Below, piece by piece: positions 1-64,000 of a stretch of 64,000 nucleotides of DNA (positions are counted from its first letter, which is position 1; each line of letters begins with the position of its first letter). Origin of the DNA: Ensifer adhaerens (GTDB lineage: Bacteria > Pseudomonadota > Alphaproteobacteria > Rhizobiales > Rhizobiaceae); NCBI RefSeq assembly GCF_002940685.1, contig NZ_PNFP01000003.1:248001-312000 (forward strand), read 5' to 3'. The notes beneath the pieces were generated by a model, which saw only the letters and a list, made by a program, of their open reading frames with translations, was not told the DNA's origin and did not search any database. A program made the position numbers and the translations under genes.

Positions 1-1284
1 TACAGCCAGTTTGCCAGCTACACGCTTTCCGTCATACCGCTGTTCATCCTGATGGGCGCGCTTGCCGAGCAGTCCGGCATCGCGGCAACGCTGTTTCGCG
101 TCGCCGAGCGGGGCTTTGGACGGTTCAAGGGCGGGATGCCGATGGCGGTCATCGCCGCCTGCACCGGCTTCGGCGCGATCTGCGGTTCGTCGGTCGCGAC
201 CACGGCGACCTTCGGCCGCGCGGCCCTGCCGGAACTGCGCCGGGCGCGGGTCGATGCCGGCCTCGGTACGGGGACGATTGCTGCCGGCGGTACACTCGGC
301 ATCCTCATTCCCCCATCCGTCATCCTGGTGATCTACGCGATCACTGCCGAACAGAACATCGCCAAGTTGTTTCAGGCCGCCTTGGTGCCGGGACTGCTCG
401 CGGCAGCCTTCTATCTCATCGCGATCGCAGTCGTCGTCCGGCGCAAACCCGATCTCGCGCCGCCGGTGACGGCGACCGAAGTCGCACCGACACCCCGTCC
501 GCTCTGGGCAAGACCCGCAGGACTGGCCATTCTTGCCGGTGGTGCTGCCGGCTGGTTGCTGGGTTCGCTCGGGACCGTCGGCGGCATATTGCTGGTGATT
601 TTCGGCGTGCTTCTGCTGGCGGCGGATTTCGCCATCGTCCCGGCCGCGGCGGTCGCGGTTACCGTTGTCGGCGGTATTTATGGCGAGGTGTTCACGCCGA
701 CGGAAGGGGCTGCGGTCGGCGCCGCGGTAACGCTGGTGATCGGGCTCCTGCAAAGGACGCTGAGCCTTTCGGCCCTGAAGAACGCCCTGCTGCAGACGGC
801 AGAAACCAGCGGGATGATCTTCCTGATCCTGCTCGGTGCGGAGGTCTTTGGCGCGTTTCTGGCCTTGACCCAGATGCCGGCGACACTGGCATCGATGGTC
901 GGACAATCGGGCTTGCCGCCCTATGTCGTCATCTGCGGGATGCTCGTCACCTACCTGGTGCTCGGCGCCGTCATGGACGAACTGGCGATGATCCTGCTGA
1001 CGCTGCCCGTCTTCATCCCGATCATCCTGACGCTGGACCTGGGCATGCCGACCGAGGACGTGGCCATCTGGTTCGGCATCCTCGTCCTCATCGTCGTCGG
1101 CATCGGTCTTTCGGCCCCGCCGATCGGCCTCAACGTTTTCATCATCAACAAGCTCGCCTCCGACGTTCCGATCATGCAGACCTATCGCGGCGTGATGCCA
1201 TTCGTCGTCGCCGACCTGATCAGGCTGGCTATCGTCACGCTCTTGCCTGGCGTCGCGCTGGCGCTCGTCCGGCTGTTGAATTGA
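1..1284 (+). CDS. TRAP transporter large permease (DctM family), 5'-truncated
   Basis: The frame is open from base 1 to the stop at 1284, so the N-terminus lies outside the window (roughly 80 residues missing, judged from the family). This is the multi-spanning inner-membrane subunit of a tripartite ATP-independent periplasmic transporter, which works with a small DctQ subunit and a periplasmic binding protein. The family hallmarks are visible: GTLGILIPPSV, FTPTEGAAVG and a C-terminal APPIGLNVFIIN. An extra hydrophobic stretch of about 40 residues before the FTPTE motif makes it longer than a minimal DctM. The substrate cannot be told from the permease. The rest of the operon must lie upstream, because the following genes are on the other strand. 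Confidence 0.93.
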   Translation, partial: YSQFASYTLSVIPLFILMGALAEQSGIAATLFRVAERGFGRFKGGMPMAVIAACTGFGAICGSSVATTATFGRAALPELRRARVDAGLGTGTIAAGGTLGILIPPSVILVIYAITAEQNIAKLFQAALVPGLLAAAFYLIAIAVVVRRKPDLAPPVTATEVAPTPRPLWARPAGLAILAGGAAGWLLGSLGTVGGILLVIFGVLLLAADFAIVPAAAVAVTVVGGIYGEVFTPTEGAAVGAAVTLVIGLLQRTLSLSALKNALLQTAETSGMIFLILLGAEVFGAFLALTQMPATLASMVGQSGLPPYVVICGMLVTYLVLGAVMDELAMILLTLPVFIPIILTLDLGMPTEDVAIWFGILVLIVVGIGLSAPPIGLNVFIINKLASDVPIMQTYRGVMPFVVADLIRLAIVTLLPGVALALVRLLN

Positions 1285-1314
1285 GGCTCGAAGGTCCCGT
1301 CGGTCCGGCGTGGC

Positions 1315-1761
1315 TTACTGGTCCTTCCAACTGTGGAACATGGCGGCCTGGCCGGCATGTTCGCCGTTGGCGCTGATGAGTTGCCAGACCGTCGCGTCCT
1401 CGATCCAGAACCGGCGGCCGGACTTTGCGATCCGGAGGCCGCGATAATTGTCGATGAACCCTTTGGCGGCGACGCTGTCGAGAAGGCGCTGGCGTTCCGC
1501 GCGGTCCGGCGCCTCGGCCGAGAGGCGCGACGGCATCCCGACGAACTCCTGCCAGTCATAGCCGAAGCAGGCCTGGGCCGTTCTGTTCGCGTAGAAGAAA
1601 CGAGGGTCCTCCGACCGGTCGTGCGCAAGCAGCGCAAAGGGCGCGCTCTCGTAGAGCCATCTGCTATCGATCGGATGATCGACCAGCTCTCTGCCCGTCA
1701 CCTGGCGGAAACTTGTGACGATCAGGGCGAAGGCGTCCTCGGCGTCATGCTCGGTTGTCAT
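1315..1761 (-). CDS. MEKHLA (PAS-like) domain protein
   Basis: 148 residues. It resembles the MEKHLA domain, a PAS-related fold: a Trp-Leu-Tyr-Glu-Ser segment, then FFYANRTAQACFGYDWQEFVGMP-type PAS core, and a C-terminal RFWIEDATVWQL. The start at 1761 is preferred because GGAGG stands 9 bases upstream. A GTG at 1806 in the same frame overlaps the preceding gene but has no such site. It lies just downstream of another minus-strand gene (1799-2251), so the two are probably co-transcribed. Role unknown; bacterial members of this family are small cytosolic proteins, often beside transport or detoxification genes. Confidence 0.8.
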   Translation of the reverse strand: MTTEHDAEDAFALIVTSFRQVTGRELVDHPIDSRWLYESAPFALLAHDRSEDPRFFYANRTAQACFGYDWQEFVGMPSRLSAEAPDRAERQRLLDSVAAKGFIDNYRGLRIAKSGRRFWIEDATVWQLISANGEHAGQAAMFHSWKDQ

Positions 1762-1798
1762 CGCCCGTCGCCTCCATGTACCGCCGTTGGACCACGCC

Positions 1799-2251
1799 TC
1801 AGGCACTCAGGGCGGGGATGAATTTTCCGTCATAGCGAACGCGAAAGTTCCGGCGCTGGGCATCTTCCTGGAAGCAGACGAACACCAGTTCCAGGTCGTT
1901 TGCGCTACTGCGCCTGCCAAGCAGGCTGAGCGTGATGACGACCACGCCGCCATAAGTGCGGGTCAGGGCGATCGCTGCCCTTCGAATTTCGTTGGTGCCG
2001 GCGTCGTCCCGCTCTTCGCGGCGCTCGTAGACCTGCCAGAAGGGAGAAGCTTCCCAGGCCGCGCGCAACGCCTCGGTGATCTGGTCCTTGAACTCCTCGA
2101 CGGATCTGCCCTTGCTCCACGAGACGGTCTTTTCGGTGTAGTCGGCAAAAATGTCGAGATAGCCGTCATAGTCGTTCGCATCGGAGAAACACCGCTCGAT
2201 CATCCCGAGCGCCGTTTCATCGGAAATTCCTGCCTTGAAGTATATCGTCAT
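1799..2251 (-). CDS. Conserved-looking small protein, function unknown
   Basis: 150 residues, no signal peptide or membrane segment; probably cytosolic. I do not recognise the family. The first half is acidic (a SDANDYDGYLDIFADYTE-like stretch) and the second half ends in hydrophobic strands (GGVVVITLSLLG; LELVFVCFQED). It is the first gene of a two-gene minus-strand unit with the MEKHLA protein. It is supported as a gene by its codon pattern, its position and a duplicated sequence in its upstream region. The ribosome site is weak. Confidence 0.7.
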   Translation of the reverse strand: MTIYFKAGISDETALGMIERCFSDANDYDGYLDIFADYTEKTVSWSKGRSVEEFKDQITEALRAAWEASPFWQVYERREERDDAGTNEIRRAAIALTRTYGGVVVITLSLLGRRSSANDLELVFVCFQEDAQRRNFRVRYDGKFIPALSA

Positions 2252-2632
2252 CGAATCGCCAACCTTGCCTTGAACGCCTATCTAGTCAAAGCGCCAAGGA
2301 TGTATCTAGTCCCCAGAATGCCGGATCGGCTCAATCTGCGCCGGTCGTTGCTCGATGGTACGGCCTCCGCGCGGGCCGACCAAATCGTGTGGCGCGTTTT
2401 GCATGCCAAGCGAGACATCCCGCAATGGGTGCAAGGCCCGCACGAGCCCTGACGCTTCGGTCCCTGACTGTAAGCTATTGGTTGCCTTGGGAAAGATGAG
2501 GCAAAAACGTTGCGAAACTGCGGGGAAACGAGACGAAATTTCTAAGGCTTGGCACAACCAGGGTCCGCGTTCCCTCGCGCTCCCACACGCCGGCCGATAG
2601 GTTCTGAGGCAGCATCAACACCGGAGATCCGC
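2252..2632. other. Intergenic region between a minus-strand pair and sbp, with a 9-bp direct repeat
   Basis: 381 bases without a convincing gene; divergent control region. The 9-mer TATCTAGTC occurs twice, at 2279-2287 and 2303-2311 (24 bases from start to start), just upstream of the minus-strand gene starting at 2251. It may be an operator for that unit. I looked for a SAM-type riboswitch ahead of sbp and saw none. Confidence 0.5.
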
Positions 2633-3619
2633 ATGAAACGCCTCCTCATTCTCGGCGCCACTCTTGCCGCGTATTTTGTGACCCCTGCGCTGGCACAGGA
2701 GCCGACGAAGCTTCTCAACGCCTCCTACGACGTTTCGCGCGAACTCTTCGTTGCCGAGAACGAGGCCTTCATCAAGCAGCATCCGGGCGTGACGATCGAC
2801 CAGTCGCATGCCGGCACGTCCAAGCAGGCGCGTTCGATCCTCGAAGGTCTCGAAGCGGATGTCGTGACCTTCAACCAGACCACCGATATCGAGTTCCTCG
2901 CCAAGAACGGCTTTGTTTCCAAGGATTGGGCGAAGGCCTTCCCGAACAATGCCTCGCCGTTCTATTCCTTCCCGTCCTTCCTGGTGCGCAAGGGCAACCC
3001 GAAGAACATCAAGGACTGGTCCGATCTCGCCCGTGACGATGTCCATGCCGTCTTCCCCAATCCGAAGACCTCGGGTAACGCGCGCTACACCTATCTCGCA
3101 GCCTATGCCTGGGCCAAGGAGGCCTATGAGGGCGACGAGGCGAAGATCGAAGCCTATATCACCAAGATCTTCGACAACGTTCCGGTCTTCGACACCGGCG
3201 GCCGCGCCTCCACGACCACCTTCGTCGAGCGCGAAACCGGCGACGTCCTGATCACGTTCGAGGCGGAAACCCGCAGCATCGCCAAGCAGTATGGCGCCGA
3301 CAAGGTCGAGGCCGTCATTCCTTCGGTCAGCCTGCTTGCCGAGTTCCCGGTCGCGGTCGTCGACAAGGTCGCCGAGAAGCACGGCACGCAGGCGCTCGCC
3401 AAGACCTATCTCGACTTCCTCTATACGGAAGAAGGCCAGCGCATCGCCGCCGAATTCGGCCACCGCGTCCGCAATGAAAAGGTCGCCGGCGAGTTCAAGG
3501 ATCAGTTTCCGGCCATTCGCCTCGTCAATGTCGATGATGTCTATGGCGGATGGAGCAAGATCCAGAGCGAGCACTTTGCGTCCGGCGGCATCCTGGACAA
3601 GCTCTACGGCAGCCGCTGA
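2633..3619 (+). CDS. sbp: Sulfate ABC transporter, periplasmic substrate-binding protein
   Basis: 328 residues. It binds sulfate/thiosulfate in the periplasm and delivers it to CysT/CysW. The start at 2633 gives a signal peptide (MKR, hydrophobic core, cleavage after ALAQ) followed by the mature start EPTKLLNASYDVSRELF, typical of the Sbp/CysP family. The family features ADVVTFNQTTDIEFLA, NPKTSGNARYTYLAAYAWA and a conserved ETR (here FEAETRSI) are all present. Earlier in-frame ATGs would bury the signal peptide and are rejected. It heads the sbp-cysTWA operon, with an 84-base gap containing a strong hairpin before cysT. Confidence 0.95.
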   Translation: MKRLLILGATLAAYFVTPALAQEPTKLLNASYDVSRELFVAENEAFIKQHPGVTIDQSHAGTSKQARSILEGLEADVVTFNQTTDIEFLAKNGFVSKDWAKAFPNNASPFYSFPSFLVRKGNPKNIKDWSDLARDDVHAVFPNPKTSGNARYTYLAAYAWAKEAYEGDEAKIEAYITKIFDNVPVFDTGGRASTTTFVERETGDVLITFEAETRSIAKQYGADKVEAVIPSVSLLAEFPVAVVDKVAEKHGTQALAKTYLDFLYTEEGQRIAAEFGHRVRNEKVAGEFKDQFPAIRLVNVDDVYGGWSKIQSEHFASGGILDKLYGSR

Positions 3620-3646
3620 TCGCCACACGACCCCACAATCAGTCAG

Positions 3647-3672
3647 CCCGGCAGACGAACCCGTCTGCCGGG
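3647..3672 (+). terminator. Intercistronic hairpin between sbp and cysT
   Basis: A perfect 11-bp inverted repeat (CCCGGCAGACG / CGTCTGCCGGG) with a 4-base loop, followed by only three T residues. It lies 28 bases after the sbp stop. Such a hairpin can protect the 3' end of the abundant binding-protein message and partly end transcription, so that sbp is made in excess over the membrane genes. That role is inferred. Confidence 0.7.
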
Positions 3673-3703
3673 TTTCACCATGACATGACAAGGAAATGAA
3701 CGC

Positions 3704-4525
3704 TTGAGACGCAATGTCCTGCCCGGGTTACGCCTGTCGCTGGGGGTGACGCTGCTCTATGTGAGCCTGATCGTCGTCCTGCCCCTGGCGGCCCTCGTAT
3801 TCAAGGCGGCGAGCCTCGGGCCGCAAGACTACTGGCAGATCGTCACCTCGTCGCGCGCCCTCGCCAGCTATCGGGTCACTGTGCTGGCAGCCCTTGGCGC
3901 CACCCTCTTCAACCTCTTCTTCGGCCTGGCGCTCGCCTGGGTGCTGGTGCGTTATCGCTTTCCGGGGCGCCGCATCGTCGACGCCATGGTCGACCTGCCG
4001 TTCGCCTTGCCGACGGCGGTTGCCGGCATTTCGCTGACGGCACTCTTCACCACCAACGGCGTGTTCGGCTCGATCCTCGACAGCTACGGCATCAAGGTGG
4101 CCTATACCCCGCTCGGCATCATGATCGCCATGTGCTTCACCTCGCTGCCCTTCATCGTGCGAACGGTGCAGCCGGTGCTGGAGGATCTCGATCCGGCGTT
4201 GGAGGAGGCGGCGCAGTCGCTCGGCGGTTCGGATTTCGCGATCTTCCGCAAGGTCATCCTGCCGTTGCTGACACCGGCGCTTCTCGCCGGCGTTTCGCTG
4301 TCGTTTGCCCGCTCGCTCGGCGAGTTCGGCGCAATCATCTTCATCGCCGGCAACCAGCCGATGTCGACAGAGATCACAGCACTGCTGATCTTCATCCGGC
4401 TGGAGGAGTACGACTATCAGGCGGCCGCCGCGATCGCGTCCGTCCTGTTGCTCACGGCCTTCCTCATGCTCGCGGTGACCAACTGGCTACAGGCGCGGGC
4501 GTTGCGCTACACGCGGAGGTCCTGA
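3704..4525 (+). CDS. cysT: Sulfate ABC transporter permease CysT
   Basis: 273 residues, inner membrane. It forms the translocation pore with CysW. The start is TTG at 3704, with AGGAA 9 bases upstream. An ATG at 3697 in another frame is followed at once by a stop. The N-terminus RRNVLPGLRLSLGVTLLYVSLIVVLPL and the EAA-type loop (EEAAQSLGGSDFAIFRKVILPLL) are typical of CysT. Its stop is 2 bases before the cysW ATG. Confidence 0.95.
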   Translation: MRRNVLPGLRLSLGVTLLYVSLIVVLPLAALVFKAASLGPQDYWQIVTSSRALASYRVTVLAALGATLFNLFFGLALAWVLVRYRFPGRRIVDAMVDLPFALPTAVAGISLTALFTTNGVFGSILDSYGIKVAYTPLGIMIAMCFTSLPFIVRTVQPVLEDLDPALEEAAQSLGGSDFAIFRKVILPLLTPALLAGVSLSFARSLGEFGAIIFIAGNQPMSTEITALLIFIRLEEYDYQAAAAIASVLLLTAFLMLAVTNWLQARALRYTRRS

Positions 4526-4527
4526 CC

Positions 4528-5406
4528 ATGAGTTTCAAGAAAACCGCACGCACGCTGCCGCGGGTCGGCGATGGCCCCTTCTTCCGCCGCGCCCTGATCG
4601 GCATCGTGCTGACGCTCGGCGCGCTGCTCATCCTCGCACCGCTGCTGATTATCGGCGTCGAAGCCTTCTCCAAGGGCTGGCAGGTTTATCGCGACACGAT
4701 CCTGCATCCCGACACGCGGCACGCGATCATGCTGACCGTACTGGCCGCTCTGATCGCCGTTCCTGTCAACACCGCCTTTGGCGTTGCTGCTGCGTGGGCG
4801 ATCACCAAGTTCGATTTCCGTGGCAAGGGCTTCCTGCTTGTCGTGATCGAGATCCCGTTCTCGGTCTCGCCCATCGTTGCCGGTGTCGCCTACCTCTTCG
4901 TCTACGGCCTCCAGGGCCTGTTCGGTCCGACGCTCGACGCCTACGGTATCAAGATCCTGTTCGCCATCCCCGGCATCATCCTTGCCTCGATGTTCGTCAC
5001 CGCACCGTTCGTCGCCCGCGAACTGATCCCGCTGATGCAGGCCCAGGGGCGCGACCTCGAGGAGGCCGCGACCTCGCTCGGCGCCTCCGGCTGGCGCACG
5101 TTCTTTTCGGTGACCTTGCCGAACATCAAATGGGCGCTGCTCTACGGCGTCGTGCTTTGCAATGCGCGGGTGATGGGTGAGTTCGGCGCGGTTTCGGTCG
5201 TCTCGGGCAACATCCGCGGCCAGACCAACACGCTGCCGCTCCATATCGAGCTGCTCTACCACGATTACCAGGCGGCGGGCGCTTTTGCGTCGGCTTCCAT
5301 TCTGGCGCTCATCGCCGTTTTCACCATCATCGCCAAGGTCGCCCTGGAGCGCCAGGGGGCGGGCCGCGTCCGCCCAGCCGCCAATCCCGCGGAGAATGCA
5401 TCATGA
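4528..5406 (+). CDS. cysW: Sulfate ABC transporter permease CysW
   Basis: 292 residues, second inner-membrane subunit of the sulfate transporter. The start at 4528 follows GGAGG closely. Family signs: [18 protein letters not shown], the EAA loop [31 protein letters not shown], and the conserved [26 protein letters not shown]. Its end overlaps the cysA start by 4 bases (ATGA type), implying translational coupling. The longer reading from 4132 is out of keeping with the family and overlaps cysT. Confidence 0.95.
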
Positions 5407-6422
5407 AGATCCGCCTTGACCATGTCGTCAAGACTTTCCAAACCTTCCGTGCCGTCAAGGACGTTTCGCTCGAGATCGAAAGCGGCGAACTTGTTGCGCT
5501 GCTCGGGCCCTCCGGCTCGGGCAAGACCACCATATTGCGCATGGTCGCGGGTCTCGAATTCGCCGATGGCGGTCACATCTACTTCGGCGACCAGGATGCG
5601 ACCGACATCCCGGTGCGCGATCGCGGCGTCGGCTTCGTGTTCCAGCACTATGCACTTTTCCCGCATATGACCGTGGCGCAGAACATTGCCTTCGGCATGG
5701 AGGTGTCAAAAGTGAAGCGGGACAAGGCGGCCATTCAAACGCGGGTCGCCGAACTCTTGCACCTGGTGCGCCTCGAAGGGCTCGGCGAACGGTTTCCGGC
5801 ACAGATCTCCGGCGGTCAGCGCCAGCGCGTCGCGCTTGCCCGCGCGCTTGCGGTCGATCCCAAGGTGCTTTTGCTCGACGAGCCCTTCGGCGCGCTCGAC
5901 GCCAATGTGCGGCGCGAGCTTCGCCGCTGGCTCCGCGAGATCCATACGAAGCTCGGCATCACCACGCTGTTCGTCACCCATGACCAGGAGGAGGCCCTGG
6001 ACCTCGCCGATCGCGTCGTGATCCTGAAGGATGGCCATATCGTCCAGCAGGGAACGCCGGAAGAAGTCTGCCGCGAGCCGAAGTCGGCCTTCGTCATGAA
6101 GTTCCTGGGTGACGCCAACATGCTTCCCGCCGAGGTGCGCGACGGCCGCGCCCATGTCGATGGCGCGGTGATCGAGGTCTCCGGGATCGCCGACGGCAAG
6201 GCCGAGCTCTATGCCCGCCCTGTCGATCTCGATTGGGCGGCCAGCGGGCCCGGAATTCCAGCCAGCATCGCCCGCGTGATGGACCGCCCCGGTGGTCGCC
6301 GGGTGATCGCGACCACCGGGAGCGGCGTGCCTCTCGAGCTGGACCTGGAACCGGAGCGGGCCGTGAAGGCCGGCGATACGGGCTACGTGACGTTGCGCCG
6401 CGCGACGGTGTTTGCGGCCTGA
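5403..6422 (+). CDS. cysA: Sulfate ABC transporter ATPase CysA
   Basis: 339 residues. Cytosolic ATPase that drives sulfate/thiosulfate import. Walker A GPSGSGKT (about residues 35-42), signature [15 protein letters not shown], Walker [13 protein letters not shown], and the switch histidine in [17 protein letters not shown]-terminal TOBE-like extension after about residue 235 may allow regulation. Last gene of the sulfate unit; a 129-base gap separates it from nasT. Confidence 0.96.
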
Positions 6423-6551
6423 CGTCCGGTCGCAGGCATCGATGGCGCCCGGCAACTGGCGCGGCACGCTTGGCTTGAGTTCGAAATATGCTGCATTGCG
6501 AAAATGCCGGCGCAGCAATACAGTCGCATTCTCCTCACTGCGGTCGCGAAG

Positions 6552-7154
6552 ATGAAGCCGAGCGGATTGAACGTACTGGTCATCGACGAGAATCGCATTC
6601 GCGCCGCCATCATCGAAGAGGGGCTGCGCGACGCGGGCTATGACCAGCTCACCGTCATCGACGACATGCACGGTCTTGCGCGGCGCATCGCCGACCTCAA
6701 TCCCGACGTCATCGTCATCGATCTCGAAAACCCCAACCGCGACATGCTGGAGAGCATGTTCCAGCTGTCACGCGCGGTGAAGCGCCCCATCGCGATGTTC
6801 GTCGACAAGTCCGACGAGGCGTCGATCGAGGCTGCGGTCGAGGCGGGGGTGTCGGCCTATATCGTCGATGGGCTCAAGCAGGAGCGGGTGCGCCCGATCC
6901 TGAAGATGGCGATCAGCCGCTTCAATGCGTTTTCCCGTCTCAACCGCGAGCTCGAGGAGACACGCGGCGAACTGGAAAACCGCAAGGTGATCGATCGGGC
7001 CAAGGGGTTGCTGATGCGCTCTCGCGGGCTCACGGAAGAAGAGGCCTATGCGCTGCTGCGCCGCACCGCGATGAACCAGAACCGCAAGATCGTCGAGATC
7101 GCCCAGAGCCTTGTCACGGCGGCCAGCCTGCTCGACCCGGGAGGGAAGGAATGA
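6552..7154 (+). CDS. nasT: Nitrate/nitrite-responsive antiterminator NasT (receiver + ANTAR)
   Basis: 200 residues. Receiver-like N-domain (acidic Asp12, possible acceptor Asp57 in VIVIDLENP), a linker helix (about residues 120-140), then an ANTAR RNA-binding domain (VIDRAKGLLMRSRGLTEEEAYALLRRTAMNQNRKIVEIA). In known NasST systems, free NasT binds paired hexaloop hairpins in a leader RNA and stops termination. Such a leader stands at 8543-8643, ahead of the structural genes. The start at 6552 is chosen because the family begins just before the LNVLVIDEN strand. nasT overlaps nasS by 4 bases (ATGA). Confidence 0.94.
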   Translation: MKPSGLNVLVIDENRIRAAIIEEGLRDAGYDQLTVIDDMHGLARRIADLNPDVIVIDLENPNRDMLESMFQLSRAVKRPIAMFVDKSDEASIEAAVEAGVSAYIVDGLKQERVRPILKMAISRFNAFSRLNRELEETRGELENRKVIDRAKGLLMRSRGLTEEEAYALLRRTAMNQNRKIVEIAQSLVTAASLLDPGGKE

Positions 7155-8365
7155 CGACGCGCCACGCCATCACCGCCGGCTTCGTGCCGCTGCTCGACAG
7201 CGCGCTTCTCGTCGTCGCCCGCGAGATCGGTTTTGCGCAAGAGCAGGGGATCGACCTTACCCTCCTGCGCGAACGCTCCTGGGCGAGCATCCGTGACCGG
7301 CTTGCGGTTCGCCATGTCGATGTCGCGCATATCCTCGGTCCCATGCCGATCGCCGGCAATCTCGGCCTCAATGTGCCTGCGCCCGAAATGATCGTGCCGA
7401 TGTCGCTGGGTCTCGGCGGCAATGCGGTGACCGTGTCCCAGGCGCTCTGGCAAAAGATGGCGAACAACGGCGCGACCGCCAATCTCGACGCGCGGACAAA
7501 TGGGGCAGCCCTGCGCAAGGCGATCGATGCGCAACCGGGCACGCCGCTGCGTTTTGCTGTCGTACATCCCTATTCCGGGCACAATTACGAACTGCGCTAC
7601 TGGCTGGCGGCGAGCGGCATCGATCCGGACCGCGACATCGAGATCGTCGTGCTGCCGCCGCCGGACATGGGCGATGCGCTCGCCGAAGGCGTGATCGACG
7701 GCTATTGCGCCGGCGAACCCTGGAACACCTTCGGGGTGCTTCGCCGCGGCGGACATCTGGCAACCGTCAAGGCGGCGATCTGGCGATCGAGCCCGGAAAA
7801 GGTGCTCGGCGTCAACGCGCGCTGGGGGCGGGCCAATCCCGAAGCCATGGCCGCTTTGCTCGTCGCCCTCCACCAGGCCTCGCTCTGGTGCGCGCGGCCG
7901 GAAAACCACGAGGCGCTTGCCAGCCTTCTGGCAAGGCCCGCCTATGTGGGCCGCGACGCCGAGCTGCTTCTTCCAGCGCTCAACGGCAAGCTGCCGGTCG
8001 GCGGCGGTGAGGTGCGGGCGATCAGCGACTTCTTCGTTCCGAATGCCAAGGCGGCGACCTTCCCCTGGAAGAGCCATGCCCTGTGGTTCTACACCCAGAT
8101 GGTGCGCTGGCGGCAGATCGAACACACGGCCGAGCGCCAGCGCATCGCCGCGGAAACCTATCGGCCGGACATCTACCGCGCCGCCCTGAAGCATCTCGGC
8201 CTTGCCATGCCGTCGGCAAGCGCCAAGGTGGAGGGCGCCTTGACCGTCGAAACCCCGGTCGGCTCGTCAGGCGCACTGACGCTCGGCCCGGACGGCTTCT
8301 TCGATGGCGGGCGCTTCGATCCCGACGACCTCGACGCCTATATCGCGGCACAGTCTGCCGGCTGA
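7151..8365 (+). CDS. nasS: Nitrate/nitrite sensor NasS (NrtA-like, cytosolic)
   Basis: 404 residues. Related to the nitrate-binding proteins NrtA/CmpA but with no signal peptide (starts TTRHAITAGFVPLLDSALLVVA), so it should act in the cytosol. In the family, NasS holds NasT inactive until nitrate or nitrite binds. Typical segments are RDRLAVRHVDVAHILGPMPI, HPYSGHNYELRYWLAA and VIDGYCAGEPWN. It is co-translated with nasT, and the pair sits directly upstream of the leader it should control. Confidence 0.93.
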   Translation: MTTRHAITAGFVPLLDSALLVVAREIGFAQEQGIDLTLLRERSWASIRDRLAVRHVDVAHILGPMPIAGNLGLNVPAPEMIVPMSLGLGGNAVTVSQALWQKMANNGATANLDARTNGAALRKAIDAQPGTPLRFAVVHPYSGHNYELRYWLAASGIDPDRDIEIVVLPPPDMGDALAEGVIDGYCAGEPWNTFGVLRRGGHLATVKAAIWRSSPEKVLGVNARWGRANPEAMAALLVALHQASLWCARPENHEALASLLARPAYVGRDAELLLPALNGKLPVGGGEVRAISDFFVPNAKAATFPWKSHALWFYTQMVRWRQIEHTAERQRIAAETYRPDIYRAALKHLGLAMPSASAKVEGALTVETPVGSSGALTLGPDGFFDGGRFDPDDLDAYIAAQSAG

Positions 8366-8494
8366 ATGCGCGGCGCCTAATTTATGCGCACTGCACAAAA
8401 AATGGCTTCGCATTGCACCAGCCATCATCACGCATCTGGGTTCGTCAGAGCGCAATTTTTCACTTTTGCATATATATCAATAGCTTGCTGAAAC

Positions 8495-8510
8495 TGGCAC
8501 GCCGATTGCA
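8495..8510 (+). promoter_or_regulatory. Sigma-54 (RpoN) -24/-12 promoter of the nitrate operon
   Basis: TGGCAC, five bases, TTGCA: an exact match to the -24/-12 consensus, with GG and GC elements 10 bases apart. Transcription should start near 8521. This ties the nitrate genes to general nitrogen control (RpoN plus an activator such as NtrC), on top of pathway-specific control by NasST. The activator sites upstream are less certain. Confidence 0.88.
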
Positions 8511-8542
8511 TTTCTATTCGTAGGCCCTCGGGCCACGAGATC

Positions 8543-8580
8543 GGTGTCCAACGACGGGCGCCTTACCAGCAAAGCCGCTG
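8543..8580 (+). ncRNA. Two-hairpin ANTAR (NasT) target in the leader RNA
   Basis: Hairpin 1: stem 8543-8549 with 8556-8562 (7 bp, two G-U pairs), loop AACGAC at 8550-8555. Hairpin 2: stem 8567-8570 with 8577-8580 (4 bp), loop AAAGCC at 8571-8576. Four bases separate them. Both loops have six bases with A at position 1 and G at position 4, the established ANTAR recognition rule. Hairpin 2 uses bases 8575-8580, which are also the 5' arm of the terminator that follows, so binding should prevent termination. Confidence 0.85.
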
Positions 8581-8643
8581 ATCGGGAACTGCGCGCACGG
8601 ACTGTCCGTGTCGCGGCACGCCCGGCCAGCGGTTTTTTGTTTT
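8575..8643 (+). terminator. Leader (regulated) intrinsic terminator ahead of the nitrate operon
   Basis: Outer stem CCGCTG (8575-8580) with CAGCGG (8627-8632), continued by CGGG (8583-8586) with CCCG (8621-8624) across a 2x2 internal loop. An inner hairpin CACGGA/TCCGTG (8596-8601 with 8605-8610) fills the top. Six T residues follow at once (8633-8638), then GTTTT. It shares its 5' arm with ANTAR hairpin 2, giving exclusive terminator and antiterminator states. Confidence 0.83.
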
Positions 8644-8690
8644 CAACCCCAAGATGGAGCGGCACGACCTTGTCGGGCCACGGAGAAGCC

Positions 8691-9947
8691 ATGTCTGAGA
8701 ACAAGCAGCCACTATCGGCAAGTGAACCCGCCACCGCGTTGTGGATGTCCACCTTCGCCTTCACCATCTGTTTTGCCGTCTGGACGATCTTTGCGATCAT
8801 CGGCATCCGCATCAAGCAGGACCTTGGCTTGAGCGAGGCACAGTTCGGCCTGCTCGTCGGCACGCCGATCCTCACCGGCTCGCTGGTGCGCATCCTGCTT
8901 GGCGTCTGGACCGGACGCTACGGCGGGCGGCTGGTCTACACCCTCACCATGCTCGCGGCGGCGCTGGCCACCTTCCTGCTCGCTTACGCGACCACCTATG
9001 CGCAGATGCTGCTCGCCGGCCTCGGCATCGGTCTTGCCGGTGGGTCCTTCGCCGTCGGCGTCGCCTATGTCTCGCCGTTCTTTCCGCCGGAAAAGCAGGG
9101 CACCGCGCTTGGCATCTTCGGCGCCGGCAATGTCGGGGCGGCGGTGACAAAATTCGTCGCGCCTTTCGTCCTCATTGCCTGGGGTTGGCAGACGGTTGCC
9201 GAGATCTGGGCGGCCGCACTCGTCGTCACGGCGCTCGTCTTCTGGTTCACGACCAGCGACGATCCGGCCTTCCGCAGCCGCCGCGAGCAGCAGGTGCCGA
9301 AGCGCAGCTTGCTCCAGGAATTCGCGCCATTGAAGAACGCGCAGGTCTGGCGCTTCTCGCTCTATTACTTCTTCGCCTTTGGCGGCTTCGTCGCCCTTTC
9401 GCTCTGGCTGCCGCGTTATCTCGTCGGCGTCTATGGCTTCGACATTGCAGCCGCCGGCATGATCGCCGCCGCCTATTCCATCCCCGGCAGCATCTTCCGC
9501 GCCTTTGGCGGCATGCTTTCGGACCGCAAGGGCGCACGCAGCGTCATGTACTGGATGCTCGGGGTCTCGGCGGTGGCAACGCTGATCCTGTCGCTGCCGG
9601 CAGCGGGCGAGGCGAGCGGCTTCGGCATCACGCCTGCTGTGTTCATCATCGTCGTCTTCGTTCTCGGCTTCGTCATGAGCCTCGGCAAGGCCGCCGTCTA
9701 CAAGCACATCCCGGCCTACTACCCTGACAATGTCGGCGCGGTCGGCGGCATCGTCGGCATGGTCGGCGGGCTCGGCGGCTTCGTCCTGCCGATCGCCTTC
9801 GGCCTGCTCAAGGATGCGACCGGCCTCTGGTCGAGCTGCTTCCTGCTTCTCTTTGGCGTCGTCGCCGTGTCGCTCGTCTGGATGCACGTCTCGATCCGCG
9901 AGATGGAGCGCCGCGCGCTTTCCCTGCCCACGGCTGCCGCCGCCTGA
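8691..9947 (+). CDS. narK: Nitrate/nitrite transporter, MFS (NarK/NasA family)
   Basis: 418 residues, inner membrane. Major-facilitator transporter for nitrate uptake (and possibly nitrite exchange). Nitrate-porter signatures are visible, such as GLGIGLAGGSFAVGVAYVSPFFPPEKQGTALGIFGAGNVGAAVTK in the first half and NVGAVGGIVGMVGGLGGFVLPIAFG in the second. The ATG at 8691 has GGAG 7 bases upstream and sits just after the leader terminator. A GTG at 8544 in the same frame would place coding sequence over the hairpins and is rejected. First structural gene of the operon; 17 bases before nirB. Confidence 0.94.
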   Translation: MSENKQPLSASEPATALWMSTFAFTICFAVWTIFAIIGIRIKQDLGLSEAQFGLLVGTPILTGSLVRILLGVWTGRYGGRLVYTLTMLAAALATFLLAYATTYAQMLLAGLGIGLAGGSFAVGVAYVSPFFPPEKQGTALGIFGAGNVGAAVTKFVAPFVLIAWGWQTVAEIWAAALVVTALVFWFTTSDDPAFRSRREQQVPKRSLLQEFAPLKNAQVWRFSLYYFFAFGGFVALSLWLPRYLVGVYGFDIAAAGMIAAAYSIPGSIFRAFGGMLSDRKGARSVMYWMLGVSAVATLILSLPAAGEASGFGITPAVFIIVVFVLGFVMSLGKAAVYKHIPAYYPDNVGAVGGIVGMVGGLGGFVLPIAFGLLKDATGLWSSCFLLLFGVVAVSLVWMHVSIREMERRALSLPTAAAA

Positions 9948-9964
9948 ACTGACAAGGACAGACC

Positions 9965-12415
9965 ATGACAGAGAAACTCGTCATCATCGGCAATGGCATG
10001 GCGCCGGGGCGCATGCTGGAGCACCTCATCGAAAAGGCGCCCGACCGCTACGAGGTCACCATTTTCAACGCCGAGCCGCGCGTCAACTACGACCGCATCA
10101 TGCTCTCGCCGGTACTGTCCGGCGAGAAGGAATACGAAGAGATCATCATTCATGGTGATGGCTGGTACATCAAACACGGCATCACGCTCTACAAGGGCCA
10201 CCGCATCGTGGCCATCGACCGCGATGCCCGGACCGTGACCTCCGACCATGGGGTTACCGAGACCTACGACAAGCTCGTGATCGCCACCGGCTCCGTGCCC
10301 TTCATCCTGCCGGTGCCCGGCAAAGACCTGCCCGGCGTCATCACCTATCGCGATCTCGACGACGTGCAGGCCATGCTGCTCGCCGCCCAGTCGCGCGAAA
10401 AGGCCGTCGTCATCGGTGGCGGCCTGCTCGGCCTCGAAGCCGCCGCCGGCCTTGCCGGCCGCGGCATGGACGTCACCGTTCTTCACGTGATGCCGACGCT
10501 GATGGACCGCCAGCTCGACCCGGCCGCCGGCTATCTCCTTGAGAAGGAGCTGGAAGGCCGCGGCATCAAGATCATCTGCAAGGCCAACACCAAGGCGATC
10601 GTCGGAAACGGCAAGGTCGAGGGCATCGAACTTGACGATGGCCGCATCATTCCGGCAACGCTCGTCGTCATGGCCGTCGGCATCCGGCCGAGCGTCGGCC
10701 TCGCAAAAGAGGCTGGCCTTGCCGTCAACCGTGGCATCGTCGTCGACCAGGGCATGCAGACCTCGGACGGTCACATCTGGGCGCTTGGCGAATGCGCGGA
10801 AGTGGGCGGCATGGTCTATGGCCTCGTGGCACCACTCTATGAGATGGCGCGTGTCGCCGCCTCCCATCTTGCCGGCGAGCGCTCCGCCGCCTTCGTCCAT
10901 TCCGACACGCCGACCAAGCTCAAGGTGACCGGCATCGAACTCTTCTCGCTCGGCGACTTCGCCGATGGCGACGACCGCGAGGAGATCGTGCTGCGCGATG
11001 CCGCCGCCGGCGTCTACAAGCGGGTGGTGCTGAAGGGCAACCGCATCATCGGCACGGTGCTTTACGGGGAGACCGCTGACGGAGCCTGGTTCAACGATCT
11101 CAAAAAGAAGGAGACCGACGTCTCCGAGATGCGCCAGACGCTGATCTTTGGTCAGGCCTTCCAGGGAGGTGCTCCGCTGGACCCTATGGCGGCCGTTGCA
11201 GCCTTGCCGGATGATGCGGAAATCTGCGGCTGCAACGGCGTTTGCAAGGGCAAGATCGTTTCCACGATCGCCGGCAAGGGCCTGACGTCGCTCGACGACG
11301 TGCGTGCCCACACCAAGGCGTCCGCCTCCTGCGGCTCCTGCACCGGCCTTGTCGAACAGTTGATGACGCTGACGCTCGGCGAGAGCTACAGTCCCGCGGC
11401 CGTCCAGCCGATGTGTGGCTGCACCGACCTCGGTCATGACGAGGTGCGCCGCCTGATCAAGGCCAAGGGACTGAAGACCATTCCCGCGGTCATGCAGGAG
11501 CTCGAATGGAAGACCTCCTGTGGCTGTGCCAAATGCCGCCCGGCGCTCAACTACTACCTCGTCTGCGATTTCCCGGACGAATATGCCGACGACTACCAGT
11601 CGCGCTTCATCAACGAGCGTGTGCACGCCAACATCCAGAAGGACGGCACCTATTCGGTCGTGCCGCGCATGTGGGGCGGGGTCACCAATTCCGGGGAACT
11701 GCGTGCCATTGCCGACGTCGTCGACAAGTTCGAAATCCCGCTGGTGAAGGTGACCGGCGGCCAGCGCATCGACCTGCTCGGCATCGAGAAGGAAGACCTG
11801 CCGGCCGTCTGGGCCGATCTCGGCAAGGCCGGCTTTATCTCAGGCCAAGCCTACGCCAAGGGTCTGCGCACGGTGAAGACCTGCGTCGGTTCGGACTGGT
11901 GCCGCTTCGGCACGCAGGATTCGACCGGGCTCGGCATCCGCATCGAGAAATTCATGTGGGGCTCCTGGACGCCGGCCAAGCTGAAGATGGCGGTCTCCGG
12001 CTGTCCACGCAATTGCGCCGAAGCCACCTGCAAGGACATCGGCGTCATCTGCGTCGACTCAGGTTTCGAGATCCACTTCGCCGGCGCCGCCGGTCTCGAC
12101 ATCAAGGGCACCGAAGTGCTCGGGCTGGTCAGGACCGAGGACGAGGCGCTGGAGCACATCGTCGCGCTGACGCAGATGTATCGCGAACAGGCGCGCTATC
12201 TCGAGCGCATCTACAAATGGGCAAAGCGCATCGGCCTCGACGAAATCCGCCGCCAGATCATGGACGATACCGACAAGCGCAAGGCCTTTTTCGACCGTTT
12301 CGTCTTCAGCCAGAAATTCGCCCAGGTCGATCCCTGGTCGGAGCGCGTCTCCGGCAAGGACAAACACGAGTTCCGGCCGATGGCGACCATCGGCTACCCC
12401 CAGGCTGCGGAATAG
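9965..12415 (+). CDS. nirB: Assimilatory nitrite reductase [NAD(P)H], large subunit
   Basis: 816 residues, cytosolic. Reduces nitrite to ammonium. Order: FAD/NAD(P)H oxidoreductase domain (IIGNGMAPGRMLEHLIEK and a second nucleotide fold AVVIGGGLLGLEAAAGLAGRGMDV), a BFD-like [2Fe-2S] segment (CGCNGVCKGKIV with a later SCGSC), then the siroheme/[4Fe-4S] domain with its four-Cys pattern (TCVGSDWC and SGCPRNC). Full family length. The siroheme it needs is supplied by cysG, encoded at the end of the same operon. Confidence 0.97.
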   Translation: MTEKLVIIGNGMAPGRMLEHLIEKAPDRYEVTIFNAEPRVNYDRIMLSPVLSGEKEYEEIIIHGDGWYIKHGITLYKGHRIVAIDRDARTVTSDHGVTETYDKLVIATGSVPFILPVPGKDLPGVITYRDLDDVQAMLLAAQSREKAVVIGGGLLGLEAAAGLAGRGMDVTVLHVMPTLMDRQLDPAAGYLLEKELEGRGIKIICKANTKAIVGNGKVEGIELDDGRIIPATLVVMAVGIRPSVGLAKEAGLAVNRGIVVDQGMQTSDGHIWALGECAEVGGMVYGLVAPLYEMARVAASHLAGERSAAFVHSDTPTKLKVTGIELFSLGDFADGDDREEIVLRDAAAGVYKRVVLKGNRIIGTVLYGETADGAWFNDLKKKETDVSEMRQTLIFGQAFQGGAPLDPMAAVAALPDDAEICGCNGVCKGKIVSTIAGKGLTSLDDVRAHTKASASCGSCTGLVEQLMTLTLGESYSPAAVQPMCGCTDLGHDEVRRLIKAKGLKTIPAVMQELEWKTSCGCAKCRPALNYYLVCDFPDEYADDYQSRFINERVHANIQKDGTYSVVPRMWGGVTNSGELRAIADVVDKFEIPLVKVTGGQRIDLLGIEKEDLPAVWADLGKAGFISGQAYAKGLRTVKTCVGSDWCRFGTQDSTGLGIRIEKFMWGSWTPAKLKMAVSGCPRNCAEATCKDIGVICVDSGFEIHFAGAAGLDIKGTEVLGLVRTEDEALEHIVALTQMYREQARYLERIYKWAKRIGLDEIRRQIMDDTDKRKAFFDRFVFSQKFAQVDPWSERVSGKDKHEFRPMATIGYPQAAE

Positions 12416-12425
12416 GAGATCGGCC

Positions 12426-12755
12426 ATGACCTGGTTTGCCATTGGAAACATCGCCGACATTCCACTGCGCGGCGCGCGCTGCGTGAAAACGCCTCAAGGA
12501 AAGATTGCCGTATTTCGCACCGCGGAGAACGAGGCTTTTGCCATCGAGGACCATTGCCCGCACAAGGGCGGGCCGCTCTCGCAGGGCATCGTCCATGCCA
12601 AGGCCGTCACCTGCCCGTTGCACAACTGGGTGATCTCGCTCGAGACCGGCCGGGCGCTCGGCGCGGACGAGGGGGCGGTGAAGACGATTGCGCTGCGCAA
12701 CGATGATGGCGCGCTCTTCATCGCGCTCGAAAGCCTGATGATGGCGGCCGAATAG
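12426..12755 (+). CDS. nirD: Nitrite reductase small subunit NirD (Rieske type)
   Basis: 109 residues, partner of NirB. A Rieske-like beta-fold that keeps all four iron-sulfur ligands: Cys44-x-His46 (CPHKGGPLSQG) and Cys63-x2-His66 (CPLHNW). Many NirD proteins have lost these, so this one may still hold a [2Fe-2S] cluster. AGGAG precedes the ATG. Ten bases after nirB, and one base before the nasA ATG. Confidence 0.95.
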   Translation: MTWFAIGNIADIPLRGARCVKTPQGKIAVFRTAENEAFAIEDHCPHKGGPLSQGIVHAKAVTCPLHNWVISLETGRALGADEGAVKTIALRNDDGALFIALESLMMAAE

Positions 12756-12756
12756 A

Positions 12757-15414
12757 ATGGAGAAGGCCGTCAAGACAACCTGCCCCTATTGCGGCGTCGG
12801 CTGCGGCGTCGTTGCGACCGTTGCCGACGACGGTGCGGTCTCCGTCAAGGGCGACCCGGATCACCCGGCAAACTACGGCCGGCTCTGTTCGAAGGGTTCG
12901 GCACTCGCCGAAACGCTCGATCTCGACGGCCGCATCCTTCATCCGGAGATCAGCGGCCGTCAGGCGTCCTGGGATGAGGCGCTCGACCTGGTGGCGGGAC
13001 GTTTCGCCCAGACGATCGCCGAACACGGGCCGGATTCGGTCGCCTTCTATGTCTCCGGCCAATTGCTGACGGAGGACTATTACGTCGCCAACAAGCTGAT
13101 GAAAGGCTTCATCGGTTCGGCCAACATCGATACCAATTCACGCCTGTGCATGTCCTCCTCCGTCGCCGGTCACCGCCGTGCCTTCGGTTCGGACACGGTG
13201 CCGGGAACCTACGAGGATCTGGAACTGGCCGATCTGGTGGTGCTCACCGGCTCCAACCTTGCCTGGTGCCATCCGGTTCTCTACCAGCGTCTTGCCGCGG
13301 CCAAGGCAAGGCGGCCGGGCATGAAGGTCGTCCTCATCGACCCGCGCCGCACCATGACCGCAGACATCGCCGACCTGCATCTGGCGATCCGTCCCGATAC
13401 GGATGCAGCACTCTTCGTCGGCCTGTTCTCACATCTGGTCGCAGGCAATGTTGTCGACCAGAACTATGTGGCGGCGCACACGACCGCTTTCGCGGAAGCC
13501 TTGACGGCATCCGGAGCCGTCTCCTTTACCGAAGTGCTTGAGCGGACCGGTCTTCCGGCCATGCAGCTGCGCGAATTCTATCGGCTGTTTGCAACCACCG
13601 AAAAGGTGGTGACCTGCTACAGCCAGGGCGTCAACCAGTCCTCCTCGGGCACCGACAAGGTCAACGCGATCCTCAACTGTCACCTCGCAACCGGCCGTAT
13701 CGGCCGGCGGGGCATGGGGCCATTTTCGCTGACGGGGCAGCCGAATGCCATGGGCGGCCGCGAGGTCGGTGGCCTTGCCAATATGCTCGCCGCCCATATG
13801 GCGATCGAGAACGCCGGGGACCGCGACCGCGTGCAGCGCTTCTGGCGCTCGCCGGCCATTGCCGAAAAGCCCGGCCTGAAGGCAGTCGACCTTTTCCAGG
13901 CGGTGGCTGACGGGCGCGTCAAGGCGCTCTGGATCATGGCGACGAACCCCGTCGTCTCGATGCCGGATGCCGATGCCGTCGAGGCGGCGATCCGGGCCTG
14001 CCCCTTCGTCGTCGTTTCGGATGTCCTGAAGGAGACAGACACCGCCCGTCACGCCCATGTGCTGCTGCCGTCCCTCGGCTGGGGCGAAAAGAGCGGCACG
14101 GTCACCAACTCCGAGCGCCGCATCTCCCGCCAGCGCGCGTTTCTTGAAGCGCCGGGGGAGGCGAGGTCAGACTGGTGGCAACTTACCGAGGTTGCCCGGC
14201 GCCTGGGCTTTGCCGAGGCCTTTACCTATGACGCTCCGGCCGAGATCTTTCGCGAACACGCCGCCCTCTCGGGCTTCGAAAATGCTGGCAGCCGCGATTT
14301 CGATATCGGCGCCCATGCCGATCTGACGTCGGAGGATTATGAGGCGCTGACACCGTTCCAATGGCCGCAGCCCGCCGGACAGGGGAGCGCCGAAAGCCGT
14401 TTCTTTGCGGATGGCGGCTTCTACCATGCCGATGGCAAGGCCCGTTTCGTGGCGCTTCGGCCGCCCGAAACCGTTCGGACCAATGCCGATTACCCGTTCA
14501 CGCTGAACACCGGGCGCATCCGCGACCAGTGGCACACGATGACCCGCACAGGCAAAAGCGCGCGCCTTTCGGCCCATATCGCCGAACCGTTTGCGGAACT
14601 GCACCCGCGTGACGCAATGGAGATCGGCGTTGGCAACGCCGGCCTCGTCGAGATCGAAAGCCCTCAGGGCAAGGCGATCGTGCGCGCGCTGATCACTGAA
14701 CGTCAGGCGCGCGGCAGCATCTTTTCGCCGATGCACTGGAACGACCAGTTTGCGGCCAAGGCGCGCATCGATGTCCTCGTGCCGGCGATCACCGACCGCC
14801 TCTCCGGCCAGCCAGCGTCGAAAAACGTTGCCGTCGCCGCGCGCAAATTCAAGGCGACGCACTACGCCTTTGCCGTATCGAAGGCAAAGCCGGTCGATCC
14901 GGGTGCCGCCTACTGGGCGCTGGCAAAGGCCGAGGCCGGCTTTCGCCTGGAACTGGCCTTTGCCGGGCCGCTGGACGACTGGGCCGGCTGGTGTCGGCGC
15001 GTCTTCGCGATCCCGCAAGGGGTAGAGCCACTCGGCTATGCCGACGCGCAGACCGGCGACATCAGGCTCGCCTTTTTCGATGGCGCGCGACTTCTCGCCG
15101 CCTTCTTCCTGGCGCGCGAACCGGTGGCCGTCGCCCGCAACTGGGCGATCGCGCAGCTTGCGGCCGACCACCTCGACCTGCGCAAGCGTTTCGCGCTCGT
15201 CGCCGGCCGGCCGGGCGCGGACAAGCCCGATCCCGGCGCCACCGTCTGCTCCTGCTTCGGCATCGGCGTCAACCAGATCGTCGCGGCCGTACGCGGCGGT
15301 TGCCACAGCGTCGAGGCCGTCGGCAAGTCGCTCAACGCCGGAACCAATTGCGGCTCGTGCCGCGCCGAGATCAGGGGGATCATCGATGGATGCCATGCAA
15401 CCGCCGCGGAATGA
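12757..15414 (+). CDS. nasA: Assimilatory nitrate reductase, catalytic subunit
   Basis: 885 residues, cytosolic molybdopterin enzyme reducing nitrate to nitrite. N-terminal [4Fe-4S] motif CPYCGVGC with a fourth Cys in GRLCSKGSAL, a bis-MGD domain (NTNSRLCMSSSVAGHRRAFGSD, TGQPNAMGGREVGGLANMLAAH), a C-terminal molybdopterin-binding domain (FTLNTGRIRDQWHTMTRTGKS), then a BFD-like [2Fe-2S] tail (CSCFGIG ... TNCGSC). The added tail is typical of NasA forms that receive electrons from NAD(P)H or ferredoxin partners. Its 3' end overlaps the cysG start by 29 bases. Confidence 0.97.
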   Translation: MEKAVKTTCPYCGVGCGVVATVADDGAVSVKGDPDHPANYGRLCSKGSALAETLDLDGRILHPEISGRQASWDEALDLVAGRFAQTIAEHGPDSVAFYVSGQLLTEDYYVANKLMKGFIGSANIDTNSRLCMSSSVAGHRRAFGSDTVPGTYEDLELADLVVLTGSNLAWCHPVLYQRLAAAKARRPGMKVVLIDPRRTMTADIADLHLAIRPDTDAALFVGLFSHLVAGNVVDQNYVAAHTTAFAEALTASGAVSFTEVLERTGLPAMQLREFYRLFATTEKVVTCYSQGVNQSSSGTDKVNAILNCHLATGRIGRRGMGPFSLTGQPNAMGGREVGGLANMLAAHMAIENAGDRDRVQRFWRSPAIAEKPGLKAVDLFQAVADGRVKALWIMATNPVVSMPDADAVEAAIRACPFVVVSDVLKETDTARHAHVLLPSLGWGEKSGTVTNSERRISRQRAFLEAPGEARSDWWQLTEVARRLGFAEAFTYDAPAEIFREHAALSGFENAGSRDFDIGAHADLTSEDYEALTPFQWPQPAGQGSAESRFFADGGFYHADGKARFVALRPPETVRTNADYPFTLNTGRIRDQWHTMTRTGKSARLSAHIAEPFAELHPRDAMEIGVGNAGLVEIESPQGKAIVRALITERQARGSIFSPMHWNDQFAAKARIDVLVPAITDRLSGQPASKNVAVAARKFKATHYAFAVSKAKPVDPGAAYWALAKAEAGFRLELAFAGPLDDWAGWCRRVFAIPQGVEPLGYADAQTGDIRLAFFDGARLLAAFFLAREPVAVARNWAIAQLAADHLDLRKRFALVAGRPGADKPDPGATVCSCFGIGVNQIVAAVRGGCHSVEAVGKSLNAGTNCGSCRAEIRGIIDGCHATAAE

Positions 15415-16882
15415 CGAACCTGCCCGCATGGAGCCGCTCGCCAAGCTGCCGGTCTTCTGGGCACTGGAGGGCCGGCGCGTCGTCGTTGCCGGCGCAACGG
15501 ATGGCGCGATGTGGAAGGCCGAACTGCTCGCCGCCTGCGGCGCTTGCGTCGATGTCTACGCCGAAGCCTGCGACGAGACCTTCGAGGCGTTTCTTGACCG
15601 CACACCGGAACATCCGGCCGCGAGCATAGCGCTTAACCGTCGGCGCTGGGCGCCCGCCGATCTTGACGGTGCAGCGCTCGCCATCGGCGATTGCGAAGAC
15701 GAGGCGGAGGCGCGAGCCTTCGTCGCCGCAGCCCGCGCGGTGGGCGTTCCGGTCAACGTCATCGACAAGCCGGAATTCTGCGAATTCCAGTTCGGCTCCA
15801 TCGTCAACCGCTCGCCGGTGATCGTCGCGATATCGACGGATGGCGCCGCTCCGATCCTCGCCCAGACGATCCGGCGCAAGATCGAGACGCTGTTGCCGAA
15901 AAGCCTGAAGGTCTGGGCCGCGCTGGCACAGTCTCTTCGCGATGCGGTAAACCGGCGTCTTGAGCCCGGTCCCCGACGTCGCGTCTTCTGGGAGCGTTTT
16001 GCCGACCGGGTCTTTTCGACAATGGATACGCCGGAGGAGGGCGTAGGCGGGGTGCTTCTTGCTGATGCCGAAAGGCTCGCGGGAGCCCCCGCCATCGGTC
16101 GCGTGACCCTTGTCGGCGCGGGGCCGGGTGATGCCGAGCTTCTGACATTGAAGGCCGTGCGTGCGCTCCAGGCTGCCGATGTCATCCTGTTCGACGACCT
16201 CGTCTCCGCAGACGTGCTCGAGCTCGCGCGGCGGGAGGCGAAACGCATGCTGGTCGGAAAACGTGGCGGCCGCGAAAGCTGCCGGCAGGACGACATCAAC
16301 GCCATGATGGTCAAGCTCGCCAAGGCCGGAAAACGTGTGGTGCGGCTGAAATCCGGCGACCCCATGGTCTTCGGCCGGGCCGGCGAGGAAATCACCCATC
16401 TCGACCGCGAGAACATTCCCGTGGACGTCGTCCCCGGCATCACTGCGGCAAGCGCCATGGCCTCCCGTCTCGGGCTTTCGCTCACCCATCGCGACCATGC
16501 CCAGTCGCTCCGGCTCGTGACTGGCCATTCCCGCCATGGCGGCCTGCCCGACGATGTCGACTGGGCAGGTGTCGCCGACCGCCGCTCGACGACGGTGTTC
16601 TACATGGGAGGCCGAACGGCGGGACTCATTGCCGAAAAGCTCGTCGGGGAGGGCCTTCCGCCCGAAACGCCCGTCGTCATCATGAGCGATGTCAGCCGGC
16701 CAACCGAGCGCAGCTGGCGCGGCACGCTTGCGACCATCCCCGAGGGCATCACGGCAATCGGCTACGACAACCCGGTGCTCATCGCCGTCGGCGACGCGCT
16801 TGCCGCCCGACAGGTCTCCGCCGGTTCGATCGATACAAGTTCGATCGATTCAAGCCGGCCCCTCGCCGCCTGCGCGGGGTGA
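15386..16882 (+). CDS. cysG: Siroheme synthase CysG (dehydrogenase/ferrochelatase + methyltransferase)
   Basis: 498 residues. N-domain (about 15-215): precorrin-2 dehydrogenase/sirohydrochlorin ferrochelatase, with NVIDKPEFCEF and AISTDGAAPILAQTIR. C-domain (about 225-475): uroporphyrinogen-III C-methyltransferase (VTLVGAGPGDAELLTLKAVRALQAADVILFDDLVS, RLKSGDPMVFGRAGEE). It makes siroheme for NirB, and for sulfite reductase elsewhere. Starts at 15386, 15395 and 15428 are all possible. The first two overlap nasA and would couple translation; the family needs only the sequence from about 15428. The nucleotide-binding loop (VVVAGATDGAMWKAE) departs from the usual GGG pattern. Confidence 0.93.
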   Translation: MDAMQPPRNDEPARMEPLAKLPVFWALEGRRVVVAGATDGAMWKAELLAACGACVDVYAEACDETFEAFLDRTPEHPAASIALNRRRWAPADLDGAALAIGDCEDEAEARAFVAAARAVGVPVNVIDKPEFCEFQFGSIVNRSPVIVAISTDGAAPILAQTIRRKIETLLPKSLKVWAALAQSLRDAVNRRLEPGPRRRVFWERFADRVFSTMDTPEEGVGGVLLADAERLAGAPAIGRVTLVGAGPGDAELLTLKAVRALQAADVILFDDLVSADVLELARREAKRMLVGKRGGRESCRQDDINAMMVKLAKAGKRVVRLKSGDPMVFGRAGEEITHLDRENIPVDVVPGITAASAMASRLGLSLTHRDHAQSLRLVTGHSRHGGLPDDVDWAGVADRRSTTVFYMGGRTAGLIAEKLVGEGLPPETPVVIMSDVSRPTERSWRGTLATIPEGITAIGYDNPVLIAVGDALAARQVSAGSIDTSSIDSSRPLAACAG

Positions 16883-16937
16883 CGGCGTCTGACCTTCAGG
16901 TGAGCCGTGAAGAGGCTTCCTCCCTTCGGCGATGGCT

Positions 16938-18413
16938 TTACCGACTGAGGCGGTCGATGCCGGCGCGAACACGGGCGATGCCCTCCGGGATGCTCGCGGC
17001 GGGAATGGACGAATAGCCCATGCGGAAATAGCGGCAGGGCTGGTCGCTCCGTGGGAAGAAGGGAGAGCCGGACTCGACCAGCACGCCATCCTCCCGCAAC
17101 GCGCTCACCAGCCGGTCGGCATCCAGTCCCTGCGGCCCCTCCATCCAGAAGGACGTGCCGCCGAAGCCGGATGAACCGGCGACGGTCAGATTTTCCCGAC
17201 GCAGCGCCTCTGCCATCAGCACATGGCGCTTGTGGTATTCGGTCCGCATGCGGTGGAGCACGGCGTCATAGTGGCCGAGCGCCAGGAAATAGGCAGCGGT
17301 GCGCTGCAGGTGGCCGGGCGGATGGCGCAGCATCAGCGAACGAAGCGCGCGCGCCTCGCGAATGAAAGGGGCGGGCGCGACCAGATAACCGAGCCGGAGC
17401 CCGGGAAACAGCGACTTCGAGAAGCTGCCGATATAGAGCACGCGGCCCGTCGGATCGAGCGCCTTCAGCGCCGGCGAAGGCGGGGCGAGATAGCTGATCT
17501 CGAATTCGTAATCGTCCTCGACAATGACGAAATCTCTTTGCTCGGCAGCTCCAAGCAGTTGCGTTCGGCGTTCGACCGGCATTGTCGCGCCTGTCGGCGA
17601 ATGGTGGCTCGGGGTCACGAAGACGGCGTCGACTTTCTCCGGCAGGGCATCCGGCGACAGGCCTTCGCCATCGACGTCGACCGTCGTGACTTCGGCGCCG
17701 CTCAAGAGCAGCGACGCGCTGATATCGGGATGGCAGGGGTTCTCGCACACTGCGGCAGAGCCCTTTTCCAGGATCAGCCGGGTCACGATCCACAGCGCAT
17801 TCTGCGCGCCGACGGTGACGAGGATCTCGTCCGGCGTGGCATGGATGCCGCGCCGCGGCAGCGTGCGCGAACAGATGTAGTTGACGAGCCGAACATCGTC
17901 GGCCGCGGCAAAATCGCTCGCCATCAGCACGAAGTCCTCGCGCGCCAACGCCCGGCGGGCGCAGTCGCGCCAGGCGTTGAGGTCAAACAGCGTCGGATCC
18001 ATCTGCCCGTAGAGGAAGGGGAAGGGGTAGCGCCGCCAGTCCAGCGGTTTGCGGACCTGGCGCACCACATCGAAATTCATCTTGATCTTGCGGCTCCAAT
18101 CCACCCGGTCCGAGCCTGCGGCCGGCCGGTTGCCCTCCACATCCAGGCCTGGCGGGTTGCCGGAGATGCGATAGGAGCTGCGGTTGGCGGCCTCGACATA
18201 GCCCTGGTTGATCAGTTCCTGATAGGCGAGCGTCACCGTGATGCGCGAGATCCGCAGATAGTCGGCGAGCTTGCGCGTGGAAGGCAGGTGCGCGCGCGGC
18301 TGCACCCGCCCGGCGAGCACCGCCGAAACGACCGTCTCGCGCAATTGCGCCTGCAGGCCGATCCCGCTGTCGCGGTCAATGAAGAATATGGTCTCGGAAA
18401 CGTTGATCTGCAC
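16938..18413 (-). CDS. tauR: MocR/GntR-type taurine regulator TauR
   Basis: 491 residues. N-terminal winged helix (LPSTRKLADYLRISRITVTLAYQELINQGYVEA) fused to an aminotransferase-fold PLP domain with the expected lysine in IGSFSKSLFPGLRLGY. TauR proteins activate taurine genes in the presence of taurine and PLP. The start is set at GTG 18413 because AAGGGGAG lies about 8 bases upstream; a TTG at 18455 in frame lacks this. It is divergent from tauA, with paired direct repeats in between. Its 3' end converges with cysG. Confidence 0.92.
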   Translation of the reverse strand: MQINVSETIFFIDRDSGIGLQAQLRETVVSAVLAGRVQPRAHLPSTRKLADYLRISRITVTLAYQELINQGYVEAANRSSYRISGNPPGLDVEGNRPAAGSDRVDWSRKIKMNFDVVRQVRKPLDWRRYPFPFLYGQMDPTLFDLNAWRDCARRALAREDFVLMASDFAAADDVRLVNYICSRTLPRRGIHATPDEILVTVGAQNALWIVTRLILEKGSAAVCENPCHPDISASLLLSGAEVTTVDVDGEGLSPDALPEKVDAVFVTPSHHSPTGATMPVERRTQLLGAAEQRDFVIVEDDYEFEISYLAPPSPALKALDPTGRVLYIGSFSKSLFPGLRLGYLVAPAPFIREARALRSLMLRHPPGHLQRTAAYFLALGHYDAVLHRMRTEYHKRHVLMAEALRRENLTVAGSSGFGGTSFWMEGPQGLDADRLVSALREDGVLVESGSPFFPRSDQPCRYFRMGYSSIPAASIPEGIARVRAGIDRLSR

Positions 18414-18441
18414 GACGCCCGCTCCCCTTGGCGACGTTAAA

Positions 18442-18472
18442 CTGGATCTATTCAACTTCCAGACTGGATATA
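18442..18472. promoter_or_regulatory. Probable TauR operator: two direct repeats between tauR and tauA
   Basis: CTGGATCTA at 18442-18450 and CTGGATATA at 18464-18472, 22 bases (two helical turns) from start to start. MocR regulators, including TauR, are known to bind spaced direct repeats of a CTGGA-type core. The pair lies 94 bases before the tauA ATG and 29 bases before the tauR GTG, so it could serve both directions. Confidence 0.75.
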
Positions 18473-18565
18473 ACGCAAGCCGGATCTCGGCCTTATCGTC
18501 ATGAGCAAGACCGGAAAAACGGCCAGGGAATAAACAAAGGGAACAAACAAAGAGGAGGAAGAAGA

Positions 18566-19582
18566 ATGCTACATGGACATTTCAGACGACTGGCCGCGGC
18601 GGCCAGCATTGTCGCAAGCCTGGCCGCATCCGGCGTCGCCTACGCGGAAACGAAACTCGTCGTCGGCTATCAGCAGATCGTCGGCCCGTTCGTCGCCGCG
18701 ATCGCCGATGGCCGCTTCGACGCCGCCGCCAAGGAAGCGGGCTATTCAATCGACTGGCGTCAGTTCAGTTCCGCGGGCGATATCACGACAGCGCTCGCCT
18801 CGGGCGACGTGCCGATCGGCGTTCTCGGGTCCACCGGGACTGCCGCTGCCGCCACCCGCGGCGTCGAACTGCAGCTTTTCTGGATCCTCGACAATATCGG
18901 CCAGTCCGAGGCGCTGGTCGCCCGCGACGGGTCGGGCATCGAGACGCCGGCCGATCTCAAGGGCAAGAAGGTCGCCGTGCCCTTCGTCTCGACCTCGCAT
19001 TTCCATCTGCTCGTCGGCATGAACAAGGTCTGGAACGTCGACCCGCGCGAAGTGGAAATCCTCAACCTGAAACCGCCGCAGATCGTTGCCGCCTGGCAGC
19101 GCGGCGATATCGATGCGGCCTATGTCTGGCCGCCGGCACTTTCCGAGATCCAGAAGACCGGCAAGACGGTTTCCGACTCCGAGGTGATCGGCGCTGCGAG
19201 CGTGCCGACCTTCGACGGGCTGGTGGTCGACAAGGCGTGGGCTGCGGAAAATCCGAAGCTCATGGAGGCCTTCACCAAGGTCCTGGCCGACGCCTATGCC
19301 GACTACAATGCCAACAAGGCGGCCTGGACGGAGGAGTCGCCGCAAGTGGAAGGCATCGTCAAGCTGATCGGCGGCGATGGCCCGAGCACGGTGGAAGCCT
19401 TGCGCCTTCTGTCGTTCCCGAATGCGGATGAGCAGGCCTCCGAAGTCTGGCTCGGCGGCGGCGCTACGCGGGCGCTCACCGAAAGCGCCAAGTTCCTGGT
19501 CGAGCAGAAGCAGATCAGCAACGCGCTCGACGACTACGGCCCTTACGTGAATGCCGAGTTTGCCAAGGCGGCAGCGCAATAG
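18566..19582 (+). CDS. tauA: Taurine ABC transporter, periplasmic binding protein TauA
   Basis: 338 residues. The signal peptide ends near ASGVAYAE; the mature protein begins TKLVVGYQQIVGPF. It matches the taurine/sulfonate-binding SBP family (ALASGDVPIGVLGSTGTAAAATRGV, KKVAVPFVSTSHFHLLVGM, AAYVWPPALSEIQKTG). The start at 18566 has a strong AGAGGAGG site; upstream in-frame codons precede the operator and are rejected. First gene of tauABC, followed by a 10-bp hairpin before tauB. Confidence 0.94.
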   Translation: MLHGHFRRLAAAASIVASLAASGVAYAETKLVVGYQQIVGPFVAAIADGRFDAAAKEAGYSIDWRQFSSAGDITTALASGDVPIGVLGSTGTAAAATRGVELQLFWILDNIGQSEALVARDGSGIETPADLKGKKVAVPFVSTSHFHLLVGMNKVWNVDPREVEILNLKPPQIVAAWQRGDIDAAYVWPPALSEIQKTGKTVSDSEVIGAASVPTFDGLVVDKAWAAENPKLMEAFTKVLADAYADYNANKAAWTEESPQVEGIVKLIGGDGPSTVEALRLLSFPNADEQASEVWLGGGATRALTESAKFLVEQKQISNALDDYGPYVNAEFAKAAAQ

Positions 19583-19597
19583 GCTAATCTGCCATTT

Positions 19598-19625
19598 GCG
19601 CCGGCCGTTGAGGAGCGGCCGGCGC
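19598..19625 (+). terminator. Intercistronic hairpin between tauA and tauB
   Basis: A perfect 10-bp stem (GCGCCGGCCG / CGGCCGGCGC) with an 8-base loop, 15 bases after the tauA stop and without a T-run. It is better read as an mRNA-stabilising or attenuating hairpin that raises tauA over tauBC than as a full terminator. A similar element sits after sbp in this window. Confidence 0.65.
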
Positions 19626-19666
19626 ACCATCATAGACCGTGACCGAGGTGCAGGGAGGCATTTCTC

Positions 19667-20479
19667 ATGGAAACATTGAGCGTCAGGAACATCAGTCTGA
19701 CCTATCCGGGCCTCTACTCGGACCAGGCGATCATCGCCTTGAAAGGCGTCAATCTCACCATCAACAGCGGCGACTTCGTCGTCGCGCTCGGTGCCTCGGG
19801 CTGCGGCAAGACGACCTTGCTCAACCTGATGGCGGGCTTCATGGCGCCCTCGGAGGGCGACATCACGCTTGGCAACCACCAGGTGAACGGTCCCGGCGCC
19901 GAACGTGGCGTGGTCTTCCAGAAGCACGCGCTTCTGCCGTGGCTGAACGTCATCGAGAACACCGAATTCGGCCTCAAGCTGCGCGGCGTCGACAAGGCGA
20001 CCCGGCGGGAGCTTGCGACCAAGAACCTTGCGCTTGTCGGCCTGCAGGATTTCCATCGCCACATGATCTATCACCTCTCGGGCGGCATGCAGCAGCGCGT
20101 CGGCATCGCAAGGGCGCTCACCTGCGACCCTGCCATGCTGCTGATGGACGAGCCGATGGCGGCGCTTGACGCACTGACGCGCGAGACCATTCAGGAGCTG
20201 CTCTTGAAGGTCTGGCAGCTCACCAACAAGATGTTCTTCTTCATCACCCACAGCGTGGAGGAAGCGCTGTTCCTCGGCTCGCGGCTGATCGTCATGTCGC
20301 CGCGTCCGGGTCGCATCACCCACACCTACGAGCTCAACTTCAACAAGCGTTTCCTCGCCGAGGGCAATGCCCGCGCGATCAAGTCCAGCCCGGAATTCAT
20401 CCGTATGCGCGAGGAGGTGCTCGGCATCATCTATGGCGACGAACGTGCGTCCGGCAACCCGGAGGTGGCCCATGCTTGA
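19667..20479 (+). CDS. tauB: Taurine ABC transporter ATPase TauB
   Basis: 270 residues. Walker A GASGCGKT (about residues 43-50), signature LSGGMQQRVGIARAL, Walker B MLLMDEPMAALD, and the switch histidine in FFITHSVEEALFLGSR. Nitrate/sulfonate/taurine ATPase subfamily. GGGAGG precedes the ATG. It overlaps tauC by 8 bases. Confidence 0.94.
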   Translation: METLSVRNISLTYPGLYSDQAIIALKGVNLTINSGDFVVALGASGCGKTTLLNLMAGFMAPSEGDITLGNHQVNGPGAERGVVFQKHALLPWLNVIENTEFGLKLRGVDKATRRELATKNLALVGLQDFHRHMIYHLSGGMQQRVGIARALTCDPAMLLMDEPMAALDALTRETIQELLLKVWQLTNKMFFFITHSVEEALFLGSRLIVMSPRPGRITHTYELNFNKRFLAEGNARAIKSSPEFIRMREEVLGIIYGDERASGNPEVAHA

Positions 20480-21299
20480 CAGAGTGACACGGGCCAAGCC
20501 CGCCAAGGCCGGCAAGATCTTTGGTGCTCCGGGTGACGGAAGCAGCGGCCTGATCAGCTTTTCGACGACGCTCGTGATCGTCGCTCTCTGGTTCCTCGTG
20601 ACCGAAGGCGGCTGGGTCAAGCCGCTCTTCCTGCCGTCGCCGCTGGCGGTCTGGGACAAGTTCATGCTGGCTATGACCGACGGCGTTTCGAACTCGACAT
20701 TGTCGCAGCATACGCTCGCCAGCATCGGCCGCGTCTTCGGGGCCTTCCTGCTGGCGCTGCTGACGGCAGTGCCGATCGGCGTGCTTATGGGCGTCAACCG
20801 GTTCGTGCGCGGGCTGTTCGATCCGATCATCGAGTTCTATCGGCCGCTGCCGCCGCTTGCCTACCTGCCGCTGGTCATCATCTGGCTCGGCATCGGTGAG
20901 TTCCCGAAGGTGTTCCTGATCTATCTGGCGATCTTTGCGCCGATGGCGATTGCCGCAAGGGCAGGGGTGCGTTCGGTCTCAACCGAGCAGATCCATGCAG
21001 CCTATGCGATGGGCGCCACCCGCGGACAGGTCATCAGCCAGGTGATCATGAAGGCGGCCCTGCCCGAAATCTTCACCGGGATGCGCATCGGCATCGGTGT
21101 CGGCTGGACCACGCTGGTGGCGGCCGAAATGGTGGCCGCCAACCGGGGCCTCGGCTTCATGGTTCTGAACGCCGCCGAAAACCTCGAAAGCGACACGGTG
21201 ATCATGGGCATCTTCATCATCGGTATCTTCGCCTTCGCCTTCGATCTCTTGATCCGCTACCTCGAAAAGGCGCTGATCCCCTGGAAGGGCCGCCTCTAA
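20472..21299 (+). CDS. tauC: Taurine ABC transporter permease TauC
   Basis: 275 residues, inner membrane. SsuC/TauC-type permease: LPSPLAVWDKF near the start, and the cytoplasmic EAA-like loop HAAYAMGATRGQVISQVIMKAALPEIFTGMRIGIGVGWTTLVAAEMVAANRG. The start at 20472 (GGAGG upstream) overlaps the tauB end, which suggests coupled translation. A 111-base gap separates it from tauX. Confidence 0.94.
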   Translation: MLDRVTRAKPAKAGKIFGAPGDGSSGLISFSTTLVIVALWFLVTEGGWVKPLFLPSPLAVWDKFMLAMTDGVSNSTLSQHTLASIGRVFGAFLLALLTAVPIGVLMGVNRFVRGLFDPIIEFYRPLPPLAYLPLVIIWLGIGEFPKVFLIYLAIFAPMAIAARAGVRSVSTEQIHAAYAMGATRGQVISQVIMKAALPEIFTGMRIGIGVGWTTLVAAEMVAANRGLGFMVLNAAENLESDTVIMGIFIIGIFAFAFDLLIRYLEKALIPWKGRL

Positions 21300-21410
21300 C
21301 CGGCGGCTACCTCCGACACTTCAACTGAATACGGCCTGGCGGCCTTTTGAAGACGGCCTTTCCCGTCTCCGGCGAAGCCATGCCTGACGACCAAGCCAAA
21401 GGACAGGACG

Positions 21411-21797
21411 ATGACACTCTCTGCAACCGATCTCAAAACCTTGTTCGATGCCTTCAACCGGCACGACATCGATGGGGTCATGCACTTTTTCGCGGAGGAC
21501 TGCGTGTTCAACGCGGTCGCAGGCCCCGAGGTCTACGGCAATCGTTTCACAGGCACTGAGGCGATCGCCGACGCCTTCAGCGGCGTCTGGACCTCGATGC
21601 CGGATGCCGCGTGGGGCAACCACAGCCACTTCGTCGAGGGGGATCGCGGCGTGTCCGAGTGGACCTTCTCCGGGACGGCGGCCGATGGCAGCCGCATCGA
21701 GGCCGAGGGCTGCGACCTCTTTACCTTCCGCAACGGCAAGATCGTGCGCAAGCAGGCGTTCCGCAAGAACCGCCCGGTCCTGCAACCCCGCTACTGA
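21411..21797 (+). CDS. tauX: NTF2/SnoaL-like protein, probable small subunit of taurine dehydrogenase (TauX)
   Basis: 128 residues with an NTF2-like fold pattern (DLKTLFDAFNRHDIDGVMHFFAEDCVFNAVAG ... FTGTEAIADAFSGVWTSMPDA ... FSGTAADGSRIEAEGCDLFTFRNGKIVRKQAFRK). It lies 17 bases before the FAD oxidoreductase tauY. In taurine clusters of this type, the small gene before tauY is named tauX and the pair deaminates taurine to sulfoacetaldehyde. The name rests mainly on position. What an NTF2-like protein does in the enzyme is not evident from sequence. Confidence 0.75.
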   Translation: MTLSATDLKTLFDAFNRHDIDGVMHFFAEDCVFNAVAGPEVYGNRFTGTEAIADAFSGVWTSMPDAAWGNHSHFVEGDRGVSEWTFSGTAADGSRIEAEGCDLFTFRNGKIVRKQAFRKNRPVLQPRY

Positions 21798-21814
21798 CGG
21801 CTGGAGCAAGAGCC

Positions 21815-23215
21815 ATGCAACTGCGCGCCACTCCCTTGAAGCCTGCGAGAGAGCCGTTCGATCCGGCCTACGACCCCAACCATGCCCGCAGCCCCGGCAC
21901 GGGCAAGGACTACGCGCCGACCTACTGGATCGGCACCGCCGGGCAGGAGCCGGAGGATGACGGCCCGGTCACGCGCGACATCGATGTCGACGTCGCCATC
22001 ATCGGTTCGGGCTATACCGGCCTCTCCTGCGCCATCCACCTGGCGCGTGAACACGGTATCAAGGCGACGGTGCTGGAGGCCAATGGCGTCGCCTGGGGAT
22101 GCAGCACCCGCAACGGCGGGCAGGCGCAGATTTCCGCCGGTCGCCTGAAGCGCTCGCAATGGATCGCCCGCTGGGGCGTGGACGTTGCCCGCAAGATGCA
22201 TGCCGAGATTTCCGAAGGCTTCGACCTATTTCGCTCGCTGATCCGCGAGCCGGAGATCAACTGCGACCCGCAGGACGGCGGCCATCTCTACATCGCCCAC
22301 CGCGACAAGATGCTGCCGGCACTCGAAAGCGAGGTCCGCGTCCTCAACGACACCTTCGGCTATCGCGCCCGCATGATTTCGCGCGACGAGATCCATCGCG
22401 ATTTCGTCCGCGACGAGGAAGCGCGCGGAGCGATGTACGAGCCCGACGGCATGGGTATCCATGCAGCCAAGCTCGCCTTCGGCTATCTGAGGCTTGCCCG
22501 TAAGCTGGGCGCAAAGGTGCACACGTCGAGCCCGGTGCTTGAGTGCACGGCCAAGGGCGGCGTGCATTATCTGAGGACGCCGGGTGGCACGGTCAGGGCG
22601 CGCGCCGTCTGCATCGCCACTGCGGGCTATACGTCGCCCGGCATGAACGCGCTCACCCGCCACCGACTGATGCCGATCCTGTCGAACTCGATCGTCACCC
22701 GGCCGCTGACCGAGAGCGAGCAGAAGGCGCTGAACTTCAAGGCGCGCATTCCGCTCACCGACACCCGGACGCTCCGCCACTACTACCGCATGCTGCCCGA
22801 CGGACGGGTGCAGATCGGCAGCCGCAGTGCCATTACCGGGCGCGACGCCGGCAACCCGAAGCATCTCGAACTGCTGCTCGCCGGCCTCTACCGCAAGTTC
22901 CCGGCACTCCGCGGCATCGACATCGATTACTCCTGGTGGGGATGGGTGGATGTCAGCCACGACATGATGCCGCGCATCTTCCAGCCGGATCCGGCCCAGC
23001 GCCTGTTCTACGCCATGGGCTATGGCGGCAACGGCGTCATGTACTCCGCCCAGGCCGGGCGCCGCATGGCCCAGATGGTCGCCGGCAAGGGCGGCGGCCT
23101 CGACCTTCCGATTTTTACCTCTTCCCTGCCGGGCCACGGGCTTCTGACCCCGTTCCGAAGGCTTGGGCAATGGGGGATGTACCGCTGGTACTACCTCCGC
23201 GACGAGATCCTCTAA
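21815..23215 (+). CDS. tauY: Taurine dehydrogenase large subunit TauY (FAD-dependent, DAO family)
   Basis: 466 residues. FAD-binding Rossmann motif VAIIGSGYTGLSCAIHL (GSGYTG at about 64-69), then the DAO-family pattern CSTRNGGQAQISAG and a C-terminal YAMGYGGNGVMYSAQAGRRMAQM. It is predicted to oxidise taurine to sulfoacetaldehyde and ammonium, passing electrons to the respiratory chain; the physiological acceptor is not shown here. The start at 21815 is preferred over an earlier in-frame ATG that would lie inside tauX. Followed 35 bases later by xsc, whose substrate it makes. Confidence 0.88.
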   Translation: MQLRATPLKPAREPFDPAYDPNHARSPGTGKDYAPTYWIGTAGQEPEDDGPVTRDIDVDVAIIGSGYTGLSCAIHLAREHGIKATVLEANGVAWGCSTRNGGQAQISAGRLKRSQWIARWGVDVARKMHAEISEGFDLFRSLIREPEINCDPQDGGHLYIAHRDKMLPALESEVRVLNDTFGYRARMISRDEIHRDFVRDEEARGAMYEPDGMGIHAAKLAFGYLRLARKLGAKVHTSSPVLECTAKGGVHYLRTPGGTVRARAVCIATAGYTSPGMNALTRHRLMPILSNSIVTRPLTESEQKALNFKARIPLTDTRTLRHYYRMLPDGRVQIGSRSAITGRDAGNPKHLELLLAGLYRKFPALRGIDIDYSWWGWVDVSHDMMPRIFQPDPAQRLFYAMGYGGNGVMYSAQAGRRMAQMVAGKGGGLDLPIFTSSLPGHGLLTPFRRLGQWGMYRWYYLRDEIL

Positions 23216-23250
23216 CTCACTGAAATCACTGCCAGGAAAGGAACCACCCC

Positions 23251-25026
23251 ATGAAAATGACCACCGAGGAAGCCTTCGTCAAAGTCTTGCAGATGCATGG
23301 CCTCGAACATGCCTTCGGCATCATCGGCTCGGCCATGATGCCGGTGTCGGACCTGTTCCCGAAGGCCGGGATCAGGTTCTGGGACTGCGCCCACGAGACC
23401 AATGCCGGCATGATGGCCGATGGCTTCAGCCGTGCCACGGGCGCGATGTCGGTTGCGATCGGCCAGAACGGCCCCGGTGTTACCGGCTTCATCACCGCGA
23501 TCAAGACCGCCTACTGGAACCACACGCCGCTTCTGATGGTCACGCCGCAGGCGGCCAACAAGACGATCGGCCAGGGCGGCTTCCAGGAAGTCGACCAGAT
23601 GGCGATGTTCGAGGAAATGGTCTGCTACCAGGAAGAGGTCCGCGACCCCTCGCGTATCCCCGAGGTGCTCAACCGCGTCATCGAAAAGGCCTGGCGCGGC
23701 TGCGCGCCGGCGCAGATCAACATCCCGCGCGACTACTGGACCCAGGTGATCGACGTCGACCTGCCGGCGATCGTTCGTTTCGAGCGTCCGGCGGGCGGCC
23801 CGCAGGCGATCGCGGAAGCCGCCAAACTGCTGTCGGAGGCGAAGTTCCCGGTGATCCTCAACGGCGCCGGCGTCGTCATCGGCAATGCCATCTCCGATTC
23901 CATGAAGCTTGCCGAGCGTCTGGACGCGCCAGTCTGCTGCGGTTACCAGCACAACGACGCCTTCCCCGGCAGCCACCGGCTTTCGGTCGGCCCGCTCGGC
24001 TACAACGGCTCGAAGGCGGCGATGGAGCTGATCTCCAAGGCCGATGTGGTGCTGGCGCTCGGCACCCGTCTCAATCCGTTCTCGACGCTTCCGGGCTACG
24101 GCATCGACTACTGGCCGAAGAACGCCTCGATCATCCAGGTCGACATCAACGCCGACCGGATCGGCCTTACCAAGAAGGTGTCGGTCGGCATCTGCGGTGA
24201 TGCCAAGCAGGTCGCCCGCCAGATCCTCGAACTGCTTTCGCCGTCGGCGGGTGACGCCGGCCGCGAGGAGCGCAAGGCAACGATCCACCAGACCCGCTCG
24301 GCCTGGCAGCAGCAGCTCTCCTCGATGGATCACGAGGACGACGATCCGGGCACGGAATGGAACGAGAGCGCCCGTTCGCGCGAGCCGAACCGCATGTCGC
24401 CGCGCCAGGCCTGGCGGGCGATCCAGGCGGCGCTGCCGAAGGAAGCAATCATCTCGACCGACATCGGCAACAACTGCGCGATCGGCAATGCCTATCCGAC
24501 CTTCGAAGCGGGCCGGAAGTACCTGGCACCGGGCATGTTCGGTCCTTGCGGCTACGGCTTCCCGTCGATCGTCGGCGCCAAGATCGGTTGCCCTGACGTG
24601 CCGGTGGTCGGCTTTGCCGGCGACGGCGCCTTCGGCATCTCGATGAACGAGATGGGTTCGATCGGCCGTGAGGGCTGGCCGGCGATCACCATGGTGATCT
24701 TCCGCAACTACCAATGGGGTGCGGAAAAGCGCAACACGACGCTCTGGTACGCCAACAACTTCGTCGGCACCGAGCTCAACCCCAACCTCTCCTACGCCAA
24801 GGTGGCCGAAGGCTGCGGTCTGAAGGGCGTTGCCGTCGACACCACGGCAGCACTCACCGAGGCGCTGTCGACGGCGATCGCCGACCAGAAGAACGGCGTG
24901 ACGACCTTCATCGAGGTCATCCTCAACCAGGAACTCGGCGAACCCTTCCGTCGCGACGCGATGAAGAAGCCGGTGCCGGTTGCCGGCATCGACCGTGCCG
25001 ACATGCGCCCGCAGAAGCGCGCCTAA
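23251..25026 (+). CDS. xsc: Sulfoacetaldehyde acetyltransferase
   Basis: 591 residues. Thiamine-diphosphate enzyme that converts sulfoacetaldehyde plus phosphate to acetyl phosphate and sulfite. N-terminal PYR domain (MKMTTEEAFVKVLQMHGLEHAFGIIGSAM, with a FWDCAHETNAG segment holding the activating Glu), and the cofactor motif starting GDGAFG (residues 457-462) and ending near FRNYQWGAEKRN. Full family length. AGGAAAGG precedes the ATG. The products feed pta (acetyl-CoA) and, for sulfite, the adjacent exporter. Confidence 0.97.
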   Translation: MKMTTEEAFVKVLQMHGLEHAFGIIGSAMMPVSDLFPKAGIRFWDCAHETNAGMMADGFSRATGAMSVAIGQNGPGVTGFITAIKTAYWNHTPLLMVTPQAANKTIGQGGFQEVDQMAMFEEMVCYQEEVRDPSRIPEVLNRVIEKAWRGCAPAQINIPRDYWTQVIDVDLPAIVRFERPAGGPQAIAEAAKLLSEAKFPVILNGAGVVIGNAISDSMKLAERLDAPVCCGYQHNDAFPGSHRLSVGPLGYNGSKAAMELISKADVVLALGTRLNPFSTLPGYGIDYWPKNASIIQVDINADRIGLTKKVSVGICGDAKQVARQILELLSPSAGDAGREERKATIHQTRSAWQQQLSSMDHEDDDPGTEWNESARSREPNRMSPRQAWRAIQAALPKEAIISTDIGNNCAIGNAYPTFEAGRKYLAPGMFGPCGYGFPSIVGAKIGCPDVPVVGFAGDGAFGISMNEMGSIGREGWPAITMVIFRNYQWGAEKRNTTLWYANNFVGTELNPNLSYAKVAEGCGLKGVAVDTTAALTEALSTAIADQKNGVTTFIEVILNQELGEPFRRDAMKKPVPVAGIDRADMRPQKRA

Positions 25027-25099
25027 CCTCAAGAGAATGACATGCCCGTCCGGCGCGTCCGGGCGGGCTGAGCGTCCCGCGAGCGACCGGAATGACACC

Positions 25100-26137
25100 A
25101 TGACCTTCACCGCCTCCGTCCACGAACGTTTCCGAAGCGTGCCCTTAGGCCTTGCGGCCTATTGGCCGGGCTTTGCCGTCACTGCGGCTGTCGCCGTCGC
25201 CGCCCAGTTTCTCTCCGACCACTATGGCGCGCCGGCCATGCTGATGGCGCTCTTGCTCGGCATTGCCTTTCACTTTCTGTCGGAGGAGGGGCGCTGCGTC
25301 GCCGGCATCGATTACTGCGCCAAGAAGGTGTTGCGCATCGGTGTCGCGCTGCTCGGCATGCGCATCAGCGTCGACCTGCTGATCGGGCTCGGAGCGAGCA
25401 CGATCCTGCTTCTCGTCTCGGCCATCGCCGCCACCATCTGTTTCGGCCTGCTCGCCGCAAAGCTGCTTGGGCGCGGCTGGCGGCTGGCTCTTCTCACCAG
25501 CGGTGCTGTCGCGATCTGCGGTGCGTCGGCGGCGATGGCGATCGCCGCGGTGTTGCCAAAGAACGAGTTCTCCGAGCGCAACCTGATCTTCACCGTGCTT
25601 TCGGTCACGGTCCTCTCCACCCTTGCGATGATCGCCTATCCGATCATCGCTGACACCATGGGGCTCGATGCGCGGGCGACCGGCATCTTCTTCGGCGGCA
25701 CCATCCACGACGTCGCGCAGGTCGTCGGCGCGGGCTTTTCGGTCTCGCCGGAGGCGGGCGAGACCGCGACGCTCGTCAAGCTGATCCGCGTCACCATGCT
25801 GGCACCGGTCGTGCTCATCTTCTCGCTGTCGCTGCGCAAGGTACCGCAGCCCGAAGGCGAAACCGGCAAGCGTCCGCCGCTGCTTCCCGGCTTCGTCGTC
25901 GCCTTCCTGATCTTCGCAGCACTCAACTCCTTCGGCTTCGTGCCGGAGCTGGTGGCCAAGGCAGGCATGGAAACCTCCCGCTGGGCGCTGCTTGCCGGCA
26001 TCGTCGCCGTCGGCATGCGGACTTCGCTTCGCCGTGTTCTCGACGTCGGCGGCGACGCCGTCGCGCTGATCGTCGCCGAGACCGTCTTCATCGCCCTCTT
26101 CATTCTCGTCGGCATTCACTATCTGGGGCACGCCTGA
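25100..26137 (+). CDS. YeiH-family membrane protein, putative sulfite/sulfate exporter (TauZ-like)
   Basis: 345 residues, about ten hydrophobic segments, UPF0324/YeiH family (FHFLSEEGRCVAGIDYCAKKVLRIGVALLGMRIS; GTIHDVAQVVGAGFSVS). In sulfonate clusters of this kind, the gene beside xsc is proposed to export the sulfite or sulfate released during degradation. Position between xsc and pta supports this; direct proof for the family is limited. Its stop overlaps the pta ATG (TGATG), implying coupling. Confidence 0.85.
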   Translation: MTFTASVHERFRSVPLGLAAYWPGFAVTAAVAVAAQFLSDHYGAPAMLMALLLGIAFHFLSEEGRCVAGIDYCAKKVLRIGVALLGMRISVDLLIGLGASTILLLVSAIAATICFGLLAAKLLGRGWRLALLTSGAVAICGASAAMAIAAVLPKNEFSERNLIFTVLSVTVLSTLAMIAYPIIADTMGLDARATGIFFGGTIHDVAQVVGAGFSVSPEAGETATLVKLIRVTMLAPVVLIFSLSLRKVPQPEGETGKRPPLLPGFVVAFLIFAALNSFGFVPELVAKAGMETSRWALLAGIVAVGMRTSLRRVLDVGGDAVALIVAETVFIALFILVGIHYLGHA

Positions 26138-27141
26138 TGAAACCGCTCGACCGCATTCTCGACGCCGCGAAAGCCGCGCCACGCCATATCGTTCTTGCCG
26201 AGGGCGAGGACCCGCGCATCGTCGAAGGCGCCTTGCGGGCCGTGCGGGCCGGCCTTGCCGAGATCACGCTCGTCGGCAACCGCAATGTCGTTGAGGAACG
26301 GCTGGCAGAAGCAGGCGCACGATCAGACGAGGTCCGTATCGAGGATCCGGCCTTGTCGCCGCTGAGCCCGCGTCTCGCGGCCGCCTACCATCAGCTGCGC
26401 CGGAGCAAGGGCGTCGATGAGGGAGCGGCGGCCGAAGCGGTGCGATCGCCGCTCGTCTTTGCCGCGATGATGGTGCGCGAGGACGAGGCCGACGGCACGG
26501 TCGGGGGCGCGGTCGCAACCACGGCCGACACGGTGCGGGCTGCCCTCCAGACCATCGGCCGTGCTCCCGGTGTCGGGCTGGTGTCGAGCTTCTTCCTGAT
26601 GATGCTTTGCGCGCCGCACCACGCCAAGAAGGGGGCCTTCGTCTTTGCCGATTGCGGGCTGGTGGTCGACCCCGATGCTGCGGGCCTTGCCGATATCGCG
26701 GTCACGTCGGCAGGATCCTTCGAAGCGCTCGCCGGCAAGCCGGCGAAGGTGGCGATGCTGTCGTTTTCGACTGCCGGCAGTGCGGCGCACGAGCGCGTTT
26801 CGAAGGTGGTGGAGGCGACACGGCTTGCGCATGCCGCAGCGCCGGGTCTCGTGATCGACGGCGAGTTGCAGTTCGACAGTGCCTTTGTCGAGGCCGTCAG
26901 CGCGGCAAAGGCACCGGATTCGGCGCTTCACGGCGAGGCCAATGTCTTCGTCTTCCCGAACCTCGATGCGGCAAACATCGGTTACAAGATCGCCCAGCGG
27001 ATCGGCGGCGCCGCCGCCATCGGCCCGATCCTGCAGGGGCTCGCCAAGCCCGCCAATGATCTCTCGCGTGGCTGCAATTCCGATGACGTCTTCCACATGA
27101 TCGCCGTCACCGTGGTCCAGGCTTCGAGCGGGCAGGGCTGA
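26137..27141 (+). CDS. pta: Phosphate acetyltransferase
   Basis: 334 residues, the short PTA form without an N-terminal regulatory domain. Converts acetyl phosphate from Xsc to acetyl-CoA. Family segments: RHIVLAEGEDPRIVEGALRAV, MMVREDEADGTVGGAVATTADTVRAALQTIG, VAMLSFSTAGSA, ANVFVFPNLDAANIGYKIAQRIGGAAAIGPILQGLAKPANDLSRGC. Last gene of the taurine unit. Confidence 0.95.
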   Translation: MKPLDRILDAAKAAPRHIVLAEGEDPRIVEGALRAVRAGLAEITLVGNRNVVEERLAEAGARSDEVRIEDPALSPLSPRLAAAYHQLRRSKGVDEGAAAEAVRSPLVFAAMMVREDEADGTVGGAVATTADTVRAALQTIGRAPGVGLVSSFFLMMLCAPHHAKKGAFVFADCGLVVDPDAAGLADIAVTSAGSFEALAGKPAKVAMLSFSTAGSAAHERVSKVVEATRLAHAAAPGLVIDGELQFDSAFVEAVSAAKAPDSALHGEANVFVFPNLDAANIGYKIAQRIGGAAAIGPILQGLAKPANDLSRGCNSDDVFHMIAVTVVQASSGQG

Positions 27142-27198
27142 GACCTGCGATTTCCATCTCGCTTGCTTGCGTCGACCGTCCCTGCGGCGTCGCGCCCG

Positions 27199-27465
27199 TC
27201 AGGCGAACCGGACGGCGGCCCGTGCGCGTGCCTTGGCAGCCTCTTCTTCGCGGTTGCGCGGGGGCTGCGACGTCTCAAGCGCGTCGATCAGTTCCTGCGC
27301 GCAGGCCGCGATCGAACGGACCGCGCGCTCGAACGCCGCTTCGTTGCGCTTGGATGGCTTGTTCGTTCCGCTCAGTTTGCGCACGAACTGCAACGCGGCG
27401 TCATGGATCTCCGCGTCCGTCGCCGGCGGCTCGAAATTGAACAGGGGTTTGATGTTTCGGCACAT
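27199..27465 (-). CDS. DUF2277 family protein
   Basis: 88 residues, cytosolic. Begins MCRNIKPLFNFEPPATDAEI, the hallmark of the DUF2277 family of small proteins common in alphaproteobacteria and actinobacteria; function not established. The tail is rich in Arg/Glu/Ala. Ends 57 bases from the pta stop (convergent). No operon partner is evident. Confidence 0.9.
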   Translation of the reverse strand: MCRNIKPLFNFEPPATDAEIHDAALQFVRKLSGTNKPSKRNEAAFERAVRSIAACAQELIDALETSQPPRNREEEAAKARARAAVRFA

Positions 27466-27587
27466 GACGGGCTCCCGGTCCTCTTCCTTATCGCTCCTGT
27501 CGAGGCCCGGATCTTAATGCCCGTTCCTCATCGGCGGAAGACCTTTGCCGTCCCCTCCTGCAGATCCGGCTGCCGGCGAGCCTCCCG

Positions 27588-28940
27588 TCAGGAGTTCCTG
27601 CCGTTCTGAGCCAGGCGCATGCCGGCCGCGCGTCCGCCGCTCGGCACCACGACGATCTGCTTGACCTTGCCCTGCTTGAAGGCGGTCAGGAACCGTGGAT
27701 AGTCGGCGAAGGCGACGCAGCCATGGGATTCCGCGCGCTTGCCGCGCAGCAGGTAGCTGTGGGTCAGGAAGCCGTCGCGGCCGTGCTTGTTCTTTCCGTC
27801 GACCGGCAGCATGCGGATCGCCTCGACCCCGTGGAAGCGCGTTTCGCGCATCCTGAGATTATAGGTGTGCGGCGGGGTCGGTCCGGTCATCCTGACATTC
27901 ACATAGCGTGGATTGTCGGCCATCTTGCCGATCCCGGAATGGGCCTCGAGCACACTGCCGTCGGGCATGTAGACCTTGGCGGCGGTGATGTCGTAGACGG
28001 CAACGCCATTGCCCGCCTTGGCGCCACCGCCAAACATGTTGCGCAGCGCCTGGCCGAAACCGGTGCCGGCGCTGTTCTCGGTCGGATCCTCCGGCCGCGC
28101 ATAGGCAAGTTTCTGCTTCTTCGGCGGTTCGTCCTCGTCTGCCTTGGCGGTCTCTTCTTCTTTTTTCGCCGCTGCGTCCTCGGCCTGCTTGGTCGTGGGT
28201 TTTTCGTCTTCGGCAGGCAGCTTTTCCGTCTGCGCACTTTGCGGGCGGAACTGCGGCATGGGACCGACAGAGGGCGTGTCCTCATGGCTCGGCAGGGCGG
28301 CCGTGTCCTCGGCTGTATCCTGGTCCGACTCTTCGGCGAGATCGTCCTCGGAAGGTGCGGTCAGGAGCGCGGAAAAGGCGCTGTCTTCCACATGGCTCTG
28401 AGCGGGCGTGGCGTAGGCGAGCTGGACCGGCTTGTTGTCCAAGGCACCGCCTGTCACCGGCGCGAAGCGCTCCGGCGCCGGCAGGCCAATCGTCGCGCTC
28501 TGATGGCGCGCCTCCGCAGAGGGAGCGGAATTGCTGGCGATCTTTTCGGACGCCAGCACGGCCTTCTTCACCGCGGCTGCAATCCGGGCACTCTTGCCGA
28601 TCATTTCGGCGTCCTTCGGGAACTCGGGATCGTGCGCGAATCTCGCTTCGCTGGGGGCGAGGCTAGCGACCATGACCGGCTGCGCGGCGGCGGCAGCCAC
28701 CAGCCGCGTCGCCTGGTTGGTTCTGGCGTGTTTGTCCCAGGCGCGGTCTTTCGTCTTCTCGACCAAATGCAGCTGCGGCCTGGGCAGCAGGCTGCCCGAA
28801 CCATGCGCATAGGAACTGCCGATTGCCGCCATGCCGACAAGCGACCACGCAGCAGCGCCAACGAGAGCGGTACCGCAGCAAGTGATCAGCAATGGGCGCA
28901 ACAGACGGCGCAAAGACTGTGAGCGAATGATCTTACTCAA
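27588..28940 (-). CDS. L,D-transpeptidase-fold protein (DUF2778/Tlde1-like), membrane-anchored
   Basis: 450 residues. One hydrophobic anchor near residues 15-42 (LLRPLLITCCGTALVGAAAWSLVGM), a long low-complexity spacer rich in Ala, Glu and Lys (about 180-300), then a C-terminal catalytic domain with HGRDGFLTHSYLLRG and SHGCVAF (catalytic Cys near 408). This resembles DUF2778, the fold of periplasmic murein-acting Tlde1 enzymes. In rhizobia such proteins are usually cell-wall enzymes rather than secreted effectors, and no type VI genes are nearby. The start at 28940 (TTG or ATG reading) is plausible but the upstream ribosome site is weak. Confidence 0.85.
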   Translation of the reverse strand: MSKIIRSQSLRRLLRPLLITCCGTALVGAAAWSLVGMAAIGSSYAHGSGSLLPRPQLHLVEKTKDRAWDKHARTNQATRLVAAAAAQPVMVASLAPSEARFAHDPEFPKDAEMIGKSARIAAAVKKAVLASEKIASNSAPSAEARHQSATIGLPAPERFAPVTGGALDNKPVQLAYATPAQSHVEDSAFSALLTAPSEDDLAEESDQDTAEDTAALPSHEDTPSVGPMPQFRPQSAQTEKLPAEDEKPTTKQAEDAAAKKEEETAKADEDEPPKKQKLAYARPEDPTENSAGTGFGQALRNMFGGGAKAGNGVAVYDITAAKVYMPDGSVLEAHSGIGKMADNPRYVNVRMTGPTPPHTYNLRMRETRFHGVEAIRMLPVDGKNKHGRDGFLTHSYLLRGKRAESHGCVAFADYPRFLTAFKQGKVKQIVVVPSGGRAAGMRLAQNGRNS

Positions 28941-29254
28941 CTACGCAAATCAAGCCAGAAAATCCCACAAAGGCTCTCTGCCCGGCGAACGACCGCCGCT
29001 GCACGATTTCTGGATTGTCCCCTTCTTGACGACTGATGGACAAAAGATGGACAAGTATGGTTAAATTTTGCTTTCCAACGGCCGAAATAGATCTCGAATC
29101 GAATTTCTTGCGCCTCACGGCGCCATTCGGTCCATTTTCCCGATGGTCGGCAGTTGAGCGCAAGACCACGAAGGCTCTTGCGACACTATCCCCGATCCCG
29201 GGAACGCCTGCCGTGCGGCGTCGATATCCACGACCTGTGGCGTCATTGTGGCCT
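28941..29254. other. Intergenic region with paired 8-mer repeat upstream of the transpeptidase-fold gene
   Basis: 314 bases; no gene seen. ATGGACAA occurs at 29036-29043 and again at 29047-29054, 11 bases (one helical turn) apart, about 100 bases ahead of the minus-strand gene starting at 28940. It could be an operator for that gene. The stretch also holds the 3' end of the sensor-kinase transcript. Confidence 0.45.
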
Positions 29255-30613
29255 TCAGATGCGCGCTTGGCCGAAGGCCAGGCGAAAGCACGCGCCTCCC
29301 GTTGGCGAGGTCAGGATGCTGATGCGCCCGTTGTGTCGCTCTGCGATCTGAAGAACGAGGTTCAGTCCGAGGCCCGCCCCGCGGTCGCGCGGCTTGAGAC
29401 GATAGAACGCCTCGAAGACACGCTGGCGTTCCGCCTCGGGAATGCCGGGGCCGTCGTCGCTGATTTCTATCACGCCGTCCGGTTCGACCCGCACGACGAT
29501 AACCCCCTGGTTTCCCGCATGCTCGATCGCATTCTGGACGAGATTGGTGACAGCGCGTTCGAGGGAGGCTGCGTCTCCCTGTATCAGCGACTGCTCAGTG
29601 TTCTGTTCGAAGGACAGGTCGTAGCCCTCGTCGATAGCGAGCGGCGCGAGGTCCGCAGCGACGGTGCGGCATAGGGCGACGAGCTCGACGGAGGTGAACG
29701 GCCGGGCATTGGCCTCGAGCCGCTGAAGGTCGAGCAGCTGCTCAGCAAGCGCCGATATCCGCTCGCAGTCGGAGACCAGCCGGTCGCGCTCCGGCCCGCA
29801 GGCGAGCAAATCGAGCCGCGCCTGGAGAATTGCCACAGGGGTTCGCAACTCATGGGCGGCGTCGAGGATGAAGCGCTGGTGTTGTCCATAGGATTGATCG
29901 AGCCGGTGGAGCGCGCTGTTGATGCCGCGCACGAGCGGGCGGACTTCGCTCGGAACCGCCGTTTCGGCCAGACGGTGGCTTCGGTGCGCAATGTCGATCT
30001 CATCCGTTTCGCGGGCGAGATCGGAGATGCCCCGGATCGCCCGGTTGACGATGCGAGGCACCCCGAAGATCGTGACGAGCGCGAGCAGCACCAGCATCGG
30101 CGCGACGAACAGCCGAGAAAACGAGAGGATGAGGGAGGGCTGGCTGAGAAGCGTTCCCTGTCCGAACACGGTGAAGGTGCCTTCCTCGTTTGTCATGCGC
30201 CGGATGACGGCGAGATAGTGCGATGGCGGACCGTCGTCGCGGATGTCCGAATAGGTCATTCGGCCAAGGACCCCGCTCATGCCGCGGTAGATATCAGGCA
30301 CGTCGCCGGCCTCGATGATCTCGCCCTTCTCGCTGCGCGCAATGAACCAGAAATCGGGTTGCTTGATACGAACGCGCGCCAGGTCCGCAGTGTCGGCGAG
30401 TTCGAACTTGCCGCTGGCGTTTCTCTTGAGCGCGCGGAACGCCGTCTCGACCGGGGCCGGACTGACAAGCGCGCCACCCTCGTCTGCGACCACCAGGAGC
30501 GTGACGAAGGATAGGCCGAAAGCAAAAAGCACCGCCAATTGCAAAACCAGCAGGTGAGCGATGAGACGTTGCTTGAGAGACCTTGGCCAAAGCTTCCACA
30601 CGATCCGCACCAT
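29255..30613 (-). CDS. Two-component sensor histidine kinase, without adjacent response regulator
   Basis: 452 residues, inner membrane. First TM near 15-40, a periplasmic loop of about 130 residues, second TM (VAPMLVLLALVTIFGV), HAMP-like linker, H-box FILDAAHELRTPVAIL, N-box region NLVQNAIEHA, G1 ISDDGPGIPE and G2 GAGLGLNLVLQI. OmpR-partner type (HPK1). Start placed at ATG 30613; a TTG at 30628 in frame is also possible. Neither flank encodes a response regulator: the neighbours are a LysR gene upstream and a gap downstream. Confidence 0.92.
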   Translation of the reverse strand: MVRIVWKLWPRSLKQRLIAHLLVLQLAVLFAFGLSFVTLLVVADEGGALVSPAPVETAFRALKRNASGKFELADTADLARVRIKQPDFWFIARSEKGEIIEAGDVPDIYRGMSGVLGRMTYSDIRDDGPPSHYLAVIRRMTNEEGTFTVFGQGTLLSQPSLILSFSRLFVAPMLVLLALVTIFGVPRIVNRAIRGISDLARETDEIDIAHRSHRLAETAVPSEVRPLVRGINSALHRLDQSYGQHQRFILDAAHELRTPVAILQARLDLLACGPERDRLVSDCERISALAEQLLDLQRLEANARPFTSVELVALCRTVAADLAPLAIDEGYDLSFEQNTEQSLIQGDAASLERAVTNLVQNAIEHAGNQGVIVVRVEPDGVIEISDDGPGIPEAERQRVFEAFYRLKPRDRGAGLGLNLVLQIAERHNGRISILTSPTGGACFRLAFGQARI

Positions 30614-30759
30614 GTTGTTGGATTGCAAACGCCGCCGAGCCTGGCTGACGTTGTTTTGACGCGGTAAGAACCGGTGTCAGTAAAACCTTGAAGCGACGAT
30701 TGTAAACATCAGGTTGCATGGACATTACGCGTGTTTGGCGGGGCAGGGCGCGGCTCCGT

Positions 30760-31662
30760 TCAAGGCGCTGACTTGTCCCAGGCTCTCGCGAAATCGACGA
30801 AGGCTCTCAGTGCCGCCGGCATCTGTCGCCGGCTCGGATAATAGAGATAGAGGCCGCCATAATAGGGGCACCAGTCTTCAAGGACGCGGACCAGCTTGCC
30901 TTCGTCGATGAGGGAGCGCACCTGATCCTCGAAGGTAAAGGCAACCCCTGTACCCAGCAGCGCGGCTTCGACCATCAGATCCTGGTCGTCGACGACGAGG
31001 GGACCGGTCACCTCGACCTGAACCTCGACGCCCCCGCGCTCGAACTCCCATGCATAGAGCCGCCCGCTGCCGAAGCGCAGCCCGATGCAAGGCAGCGCCT
31101 TCAGGTGGTCGGGGGAGGTTGGCCTCGCGTGGCGCTCGAAGAAGGACGGGGTTGCCACGATCGCGGTACGCTGACGCGGTCCGACGGGAACGGCGATCAT
31201 GTCCTGGGCGATAATCTCGCCGAAGCGGATGCCGGCGTCGAAGCCCTCCGACACCATGTCGACGAGATCGTTGTCGACGACGATCTCGATATTGACCTTC
31301 GGATGGTTTTCCAGAAACCGAGCGACCAGGGGTAGCAGCACCATCCTTGCCGACGTGCGTGCCGCATTGAGCCTCAACCGCCCGACCGGCGCTCCGCGGA
31401 AGTTGTTGAGGTCATCGAGCGCGTCCTCGATATCGCGAAAGGCCGGCGCGACGCGGGCGAGCAGACGCTCTCCGGCCTCGGTCAGGGCGACGCTGCGGGT
31501 GGTTCGGTTGAAGAGCCTGAGGTCCAGCCGCTCCTCAAGCGCCTTCAGGGCATGGCTGAGGGCGGACGGCGTGCAGCCGATCTCGTCGGCGGCGCGACGG
31601 AAGCTGCGGTGGCGGGCGAGCGCCAGAAAAGAGGAAAGGTCGGTCGGCGATATGGTTCGCAT
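30760..31662 (-). CDS. LysR-type transcriptional regulator
   Basis: 300 residues. N-terminal helix-turn-helix (SSFLALARHRSFRRAADEIGCTPSALSHALKALEERLDLRLFNRTTRSVALTEAGERLL) and an effector-binding domain. It is divergent from the short-chain dehydrogenase gene at 31778, its likely target. Its start codon is immediately next to a TGAG-N5-CTCA dyad that fits the LysR T-N11-A rule. Confidence 0.93.
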   Translation of the reverse strand: MRTISPTDLSSFLALARHRSFRRAADEIGCTPSALSHALKALEERLDLRLFNRTTRSVALTEAGERLLARVAPAFRDIEDALDDLNNFRGAPVGRLRLNAARTSARMVLLPLVARFLENHPKVNIEIVVDNDLVDMVSEGFDAGIRFGEIIAQDMIAVPVGPRQRTAIVATPSFFERHARPTSPDHLKALPCIGLRFGSGRLYAWEFERGGVEVQVEVTGPLVVDDQDLMVEAALLGTGVAFTFEDQVRSLIDEGKLVRVLEDWCPYYGGLYLYYPSRRQMPAALRAFVDFARAWDKSAP

Positions 31663-31665
31663 TAT

Positions 31666-31678
31666 TGAGATCTGCTCA
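31666..31678. promoter_or_regulatory. LysR-type T-N11-A dyad between the regulator and the dehydrogenase gene
   Basis: TGAG, five bases, CTCA, four bases upstream of the LysR start and about 100 bases upstream of the dehydrogenase start. Its position overlapping the LysR gene's own leader suggests autoregulation and divergent activation. One site only, so moderate confidence. Confidence 0.5.
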
Positions 31679-31777
31679 TCAACTTAACGAGAATTCTGTC
31701 GATTATCTCAGCAGACGTCTCGCAGTACAACCTCCTCAGCCGCCGACGATGAGCGGCGAAACAAATCGGAGGTTCAC

Positions 31778-32614
31778 ATGCATACCTGGTTCATCACTGG
31801 CGCATCCCGTGGATTTGGCGCCCTTATCGTCGAAAAGGCCCTGGCGAAGGGCGATCAGGTGGTCGCGACGGCGCGCAATCCCAAGGCGATCGCGGAGCGC
31901 TTCGCAGATCATCCCAACCTCCTGGCCGTGGCGCTCGACGTCACCGACGAGGCCCAGGCACATGAGGCCGTCACACAGGCGATCGCGCGTTTCGGGCGCA
32001 TCGACGTTCTGGTCAACAACGCCGGCTATGGTCTGCTTGGCGCGGTCGAAGAGGCGAGTGGCCCCGAGATCGAGGCGCTCTATCGTACCAACGTCTTCGG
32101 GCTTCTTGGCGTGACCCGCGCCGTGCTGCCGCACATGCGTCGCCAGCGCGCGGGGCGGATCCTCAATTTCTCTTCCATCGGCGGCTACCGCAGCGGGCCT
32201 GGCTTCGGCGTCTATTGCTCGACGAAATTTGCCGTCGAGGGATTGACGGAGGCCCTGGCGGCGGAGCTTGCGCCTCTCGGCATCTATGCGACGGCGATCG
32301 AGCCCGGCTACTTCCGCACGGACTTTCTCGACCAGACGTCGCTGAGCGTCAGCCCGATCGAGATCAGTGACTATGCCGAGACCGCGGGCGCGGTCCGCAG
32401 CAAGGCGAAGGAGATCAGCCATAACCAGCCAGGCAATCCCGACAGACTTGCCGACGTGCTGATCTCGTTCGTCGATGCGGACCAACCGCCGGTTCGACTT
32501 CCGCTTGGCAGCGATACGGTCGCAACGATCGAGGCAAAGCACGCTTCGGATCGGGACCTTCTCGCCCAGTGGCGTACGGTTTCCGTTTCGACCGACTTCG
32601 AACCGGCTGCTTGA
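31778..32614 (+). CDS. Short-chain dehydrogenase/reductase
   Basis: 278 residues. Classical SDR: nucleotide motif ITGASRGFG near the start, NNAG at VLVNNAGYGLLG, and catalytic Ser-Tyr-x3-Lys (NFSSIGGYRSGPGFGVYCSTKFAVEG). The substrate is not determinable; the GASRGFG variant and the C-terminal part resemble oxidoreductases often paired with LysR genes. GGAGG precedes the ATG at 31778. Single-gene unit. Confidence 0.92.
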   Translation: MHTWFITGASRGFGALIVEKALAKGDQVVATARNPKAIAERFADHPNLLAVALDVTDEAQAHEAVTQAIARFGRIDVLVNNAGYGLLGAVEEASGPEIEALYRTNVFGLLGVTRAVLPHMRRQRAGRILNFSSIGGYRSGPGFGVYCSTKFAVEGLTEALAAELAPLGIYATAIEPGYFRTDFLDQTSLSVSPIEISDYAETAGAVRSKAKEISHNQPGNPDRLADVLISFVDADQPPVRLPLGSDTVATIEAKHASDRDLLAQWRTVSVSTDFEPAA

Positions 32615-32654
32615 ACGGAGCCTGAGCCGATCTCCCGCTGATCAGCATAAGATG

Positions 32655-32701
32655 TCGCCGGTACCGACTGCCCGGAACCTTCCGGGATGCGGTACCGGCG
32701 A
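32655..32701 (+). repeat. Nested perfect hairpin (12-bp outer, 7-bp inner stem)
   Basis: Outer arms 32655-32666 and 32690-32701 (TCGCCGGTACCG and its exact complement). An inner stem CCCGGAA/TTCCGGG occupies 32671-32686 with a 2-base loop. No T-run follows. It lies 40 bases after the dehydrogenase stop. It could end or stabilise that message, or be a copy of a palindromic intergenic repeat; rhizobial genomes carry several such families. Confidence 0.65.
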
Positions 32702-32885
32702 TCCAATCCCGGCGTTTTCGCGCAAAGGTGCTTGTCGGACTCTAAAACATGAGTATAAGAGACAAGTATTATTGATCATGCGGCATCGGTCGAGCCGCAG
32801 GTTTTTCCCGCGAAGTTTGCCCTCATGCCTGTCGAAATCCACCCCCAAGACCACCGTGTCGCGCTTCGCTAGGAGGGGCGGCAGG

Positions 32886-33398
32886 ATGGCAAGTTCTCTC
32901 AATCACTGGCTCGGCCTGCTCTTCAGGCGTCACCACAAGGAGGTGGTGCGCTATGCATCGCGCCTGATCGGCAACCGGGACGATGGCGAGGAAGTCGTGC
33001 AGAACGCCTATCTGCGCATGGTGAGGGTGGACCGCCGCAGCGTCGAGCATCCGCGTTCCTACCTGTTCAAGGCAGCGAGAAATGCAGCGATCGACTTTCG
33101 CATCAAGCTCGAGCGGGAGTGGTCGCGCCGGGTCGAACTGGACCAGGCGGACCGGCTGTCGTCGCCCGACGATTTTGCGCAGAGGCTGGAGTTTCGCGAC
33201 AAGGTCGCAGCACTTTCGGTGCTCCTGAACGAACTGCCGAGCGCCTGCCGGACGGCCTTCATCATGAACAAGGTGGAGGGGCATTCGCACCGGGAAATAG
33301 CCGAAACGCTGGGCATCTCGGTCAGCATGGTCGAGAAGCACATGCTGCGTGCCCTGTCCCATTGCCGCGACGTGCGGCGCGAGATGGACCATGTCTGA
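32886..33398 (+). CDS. ECF sigma factor, FecI type
   Basis: 170 residues. Sigma region 2 (HHKEVVRYASRLIGNRDDGEEVVQNAYLRMVRV) and region 4 (LLNELPSACRTAFIMNKVEGHSHREIAETLGISVSMVEKHMLRALSHCRD). It is expected to drive the TonB-receptor gene downstream when released by its FecR partner. The start at 32886 has AGGAGG 9 bases upstream; an earlier in-frame ATG (32778) lacks a site. It overlaps the FecR gene by 8 bases. Confidence 0.92.
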   Translation: MASSLNHWLGLLFRRHHKEVVRYASRLIGNRDDGEEVVQNAYLRMVRVDRRSVEHPRSYLFKAARNAAIDFRIKLEREWSRRVELDQADRLSSPDDFAQRLEFRDKVAALSVLLNELPSACRTAFIMNKVEGHSHREIAETLGISVSMVEKHMLRALSHCRDVRREMDHV

Positions 33399-34392
33399 CA
33401 AAGCGCCGGCCGTGAAACACGCATCGACACCACCGCATTGTCCCTCCAGGGACATTTCCGACGCGGCGCTCGCCTGGGTCGTCCGCCTGCATTCCGGGGA
33501 AGCCACCGGCGACGACCGGCGCGCCTACGAGGCCTGGCGCGGACAAAGCGTCGAGCACGAGGCAGCGGCGCTCGAAGCCGAAACCTTGTGGAGCGACGCG
33601 GCGCATCTCAGGCGTGATCGCCGGACCGGTCTTGTCTATCCCGGCCGCGACACGGCCATGCTTTCGCGCCGCCGGCTTCTGACCGGCGCTGCGGGCATTG
33701 CGGTGCTGGGAGGCGGGCTGACCGCTTCGCGCCCCTGGCTGCGCAGCCTCGGCTCCGACTATGCGACCGACACGGCAGAGACGCGATCGATCGACCTGCC
33801 CGACGGATCGCGAGTGGTTCTCAACGCCCGTTCGGCGATGGACGTCAATTTCGACGAACGGGCGCGCCGGGTGGTTCTGAAGGAAGGCCAGGCATTCTTC
33901 GACGTGGCGGCGGAAGCGCGACCCTTTCGCGTTGCCTCAGGCGGCGTCGTCGTCACCGCCCTCGGCACCGCCTTCGACGTCGACGCCAACACTGCGGACG
34001 GCTCGCTCGGCGTCGCCGTCACCCGTCATTCGGTTCGCGTGCAACCAACGGCCGGTGGCTTTGCCGGCGTTACGGTCGCCGAGGGACAACGCGTGTCGGT
34101 CGCCCGCAATGGCGTCGTCGGCGCGCCCGTCGCGCAGGATCCGGCAATCGCGCTCGCCTGGCAGTCCGGCATGTACGTGGCCGAAAACCGCAGGCTCGAT
34201 GACATCGTCGCCGCTCTGAGCCGCTATCACGGCGGCTGGATCGTCTTCAGTCACGACAGCCTGAAGTCGACGCGGGTCAGCGCTGTACTGGACTTAAGAA
34301 CGCCCGACGCCTCGCTTGCAGCGCTTGCGTCCGGCCTGCCGATCCGGGTCACGCGCATGACACGCTTCATGACATTGATCTCGGCAGCCTAG
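33391..34392 (+). CDS. FecR-like anti-sigma/sigma regulator
   Basis: 333 residues. N-terminal cytoplasmic FecR_N segment (SDAALAWVVRLHSGEATGDDRRAYEAWRGQSVEHEAAA), a membrane segment after SRRRLLTGAAGIAVLGGGL, then the periplasmic FecR domain (ETRSIDLPDGSRVVLNARSAMDVNFDERARRVVLKEGQAFFDVA) and a C-terminal STN-like portion. It senses ligand-loaded receptor through the receptor's N-terminal STN domain and controls the ECF sigma factor encoded just upstream. Confidence 0.92.
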   Translation: MSDKAPAVKHASTPPHCPSRDISDAALAWVVRLHSGEATGDDRRAYEAWRGQSVEHEAAALEAETLWSDAAHLRRDRRTGLVYPGRDTAMLSRRRLLTGAAGIAVLGGGLTASRPWLRSLGSDYATDTAETRSIDLPDGSRVVLNARSAMDVNFDERARRVVLKEGQAFFDVAAEARPFRVASGGVVVTALGTAFDVDANTADGSLGVAVTRHSVRVQPTAGGFAGVTVAEGQRVSVARNGVVGAPVAQDPAIALAWQSGMYVAENRRLDDIVAALSRYHGGWIVFSHDSLKSTRVSAVLDLRTPDASLAALASGLPIRVTRMTRFMTLISAA

Positions 34393-34519
34393 CCGTTCTG
34401 AAATTTTGTTCGAACCGCGTTGTGGTTTTTTGGCTGGCGCCTCGTCTCGGCTTTTGAGGGATGTGTCCTGCCACCAGCAACACCGATCCCTCGCTCACAG
34501 GCATGGGAATAGGGATCAG

Positions 34520-37213
34520 ATGTCCAGACAAACGGGGCGAAACAAACTTCTTGGCGCGGTCGTGGTCGCAACCACGGCGGTCGGGTCACTTCAAACGGCA
34601 ATGCCGGCTTTGGCACAACAGGAACGGTCTGCCCGCGCAGGCGTCCTGGCCTTCGACATTCCGGCGCAATCCCTGACCGGGGCGCTCACGGCGTTCGCGC
34701 GGCAATCCGGGCTGAGGCTCGCCTATTCGGCCTCGCTGACCCAAGGGAAATCCGCACCGGCCGTCAGCGGACCGATCGCCCCGACGCAGGCCCTTTCGCA
34801 GCTGCTCTCCGGAAGCGGCCTCTCCTATAGCCTGAGCGGCGGGACCGTCACGATTACCGAACGGGTCTCCGGCGCGCATGCGGTCGGCGCAGCCGGCGGC
34901 GAAACGATGCTCGCACCGATCGTCGCCGGCTCCGGGATCATCAATCCCGTGAACGCGCCCTATGAAACGGCCGCGCCGACCGCCTACATCTCTGGAGAAA
35001 ACATCGACCGTTTCCGCGGCTCGAGCCCGGCCGATATCTTCCGCGGCACGCCGGGCGTGCTCTCCGGCGAAGCGCGCAACGGTGCCGGCGCCGTCGACGT
35101 CAACATCCGCGGCATGCAGGGCATGGGCCGCGTCGCCGTCACCGTTGACGGCGCCAGCAATTCGGCCACGGTCTATCAGGGCTATCAGGGCATCTCCAAC
35201 CGGACCTTCGTCGATCCGGATTTCCTCGGCGGCGTCGAAATCACCAAGGGTTCGGACGTCGCATCGAGCGGCATTGCCGGCACGGTGGCGATGCGCACGC
35301 TCGATGCCGGCGACATCGTGAAGGAGGGACGGACATTCGGCCTCAGGGTCAAGGGCGGCTTCGGCACCAACACCTCCACGCCGCCGCCGGCCGGCACCAC
35401 CGCCGGCTATGCCTGGCCAGGTGGCACCTGGGCGCCTCCCGTGGCAACGGCAAAGAGCGACGGAATGGACCGCCCCTCGTTCTTCGACCCGACCAGCGGC
35501 TCGGGCAGCATCGTCGGCGCGATGCAGGAAGAGAACGTCGATCTGCTTGCCGGCTACGCCTATCGCCGGCAGGGCAATTATCACGCCGGCACCAACGGAC
35601 CGGCGGCAAAACCGGTCAGCATGGGGCCGCGACCCTTCTGCTACGAGAGCGGCGTGTGCCTGCCGCCGGCCCGGGGCTGGAAGGACTATATCGACAATAT
35701 CGGCATCGCCAACTATCGCGCCGGCGAGGAAGTGCTCAACACGCAGCTCCAGACAAAATCCTATCTCGCCAAGGGTACCGTTCGTTTCGAAAACGGTCAT
35801 AGCCTGCAATTCGGCTACAACGGCTTCCGCAGCGAGGCCGGCGACCTCCTGGCGTCGCGCCTGACATCCGATCGCGGCCAGGCGATGCAGCAGGGCCAGA
35901 CGGCGGGAACGAAGGTCGATGCCGGCACCCTTCGCTACGGCTGGAAGCCGGACGACAACGACCTCATCGATCTCAAGGCCAACCTCTGGGCCACGCGCCT
36001 GGAGCTGCGCAATCCCCGGCGGAGCGGCGTGCTCTATCCCCAGCCCGGAGATTTCGGCCTGCCGGCCGACTTCCGCACCGGATCCGATACCTTCATGTGG
36101 GGCGCCGATGTCGCAAACACGTCGGCATTGACGACCGACTACGGCGCGCTCGACCTGACCTACGGCCTGTCGTTCCAGAGCGAGGACACGCGACCGAGCA
36201 AGTTCACGCCTGAACTCGAAACCTGGCTCGACCTTCGCGACGGCACGCGGCAGGAGGCGGCGGCCTACACCAAGGCCGCCTGGAAGGCGACCGATTGGCT
36301 GACGATCAATGGCGGCCTGCGCTATCAGCACTACTGGACCGAGGATCGAAACGCCCCGGAACAGGTCCGCCCCGGCTACACCTACGACACGGCCCTCAGC
36401 GACGGCGGGTTCAGCCCGTCGGTGGGCGTGACGCTGGAGCCCTTCGACGGCACCCAATTCTATGTGAACTACTCGAGCGCACTGCGCTCGCCGAGCATCT
36501 TCGAGGGCGTCTCGGCCTTCACCATGAACGTCAATTCCGACGTTAGGCCGGAGCGATCCAACAATTGGGAAGTGGGCACCAATCTCAGACGCGAGGGCGT
36601 GATTTCAGCCGACGACCAGGCGATGATGAAGCTCGGCTTCTTCGACTGGAACGTCGACAACTACATCTCGCGCGAATGGTATACCGACCCGCGCGGGATC
36701 TCCGGCATGCGCATCCACAACATCGCCGGTGCGCATTTCCAGGGTATCGAACTCTCCGGTCGCTATGAACGCGGCGGCTTTACCGCCGAGCTTGCCGCCA
36801 ACTACTACACCGATGTCGAGTTTTGCCGAACGGCCACGACCTGCGGGAACAAGTCGCTCTACGCCGACTACGCCACCAACCAGGTGCCGCCCGAGTACAC
36901 GGTCGCGCTGACCCTGTCGCAAACGTTCCTCGACGACGCCTTGACGGTCGGCGGGCGCGTTTCGCGAACGGGATCGCGCGCGATCGGCCACGGCGACGTG
37001 ACCGCCCAGGGCGCCTCGCAGTTCATCTCGCTGATCGACTGGAAGCCCTATACGCTGGTGGACGCGTTCGCCGAGTACCGCATCAACGAGAGCCTGACCG
37101 CCAGCTTCCGGATCGAGAACCTGACCGATGCCTATTATGTCGACCCCTTGAGCCTCGTGCAGCAGCCCGGCCCGGGACGCACCTTCTACGCATCGCTGAA
37201 GGCGGAGTTCTAA
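34520..37213 (+). CDS. TonB-dependent outer-membrane receptor with STN signalling domain
   Basis: 897 residues. Signal peptide ending near MPALAQ, an STN domain (FDIPAQSLTGALTAFARQSGLRLAYS), a plug (DIFRGTPGVLSGEARNGAGAVDVNIRGMQGMGRVAVTVDG) and a 22-strand-type barrel ending in Phe (SLKAEF). It is a transducer-type receptor for an iron carrier; the plug sequence suggests the heme/hemoglobin-receptor subfamily, but the ligand is not certain. The start at 34520 gives the signal peptide directly. Together with the sigma and FecR genes it makes a cell-surface signalling set. Confidence 0.93.
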   Translation: MSRQTGRNKLLGAVVVATTAVGSLQTAMPALAQQERSARAGVLAFDIPAQSLTGALTAFARQSGLRLAYSASLTQGKSAPAVSGPIAPTQALSQLLSGSGLSYSLSGGTVTITERVSGAHAVGAAGGETMLAPIVAGSGIINPVNAPYETAAPTAYISGENIDRFRGSSPADIFRGTPGVLSGEARNGAGAVDVNIRGMQGMGRVAVTVDGASNSATVYQGYQGISNRTFVDPDFLGGVEITKGSDVASSGIAGTVAMRTLDAGDIVKEGRTFGLRVKGGFGTNTSTPPPAGTTAGYAWPGGTWAPPVATAKSDGMDRPSFFDPTSGSGSIVGAMQEENVDLLAGYAYRRQGNYHAGTNGPAAKPVSMGPRPFCYESGVCLPPARGWKDYIDNIGIANYRAGEEVLNTQLQTKSYLAKGTVRFENGHSLQFGYNGFRSEAGDLLASRLTSDRGQAMQQGQTAGTKVDAGTLRYGWKPDDNDLIDLKANLWATRLELRNPRRSGVLYPQPGDFGLPADFRTGSDTFMWGADVANTSALTTDYGALDLTYGLSFQSEDTRPSKFTPELETWLDLRDGTRQEAAAYTKAAWKATDWLTINGGLRYQHYWTEDRNAPEQVRPGYTYDTALSDGGFSPSVGVTLEPFDGTQFYVNYSSALRSPSIFEGVSAFTMNVNSDVRPERSNNWEVGTNLRREGVISADDQAMMKLGFFDWNVDNYISREWYTDPRGISGMRIHNIAGAHFQGIELSGRYERGGFTAELAANYYTDVEFCRTATTCGNKSLYADYATNQVPPEYTVALTLSQTFLDDALTVGGRVSRTGSRAIGHGDVTAQGASQFISLIDWKPYTLVDAFAEYRINESLTASFRIENLTDAYYVDPLSLVQQPGPGRTFYASLKAEF

Positions 37214-37241
37214 GCCCCACGATCAAAAATGCCGTCCTTGG

Positions 37242-37261
37242 CCGCGCCGAGACAGGCGCGG
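37242..37261 (+). terminator. Hairpin after the TonB receptor gene
   Basis: A 7-bp GC stem (CCGCGCC/GGCGCGG) with a 6-base loop, 28 bases after the receptor stop and just before the convergent exporter gene. No T-run. It may mark the 3' end for both genes. Confidence 0.4.
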
Positions 37262-37276
37262 GCGGCAGCGATCTCG

Positions 37277-38761
37277 CTATTCGACGGCAGCGGCTACCGC
37301 ACTCTCGTCGCGGCCCCGCAATGGTTTTTCCGGCATGAGATGAAAAAAGACGAGCGCCGCCGCCATCGCTGCGGCGCTCGCGATGAAAATATAGGTGAAA
37401 GGCACGGCCGACGTGATCGTCGTGCCGAGAGTTTCCATCCCTTCGCCAGCGAGCGGCAGGCCGTTGCCAAGGGCGATCGCGCCGAATGCCGCGACGCCGA
37501 GAGCGCCACCGAGCGATCGCAGGAACGTCAGAACGCCGGTTGCGACGCCGAGATGCGCCTGGTCGACGGAGTTCTGAACCGAAATCGTCGCCACCGGAAA
37601 CGTCATGCCCGAGCCAAAGCCGGCGGCGAATGTCAAAAGCTCAAGGACGATCAGCGAAGTTCGTCCGGCAAGAACGGCAAGGGCCGCCAGGCAGAGGAAG
37701 GCAAGCGCACCGCCAACCAGCGCCATCCGCTTGTAATGAACCATGCGCGCTATCGTCCGCCCGCTGGCTGATGCACCACAGACAGTTCCAAGCAACAGGC
37801 CGAGCATCACGACACCCGAACTACTGGCCGACAGCCCATGGAACGATTGCGCGTAGACGGGGATATAGACCGCGAGCCCGACATTGGCGCCCTGGGCCAG
37901 GAACATGGCAAGCGTTCCATAGCGCACGACAGGATTGCCGAGCACTTCCAGCGAGATCAGCGGTTCGCTCGCCCTGCGCAGTCGCAGGGCAAATGCGAGC
38001 CACAGGACGACGGAAGAGCCGAGCAAGCCGAGTATGACGGTGGAAAGCCAGGGATAGCGGCTGCCGCCCCAGTTGAGCGCAAGCAGCAAGAGCGCGGTCG
38101 CGGCGACGAGCAAGAAAGCACCGGCGCCGTCGATCCGGTGCGCACGGGCGACGGTCGGAAGCTTCCTCAACGGCCTGTTGATGATCGCCATTGCCGCAAG
38201 CCCGAGCGGAATATTGATCCAGAAGATCAGGGACCAGTGCAGATGCTCGGCGAAGGTGCCGCCGAGCAGCGGTCCGGCGATGCTCGCAACCGCCCATGTT
38301 CCGGATATCCAGGCGGCGTAGCGCGCCCGTTCCTTGGGCGGAACGAGGTCGCCGATGACGGTCTGCGCCAGCGCGAACAGGCCGCCGCCGCCCAGGCCCT
38401 GCACGGCGCGGCCGACGATCAGCGTCAGCATGTTGGGCGCCAGCGCGCTTATCAGCGATCCCGCGAGGAAGATGACGATGGCGGCAAAGATCGTCGGCCG
38501 CCTTCCGTAGATGTCCGAGATCTTGCCGTAGAGCGGCGCCATGGCCGTCGCGGTCAGCAGGTAGCCGGTCACGACCCACGGCAGGTACTCGCTATGTCCC
38601 AGCGCCTTGCCGATGGTCGGCATCGCCGGCGCCACGATCGTCTGGTCGAGCGCAGCCAGAAGCATGGAGAGAAGAACGCCGCCGATGATGATGTTTTTTT
38701 CCGGCTCGGAAAGGGCGGATCCCGTTGCGGCCATTCCATTTCGATGAAGCGTCTCTGTCAT
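37277..38761 (-). CDS. MFS drug/multidrug exporter, DHA2 (14-TM, EmrB/QacA) family
   Basis: 494 residues, inner membrane. DHA2 signs: LDQTIVAPAMPTIGKALG near the start (motif D1), LYGKISDIYGRRP (motif A) and GRAVQGLGGGGLFALAQTVIGDLVPPKERARYAAW. A proton-driven exporter of lipophilic compounds; the substrate is unknown. No adaptor (EmrA-like) gene is beside it. Confidence 0.93.
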   Translation of the reverse strand: MTETLHRNGMAATGSALSEPEKNIIIGGVLLSMLLAALDQTIVAPAMPTIGKALGHSEYLPWVVTGYLLTATAMAPLYGKISDIYGRRPTIFAAIVIFLAGSLISALAPNMLTLIVGRAVQGLGGGGLFALAQTVIGDLVPPKERARYAAWISGTWAVASIAGPLLGGTFAEHLHWSLIFWINIPLGLAAMAIINRPLRKLPTVARAHRIDGAGAFLLVAATALLLLALNWGGSRYPWLSTVILGLLGSSVVLWLAFALRLRRASEPLISLEVLGNPVVRYGTLAMFLAQGANVGLAVYIPVYAQSFHGLSASSSGVVMLGLLLGTVCGASASGRTIARMVHYKRMALVGGALAFLCLAALAVLAGRTSLIVLELLTFAAGFGSGMTFPVATISVQNSVDQAHLGVATGVLTFLRSLGGALGVAAFGAIALGNGLPLAGEGMETLGTTITSAVPFTYIFIASAAAMAAALVFFHLMPEKPLRGRDESAVAAAVE

Positions 38762-38920
38762 TCCGAAGGTCCGATTGCGATCCGTCGTTCAGCCTGTGCC
38801 GATGGCATTCAGAAAGGCTGGCACGCCGATAGTCAACCGGCGCGGCGGCCAGACCGCGGCCTTCAAGGGGTGGCAGGGAACGAGGCTATCGGGGAAGGGT
38901 CGTAGCTGACGCGCGCCAAT

Positions 38921-38950
38921 TTGACAAACTTTGCCAAAAAATGCCATTCT
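38921..38950 (+). promoter_or_regulatory. Probable sigma-70 promoter of the parDE pair
   Basis: TTGACA at 38921-38926 and CATTCT at 38945-38950 with an 18-base spacer, 23 bases ahead of the antitoxin ATG. The strong -35 box and closeness to the start fit a self-repressed toxin-antitoxin promoter. No operator repeat is clear. Confidence 0.55.
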
Positions 38951-38972
38951 CCCTGCAGCAACGGAGGCCGAC

Positions 38973-39221
38973 ATGGCGACGATGAACGTATCCTTGCCCG
39001 ACCCGATGAAGGATTGGGTGGAAGCGCAGACGCGCACGGGCCGTTATGCCAATGCCAGCGACTATGTGCGCGACCTCATCCGCAGGGACCAGGAGCGGAA
39101 CGACAAGGTTGCGGTGATGCAGCGCTTTGTCGACGACGGTCTGAAGAGCGGCGTCGGGTCGCGTTCCAGGGACGAACTCTTTTCCGCGGCGCTGGCGCGC
39201 GCTGACGCGCCGCGCGGATAA
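38973..39221 (+). CDS. parD: ParD-like antitoxin
   Basis: 82 residues. Ribbon-helix-helix N-terminus (MNVSLPDPMKDWVEAQTRTGRYANASDYVRDLIRRDQER), the CC2985/ParD family, with a C-terminal tail that would wrap the toxin. The start at 38973 (GGAGG upstream) is favoured over an in-frame ATG at 38931 that lies within the promoter. Its last base is the first base of parE. Confidence 0.92.
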   Translation: MATMNVSLPDPMKDWVEAQTRTGRYANASDYVRDLIRRDQERNDKVAVMQRFVDDGLKSGVGSRSRDELFSAALARADAPRG

Positions 39222-39514
39222 TGGCATTCCGGCTTTCCGTCGCGGCAGAAGAAGACATCATCGCGATCGCCGAGGATGGGGTGCGCCTTTTCGGCGCCGC
39301 CCAGGCGCGACGATATCACGATGAGCTCTTCGACATTTTCGCCCTGGTTGCCGCCAATCCGGGCATGGCGCGCGAGCGCACGGAACTGTCGCCGCCGATG
39401 CGCATCCATCCGTTCAAGGCGCATCTGCTCGTCTACCGGATCGAGCCGGACGGCGACATCCTCATCGTTCGTGTCCGCCATGGGCACGAGGACTGGATGA
39501 GCAACGCACTTTAA
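39221..39514 (+). CDS. parE: ParE-like toxin (RelE/ParE superfamily)
   Basis: 97 residues. ParE fold: FRLSVAAEEDIIAIAEDGVRLFGAAQARRYHDELFDIFALVAANPGMARER, then RIHPFKAHLLVYRIEPDGDILIVRVRHGHEDW. Members of this family usually poison DNA gyrase. The ATG overlaps the parD stop by one base, so toxin translation depends on the antitoxin message. No frame damage, so the pair may be active. Confidence 0.92.
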   Translation: MAFRLSVAAEEDIIAIAEDGVRLFGAAQARRYHDELFDIFALVAANPGMARERTELSPPMRIHPFKAHLLVYRIEPDGDILIVRVRHGHEDWMSNAL

Positions 39515-39584
39515 GCAGGGGACGACGTCTCGTCGCCGTCCCCGTTGCTTTATCGGTCGAGCAGGCGTTTGCCTGCAGCCGGTG

Positions 39585-41024
39585 TCAGACGCTCTTGCGC
39601 GTGACGAAGCGCGTTTCCAGATAGGCCTCGATCGCTTCGGAACCGCCCTCGGTGCCGTAGCCGGAATCCTTGATGCCGCCGAAGGGGACTTCCGGCAGCG
39701 CCAGGCCCAGGTGGTTGATCGAAATCATGCCGCTTTCGACCTCGCTTGCGAGCCGATAGGCGCTGCGCTCCGATCCGGTGAAGGCATAGGCCGCAAGGCC
39801 GAAGGGCAGGCGGTTCGCCTCATGGATCGCCTCGTCCAGGTCGCCGAAGCGGTTGATGATCGAGACCGGACCGAAGGGCTCGTCGTTCATGATCCGGGCC
39901 GTCACCGGCACGTCGGCAAGGACCGTCGGCTCGAAGAAGTAGCCGCGGTTCCCGATGCGATGGCCGCCGGTTGCAAGTCGCCCGCCGTGTTCCACGGCAT
40001 CCGAAATCAGGCTTTCGATCGCCGGGATGCGCCGCTCGTTGGCAAGCGGCCCCATGTCGACACCGGCTTCGAGACCGTTGCCGACCCTGATCTTTTTCGA
40101 GGCGGCGACGAAGCCGTCGAGGAACTGGTCCGCGACGCGCTCCTGCACGAGGAAGCGGGTCGGCGACACGCAGACCTGGCCGGCGTTGCGGTACTTGCTG
40201 CCGGACATGACGGCGACGGCGCGCTCGACATCGGCATCATCGGTGACGATGACAGGCGCATGCCCGCCGAGCTCCATCGTGGCGCGCTTCATGTGCTGGC
40301 CGGCAAGGGCAGCGAGCATCTTGCCAATCGGCGTCGAGCCGGTGAACGACATCTTGCGGATCACCGGATGGGCAATCAGATATTCCGAGATGACGGAGGG
40401 CACGCCGTAGACGAGATTGACGACGCCTGCCGGAAGCCCGGCGTCGACAAAGCAGCGGATGAGCTCGGCCGGCGAAGCCGGCGTCTCCTCAGGCGCCTTC
40501 ACGATGATCGAGCATCCGGTGGTCAGCGCCGCCGACAGCTTTCGCACCACCTGGTTGATCGGGAAGTTCCAGGGCGTGAAGGCGGCAACGGGACCGACGG
40601 GCAGCTTGACCGTCATCTGGGTGACGTCGGGTGCGCGCGGCGGAATGATCTGGCCGTAGGCGCGTTTTCCTTCCTCGGCGAACCACTCGATGATTTCGGC
40701 CGCAGCCAGGATCTCGCCCTTGGACTGGGCAAGGGGCTTGCCCTGTTCGCGGGTCATCAGAAAGGCGATGTCGCCGGCCCGTTCGCGAAGCAGGGCGGCA
40801 GCCGACCGCATCACCTGGGCGCGATCGAAAGCAGACGTTGCCCGCCACGTCTTGAAACCCTTTTCGGCCGCCGCAAGCGCCTCGTCCAGATCCTCCACTT
40901 CGGCCCAGGCCACATGCCCGATCGCTTCTTCGTTGGCAGGGTCGATGACGGGAATGGTCTTGCCCGATCGCGCCGGCCGCCAGGCGCCGTCGATATGAAG
41001 CAGAGTGTCTGGATAGTGAGCCAT
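39585..41024 (-). CDS. gabD: NAD(P)-dependent succinate-semialdehyde-type aldehyde dehydrogenase
   Basis: 479 residues. ALDH family with catalytic Glu in [12 protein letters not shown] and catalytic Cys in [10 protein letters not shown], cofactor region [19 protein letters not shown], and C-terminal [15 protein letters not shown]. Closest to succinate-semialdehyde/glutarate-semialdehyde dehydrogenases; other aldehydes are possible. Downstream of, and in the same direction as, a LysR gene, separated by 237 bases. Confidence 0.85.
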
Positions 41025-41261
41025 GGGAAACCCTTTACTGAATGAAATTCGTCGCCTTGCTTGCGACGCCGTAGGATCAGGTCGATGGGGGATGGGCTGC
41101 CTGGCCAGGCAACCTCAAGATCTGGAGATGGGGACGTGGCTGCCGCGTTGCAAGCCGTCATCCCTGTCCCGGATGATCTGAAGACGCTCAGGCTCTGCAC
41201 GTCAACCCCCTGGCTGCCTGCCCGCGGCTGTTTGACTGCCGCTGTCCAAAAGGGCGGCAGA

Positions 41262-42200
41262 TCAGGCGAGCGCCGATGTCGCCTGCCGCTGGCCCCTGAA
41301 ATGGGCGAGCAGGAGATTGCAAAGGCTTTCCATTGCGGGCCCGCGAACCCGATCGATCCGGCGGATCGCATAGAAGGGGAGAAGCGGGCCGGGAAGACCG
41401 TTGCGGGTTGCAAGCGGTACCTCGCAGAGGCGCCCTTCGTCGAGATCGGCCCTTACCAGCCACAGGGGCAGATGACCCCACCCGGCTGCGGCAAGAATGA
41501 GCGCGTGTTTGGTGGCGATGTCGCTGACCCGCAGCGTTTGCTGCGAGAACACGGCGTAGCTCACCCCTTGCTGCTCGGCAGAGGGATCCGCGACGACAAT
41601 CTGCAGATGGTCGGCAAGGTCGACCGTCGTCAGGCCCGCGGATCCCTGGACGGCAGCCGCGAGAGGATGCTCGCGTGCCGATACCGGCACCATGCCCGGA
41701 AAGACGGCGACCGCCTCGCTGGCGATATGCGCGTCCGTCTCCTGCGCGGCGGTCAGACCAAGGTCGCAGTCCCCGTCGAGCACCAGGTTCAGCGCCATGG
41801 TCATCGGCGCCGTCACGAGTTCCACCCGCACACCGGGATGGGAGAGCGTGAAGTCGCTGACAACCCGGGCGATATCCGGCAGCGGAAGCAGCGGGTCGAG
41901 TGCAACGCGCAGTGCCGATTCCATACCCTGATTGAAGCCGTTCGCCTTGGCGCGCAGCGCGTCGGCCTTGATCAGCAACGTTCTCGCTTCCGCGAGCAGC
42001 GTCGCTCCCGCTTTCGTCAGCTCGGGGCGGTGCTGGGAGCGGTCGAACAGCGGCAGGCGCAGTTCCGTTTCGAGGTTGAGAATGGCGTTGCTGAGGCCGG
42101 ACTGGGCACGCCCGAGGACGCGCGCCGCCGCCCGGAACGAGCCGTGGTCGACGATGGCGACGAACACGCGCAACTGGTCCAGTGTCAGGGCATCCAGCAT
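41262..42200 (-). CDS. LysR-type transcriptional regulator
   Basis: 312 residues. HTH at the N-terminus (DQLRVFVAIVDHGSFRAAARVLGRAQSGLSNAILNLETELRLPLFDRSQHRPELTKAG) and an effector domain. Divergent from the small-protein/RND operon at 42297; the shared 96-base region is AT-rich with repeated GATCAAT words (from 42214 and 42247). It is a candidate controller of the efflux genes, or of the dehydrogenase gene downstream on its own strand. Confidence 0.92.
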   Translation of the reverse strand: MLDALTLDQLRVFVAIVDHGSFRAAARVLGRAQSGLSNAILNLETELRLPLFDRSQHRPELTKAGATLLAEARTLLIKADALRAKANGFNQGMESALRVALDPLLPLPDIARVVSDFTLSHPGVRVELVTAPMTMALNLVLDGDCDLGLTAAQETDAHIASEAVAVFPGMVPVSAREHPLAAAVQGSAGLTTVDLADHLQIVVADPSAEQQGVSYAVFSQQTLRVSDIATKHALILAAAGWGHLPLWLVRADLDEGRLCEVPLATRNGLPGPLLPFYAIRRIDRVRGPAMESLCNLLLAHFRGQRQATSALA

Positions 42201-42296
42201 GATCGGCTATCCTGATCAATATGATCGATATTCGAGCAATTACATGGATCAATGAATTGAGGCAATGCTCCGCCTAGGGGTCTGAGGGAGCAGGAA

Positions 42297-42590
42297 ATGA
42301 AACGGGCGATCACCGATCACGCCACTGGCACGCGGGAGGCTCACGACCGTGATCGCATCATCCTCGGCTCCGACGCTCGTCCCCTCCCGCACAACTTCGG
42401 TGAAGCCTCTATCGCCGGCCGGCCGCCGGACGAGGCTTTCCTGCTGCTAGAGCCTGGGGCGGATCCGGTATTCCGCACCCACGTTGCCGGATCTGTCGTC
42501 CAGGCTCTAGTGGTCGGCCATTGGACCGCCAGGCTCAGTCTCTCCTTCAGCGACATCGGCGTGCCGGCAGCGGTCGAGGCCTTACGGTGA
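42297..42590 (+). CDS. Small protein of unknown function, first gene of the efflux-linked run
   Basis: 97 residues, no membrane segment or signal. Begins MKRAITDHATGTREAHDRDR; a run of LLLEPGADPVFRTHVAGSVVQALVV is the only hydrophobic part. I do not recognise the family. A good ribosome site (GGAGCAGGAA) and position directly after the LysR divergent region support it as real. Its stop overlaps a GTG of the next gene. Confidence 0.6.
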   Translation: MKRAITDHATGTREAHDRDRIILGSDARPLPHNFGEASIAGRPPDEAFLLLEPGADPVFRTHVAGSVVQALVVGHWTARLSLSFSDIGVPAAVEALR

Positions 42591-42598
42591 GGCCGCGC

Positions 42599-43105
42599 AT
42601 GCGCCCCATCCCCGAAATCGCTGAGGCCAATGGCGCATCACCCGCTGATGCCCGCGATGTCGGCGCCATTCTCGCGCTCGTCGCCCGTGTAGAGGAGACC
42701 CAATGGGCCCGGGACGTCGACGGTTTCGCCTCGCTGCTTGCACCGGAGGCCGTGTGGACGACGGCTTTCGGGCGCCGGCTCGTCGGCTCGCAGGCAATCC
42801 ACGCCTTCACCGCCGCGGTGCTCCCGACCGTGTTTCGCGATTTCCAGGCGTTCTACGACGTCGAGCGCATCACCTTTCTGCGTGCGGACGTTGCCGCCGT
42901 GAACGTGCGGCAAATTCCGGTCGACGCCAAAGGCAATCACCGGGCCGGCGAGGACGAGGGACGGCCGCTCTACATTCTTCGACGTCACAATGACGCCTGG
43001 AGGATCGTCATCGCCCAGAACACCACGCACCAAAGCGAAAAGATCGCCGCCCAGAAGCGGGCGGTGGGTGAAGCAACCAGCAGCGAGACCCACGAACATG
43101 ACTGA
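42599..43105 (+). CDS. NTF2/SnoaL-like (SgcJ/EcaC type) protein
   Basis: 168 residues. NTF2-like fold: VGAILALVARVEETQWARDVDGFASLLAPEAVWTTAFGRRLVGSQAIHAFTAAVLP, ending with YILRRHNDAWRIVIAQNTT. The ATG at 42599 has GGTGAGG 6 bases upstream. A GTG at 42587 in frame overlaps the previous stop and would give four more residues. Such proteins often bind or modify small hydrophobic ligands; role unknown here. Confidence 0.85.
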   Translation: MRPIPEIAEANGASPADARDVGAILALVARVEETQWARDVDGFASLLAPEAVWTTAFGRRLVGSQAIHAFTAAVLPTVFRDFQAFYDVERITFLRADVAAVNVRQIPVDAKGNHRAGEDEGRPLYILRRHNDAWRIVIAQNTTHQSEKIAAQKRAVGEATSSETHEHD

Positions 43106-43571
43106 AAGATCCGTCAACCACGCAACCTTCGTCATTCGCCGCAGCTTCGCCGCGACCCCGGCACGTGTCTTCCATGCCTTTGCGGACGCCGCCACCAAGC
43201 GGCGCTGGTTCGTCGAAGGGGAGGGATGGACGATCGAGGCGTTCACCTCGCTCTTCGAGGTTGGTGGGCGCGAGCACAGCCGCTTCCGCTTCGGCAACGA
43301 CCCGGCAATCAGCAACGACACGATCTATCTCGAGATCGTTCCGAATGAGCGCATCGTCTTCTCCTATACGATGACCGTGGACGAAAGGCCGATCTCGGTC
43401 TCTTTGGGAACGCTCGAATTTGTGGCCGAGGGTGAGGGAACATGCCTCACCTATACGGAGCAGGCCGCCTTCCTCAATCGTCTTGACGAGCCGCGCGAAC
43501 GGGAAATCGGGTTTCGCGAGCTGCTCCAAGCGCTTGCCCCCTTAGTCGAGCGCCCGCCGGTGGACGCCTGA
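43098..43571 (+). CDS. SRPBCC/AHSA1-domain protein
   Basis: 157 residues. START-like ligand-binding fold of the AHSA1 group: FVIRRSFAATPARVFHAFADAATKRRWFVEGEGWTIEAF, then GGREHSRFRFG and FLNRLDEPREREIGFRELLQALA. Overlaps the previous gene by 8 bases. Together with the NTF2-like protein it suggests handling of a hydrophobic compound, which the RND pump could expel (inference). Confidence 0.9.
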   Translation: MTERSVNHATFVIRRSFAATPARVFHAFADAATKRRWFVEGEGWTIEAFTSLFEVGGREHSRFRFGNDPAISNDTIYLEIVPNERIVFSYTMTVDERPISVSLGTLEFVAEGEGTCLTYTEQAAFLNRLDEPREREIGFRELLQALAPLVERPPVDA

Positions 43572-43599
43572 GGGGCGGCCGTCTGCGGCTTCAAAGATG

Positions 43600-43620
43600 A
43601 ACAATTTTTAATTGTTTTTC
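43600..43620 (+). terminator. AT-rich hairpin between the SRPBCC gene and the RND adaptor
   Basis: AACAATT at 43600-43606 pairs with AATTGTT at 43610-43616 around a 3-base loop, followed by TTTC. A weak terminator or pause site, in strong base-composition contrast to the surrounding GC-rich genes. It may split the small-protein genes from the pump genes. Confidence 0.45.
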
Positions 43621-43719
43621 AGTGTCTTGCGCCATTGAAGCGGCCAGATTCGGGCCCAACCTGCGATGGTCGGCACCACCTGTCGCTGCGTGCCGACCGC
43701 AAGGACTGCGGAGGCGCCG

Positions 43720-44889
43720 ATGGTCAGCCGGTCAGGTATCACGTTTCGTATCGCCGTCGTTCTTCTCTCGATCGCCGCGATCGGGTTCGTGGTCACGCGT
43801 AAACCCGCCCCGACGGAAGCGAAATTGCCCGGCAGCGCCGCCGCAAGCGCAAGGCATGGCGGCGCGGTGTCCGTGCAGACGGCGATGGTCACGCTTAAGG
43901 ACGTCCCTGTCGTCGTCCATGCCCTCGGCAACGTTCAGGCTCCCGATACCGTGGAAGTGGGCGCGCGCATTGCGAGCCAGATCACCGCCATCCGCGTCAA
44001 GGACGGGCAGATGGTCAAGGCGGGCGACCTGTTGTTCACGCTCGACGACCGCGCGATAAAGGCCGGGCTCGCTCGTGACCAGGCGATCGTCGCCAAGGAT
44101 ACAGCGCAGCTTGCCGACGCCAACACGGAACTCGAGCGTGCCAAAACCTTGCGCGACGACAAGACCGGCACCCAGCAAAGCTATGACACCGCTCTCTCGC
44201 TGCAGCAGGCGGCGCAGGGGACCCTGGATGCCGATCGCGCCACCGTGGATGCCGATCAGGTTACGCTAAGCCTGACCGAGATCACCGCGCCGATCGGTGG
44301 ACGCCTGGGCGCCGTGCAGGTCGCGCTCGGCGACCTCGTCGGTCAATCGGGCGCAACATCGAACAATCTGGTGACGATTACGGCGATCGACCCGATCGAC
44401 GTGACGTTCCGCCTGCCGGAAGAGCGCTTGCAGACGTTCAAGGATCTGATTGATCGCGGGACGCCTCCAGCGGTTCGTGCGAGGTCGAGCGGCACGCAAA
44501 CGGTGATCGGCGAAGGCGTACTCGATTTCATCGATTCCGCCGTCGATACCGCATCCGGCACCATCGCCATGCGCGCGACCTTCCCCAATGCCACGCAAAG
44601 GCTCTGGCCGGGCCAGTTCGTGGATGTCGATATCGATCAGGCGCAACTGCATCAGGCGCCTGTTATCCCGAGCGTTGCAGTCCAGCCGGGACAGGACGGC
44701 CCCTTCGTCTTCCATGTGAAGCATGACAACACAGTCGAGACCCGCGCCGTGTCCGTGCTGGCCGACGACGGCAAGGAGGCCGCCATCGGCACGGGCCTTG
44801 GCGCCGGTGACCGGGTCGTCGTCGAAGGGCAGGCGCGCCTGAAACCGGGGGACGTCGTTGTCGCGGCCGGCGGGGCTGCGACAGATTAG
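43720..44889 (+). CDS. RND efflux pump, periplasmic adaptor (HlyD/MFP family)
   Basis: 389 residues. N-terminal membrane anchor (ITFRIAVVLLSIAAIGFVV), lipoyl/barrel-sandwich parts (VEVGARIASQITAIRVKDGQMVKAGDLLFTLDDR), a coiled-coil hairpin (residues about 110-180), and a beta-barrel (EITAPIGGRLGAVQVALGDLVGQ). MdtA/AcrA type. The start at 43720 has GGAGG upstream. The permease gene follows after 29 bases. No outer-membrane channel gene is beside it. Confidence 0.92.
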   Translation: MVSRSGITFRIAVVLLSIAAIGFVVTRKPAPTEAKLPGSAAASARHGGAVSVQTAMVTLKDVPVVVHALGNVQAPDTVEVGARIASQITAIRVKDGQMVKAGDLLFTLDDRAIKAGLARDQAIVAKDTAQLADANTELERAKTLRDDKTGTQQSYDTALSLQQAAQGTLDADRATVDADQVTLSLTEITAPIGGRLGAVQVALGDLVGQSGATSNNLVTITAIDPIDVTFRLPEERLQTFKDLIDRGTPPAVRARSSGTQTVIGEGVLDFIDSAVDTASGTIAMRATFPNATQRLWPGQFVDVDIDQAQLHQAPVIPSVAVQPGQDGPFVFHVKHDNTVETRAVSVLADDGKEAAIGTGLGAGDRVVVEGQARLKPGDVVVAAGGAATD

Positions 44890-44918
44890 GTTTTGCCGAT
44901 CATTCGGGAGTGCGTGAG

Positions 44919-47900
44919 ATGCCGCTGTCCGAGTTCAGTATCCGCCGTCCGATCGCGACTGTGTTGTTGTCGGTCGCGCTCATCCTTGCAGGCGTTTTCA
45001 GCTATTTCGCCCTGCCGATCGCCGCGCTTCCGCGCACGGATTTCCCTGTGATCAATGTCTCCGCCGCGTTGCCTGGCGCCTCGCCCGAGACCATGTCGAC
45101 TTCGGTCGCCATTCCTCTGATCAAGCAGTTCGCCACCATCGCCGGGATCGACACGATTTCGACGACGAATGCACTCGGCTCGACCTCGATATCGATCGAG
45201 TTCGTGCTCGGGCGCAACATCGATGCCGCTGCCGCCGACGTGCAGGCGGCCATCACCAGGACGCTCAGGCTGCTGCCGCAGGACATGCCCGCTCCGCCAA
45301 GCTACCGCAAGGTCAACCCGGCGGACGCACCGGTTCTGCTCCTGGCGCTGAAGAGCAGCACGGTGCCGCTCACCGACCTCGACGCGATCGCGCAGCAGGT
45401 GATTTCGCCGACCCTGTCGGTGCTCGACGGTGTGGCGGAAGTCTCTATCTTCGGCAGCCAGCAATATGCCGTGCGGATTCAGATGCACCCTGACGCGCTT
45501 GCCGCGCGCGGTATCTCCGTCGACCAGCTGAAGGGAGCGGTTGCGGCGGCGAACGACAATTCGCCGCTCGGCACTGCGCAGACCAGCGATCGCCAGGCAG
45601 CGATCGTTGCCGACACGCAGCGCATGAATGCCGCCAGCTTCGCCGACATCATCGTCAAGAGCGTCGATGGCAAGTCCGTGCGGCTCGGCGATGTCGCAAC
45701 CGTGATCGATTCCGTTGCCAACAACCAGACGGCAAGCTGGCACGACGGCTCGCGGGCGATCATCCTGGCGATCCAGCGTCAGCCGGATGCGAACACCGTT
45801 GAAGTCGTCGACCGGGTACAGGCGCTGCTGCCGTCGCTTCGTCAGTCGCTTCCGGCCTCCGCCTCCATCGAAACGCTCAGCGACCGGTCGATCTCGATCC
45901 GCGGGGCGGTGCACGACGTTCAGTTCACGCTGATCCTCACCGTCGGCCTTGTGGTTCTCGTCATCTTTGCCTTCGTTCGCCGCCTCTGGGCGACGCTCAT
46001 TCCGGCGCTCGCGGTTCCCATCTCGATTATCGCCACCTTTGCGGCCATGTATCCGCTTGGCTTTTCGATCGACAACATCTCGCTGATGGCGCTCACGCTT
46101 TCCGTCGGACTTGTGGTGGACGACGCCATCGTCATGCTGGAAAACATCGTGCGGCACATGGAAGCGGATGGCATCGATGCCTTCTCGGCGGCACTCATCG
46201 GCTCGCGCGAAATCGGCTTTACCATCGTCGCGATCTCCCTGTCGCTCGTCGCGGTGTTCATTCCGGTGCTTTTGATGGGTGGGGTGATCGGCCGCATTCT
46301 CAACGAGTTTGCGATCGTCGTCACCGTTGCCATCCTCGCTTCCGCCTTCGTTTCGCTGACCCTGACGCCGATGCTTGCGGCGCGGCTTCCGGCCCGGGCC
46401 GACAGGGGAGGGAGCGTGCGTTGGCCCCAGCGCCTGGATCTTGCCTTCGAGCGCGGATTCGATGGGCTGCTGCGCGCCTATGAACGGCTGCTCGCGATCT
46501 GTATGAAAGAGCGCGCGCTGATGCTTCTGCTCTTCCTGTTTACCGTCGTCATCACCGGCTACCAGATCGCCACGATCCCAAAGGGGTTCTTCCCACAGGA
46601 GGATATCGGCCAGCTACAGGTTACGACCCAGGCCCGCCAGGATATTTCCTTTGCCGCTATGTCGAAGCTCCAGTCCAATGTGGAGGCCGTCTTTGCCGGC
46701 TCGCCCTACGTTGCCCATGTGGCAAGCACAATCGGTTCGGGCGGTACGTCGAGCGCACTCAATTCCGGCCGGCTGTTCGTGGAGTTGAAGCCCAAGGGCG
46801 AGCGTCCGCCGCTCGAAGCCGTCCTTGCGGATTTGCGCCGGAAGCTGGCGGCGATCCCCGGCATCCAGGCCTTCATGTCGCCGGTCCAGAACCTTTCGGT
46901 CGGATCGCGCGCCTCCGCCAGCCAGTATCAGCTGGTGCTTCAGAGCCTCGATCAGCCGCTGATGAACGAATGGGCCTTGAAGCTTCACGATGCCATGAGC
47001 GCGGACCGGACCTTTTTCACCGACGTCAACAGCGACCTTCAGATCAACGCGCCACAAACACGACTGGTGGTCGACCTCGACAAGGCGGCAACGCTCGGGG
47101 TCGATGCGAGCGAACTGCGCAGCACGCTCTATGGCAGTTTCGGTACCGAGCAGATCTCGACGATCTATACGGCGGGCGACAGCTACGAAGTGATCCTGGA
47201 GCTGGATCCCTCAATGCAGTGGTCGGCGGACCGATTCGACGAACTGCGTGTCGGCAGTGCCAGTGGCGGCCTCGTGCCGCTCGGGGCCTTCGCCCGTGTC
47301 GAGACCGTGTCCGGGCCGCTCACCATCAACCAGCTGGGCCAGCTGCCAGCCGTCACGCTGTCCTTCAATCTGCCGGCCCAGGTCGCCCTCGGCGACGCGC
47401 TTGCGGAGGTCGATCGCCTCAAGGCACAAATCGGCATGCCGTCTGGCGTGACGACCCGCAATTACGGCACCACGCAGCTGTTCGAGGACGCAGCCGCCAA
47501 CCAGGGCCTTCTGGTCCTGGCCGCGATCGTCGTCATCTACCTTGTGCTCGGCATCCTCTATGAAAGCCTCATTCATCCGCTGACCGTGCTTTCCGGCTTG
47601 CCGTCCGCGATATCCGGGGCGCTCCTTGCCATCTCTTTCGGCGGCTTCGATCTTTCGATCATTGCCATTGTCGGCGTGCTGATGCTGATCGGCATCGTCA
47701 AGAAGAATGCGATTATGATGATCGACGTCGCGCTGACGCTGCAGCGCTCCGGCGCGCCGGCCCCCGAGGCCATTCACACGGCCTGCTTGATGCGCTTCCG
47801 CCCGATCATGATGACCTCCGTCGCCGCGATCATGAGCACGCTGCCGATCGCGATCGGCTCCGGCGCGAGCGCTGAACTGCGTCAGTCGCTCGGTGTCGCA

Positions 47901-48071
47901 GTCGTCGGCGGCCTCATGGTGTCGCAGCTCGTGACCCTCTTCGTGACGCCCGTCATCTATCTGTACATGGACGATGTCACGCGGGTTGCCTCCCGCCTTT
48001 TTCGCCGGGGACTGCGGATCACACGGGGCAAGCGACCGGCCGAGGCCAGCGATCCACCAGAGCGCGGTTAG
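44919..48071 (+). CDS. RND efflux pump, inner-membrane transporter (AcrB/MdtBC family)
   Basis: 1050 residues. N-terminal SIRRPIATVLLSVALILAGVFSYFALPIAALPRTDFPVI, TM4 proton-relay pattern VGLVVDDAIVMLEN, and a closing TM region with LMLIGIVKKNAIMMID. Two large periplasmic loops follow the family layout. The ATG at 44919 has GGGAG 8 bases upstream; a GTG at 44910 in frame is less likely. The 3' end overlaps the convergent GST gene by 4 bases. Confidence 0.94.
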   Translation: MPLSEFSIRRPIATVLLSVALILAGVFSYFALPIAALPRTDFPVINVSAALPGASPETMSTSVAIPLIKQFATIAGIDTISTTNALGSTSISIEFVLGRNIDAAAADVQAAITRTLRLLPQDMPAPPSYRKVNPADAPVLLLALKSSTVPLTDLDAIAQQVISPTLSVLDGVAEVSIFGSQQYAVRIQMHPDALAARGISVDQLKGAVAAANDNSPLGTAQTSDRQAAIVADTQRMNAASFADIIVKSVDGKSVRLGDVATVIDSVANNQTASWHDGSRAIILAIQRQPDANTVEVVDRVQALLPSLRQSLPASASIETLSDRSISIRGAVHDVQFTLILTVGLVVLVIFAFVRRLWATLIPALAVPISIIATFAAMYPLGFSIDNISLMALTLSVGLVVDDAIVMLENIVRHMEADGIDAFSAALIGSREIGFTIVAISLSLVAVFIPVLLMGGVIGRILNEFAIVVTVAILASAFVSLTLTPMLAARLPARADRGGSVRWPQRLDLAFERGFDGLLRAYERLLAICMKERALMLLLFLFTVVITGYQIATIPKGFFPQEDIGQLQVTTQARQDISFAAMSKLQSNVEAVFAGSPYVAHVASTIGSGGTSSALNSGRLFVELKPKGERPPLEAVLADLRRKLAAIPGIQAFMSPVQNLSVGSRASASQYQLVLQSLDQPLMNEWALKLHDAMSADRTFFTDVNSDLQINAPQTRLVVDLDKAATLGVDASELRSTLYGSFGTEQISTIYTAGDSYEVILELDPSMQWSADRFDELRVGSASGGLVPLGAFARVETVSGPLTINQLGQLPAVTLSFNLPAQVALGDALAEVDRLKAQIGMPSGVTTRNYGTTQLFEDAAANQGLLVLAAIVVIYLVLGILYESLIHPLTVLSGLPSAISGALLAISFGGFDLSIIAIVGVLMLIGIVKKNAIMMIDVALTLQRSGAPAPEAIHTACLMRFRPIMMTSVAAIMSTLPIAIGSGASAELRQSLGVAVVGGLMVSQLVTLFVTPVIYLYMDDVTRVASRLFRRGLRITRGKRPAEASDPPERG

Positions 48072-48745
48072 GCACTTGCCTGTCCGTTCCGCCCGTCTGC
48101 CTGATGAGCCGATGTGAAGACCGCAAGCTGCGCGTCGAATGCGCGCCTGTAGGCTGGACGCGCCTTGCCGCGCGCGACGTAGGCCGAAAGGCTCGGATAC
48201 TCGCCGAGCAGGCCTGAGCTTTCCAGGCGGCGCAGTACTGTCACCATCATGAGGTCACCGGCGCTGAACGCGCCATCGAGCCACTCGGCATCGGCGAGCC
48301 ATCTGGACAACTGGGTCAGCCGGAAGCGGATGCGATCTTCGAGCATCAGGAGACGCTCCTCATACCAGGCCTTGTCCCGCTCCAGATAGGTCGTTGCCTC
48401 GCGCTCGACGATCGGCGGTTCGACCGTGTTGAGCGCGGCAAACATCCAGGCGATCGCGCGTGCCCGGGCACCGGGGTCACGCGGAAGCAGGCCGGCATGA
48501 CACTCCGCAATATGCAAAACGATGGCGCCGGTTTCGAACAGGGCAAGATCGCCTTCCTCATAGGTCGGGATTTGCCCGAAAGGCTGGAGCGCGGTGTGGG
48601 CGGGCTCCTTCATCGTCTTGAAGGTCACGAGGCGGACCTCATAGGGCTGCCCCACTTCTTCGAGCGCCCAGCGAACGCGCATGTCGCGTGCGAGACCTCG
48701 GCCTCGATCGGGCGACTTTTCAAAGGCGGTAATGGTGATCGTCAT
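48068..48745 (-). CDS. Glutathione S-transferase family protein
   Basis: 225 residues. Thioredoxin-fold N-domain (DMRVRWALEEVGQPYEVRLVTFKTMKEPAHTALQPFGQIPTYEEGDLALFETGAIVLHIAE) and an all-helical C-domain. The start at 48745 has GGAGG 7 bases upstream; a longer in-frame reading to 48802 lacks support. Convergent with the RND permease, 4-base overlap. Confidence 0.93.
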   Translation of the reverse strand: MTITITAFEKSPDRGRGLARDMRVRWALEEVGQPYEVRLVTFKTMKEPAHTALQPFGQIPTYEEGDLALFETGAIVLHIAECHAGLLPRDPGARARAIAWMFAALNTVEPPIVEREATTYLERDKAWYEERLLMLEDRIRFRLTQLSRWLADAEWLDGAFSAGDLMMVTVLRRLESSGLLGEYPSLSAYVARGKARPAYRRAFDAQLAVFTSAHQADGRNGQASA

Positions 48746-48984
48746 CTTGTCCTCCACAGATTGCCTGTCTTGAAGACGATTGGTCGACCGGGGCCCCGAC
48801 ATCTGTATTTATCGTCCAGCCGCAGGATTGGATTCACTGTGGCGGCCGTATGCATGATGGGCTCTGTCGAGGCAGCAGAACAGGCTTCAGCCTGAACAAA
48901 ACATATCCCCCATCGAGATTAGGCAGATGTCATAGCCCAAATGGACAGCTTGTTCCGACAGGATGTCCGCATTATAAATGTATC

Positions 48985-49126
48985 ATAAACGTAATTGTCG
49001 AGCGCGATTGAAGTTGATGCCGGCAATTACGTATCGCTTTCGACTTTTGACCATGGATGTATTGGCAGAAGCCTTGAGGGCGAAAAAGAAAAGAAGGCCG
49101 GGGCCAGCGCGCTCCGGCCTTTTTTA
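48985..49126 (+). ncRNA. Candidate small RNA of about 140 bases
   Basis: Upstream: TTGTTC at 48950-48955 and TATAAA at 48973-48978 with a 17-base spacer. Downstream: the terminator at 49094-49126. No ribosome site or short reading frame ends before the terminator. The exact 5' end is an estimate. No family is recognised. Confidence 0.4.
49094..49126 (+). terminator. Intrinsic terminator (8-bp stem, T6)
   Basis: AAGGCCGG (49094-49101) and CCGGCCTT (49114-49121), 12-base loop, T-run at 49120-49125. A-rich sequence before the stem could make it work in both directions, so it might also end the decayed minus-strand permease transcript. Confidence 0.85.
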
Positions 49127-49315
49127 CTTGTCTCCCGCCGCCGCGTCATTTCGGACTGATTGGTGCCTGCGGGCACCCGCCGCGGTCACGCATTGTTCCT
49201 GCTCCACCGGGGTTAATCCAGGAGTAGGTTTCCCCGTTTCGTCCTGTGGATGTTCGCGTCCCGTTCGGGCGCGTTTATTAAAAATGTCTGCGTCGGGTTC
49301 CGAAGTGCGGCGCGC

Positions 49316-49846
49316 CTAGGGGCTGCTATGCCGTGCCATCAGCTTGGCCTGAAGCACGACCACGACGAGCAGGAAGGCGCCGCGGATAACGGACTGCCAA
49401 TAGGCGGAAAGCGAGATCCAGCCAAGACCGTTTTCGAAGTTCAGGATGTTGAATACCATGGCGAGCAGCAGAGCGCCTGCCAAGGTGGCGCCGACAGAGC
49501 CTGAGCCGCCTGACAGCAGCGTGCCGCCGACCACCACCGAGGCGATCGCGAAGAGCTCCCAGCCGACGCCTTCGGCGGGTTGCCCGGCGCCGAATTGCGA
49601 GGCGAGAATGACGCCGGCAAGCGCGCGCTCGACCTTCAGGCCCATCAGTCCGGCCGTCGCCTCGCCGTCGCCGATCGCCAGGATGTGGCGGCCGATCGGG
49701 AGCTTCTCGAGCACGAGCCAGCCGAGCACATAGGCTGCAAGCGCGATCCAGGCGGGAATGGGGAAGCCCAGGAGCTTAAGAGTTGTAAGCCGGTGCGAAT
49801 CTGCGGTGAAAGACGCGATGGAGAGGCGTAGCAGCACCGCCGTCAC
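49316..49846 (-). pseudogene. Sugar ABC transporter permease remnant (RbsC/YjfF type), truncated and internally deleted
   Basis: 176 residues remain of a permease usually about 320-340 long. The part from LLGFPIPAWIALAAYVLGWLVLEKLPIGRHILAIGDGEATAGLMGL to the C-terminus is clear, but after GLKVER about 13 residues of a membrane segment are missing, in frame, before ALAGVILASQFGAGQP. The N-terminal half is gone. The C-terminal part ending FLLVVVVLQAKL is intact. No binding protein or ATPase gene is nearby. A rearrangement scar is the simplest reading. Confidence 0.8.
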
Positions 49847-50226
49847 AGAAAGAATGACGATGGCATCAAGCCTGGTCGGCGGACGTACCGCTTTTCGACG
49901 GCCGTCGGCGACCGAAACCTCTTGACCTGCCCTTGAAACGGAGAATCATCTGCTCAGAATACTGCCGATCCGACGACACGCCTTGCTTAGGGATGGTGGA
50001 GGCCTGCAGCAGTGGAGGTATGTTGGGGATGGCCCCGGTTCGCATCGCCATTGTGCTACCGCAACGTCGTGCCAAGTTACGATCGGAGCAAGTGCGGGTG
50101 GAGAAAAGATCGCATGAACAGATCCGCAATGACTACCTTCATGCACGAGCGAATCCACAGCCGGGCGAACGACGGTCGGCCGGACACCTAGCCTTCACGA
50201 GCTGCGCAAGAAGGGGGTGGTAGTTC
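49847..50226. other. 380-base region, no supported gene
   Basis: Follows the broken end of the permease remnant. Open frames exist on both strands, but none shows a recognisable domain or a convincing ribosome site. Bases near 49870-49900 still read in the permease frame (RPPTRLDAIVILS-like) but do not match the family. Possibly decayed DNA at a junction. No insertion-sequence ends are visible. Confidence 0.5.
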
Positions 50227-51948
50227 ATGAACGAAAAAGCACCAGAGATTGGATCCGCTTTACTTGTCGCCCCGACTGCCTCCAGTTTCCAGCCGCTCAA
50301 CGCCGCCGAAGCAAAGGTCCTTGCCCACTTGCAACTCGGCAATTTCGACAGGTTGGGCAACGGCTTGCTGCCGAAACCGGGAGACACCGATCGCATCGTG
50401 CGCGCAGATTTTCTGCGCCTGCTCATTCTTGGCAAGGACGACCTGTGCCTTCACGAGAAGGGGCTGCGGCTGAGCGGTGCTTGGATTACCGGTCTTCTCG
50501 ACCTTGAAGGTTGTCGAATTCCCCGTGACTTAGGTCTGAAGGATTGTCACTTCGAAGCCTCCCCGGTGTTGAACTCCGCCATTATCGACAACCTGTTTCT
50601 GGATGGCTCGATCTTGCCAGGCCTGCAGGCCGAACGGCTCGAGGCGCGTGGCTGCCTTTCCCTTCGCAGCACAACGATAATGGGCGAAATCCGGCTCACG
50701 GGCGCGCGCATAGGCGGCAACATTGAGGCGGACGGCGTGTCGATTTCAACGCCAGGGATCGCGGTCGATGCCGGTGGCCTGGAAACCCGAGGTGGCATCC
50801 TCTTGCGTGGTGCGGTTGTGCGCGGAGGGATCAATCTTTCGATGGTTCACCTCGGCGGGGACCTCAACGCGACCGGTGCGTGCATCGATCGCCCGGGCGA
50901 AGTCGCCTTGAACGGCGACGCGATGGTGGCAGGGGGAGACCTGGCTTTGCGGGGCGCGACCATCACCGGCGAAGTCCGCGTGGTGGGCGCTCGTGTGGGC
51001 GGAGACGTGGATTGCACCTCGGCTTCGCTCTCGCAGCCCGAAGGTCATGCACTGAGCCTCAATCGGACGACGATTGCTGGCGCGTTCTTCCTGCGGCAGA
51101 ACGCGTCCGTAGTCGGTACACTCGACCTCACGGCCACGACAATGGGGGCGATCGATGACGAACAGGCAAGCTGGCCAGAGCGCGGTGATCTGTTGTTGAA
51201 CCGGTGCCAATACGGCGCCTTCATCGGCGGACCGGTCGATGCGGTAAGCCGGCTGGACTGGTTGTCACGGCAAACTCCTTATCAATGGCAGGCGGATTTC
51301 TGGCCGCAGCCTTACGAGCAGCTCTCGATGGTGCTGCGAGAGATGGGACACGAGGAGGATGCCCGCGCCGTTCTTATCACCAAGGAACGCCTGCAACGGC
51401 GTGCGCGCCGGGCCCGGACCCGAAATCCGGTGATGCGTGCGGTGCTGCGCGCCATTGACGCTCTACTGGCCGGAACCCTCGGCTATGGGCGCCAGCCGTT
51501 GCGAGCGCTGGTTTGGCTCACGTTTTTCTGGGTGATTGGCGCGGGCGTGTTTGCTGTCGCCTATCAGAATGGCGCGATGAAGCCGAGCAGCCCAGTTATC
51601 CTACGGTCGCTTGAATGGACAATGTGCGATATTGAGCAGGGCGAAAGCCGTTACATGCCCTCAAGTGGACAGATACTGGCGGGACGGGCGAATGCCGGGG
51701 AGAACCAGCTCTCTTGTTTTCGCAACCAGCCGGAAGCTGCCAGTTATCCGGAATTCAATCCGATGATGTATTCACTGGATGTTCTTTTGCCGGTGCTGTC
51801 GATCGGGCAGAAAGACTTCTGGCGAGCCAACTCATTGAAGCCTACAGGCGCATTCACTTTGAAATACTACTTTTTTCAGTCGGTGATAGGTTGGGCCTTA
51901 AGCCTGCTGGCCGTCGCCGGATTCTCGGGATTGGTCAAATCGAAATAG
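50227..51948 (+). CDS. Beta-helix-like repeat domain fused to a membrane domain, function unknown
   Basis: 573 residues. Residues about 75-320 are a run of short strands with a repeated pattern such as GEIRLTGARIGGNIEADGVSI and GGDLALRGATITGEVRVVGARVGGDVD, typical of a right-handed parallel beta-helix (pentapeptide/bactofilin-like). A basic stretch (ERLQRRARRARTRNP, about 385-400) leads to a membrane segment (RALVWLTFFWVIGAGVFAVAYQ). Then comes a loop with Cys467 and Cys497, which could form a disulfide outside the membrane, and a last membrane segment near 545-568. The helix would face the cytosol by the positive-inside rule. I do not know the function. GGGGG lies about 8 bases before the ATG. 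Confidence 0.8.
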   Translation: MNEKAPEIGSALLVAPTASSFQPLNAAEAKVLAHLQLGNFDRLGNGLLPKPGDTDRIVRADFLRLLILGKDDLCLHEKGLRLSGAWITGLLDLEGCRIPRDLGLKDCHFEASPVLNSAIIDNLFLDGSILPGLQAERLEARGCLSLRSTTIMGEIRLTGARIGGNIEADGVSISTPGIAVDAGGLETRGGILLRGAVVRGGINLSMVHLGGDLNATGACIDRPGEVALNGDAMVAGGDLALRGATITGEVRVVGARVGGDVDCTSASLSQPEGHALSLNRTTIAGAFFLRQNASVVGTLDLTATTMGAIDDEQASWPERGDLLLNRCQYGAFIGGPVDAVSRLDWLSRQTPYQWQADFWPQPYEQLSMVLREMGHEEDARAVLITKERLQRRARRARTRNPVMRAVLRAIDALLAGTLGYGRQPLRALVWLTFFWVIGAGVFAVAYQNGAMKPSSPVILRSLEWTMCDIEQGESRYMPSSGQILAGRANAGENQLSCFRNQPEAASYPEFNPMMYSLDVLLPVLSIGQKDFWRANSLKPTGAFTLKYYFFQSVIGWALSLLAVAGFSGLVKSK

Positions 51949-52186
51949 GCACATCGCTTGCTCTCGACGCGACCCGCCTTAGGCTAAAGTCCGATCGTGA
52001 TCGTGACGCCCTGCAGCAATCCGAGCGGCGATTAAACAGATGCCACGCTATCGAGCGTTTTGGCTGGACGAGAAAAGGCCGCGGCCGTGCTTTGATTGTT
52101 GTTGTACTAATCGTTCCTTGGAGCGGCCGGTACTCAAGCAGCCGCAGCAAGGGCATATCCCGGCCGACTTTGTATTCCCGCAAAGC

Positions 52187-54022
52187 TCAAAAGCGCCAGA
52201 TCAATGGAACAACGAACACCGACACGACGAAGAACCAGATCAGTAAAGGCAGGCCGAGCTTCCAATAATCGTTGAAGGCATAGCCGCCCGGACCCATCAC
52301 CATCAGATTGGTGGGGGTTGCGATCGGGGTTAGGAAGGCGGCTGCGGCCGCCACAGCTGTACTCATCAGCACCGGGCGCGGTGAAATTCCCATTGCCGTC
52401 GCTGCCGCCACTCCGATCGGGATGACGATCAGCGCGGTTGCGGTGTTGCTGATCAGTTGGCCCATGGCAGCCGTCAGGACGAAGAGTCCGGCCAGCAGCG
52501 CGATAGGGCCGGCATCGCCGACGAGGTTGACAAGGTGTTCCGCCATCAGCTTTGCAGCTCCTGTTTGCACCATGGCGGTGGAAAGTGGCATCATCGCCCC
52601 CACGAGGATTACGGTCGTCCAGCCGACGGCGCGATAGGACTGCTCGACGCTCATGATCCCTGACAAGATAGTCGCACCGGCAGCAAGCAGGCCGGCCACC
52701 GCGGGCGGAACAACGCCTGTGGCGAGAAGCAGAACCATCGCGATCAAGATGATGACGGCCTGGCGGGCGCCTGGACCCAACGGAACGGCTTGACGGCGGA
52801 CGAGCTCAGGCGAGTTGACGACCAGGACGTCCGGGTCATCCAAATGGACATCAAGGGCCTTCCAGGTTCCCTGCAGAAGCATGGTGTCCCCTGCCTGCAG
52901 CACAATGCCGCCTGTACCTTTGGACGCGCTTCCGGCCGCGATCTGCGTCCCAGCACGCTGTACTGCCAAAACGATCAAGTCGCCGCTATCGGTTACCATG
53001 CCCGGGAAAACGGCTTCGCCAATGAGCCCCGAGCGTGGCGGGATGACGACTTCGGCGAGGCCTGAGCTGCGATTGAAGAGCGTTTCCTGGCCGTGGCCCG
53101 CCGCCTCGTCGTCGCGAAAGGCGAGATGCATCTTGGCGGCGAACACGGCGGCGCTCTCAGCCTCTCCGCGCACAAGGAGATGATCCCCTTCGGCTAATTG
53201 CTTTCGCCGAATAGGACTGGCGGTCTCGCCTTCCTGAATGGCGACCAGCTGCAGCCCTTGATAGGGAGACAGATCTATCTCGGATAATGATGCACCGACG
53301 AGGGGCGAGCTGGCGCGCACACGCATCTGATAGATACCGGTCGCCAGGCCATATTGCTCCACGAGTGTCTTGGCATGCTGGCTGAAGTCGGCAGGCATGG
53401 TTGCCCCGTTGCGTTCGGGCAGAAGCTGTTTTCCGAAAAGCACGATGATTGCCATGGTCCCGGCGAGAAGCGGAACACCTACCAGGGCGAATTCGAAGAA
53501 ACTGAAACCTCGGCCTTGCGCGTCGATGGCTGCTTCCGACACAAGAACGTTGACCGGTGTTCCTGTCAGCGCAAGCATGGAGCCGGCATGCGCGGAAAAG
53601 ACGAGTGGCATGAGCAATTGGGAGGAATTTCGCCGCAGGCGGACGGCGATGACCACCACCACAGGCAGAAGCGCTGCGACAGCACCGTTAACGCTTATCA
53701 GCGCTGTGAGAAGGGAGACGAGCACCATGGTGAGGACCAAGAGCCTGGAGCGGCTTTCTTCGCCCGCCCCGCGGATGAGCAGCTGCCCTGCCCAAGCAGT
53801 GACGCCAGTGATCTCCAGCCCGGAACTGATGACAAAAAGCGACGCGATAAAGATGACAGCCGGGTCGCCGAAGCCACCGAGGGCCTGTCCAAGTGAAAGC
53901 ACGCCAGTCGCCCACAGCGCTAATGCAGTCAGCATCGCCACGACGACGACCGGCAGCTTGTTCCAGACGAAGAGGAAGACGGTAACGGCGATAATGGTGG
54001 CGGTGTATGCTATCGGGCTCAA
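52187..54022 (-). CDS. SLC13-type transporter with two RCK_C (TrkA-C) domains
   Basis: 611 residues, inner membrane. First half: hydrophobic segments with TGTPVNVLVSE (first SNT-like site). Middle (about 205-375): two cytosolic TrkA-C domains (YQMRVRASSPLVGASLSEIDLS; EVVIPPRSGLIGEAVFPGMVTDSGDLIVLAVQR). Second half: SNTATALIVIPIGVA, the second ion-binding motif. Sodium or proton-coupled transport of an anion such as sulfate or a dicarboxylate. The start is TTG at 54022 with GAGGAG 8 bases upstream. A close paralogue starts at 62321. Confidence 0.92.
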   Translation of the reverse strand: MSPIAYTATIIAVTVFLFVWNKLPVVVVAMLTALALWATGVLSLGQALGGFGDPAVIFIASLFVISSGLEITGVTAWAGQLLIRGAGEESRSRLLVLTMVLVSLLTALISVNGAVAALLPVVVVIAVRLRRNSSQLLMPLVFSAHAGSMLALTGTPVNVLVSEAAIDAQGRGFSFFEFALVGVPLLAGTMAIIVLFGKQLLPERNGATMPADFSQHAKTLVEQYGLATGIYQMRVRASSPLVGASLSEIDLSPYQGLQLVAIQEGETASPIRRKQLAEGDHLLVRGEAESAAVFAAKMHLAFRDDEAAGHGQETLFNRSSGLAEVVIPPRSGLIGEAVFPGMVTDSGDLIVLAVQRAGTQIAAGSASKGTGGIVLQAGDTMLLQGTWKALDVHLDDPDVLVVNSPELVRRQAVPLGPGARQAVIILIAMVLLLATGVVPPAVAGLLAAGATILSGIMSVEQSYRAVGWTTVILVGAMMPLSTAMVQTGAAKLMAEHLVNLVGDAGPIALLAGLFVLTAAMGQLISNTATALIVIPIGVAAATAMGISPRPVLMSTAVAAAAAFLTPIATPTNLMVMGPGGYAFNDYWKLGLPLLIWFFVVSVFVVPLIWRF

Positions 54023-54158
54023 TCGTTCCGCTCCTCATTTGGTCCAATCGGACCCTCCAAACCACACGACTGCCGACAGGTGGCGTCGACCTACACAATG
54101 CATCCGGTGAGCCTGCCTCCGATATCATGCACTTGCGCGCTCGTTGAGGCTCTTGCAC

Positions 54159-54201
54159 TGCCAGATCGGCGGTTGAGCACGGTGGCGCCGCCGATCTGGC
54201 A
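54159..54201 (-). terminator. 14-bp perfect inverted repeat after the peptidase gene
   Basis: Arms 54159-54172 and 54188-54201 (TGCCAGATCGGCGG and its exact complement), 15-base loop, 22 bases beyond the stop of the minus-strand peptidase gene. No T-run on either side. Probably a 3'-end hairpin for the abgT-peptidase message; it could also be a protein-binding palindrome. Confidence 0.6.
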
Positions 54202-54222
54202 GGCAAAGGGTCAGCGAAGCAG

Positions 54223-55434
54223 CTAGTCGTCCATGGTCGCCATAAGAATGCCCAAGCGGCAGCCTTTTTCGTACTCCCTTAGGTTCACATATTCCTTGAT
54301 GGTGTGGATCTCCGCCTGGCCCGCACCGATCGTGATTGTGGGGACGCCGTGCTTGTCAAGCCAATTGGCGTCCAAGCCACCATTTGAAAAGACGTAGACC
54401 GGTTCGATGCCGAGGATACCCAGCGCCTTGACCGCACGCTTCACAATCGGCGTGTCCTTCCCAAGCTCGAATGGCGGATAAGCCGGCTTGTGGCTAAATT
54501 TCACGTCTGCCACATCGCCCTTGTCATCCACCACCTCGTTCTGGGCTTTGACGAAGGCTTCCTTGTACCCGATGGCAATTTTTGTCGCGAAAGCCGCTTC
54601 AGGGCTGCGCGCCTCTCCCTTGAGGAAAGCGTAATCGGTAACCACGTTGGTGGCGTCTCCGGCGGGTTTGTCGCCCTTGCCGCCGAAGATACCGATATTG
54701 CTGGTGCCCCGGCCATCCTGCTTGACCACTTTGCCGAACCAACCGCTGCGCTTTACCTCGGCCAGCCCCAATGCTCCGACCAACGTCGCGGAGATCCCCT
54801 TCTCCGGCGCAACCCCCGCATGCGACGCTCTGCCCGTGATCTCGACTTCCCAATTCTCCTGCCCGACCGCACCCACGATCAGGTCCGAAGCCGACTGACC
54901 ATCGACATTGATGCACATGACAGCACCATTGAGGTCAGCAGGGTTGAGTTCCCTTGCGCCATGCAGACCGCTTTCTTCGCGCACGGTAAACAACAGGGTG
55001 AGGGGAGGGTGCGGCAAGTTGTGCTTGATCAGTGTTTCCGCAACAACGACAAGAAGGGCAACTCCCGTGCGCGCATCACCGCCAAGCGCGGTCGTGCCAT
55101 CGGATACAATGCGGTCGCCCTCTCGGCGTGGCTTGGCGCCGGCGCAAAGCGGCACCGTGTCAAGGTGGGTTGAAAAGAGCAGACGTGGTCCGGGACGCGT
55201 TCCTGGTATATCCACGATCAGATTGCCCGTTTCGGTCGGCAACGGAATTCGCTTGTTGACGTCGTCGAAGCGAATTGCGGAGTCGGGCACCCCGATTTTC
55301 TTCAAGGCGTCGCATACAGCCAAGCCGATGTTCTTTTCCTGTCCGGTAACACCCTCCACCGAAAGGAATCGGATCAGATGTTCTTCCGCCGCGGTGACGT
55401 CGAGAGGAATTGAGAAATTGCTCATGATATCCAT
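54223..55434 (-). CDS. M20-family metallopeptidase (PepT-like)
   Basis: 403 residues, cytosolic. M20 metal-binding pattern: STHLDTVP, GGDARTGVALLVVVAE, TVREESGLHGARELNP, and a final His in AEIHTIKEYVNLREYEKG. A dimerisation/lid segment follows NWEVEITGRASHAGVAPEKG. Resembles tripeptidase T; it may hydrolyse a dipeptide or amino-acyl conjugate. Coupled with an AbgT-type transporter 45 bases upstream, it should act on what that carrier imports. Starts at 55434 or 55425 are both possible. Confidence 0.9.
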   Translation of the reverse strand: MDIMSNFSIPLDVTAAEEHLIRFLSVEGVTGQEKNIGLAVCDALKKIGVPDSAIRFDDVNKRIPLPTETGNLIVDIPGTRPGPRLLFSTHLDTVPLCAGAKPRREGDRIVSDGTTALGGDARTGVALLVVVAETLIKHNLPHPPLTLLFTVREESGLHGARELNPADLNGAVMCINVDGQSASDLIVGAVGQENWEVEITGRASHAGVAPEKGISATLVGALGLAEVKRSGWFGKVVKQDGRGTSNIGIFGGKGDKPAGDATNVVTDYAFLKGEARSPEAAFATKIAIGYKEAFVKAQNEVVDDKGDVADVKFSHKPAYPPFELGKDTPIVKRAVKALGILGIEPVYVFSNGGLDANWLDKHGVPTITIGAGQAEIHTIKEYVNLREYEKGCRLGILMATMDD

Positions 55435-55479
55435 CCGGTTGTTTGCATATGGTTTCGATCCGAGGTGTCCAAAAGGCCG

Positions 55480-57027
55480 TTACAGGCCCCACGGCAGGCC
55501 AACGGCCTTCCAGAAAGCGAAGAGACCCGTCCACAACACGAACATCAGCACGACATACGGGAGCATCATGGAGACGATCGTACCGACGCCGGCAGACTTG
55601 TCGTACTTCTGGGCAAAACCGACGACGAGCGCGAAATAGGCGTTGAGCGGGGTGATGGCGTTCATCGGAGAGTCGCCGACGCGATATGCCGCTAAGACAG
55701 CTTCCGGCTCGACGCCGAGTTTCATCAAAAGCGGCACGAAGACGGGAGCAAAGATTGCCCATTTTGCAATCGCCCCCGTCAGCAGCAAGTCGATGATCGC
55801 GACCACGACGATGAAGCCTATCAGGAGCGGCAGAGGCCCGATATTGGCAGCCTGCAGGGCGCCAGACAGGCTCAACGCCATGACGGTGCCGATGTTGGTG
55901 TAGGTAAAGTAGGCAACGAACTGGCTGAGAACGAAGAAAAGGAAGATGGTTCCGCCCATGTTCTTGATCGATTTCTCAATCGCCGCAATCACCTCGGCCA
56001 GGCTTCGCATCGTCCCCGCACCGATACCGTAGGTCCATCCTGTCACCAGAAAGATCAGCATGATGAGAGCAATGAGGCCGTTCATGAAAGGTGAATTCCC
56101 GATGAGCTCCCCAGTAGTGGGATTGCGCAATGGAGCGCCGCTTGGGATCGTCAAAAGCAGGAATACGGCAAGGAGGGCCACGAGCCCGTAGAGGGCAAAC
56201 CGCAAGCCTCGTGCTTCCTCTTCGGAGAGCGTGGCCCCTCGCGGCTGAACGCTGCCTTCAGCGGCTTCGGGGTTATATTCTCCTAGCCGTGGCGCGATGA
56301 TGCGATCGGTTATGAAAGCGATCACGATAGTCAAGAACACCACCGAGGCGGTTGAGAACCAAATGTTGGATGCCAGGCCGATTGATCGATTGGGATCTAC
56401 GAGATGGGCCGCATCATTGGTGAATTCGACAAGGACGGCATCGAGTGGCTTGATTAGCATATTCACTGTAAAGGCGGCGGCCACGGCCGCGAAGCCGAGC
56501 GCAAGGCCTGCAAGCGGATGCCGGCCGACCGCCAGATAGGCGACGCCGGCAAGCGGTATCAGCACCAGATAACCGGCGTCTGCGGCAATGCTCGCGAGGA
56601 TGCCGACGAAGGCGAGGATATAGGTCAGCGCCCACCTGGGCGAAACGATGACGAGCTTGCGGATCAGCGCAGTGACCAGGCCGGATTCCTCTGCGACACC
56701 CGCGCCGATCATCGCTGCGATCATCAGCCCTACGGCAGTGAAGCTCATGAAGTTGGGAATGAGCGAAGAGTAGAGAAAGCGTATCCCCTCCACACTGACC
56801 AAGCTGCGGATGGCCGCCGTCGCCTGTTCTATCTCATGCGTTTCCGGATTGATGCGCTCGTAGGTGACAGACGCTCCAAACGCGCCGAGCACGGCTGAAA
56901 GAACAATGACAATGCCGATCAGAATCAGGAAGATAACCACCGGGTGGGGAACCATGTTGCCCACCTTCTCGACACCGTCGAGAAATCTCTGCATCACAGT
57001 CTTTGATGCTACATTGGCAGTGGCCAT
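55480..57027 (-). CDS. AbgT-family transporter
   Basis: 515 residues, inner membrane. AbgT (p-aminobenzoyl-glutamate transporter) family: FLDGVEKVGNMVPHPVVIFLILIGIVIV near the start and GDSPMNAITPLNAYFALVVGFAQKYDKSAGVGTIVSMMLPYVVLMF near the end. Proton-driven; family members import p-aminobenzoyl-glutamate or export sulfonamides. Next to a peptidase gene it reads as an uptake-plus-cleavage unit. The paired amidohydrolase of E. coli (AbgAB) is replaced here by a single M20 enzyme. Confidence 0.93.
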   Translation of the reverse strand: MATANVASKTVMQRFLDGVEKVGNMVPHPVVIFLILIGIVIVLSAVLGAFGASVTYERINPETHEIEQATAAIRSLVSVEGIRFLYSSLIPNFMSFTAVGLMIAAMIGAGVAEESGLVTALIRKLVIVSPRWALTYILAFVGILASIAADAGYLVLIPLAGVAYLAVGRHPLAGLALGFAAVAAAFTVNMLIKPLDAVLVEFTNDAAHLVDPNRSIGLASNIWFSTASVVFLTIVIAFITDRIIAPRLGEYNPEAAEGSVQPRGATLSEEEARGLRFALYGLVALLAVFLLLTIPSGAPLRNPTTGELIGNSPFMNGLIALIMLIFLVTGWTYGIGAGTMRSLAEVIAAIEKSIKNMGGTIFLFFVLSQFVAYFTYTNIGTVMALSLSGALQAANIGPLPLLIGFIVVVAIIDLLLTGAIAKWAIFAPVFVPLLMKLGVEPEAVLAAYRVGDSPMNAITPLNAYFALVVGFAQKYDKSAGVGTIVSMMLPYVVLMFVLWTGLFAFWKAVGLPWGL

Positions 57028-57277
57028 ATCGTGCCTCCGTTTTAGCTAAAAGGCGTATCCCGTGGGAGACTTGGGACCTCGAGGTTCGGGTGGTGTGTTT
57101 TCTTGACGGTGGTTCAACACTCATCGGCCTGACCCGAGCCAGACGGCCGTTGCTGCCGACTTGATGTCTTTTGCGAGAGGCCGGGATGGACCTCCCGGCC
57201 CGAAGCCCCTCACTTCTCACTGCGTGGGGAAGTGGAGGACAGAAGAACGCGCCAGATCATCGTCGCGACACGCCGGT

Positions 57278-57541
57278 TCAGCGCGGGCATGGCCCAACAT
57301 ACTCGCGGCCGGTGCGACGATCCCGGAACCGGCATTGGCCCGGCTGGCCAGCCACATTTCCGATGATGGCTCCTGAAACACCGCCGATTGCAGCACCGAC
57401 GGCGGCACCGCGGACATCGTTTCTGATAGCGCCACCAACCACTGCACCAGTTGCCGCACCGATGCCGGCACCCTGTTGGGTCGGTGAGCAGCTAGCCAGC
57501 GCCAAACCTGCCAAAATGCACAGCAGCAACTTCTTCATCAC
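57278..57541 (-). CDS. Small glycine-zipper lipoprotein
   Basis: 87 residues. A lipobox LALASC gives lipidation at Cys18. Glycine-zipper repeats follow (GAGIGAATGAVVGGAIRNDVRGAAVGAAIGGVSGAIIGNVAG), ending in a Cys-containing tail. Outer-membrane or periplasmic location is likely. Short glycine-zipper lipoproteins are common stress-associated genes of unclear function. Confidence 0.88.
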   Translation of the reverse strand: MMKKLLLCILAGLALASCSPTQQGAGIGAATGAVVGGAIRNDVRGAAVGAAIGGVSGAIIGNVAGQPGQCRFRDRRTGREYVGPCPR

Positions 57542-57968
57542 ATTCCCCTATGTAACGTCCAACCGATATGAAGGTCGCGGCAGAAGCTATGCGCGCCGTC
57601 ACTAAAGTATTATGTCGCTTCAAGTTTGGCTGTGATCAGCATGGAATCCCAAAACTACGCTCCGGGTCCAAATTTGTTGGCCGGAGCAGGGGATAAAGCC
57701 GGGAATGAAGCCCCGGAAGCGATCATCCGCGTTCCAGGTGTCGGCGCGTAAAGCATATTTCTGCGTGGTGCAGACCGGAAAGCAGAAAGTGTCTTTAAAA
57801 CCCGTGGCTTGCCGTGATCTGGGGGAAGATCGACGCGGTGCATGCAGCCGAGATAAATGCACAAGGATGTCGATTGAGCTGTTCAAGACCTTCAGAGGCC
57901 ACAACGGATTGCGCGCCCTGACCGCGCGGGGACGCGCCGAGACCGATTGGTAAAGTCGACCGGAACCT
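57542..57968. other. 427-base region, no supported gene; contains one copy of a duplicated motif
   Basis: Short open frames on both strands look unconserved and lack good ribosome sites. The words GGAATCCCAA (57643-57652) and TTGGCCGG (57677-57684), 24 bases apart, recur in the same order upstream of the AraC gene at 57969-59021 (59097-59106 and 59129-59136). Confidence 0.5.
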
Positions 57969-59021
57969 TTACGCTTTTCCAGCGAGATAGCTGTTCATGA
58001 GGAGGGAGTTCAGAGACAAGGCCGCTCCTCGTTGCATGTCCCCAGACGGGATCCGCGGATGCTTGATTCCGCACCAGCCCGCTTCGCGAGCCTCCTTCGG
58101 CGTCATGCCGAATTCGCGTCGGAAGGTTCGGCTGTATGTCGATGCGTCCGTGAACCCCCACTCCTCGGCGATCGCGGAGATCGACCGCCTATCCATGTCG
58201 TCGGCAAGGATGTCCCTGGTGCGCAGCAGACGTTGGCGCCGGATATGGTTGGAGATACCTCCGTTCGGCTCAAAAATCCGGTATAGACGGGACCGCGAGA
58301 CGTCCAGATCTCGGCACAGTCTTTCCGGAGAGAGATCGCGATCGGCGAGCTGTGCCGCGATGAGCTTGTTCGCACGCGCCATGATCACCGCGTTGATAGG
58401 CCCCTCCGCTTCAAGAACGTGATTGTGGGATAAGGTGACGCATGCGGTGAGCAGGTTGGTCGTCGCAACGGCGATGTATTCGGCATCACGCTCGGTTCTG
58501 TCCGGAAGCGAATGATGAAGGAGCTGGATGTAGTCGGTGATGAAGGTTGCCATTTCCGGGCGGATGGAGAGATCGAAAGGCTGCGAGAATGCGAAGTCCC
58601 TTGGGAGGAAAAGGGCAAGAACGCCATCGTCCTCGGCCTGGCCTTCATGCGGGGCTGCAAGGCAGTGCCAACGCAGCTTCCCGACGTGCCCCTTCCCCCC
58701 GTTCGAGGGAAGCGTATACGGGATGCTAAGAAGCCAATGATCGAAAACCGGGTTCTTCTTGCTACTCCAACGCCGGCGATAGCCGGTGCCGGGATATTCC
58801 AGTGACAACAGTGCAAGATTGCCGAGTTGCCAAACCCGCTGGCGGGCGCCGAATGATTCGAATTTGTCCCGCAGGAGCGTGATGTCCACAAGGCTGGCGT
58901 GCCAGGTCCTGTATAGGTCGAACTGTTCAGCCGGTGGTGCCTCGGACGTGTCAACGTCGATGACACACTTCAGTGGCGCCTGTTCTTTACCCTCAGCGGC
59001 AACTTGAACTCTGTTCTGCAT
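57969..59021 (-). CDS. AraC-family transcriptional regulator (first of a tandem pair)
   Basis: 350 residues. N-terminal AraC-binding-like sensor domain (APPAEQFDLYRTWHASLVDITLL) and a C-terminal double HTH (LSPERLCRDLDVSRSRLYRIFEPNGGISNHIRRQRLLRTRDILADDMDRRSISAIAEEWGFTDASTYSRTFRREFGMTPKEAREAG). Close in layout and sequence to the gene at 59191-60237, so the two arose by duplication. The ligand is unknown. Confidence 0.93.
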   Translation of the reverse strand: MQNRVQVAAEGKEQAPLKCVIDVDTSEAPPAEQFDLYRTWHASLVDITLLRDKFESFGARQRVWQLGNLALLSLEYPGTGYRRRWSSKKNPVFDHWLLSIPYTLPSNGGKGHVGKLRWHCLAAPHEGQAEDDGVLALFLPRDFAFSQPFDLSIRPEMATFITDYIQLLHHSLPDRTERDAEYIAVATTNLLTACVTLSHNHVLEAEGPINAVIMARANKLIAAQLADRDLSPERLCRDLDVSRSRLYRIFEPNGGISNHIRRQRLLRTRDILADDMDRRSISAIAEEWGFTDASTYSRTFRREFGMTPKEAREAGWCGIKHPRIPSGDMQRGAALSLNSLLMNSYLAGKA

Positions 59022-59190
59022 GGCAAACCACCCGGATCGTCAGGGTTGGGCGCTATAGGCGAGACTTGTCCCGCCATTAAATTTGAACATATGCAAGGAA
59101 TCCCAATTTTGGACGCGACATCCACTTCTTGGCCGGGGTGGTACTGAGAATGATCAGGCCCTGCATGTTTCAGGCACACGTACTGCACTT

Positions 59191-60237
59191 TCAGCAACTG
59201 GCGTTTATCGACAGCCCCAGCGAGTTGTTGATCAGGAGGCTGTTGAGGGTGCTGGTATTGCCTACGGGCTGGTCGATGCTCAGCCAGGTGGAATGCTGTA
59301 CTCCCTGCCATCCGAGCGCTCGCGCTTCCTTTGGTGATAAACCGAATTCCTGTTTGAACATGCGACTATAGGTCGAAGGGTCCATGAACCCCATGCACTC
59401 GGCAATATGGGAGACTGAGCGTCCGTCTGCACTGTCCGCAAGAGCGCTGCGCGTCTCGAGCAGGCGCTTGCGGCGGATAAAATTCGAGATGCCCCCGGCA
59501 GGCTCGAAAATTCGATAGAGGCGGGATCGGGAAACCCCGACGCTTCGGCAGAGATCGTCCGGGGTCAGTTCCGGATCGGCGAGCCTTGCGTCGATCACGC
59601 GAATGGCGCGAGCGATGATCACGGCGTCGATCGGAGCCTGCGCCTCCTCAAGCTTTTCACGCGAAGGGGCAAGTGTTGCTGCGACGATGTGCGTAGTTGC
59701 CGCGACGATCCCGGAAACGTTGCTTCGCTTGAGGTTGGCCAGATTGCGATGGAGCAGGACCAAATAATCTGCGAAGAATTCGGCGGCGCTGTCAGTGATT
59801 TCCGGGTGAAGAGGGGCAGAAACCGTTGTGTGGGGAAGGAAAAGTGCGATGAACCTGCCTTCCGTTTCGCAGACGTCGGGTACCGCCAAGTTCCTCATGC
59901 GAAGCGTTCGCCGGCATTTTTCATCGGCCGCCAAATTCACGGTAACGAGCCAATGGTCGACGACCGGCTTTCTTTTATGCTCCCAACGGAGGAGATGCAG
60001 CGAAGAGGATTCGATCGCGGCAAACGCAAAGTCGCCAAGCTGCCAGATCTTCTCGTTCGCCTCGAAGGTAACGGCATCGCCACACCGAAGGCTGACATCA
60101 ACGATATCTGAATGCCACGTGCGAAAGTACTCGAAGCGCTGCGGCGCAGATGCATAGTTTGTGCTACATTCGATCGCGCATTGTAGAGGCGCATCCTGAA
60201 AAGGATCGATCGCTTTCCGTTCTACCCGAGCGTCCAT
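59191..60237 (-). CDS. AraC-family transcriptional regulator (second of a tandem pair)
   Basis: 348 residues. Same architecture: sensor domain with SAPQRFEYFRTWHSDIVDVSLRCGD, and a C-terminal HTH pair (LTPDDLCRSVGVSRSRLYRIFEPAGGISNFIRRKRLLETRSALADSADGRSVSHIAECMGFMDPSTYSRMFKQEFGLSPKEARALG). Divergent from the damaged hydrolase gene at 60386. Shared words with the first copy (SRSRLYRIFEP, GGISN, IRR, RLL) are plain. Confidence 0.93.
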   Translation of the reverse strand: MDARVERKAIDPFQDAPLQCAIECSTNYASAPQRFEYFRTWHSDIVDVSLRCGDAVTFEANEKIWQLGDFAFAAIESSSLHLLRWEHKRKPVVDHWLVTVNLAADEKCRRTLRMRNLAVPDVCETEGRFIALFLPHTTVSAPLHPEITDSAAEFFADYLVLLHRNLANLKRSNVSGIVAATTHIVAATLAPSREKLEEAQAPIDAVIIARAIRVIDARLADPELTPDDLCRSVGVSRSRLYRIFEPAGGISNFIRRKRLLETRSALADSADGRSVSHIAECMGFMDPSTYSRMFKQEFGLSPKEARALGWQGVQHSTWLSIDQPVGNTSTLNSLLINNSLGLSINASC

Positions 60238-60385
60238 GATAGCTCCTTGAACTCAAGAGTAATCAGGCGCGAATTCCGCCACTGTTCGCGCGTATTGCAC
60301 AATCAAGAGAAAAACCTATTCGACAAAACGCTGCAATGCCGATTTTATACTAAAAATAACTCGTGGCGAACGTCTTTAACAATGC

Positions 60386-61434
60386 ATGACATCCGTGAAC
60401 CGAGGGTACGGAACGGCACAGGCGACAAGCTGCAGTGACGCCGTTCCGGCGGTCGATAACCCCGACATCCTCTTCGGTGGTGACAGGGGCGAGGTCCCCT
60501 ACAGTCGCATTATCGTCTCCGTTCCCCGTGAGCTTGGGGCGCGCACACTCCAGCTTCCACGGCACGTTCCTGGAAATCTCAAGCGCGACTTTGTCGTAAA
60601 TGCCGTGACGCCGATTAGCCGGCAGGACATCGCATCTGCCTTCCATGCCAACGGCCCGCGCAAAAGCCGCGTCTTTCTCTTCGTGCATGGTTACAGCACC
60701 ACATTCGATCGAGCCGTTTTCCGTTTCGCGCAGCTGGTTCATGACGCCGATGCGCAGGCGGTGCCGATCCTCTTTTCCTGGCCGTCATGCGGCCGCTTTC
60801 TCGACTACAAGCGCGATATGGACAATGCGTCCTATTCGCGTTCGGTCCTCGCACAACTACTTCAGACTACAATCGACAGTCCAGCAATCGACGAGGTCGT
60901 CGTGCTCGCCCATTCGATGGGCGCTTGGCTCGCCGTCGAAGCGGTCAGGCAGGTCGCTCTGCAGCACGGTGGCACGCCCGGCAAGATCACGAGCCTCATT
61001 CTCGCATCGTCCGACCTCGATGTCGGTGTTTTTCGGCGCCAAGCCGAGGATATGGGGCCGAAGCGTCCGTGGATTACGATCTTCGTTGCTCAGCACGACC
61101 GGGCGTTCCAGCTGTCGCAGTTCATTTCGCGCGGCGGGGCACGTCTCGGCGGGATAGACCTGTCGCGGGAAGACTACCAGCAGGCGTATTGGGCCTTGCG
61201 GGCATCGCCGTGCTGGATCTCAGCGCGTTGAGTTCGGGCGACCGGGTCAATCGCGCTCTTTATGTCACCAGCCCCGACGTCGTCCGCCTGATCGGCGACA
61301 GGTTGTCGGAGGGGCAGGTGATCACCGATGTCGACGTCGCGCTGCCGACAACCGCAGTGGATGCGCTCGGTTCCGCAGCAACCTTTGTCGTGACCGCTCC
61401 CATCCTGACCTTCGATATCGCCGCAAGTCGCTAA
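60386..61434 (+). pseudogene. Alpha/beta hydrolase (DUF900), frameshifted
   Basis: The first frame (60386-61231) carries the DUF900 serine-hydrolase core: FLFVHGYSTTFDRAVFRFAQL, nucleophile LAHSMGAW, and later KITSLILASSDLDVGVFRRQ. After YQQAYWALR it runs out of register. The normal C-terminal part (AGIAVLDLSALSSGDRVNRALYVTSPDVVRLIGDRL) continues in the next frame to 61434. A one-base loss or gain near 61187-61193 explains this. The usual N-terminal signal/lipobox is also absent. Probably inactive, unless it is a sequencing error. Confidence 0.8.
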
Positions 61435-61672
61435 GCGTGAATTCCCCGGCCGACCTGGAGGGGGCGTCGAGGTAAAAAAACGGAACGGCCAGCACAGTTT
61501 TGGGATTATGGGCTCATCCTTGTCGACGCGTCAATTGGTATCGTCCCCGATCGCCGGGGTAGGCCGCACCTCGGCCTGCATTTACGGCCGATCCCGCCTG
61601 TGAACCGAAGGCGAGGTTTGGCGCGAGCATGGCATCCCGCAATGTTGGCGTTTCAAATGAGAGGATCTCGAC

Positions 61673-62194
61673 ATGAGTGATCTGGTTTTCATCGCATTCC
61701 CGACGGAAGAAAAGGCAGAGGAGGTGCGCCAGAGGGTGCTTTCGCTGCAGCGGGAATATCTGATCGAGCTCGGCGATGCCGTTGTCGTGGTGAAGAATGA
61801 GAAGGGGCAGATCAAGTTGAACCAGCTCGTCAATCTCACCGCGCGCGGCGCGGTATCCGGTGCTTTTTGGGGCACACTTATCGGCGCCATCTTCCTGATG
61901 CCGCTCGTTGGAACGGCGCTCGGTGCAGCATCCGGCGCGCTCGGCGGCGAACTCAGTGACATTGGTATCAATGACAGGTTCATGAAGGAATCCGCGGGGG
62001 CGCTTCAGCCGGGAACGGCCGGTCTTTTCCTGCTGGTGCGAAAGATGACGACCGACAAGGTTCTGGCCGATCTCAAGGGTGTGGGCGGTGAACTCTTGCA
62101 GACATCGTTCGACGAGACCAAGGAAGCCGCTTTGCGCGAAGCGCTATCCGCCGCCCAGTCCGAGGTCGAGAAGGTTCCAGCTGCGAACCTGTGA
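61673..62194 (+). CDS. DUF1269-family membrane protein
   Basis: 173 residues. Begins MSDLVFIAFPTEEKAEEVRQRVLSLQREYLIELGDAVVVVKNEKGQIKLNQ, then a glycine-rich membrane part (GAFWGTLIGAIFLMPLVGTALGAASGALGGEL), typical of DUF1269. Function not established; members are often stress-linked. GAGAGG lies about 12 bases before the ATG. Followed by a paralogue of the SLC13 transporter. Confidence 0.9.
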   Translation: MSDLVFIAFPTEEKAEEVRQRVLSLQREYLIELGDAVVVVKNEKGQIKLNQLVNLTARGAVSGAFWGTLIGAIFLMPLVGTALGAASGALGGELSDIGINDRFMKESAGALQPGTAGLFLLVRKMTTDKVLADLKGVGGELLQTSFDETKEAALREALSAAQSEVEKVPAANL

Positions 62195-62320
62195 GGGGAG
62201 CCTGAAAAATCGCACCTCACTGAGGCCGGGCGTGATAGCCTCCTGTCTCGGCGCCACTTGCTGAGGCTTCAACCGGCCTGGGGTTCGCCGAGTGCGGCAA
62301 CCACGCGCAGGGGATGAGTT

Positions 62321-64000
62321 GTGACCGAAATTCAAAGCACAGGTCTCATCATCTTTGCCACGATTGCGCTGTTTGCGTGGAACAGGCTTCCGGTTATCGC
62401 CGTCGCCTTCGTTGCAGCTCTTTCCCTGTGGGCCGCTGACCTTGTCAGCCTCGAGCAGGCTTTCGCGGGGTTCGGTGACCGTGCCGTCCTGTTCATTGCC
62501 AGTCTCTTCGTGGTGAGTGCCGCGCTCGAAAGGACGGGCGTGACGGCATGGGCCGGGCAGGTCCTAATGGCACGAGCAGGCGAGAACAATCGTGACCGGC
62601 TTCTTCTCATTCTCATGATCGCCGTAGGCAGCCTGACTTCGCTCGTCAGCGGAAGCGGCGCGGTTGCGGCGCTGATGCCCGTCGCGGTGTTAGCGGCGGT
62701 GCGTGTGGGTCACTCGCCCGCCCAGTTACTCATGCCGCTGGCCTTTTCCGCGCATGCCGGGGCCAACCTGCTCTTGACTGGCGCTCCGAAGAACTTTCTT
62801 GTCTCGGAGGCGCTCGAAGAGGCGGGACTTGGAGGGTTCGCATTCGCCGAATTTTCCCTTGTCGGCGTACCCTTGCTTGCTGGAACCGTTCTCATCATCC
62901 TCCTCCTCGGCAAGCGCCTGCTGCCCGGCCACAGCGGCGCGCGGCTACCCGCCGATTTCAGCCGGCACGCTCAAACCCTCGTCGAGCACTACGGTTTGAG
63001 CGATGGACTGTTTCGGCTGCGTGTCAGGAAGAGTTCCCAACTTGTCGGCCTATCGCCAGACGACATCGATCTGGGAGGCTTTGGCGATTTGCAGGTCATG
63101 GCCGTACAGGCCTCCGCGTCGGGCCTTCCGGTGCGAGGCCGCGCGATTACATCGGAAGATTACCTGCTTGTTCGCGGCGCTGCACAATCCGTCGCCGAAG
63201 CGGCGTCTCACCTGCATCTGGCCGTTCGCGAAGACGCTGAAGGCGGAAATCCAGCCTTCAATCGTCGGTCGGGTCTGGCCGAAGTGATGATCCCTCCGCG
63301 CTCCGGGCTGATCGGGCAGCCGATGTACCCCGGCGTGGCAACCGAAGATGGTGACCTGATCGTCCTGGCGGTGCAGCGGCGCGGCGAAGAAATCGACTAC
63401 ACCAAGCCGGAACTGAAGGCGGGAGACACCATCCTTCTCGAAGGGAGCTGGGAGGCCCTCGACCGGCGACTAGATGATCCCGATGTGCTCGTCGTCGATT
63501 CGCCTGATCTCGTCCGCCGGCAGGCCGTGCCCATGGGGCCGGGGGCGGGGATCGCCGTCGCCACGCTCCTCGGGCTCGTCGTCGTGCTGGTGGTGAACAT
63601 CGTGCCGCCCGCTGTCGCAGGCCTTCTGTCCGCCTGCATCCTCATTGGGGCGGGGGTGGTCACGGTTGAACAATCCTACCGCGCCGTCCACTGGACCACG
63701 GTAATCCTGGTTGGGGCGATGATGCCGATCTCGACGGCGATGATTGAGTCCGGCACGGCGGAGTTCGTGGCCGACGAGCTAGTGTCTGCAATCGGTTCCG
63801 CCGGGCCGACGGCGCTCCTTGGAGGGCTTTTCCTGCTCACTGCGTCCCTAGGACAGATAATGAGCAATACGGCAACGACGATGCTGGTCATTCCGATTGC
63901 GATGGCCGCAGCGGCGGGCATGCACATCGCGCCGCAGCCGGTCCTGATGAGCCTTTGCATCGCCAGTTCGGCATCGTTCATGACGCCGATCGCCACGACA
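62321..64000 (+). CDS. SLC13-type transporter with RCK_C domains, 3'-truncated by the window
   Basis: 560 residues to the window end with no stop. GTG start at 62321, weak ribosome site (GGGGATG). Same architecture as 52187-54022: FAWNRLPVIAVAFVAALSLWAADLVSLEQAF, first site LTGAPKNFLVSE, two TrkA-C domains in the middle, NIVPPAVAGLL and second site SNTATTMLVIPIAMA. In the first site TGTPVN of the paralogue becomes TGAPKN, which may alter ion or substrate preference. About 50 residues should remain beyond the window. Confidence 0.9.
   Translation, partial: MTEIQSTGLIIFATIALFAWNRLPVIAVAFVAALSLWAADLVSLEQAFAGFGDRAVLFIASLFVVSAALERTGVTAWAGQVLMARAGENNRDRLLLILMIAVGSLTSLVSGSGAVAALMPVAVLAAVRVGHSPAQLLMPLAFSAHAGANLLLTGAPKNFLVSEALEEAGLGGFAFAEFSLVGVPLLAGTVLIILLLGKRLLPGHSGARLPADFSRHAQTLVEHYGLSDGLFRLRVRKSSQLVGLSPDDIDLGGFGDLQVMAVQASASGLPVRGRAITSEDYLLVRGAAQSVAEAASHLHLAVREDAEGGNPAFNRRSGLAEVMIPPRSGLIGQPMYPGVATEDGDLIVLAVQRRGEEIDYTKPELKAGDTILLEGSWEALDRRLDDPDVLVVDSPDLVRRQAVPMGPGAGIAVATLLGLVVVLVVNIVPPAVAGLLSACILIGAGVVTVEQSYRAVHWTTVILVGAMMPISTAMIESGTAEFVADELVSAIGSAGPTALLGGLFLLTASLGQIMSNTATTMLVIPIAMAAAAGMHIAPQPVLMSLCIASSASFMTPIATT

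Follow-up and report, generated by a model that had tools for sequence, protein, structure and literature searches.

Antitermination by ANTAR proteins has been described for EutV and the eut genes, for NasR and nasF, and for AmiR. As far as the relevant passages of PMC3369931 and PMC8934654 go, these systems share two hairpins whose six-base loops carry A at the first and G at the fourth position (A1/G4), a short linker between the hairpins, a second hairpin that lies within the 5' arm of an intrinsic terminator, and a cognate ANTAR protein. According to the same passages EutV responds to phosphorylation and NasR has a fused sensor, whereas at the locus described here the expected signal, by analogy, would be release from NasS. 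Passages of four further papers describe NasT-NasS control behind a hairpin leader for nasA of Paracoccus and for narK, nirA and nosR of Bradyrhizobium (PMC3795266, PMC5424462, PMC4724949, PMC6759348). In Paracoccus, as reported in the parts consulted, the nasA leader is bound by NasT, which nitrate frees from NasS (PMC3795266); growth on nitrate is lost on chromosomal mutation of hairpin HI, and nitrate-grown expression is nearly unchanged when the second hairpin, HII, is mutated (PMC5424462). A predicted hairpin is no guarantee of control, as an excerpt on B. diazoefficiens makes clear: in a nasT mutant under denitrifying conditions, narK RNA went up despite a predicted NasT hairpin (PMC6759348). 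From the same excerpts, nasTS lies beside the operon in Paracoccus, as in our locus, and far from the narK operon in Bradyrhizobium. A base-level fold, a hairpin at the 5' end (P0) and covariation, all given here, are absent from the passages on the Paracoccus and Bradyrhizobium leaders.

The DNA analysed (the window, a stretch of 64,000 nucleotides) belongs to an Ensifer genome, and the nearest named relatives by NasS in the collection searched are E. adhaerens L18 (95% identity) and Ensifer sp. LC11 (92%). All features below lie on the forward strand. The gene order is a solute-binding protein gene (SBP_bac_11) with ABC-type ORFs, which we take from their translations to be cysTWA-like, then nasT, nasS, the leader, and narK-nirB-nirD-nasA-cysG. 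The nasT gene (6504..7154, with a start codon that may be at 6504 or further in) encodes a REC-like and ANTAR RNA-binding protein (Pfam ANTAR 5.1e-22, Response_reg 4.5e-10), and nasS (7151..8365), which overlaps the nasT stop, encodes an NMT1-like nitrate/nitrite sensor (Pfam NMT1_2 8.3e-71). These Pfam matches bear out the view, taken in an earlier sequence-only reading of the window, that NasT and NasS are encoded immediately 5' of the leader. The leader itself sits inside the 325-base gap between nasS and narK. The first gene of the putatively controlled operon encodes a narK-type nitrate/nitrite transporter (8691..9947; Pfam MFS_1 1.1e-49) that reaches 230.9 bits against TIGR00886, under the cut-off of 311.7. 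It is followed by nirB, the nitrite reductase large subunit (9965..12415; TIGR02374, 891 bits, over cut-off), and a nirD-like Rieske protein gene (12426..12755; Pfam Rieske 2.1e-15). The next gene (12757..15414) encodes a protein with molybdopterin and BFD-like Fe-S domains (Pfam) whose NCBIfam scores for formate dehydrogenase alpha (481.9 bits) and NasC (437.8 bits) are both under cut-off; by context, it is probably the assimilatory nitrate reductase gene, nasA. The last is cysG, siroheme synthase (15455..16882; NF007922, 540 bits, over cut-off).

Within the gap, the first hexaloop hairpin, P1 (8543..8562; GGTGTCC-AACGAC-GGGCGCC, loop at 8550-8555), is separated by a 4-nt linker, TTAC, from the second, P2 (8567..8580; CAGC-AAAGCC-GCTG, loop at 8571-8576), the putative antiterminator. 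The sequence-only reading had placed two A1/G4 hexaloop hairpins four bases apart at this site, and its loops, linker and coordinates are right to the base. An intrinsic terminator predicted to exclude P2 spans 8571..8638. Its 5' arm (8571-8586) contains CCGCTG (8575-8580) and TCGGG (8582-8586), its 3' arm (8621-8632) contains CCCGG (8621-8625) and CAGCGG (8627-8632), and the T-run (T6, 8633-8638) also pairs. The same reading was correct on the shared bases 8575-8580 and on T6 but understated the extent of the overlap: in the minimum-energy fold, 8571-8580, which is the entire P2 loop and 3' arm, is paired into the terminator. The 34-base stretch between the arms (8587..8620), which would delay the 3' arm, forms a hairpin of its own, GCACGGACTGTCCGTG, in the window's fold. 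A simple scan of 8300-8800 returned no terminator; its loop limit was 3-8 bases, and the arms of this one are 34 bases apart.

Two further elements of the leader, a sigma-54 promoter and P0, were overlooked in that reading, so that its description of a complete switch was too strong. The promoter (8495..8510; TGGCAC-N5-TTGCA, -24/-12) is the sole exact match in the window; the usual spacing of sigma-54 promoters places +1 at about 8521-8522, directly before P0 (8523..8534; GGCC-CTCG-GGCC). It is in this promoter, in P0 and in the 34 bases between the terminator arms that the leader differs from the ANTAR antiterminators as described in the passages cited above. The region 8543-8643 folds at -54.1 kcal/mol, compared with -37.8 +/- 3.3 for shuffled sequences (z = -4.95; 0 of 200 as good). 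A pattern scan for two nearby AnnGnn hairpins gave five occurrences on the two strands of the window, this pair included. As the loose two-hairpin pattern is not rare, support for the claim comes from the bases shared with the terminator, from the location and from comparison with relatives; what is rare is an A1/G4 hairpin pair that overlaps a terminator and stands ahead of a nitrate operon.

When the growing transcript was folded from 8522 in 4-nt steps, P0 and P1 were present by 8564, and P2 was in the minimum-energy structure from 8580 to 8628, with a lapse at 8604; at 8632 the terminator replaced it. P2 is short (3-4 bp), and in the full leader free energy strongly favours the terminator, so the predicted switch depends on the timely arrival of NasT. 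With 34 bases separating the terminator arms, P2 would be available to NasT for about 50 nt of transcription. We consider it very probable that the leader switches the narK-nirBD-nasA-cysG operon by NasT-controlled transcription antitermination, and the sequence of the leader supports assignment to a known type, the NasT/ANTAR antitermination leader. In the proposed mechanism, which takes nitrate release, NasT binding, readthrough and nitrogen control from the studied systems, RNA polymerase with sigma-54 would initiate near 8522 under nitrogen limitation, and the emerging RNA would fold P0, then P1, then P2. Without nitrate, NasT would be held by NasS; about 50 nt further on, the emerging 3' arm would capture the P2 bases, and transcription would stop at T6. 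With nitrate or nitrite, NasS would free NasT to bind the A1/G4 hexaloops; with NasT bound, P2 would persist, the terminator would be blocked and the operon would be transcribed.

To compare leaders, we used the best 80 of 315 loci found with NasS as bait, from Ensifer, Shinella, Rhizobium, Mesorhizobium, Aminobacter, Kaistia, Methylocella and others. The motif is present at all of these best 80 of 315 loci (79 by regular expression, L082 by a looser scan), and at 77 of the 80 a scan found it with a T-run within 1.2 kb after nasS; at L083, L112 and L120 its distance from nasS is 1.0-1.3 kb, the usual value being about 0.2 kb. Ten Mesorhizobium-type loci (L093:9939, L097:9941, L106:9944 and seven more) have a second full copy of the leader about 3.5 kb downstream, comprising sigma-54 site, P0, P1, P2 and terminator. 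Because the regular expression requires A1 and G4, loop conservation in the alignments is partly by construction, and the 80 nasS loci offer the stronger test. In the P2 loop, positions 4-6 are under constraint from the terminator as well, and the G4 of P2 is therefore not independent evidence of protein recognition. The A1/G4 pattern on which the earlier reading relied holds for both loops of the window, but A1 is not absolute: G1 occurs in one loop of some relatives' matches, including at least three order-level matches to the covariance model described below (L167, L168, L177).

Alignments were made of 44 and of 54 of the 92 distinct leaders (sets A1 and A2). Across the 54 leaders, 98.0% of cells in the terminator helix are paired and six pairs show two-sided changes, values matched by 0 of 500 shuffles on all five measures used. 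For P1 and P2 together, 93.6% of cells are paired and four pairs show two-sided changes; here 0 of 500 shuffles did as well on three measures, 12 on the number of pairs with two-sided changes and 40 on further pair types. In slid controls for the helices, pairing drops to 18-52%. One base is shared by the two folds, and the triple that it forms with its partners in the P2 5' arm and in the terminator 3' arm reads A-T-A in 28 leaders, G-C-G in 21 and otherwise in five. Judged from the alignment, this three-way covarying position (49 of 54 leaders) is the mark of mutually exclusive folds. The covariation whose absence from related leaders would, on the earlier reading, have told against the switch is thus present in P1 and P2, in the terminator and in one base triple. 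Pair 8547-8558 of P1 is a U.G wobble in 53 of the 54 leaders, and the linker from P1 to the 3-bp core of P2 is 3-6 nt; the outer P2 pair is unpaired in 31 of the 54, so that the P2 stem of many relatives has 3 bp. The stretch between the terminator arms varies from 26 to 41 bases in the 54 leaders, and for most relatives a conserved hairpin within it is unsupported against shuffles that preserve base composition only (better than shuffles at p 0.05 in 17 of 54, p above 0.2 in 29 of 54, median 0.235). Three degenerate copies of the leader, L136 (G005), L137 (G002) and L138 (G012), have largely lost the P2 stem or carry a mismatch in P1. They score 43.8 bits (the second nasTS locus of G005, where most of the P2 stem is gone), 30.0 (G002) and 26.3 (G012), and those of G002 and G012 lie, by eye, behind an apparent sigma-54 site.

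A looser form of the sigma-54 site precedes the motif in all 92 distinct leaders, and in 88 of them the best hairpin in the spacer begins 12-15 nt past the -12 GC. At that position, 60 of the 92 leaders have four outer Watson-Crick pairs, compared with 197 of 1840 shuffles preserving base composition only, and the second pair among the 54 distinct hairpins is GC in 33, AT in seven, CG in seven, GT in six and TG in one. Applied to single leaders, shuffling of the same kind gives a weak result for P0 (median p = 0.08; p at most 0.02 in 16 of 92 leaders and above 0.2 in 19 of 92), and RNAalifold did not predict P0 from the 54-leader alignment, in which its register is shifted between rows. We tentatively infer that P0 probably guards the 5' end of the message. 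Further upstream, a by-eye alignment of 19 upstream regions revealed two CGCAnTGCAC repeats 22 bp apart (8387..8418; 8387-8396 and 8409-8418), similar in near relatives. Our guess is that they are candidate NtrC-type enhancer sites; a scan for the NtrC palindrome TGCAC-N7-GTGCA found no site upstream of the leader. Just 5' of the narK Shine-Dalgarno, a further hairpin was noted by eye (8661..8679; GGCaCGAC-CTT-GTCGgGCC). It appears conserved in Ensifer, Shinella and Rhizobium leaders, and in a few its pairing is kept through changes.

NasT is the sole ANTAR protein in the genome (one PF03861 match at E 0.001 or better). In our reading of its alignment with EutV, whose RNA contacts are taken from the passages cited above, 8 of 11 contact residues are identical, two are conservatively replaced (K147 to R, R177 to K) and one is changed (R175 to N). 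In the receiver, the phospho-acceptor Asp is kept and the conserved Lys of EutV is replaced by Asp (YIVDGL in NasT, YLVKPL in EutV). We built a covariance model from 44 leaders and fully scored 150 of the 11,646 first-look candidates in the 7.5-Mb genome. The window site scores 60.7 bits, a value partly by construction as this leader is among the 44, and the next best place scores 22.4; the fully scored candidates thus include no other strong NasT target (22.4 bits or less). The half-pattern GACANNGACGTCGC has seven matches in the window's genome and two in the reversed control. In the order, 37 of 150 genomes give a model match at E 0.01 or better, but under stricter filters a score of 40 bits is attained at only 12 places, spread over 11 genomes. 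Within the genus, 9 of 16 genomes, though not that of the window, encode a second ANTAR protein with a weaker match (36-45 bits, L018-L026).

At the gathering threshold, Rfam reports a single family in the window, the alphaproteobacterial sRNA ar35 (48988-49128, 83.8 bits), far from the leader. The best Rfam match to the leader itself is the narK RNA, RF03032, at 15.3 bits against a gathering score of 43.2, and a search of the window's genome (G000) gave no RF03032 match at E 0.001; by score, then, the window is not a member of this family. The RF03032 consensus nevertheless resembles the leader: a sigma-54 -24/-12 site is followed by GGcagCC-AACGGC-GGcugCC and then by GAC-AAAGAC-GUC, both loops being A1/G4. 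It differs in that only the window has P0 between promoter and P1, and Rfam pairs P1 alone. We found RF03032 in 15 of 299 genomes of the phylum, at 23 places (L187-L209), 14 of them over the gathering score. By our own patterns, two spaced A1/G4 loops are present at 21 of the 23 and a sigma-54-like site at 16; G1 is found in the second loop at two (L189, L204). All 15 genomes encode an ANTAR protein, compared with 106 of the 299 overall, a coincidence of probability 9e-8 if the two were independent, the true weight being lower because 11 of the 15 come from one family. At 21 of the 23 places, the ANTAR gene is no more than 10 kb away. To judge by these sequence features, the narK RNA looks like the same switch as the leader.

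Other explanations of the leader were weighed against the NasT switch. The hairpins could be a relic or a fixed attenuator, with control wholly at the sigma-54 promoter and NasT acting elsewhere; an exact promoter does stand just 5' of the leader, and degenerate leaders do exist in relatives (G005, G002, G012). The two-sided changes that keep pairing in P1, P2 and the terminator, together with the three-way covariation, nevertheless require selection on both folds, and the genome holds a single ANTAR protein and a single strong target found for it, which leaves this account very unlikely. Control by translation or a leader peptide, in which narK would start at GTG 8544 or be coupled to a 14-codon ORF (ATG GAG CGG ...), is scarcely credible. 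Frame 8544-9947 is open, and in a number of near relatives the short ORF is intact; however, ATG 8691 has a Shine-Dalgarno before it and, by eye, the short ORF is frameshifted or has lost its stop in several relatives, while a hairpin at this place is kept. The P2-to-T-run spacing (45-60 nt in the 54 leaders) varies by single bases, so the leader is not coding; we rejected the frame 8544-9947 as coding sequence on this ground, and the short ORF before narK as a conserved peptide on that of the frameshifts.

A further reading keeps the switch and enlarges it, taking P0, P1 and P2 as a three-hairpin NasT platform in which P0 is a protein contact and not a protector of the 5' end. The P0-P1 distance is mostly 8-9 nt (exceptions 3-13), P0 pairing is kept through changes in its stem, and the P0 of one leader (L121) has an A1/G4 six-base loop, all in its favour. 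P0 loops, however, have four bases in 73 of the 92 leaders, with no letters in common; EutV, in the passage available, touches G4 of a hexaloop (PMC8934654), and the 15 positions from promoter to P1 in the Rfam narK RNA consensus leave no room for P0. We regard the platform as highly improbable and retain the two-hairpin NasT switch preceded by P0.

In 10 of 16 genomes of the genus, nasS is 44-47% identical to that of the window and its leader lacks the regular-expression motif; one of the ten, G005, has in addition a nearer nasS with a degenerate leader. The leaders of this group have a split form, in which a sigma-54 site is followed by P1' (GTC-AAYGGC-GAY; loop AAYGNN across split leaders), a covarying interposed hairpin, and P2' (GAC-AnnGAC-GTC) overlapping a terminator. 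We examined 45 leaders for this form, namely the ten from the genus and 35 of 95 further places (57% identity or more), and 38 of the 45 match (L028, L031, L032, L034-L040 and most of L210-L241). The split alignment (A4) contains 28 of 35 leaders, and L242-L244 are absent from the alignment set; the hairpin statistics omit L241-L244, which gave no sigma-54 site, and L222, likewise without a match, was retained. Thirty distinct sequences, six of them near-identical Ensifer leaders, were compared with shuffles preserving base composition only, and in 24 the interposed hairpin scores above its shuffles at p of 0.05 or below. Its stem pair four from the loop is GC in 11, CG in nine and AT in eight. 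RNAalifold did not predict it from the MAFFT alignment of split leaders, where the register shifts between rows, and did predict it from the ten near-identical genus leaders, where it shows no two-sided changes. Of 394 family genomes searched for the split pattern independently of nasS, 78 contain it, with 80 matches in all, and the reversed-pattern control gave none; A1 and G4 are part of this pattern, and their conservation in the matches is by construction. The two-part split pattern has no match in the window's genome. In L212 and L213, a P1'-like hairpin and an interposed stretch stand ahead of a complete contiguous set of P1, P2 and terminator before narK, an arrangement that resembles a natural fusion.

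We think it fairly likely that NasT targets in the Rhizobiaceae have at least two architectures, a contiguous one with P0 and a split one, and that the narK RNA represents this switch in other parts of the phylum; RF03032 would then have counted the promoter as RNA and left P2 unmarked. The passages of the open-licence PMC literature drawn on here gave no description of the split form, of P0 or of an ANTAR reading of the narK RNA. We conclude that the finding is real and that its more interesting parts are P0, the identity of the narK RNA and the split form. According to the relevant passage of PMC8934654, one EutV dimer binds one loop, so the need for two hexaloops is an open question, and on this question the split form bears. 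Should NasT act on split leaders, a fixed distance between P1 and P2 would no longer be a rule for ANTAR targets, and the gap may be bridged by the interposed hairpin. In S. meliloti, the regulation of nitrate genes is stated in part of PMC6616083 to be not known; the split leader, found in 10 of the 16 genus genomes, is a candidate for their control, at genus level only. For a group of soil and symbiotic bacteria, the leader provides an aligned, covariation-backed predicted NasT target, one leader on which nitrogen limitation, through sigma-54, and nitrate, through NasT, probably converge.
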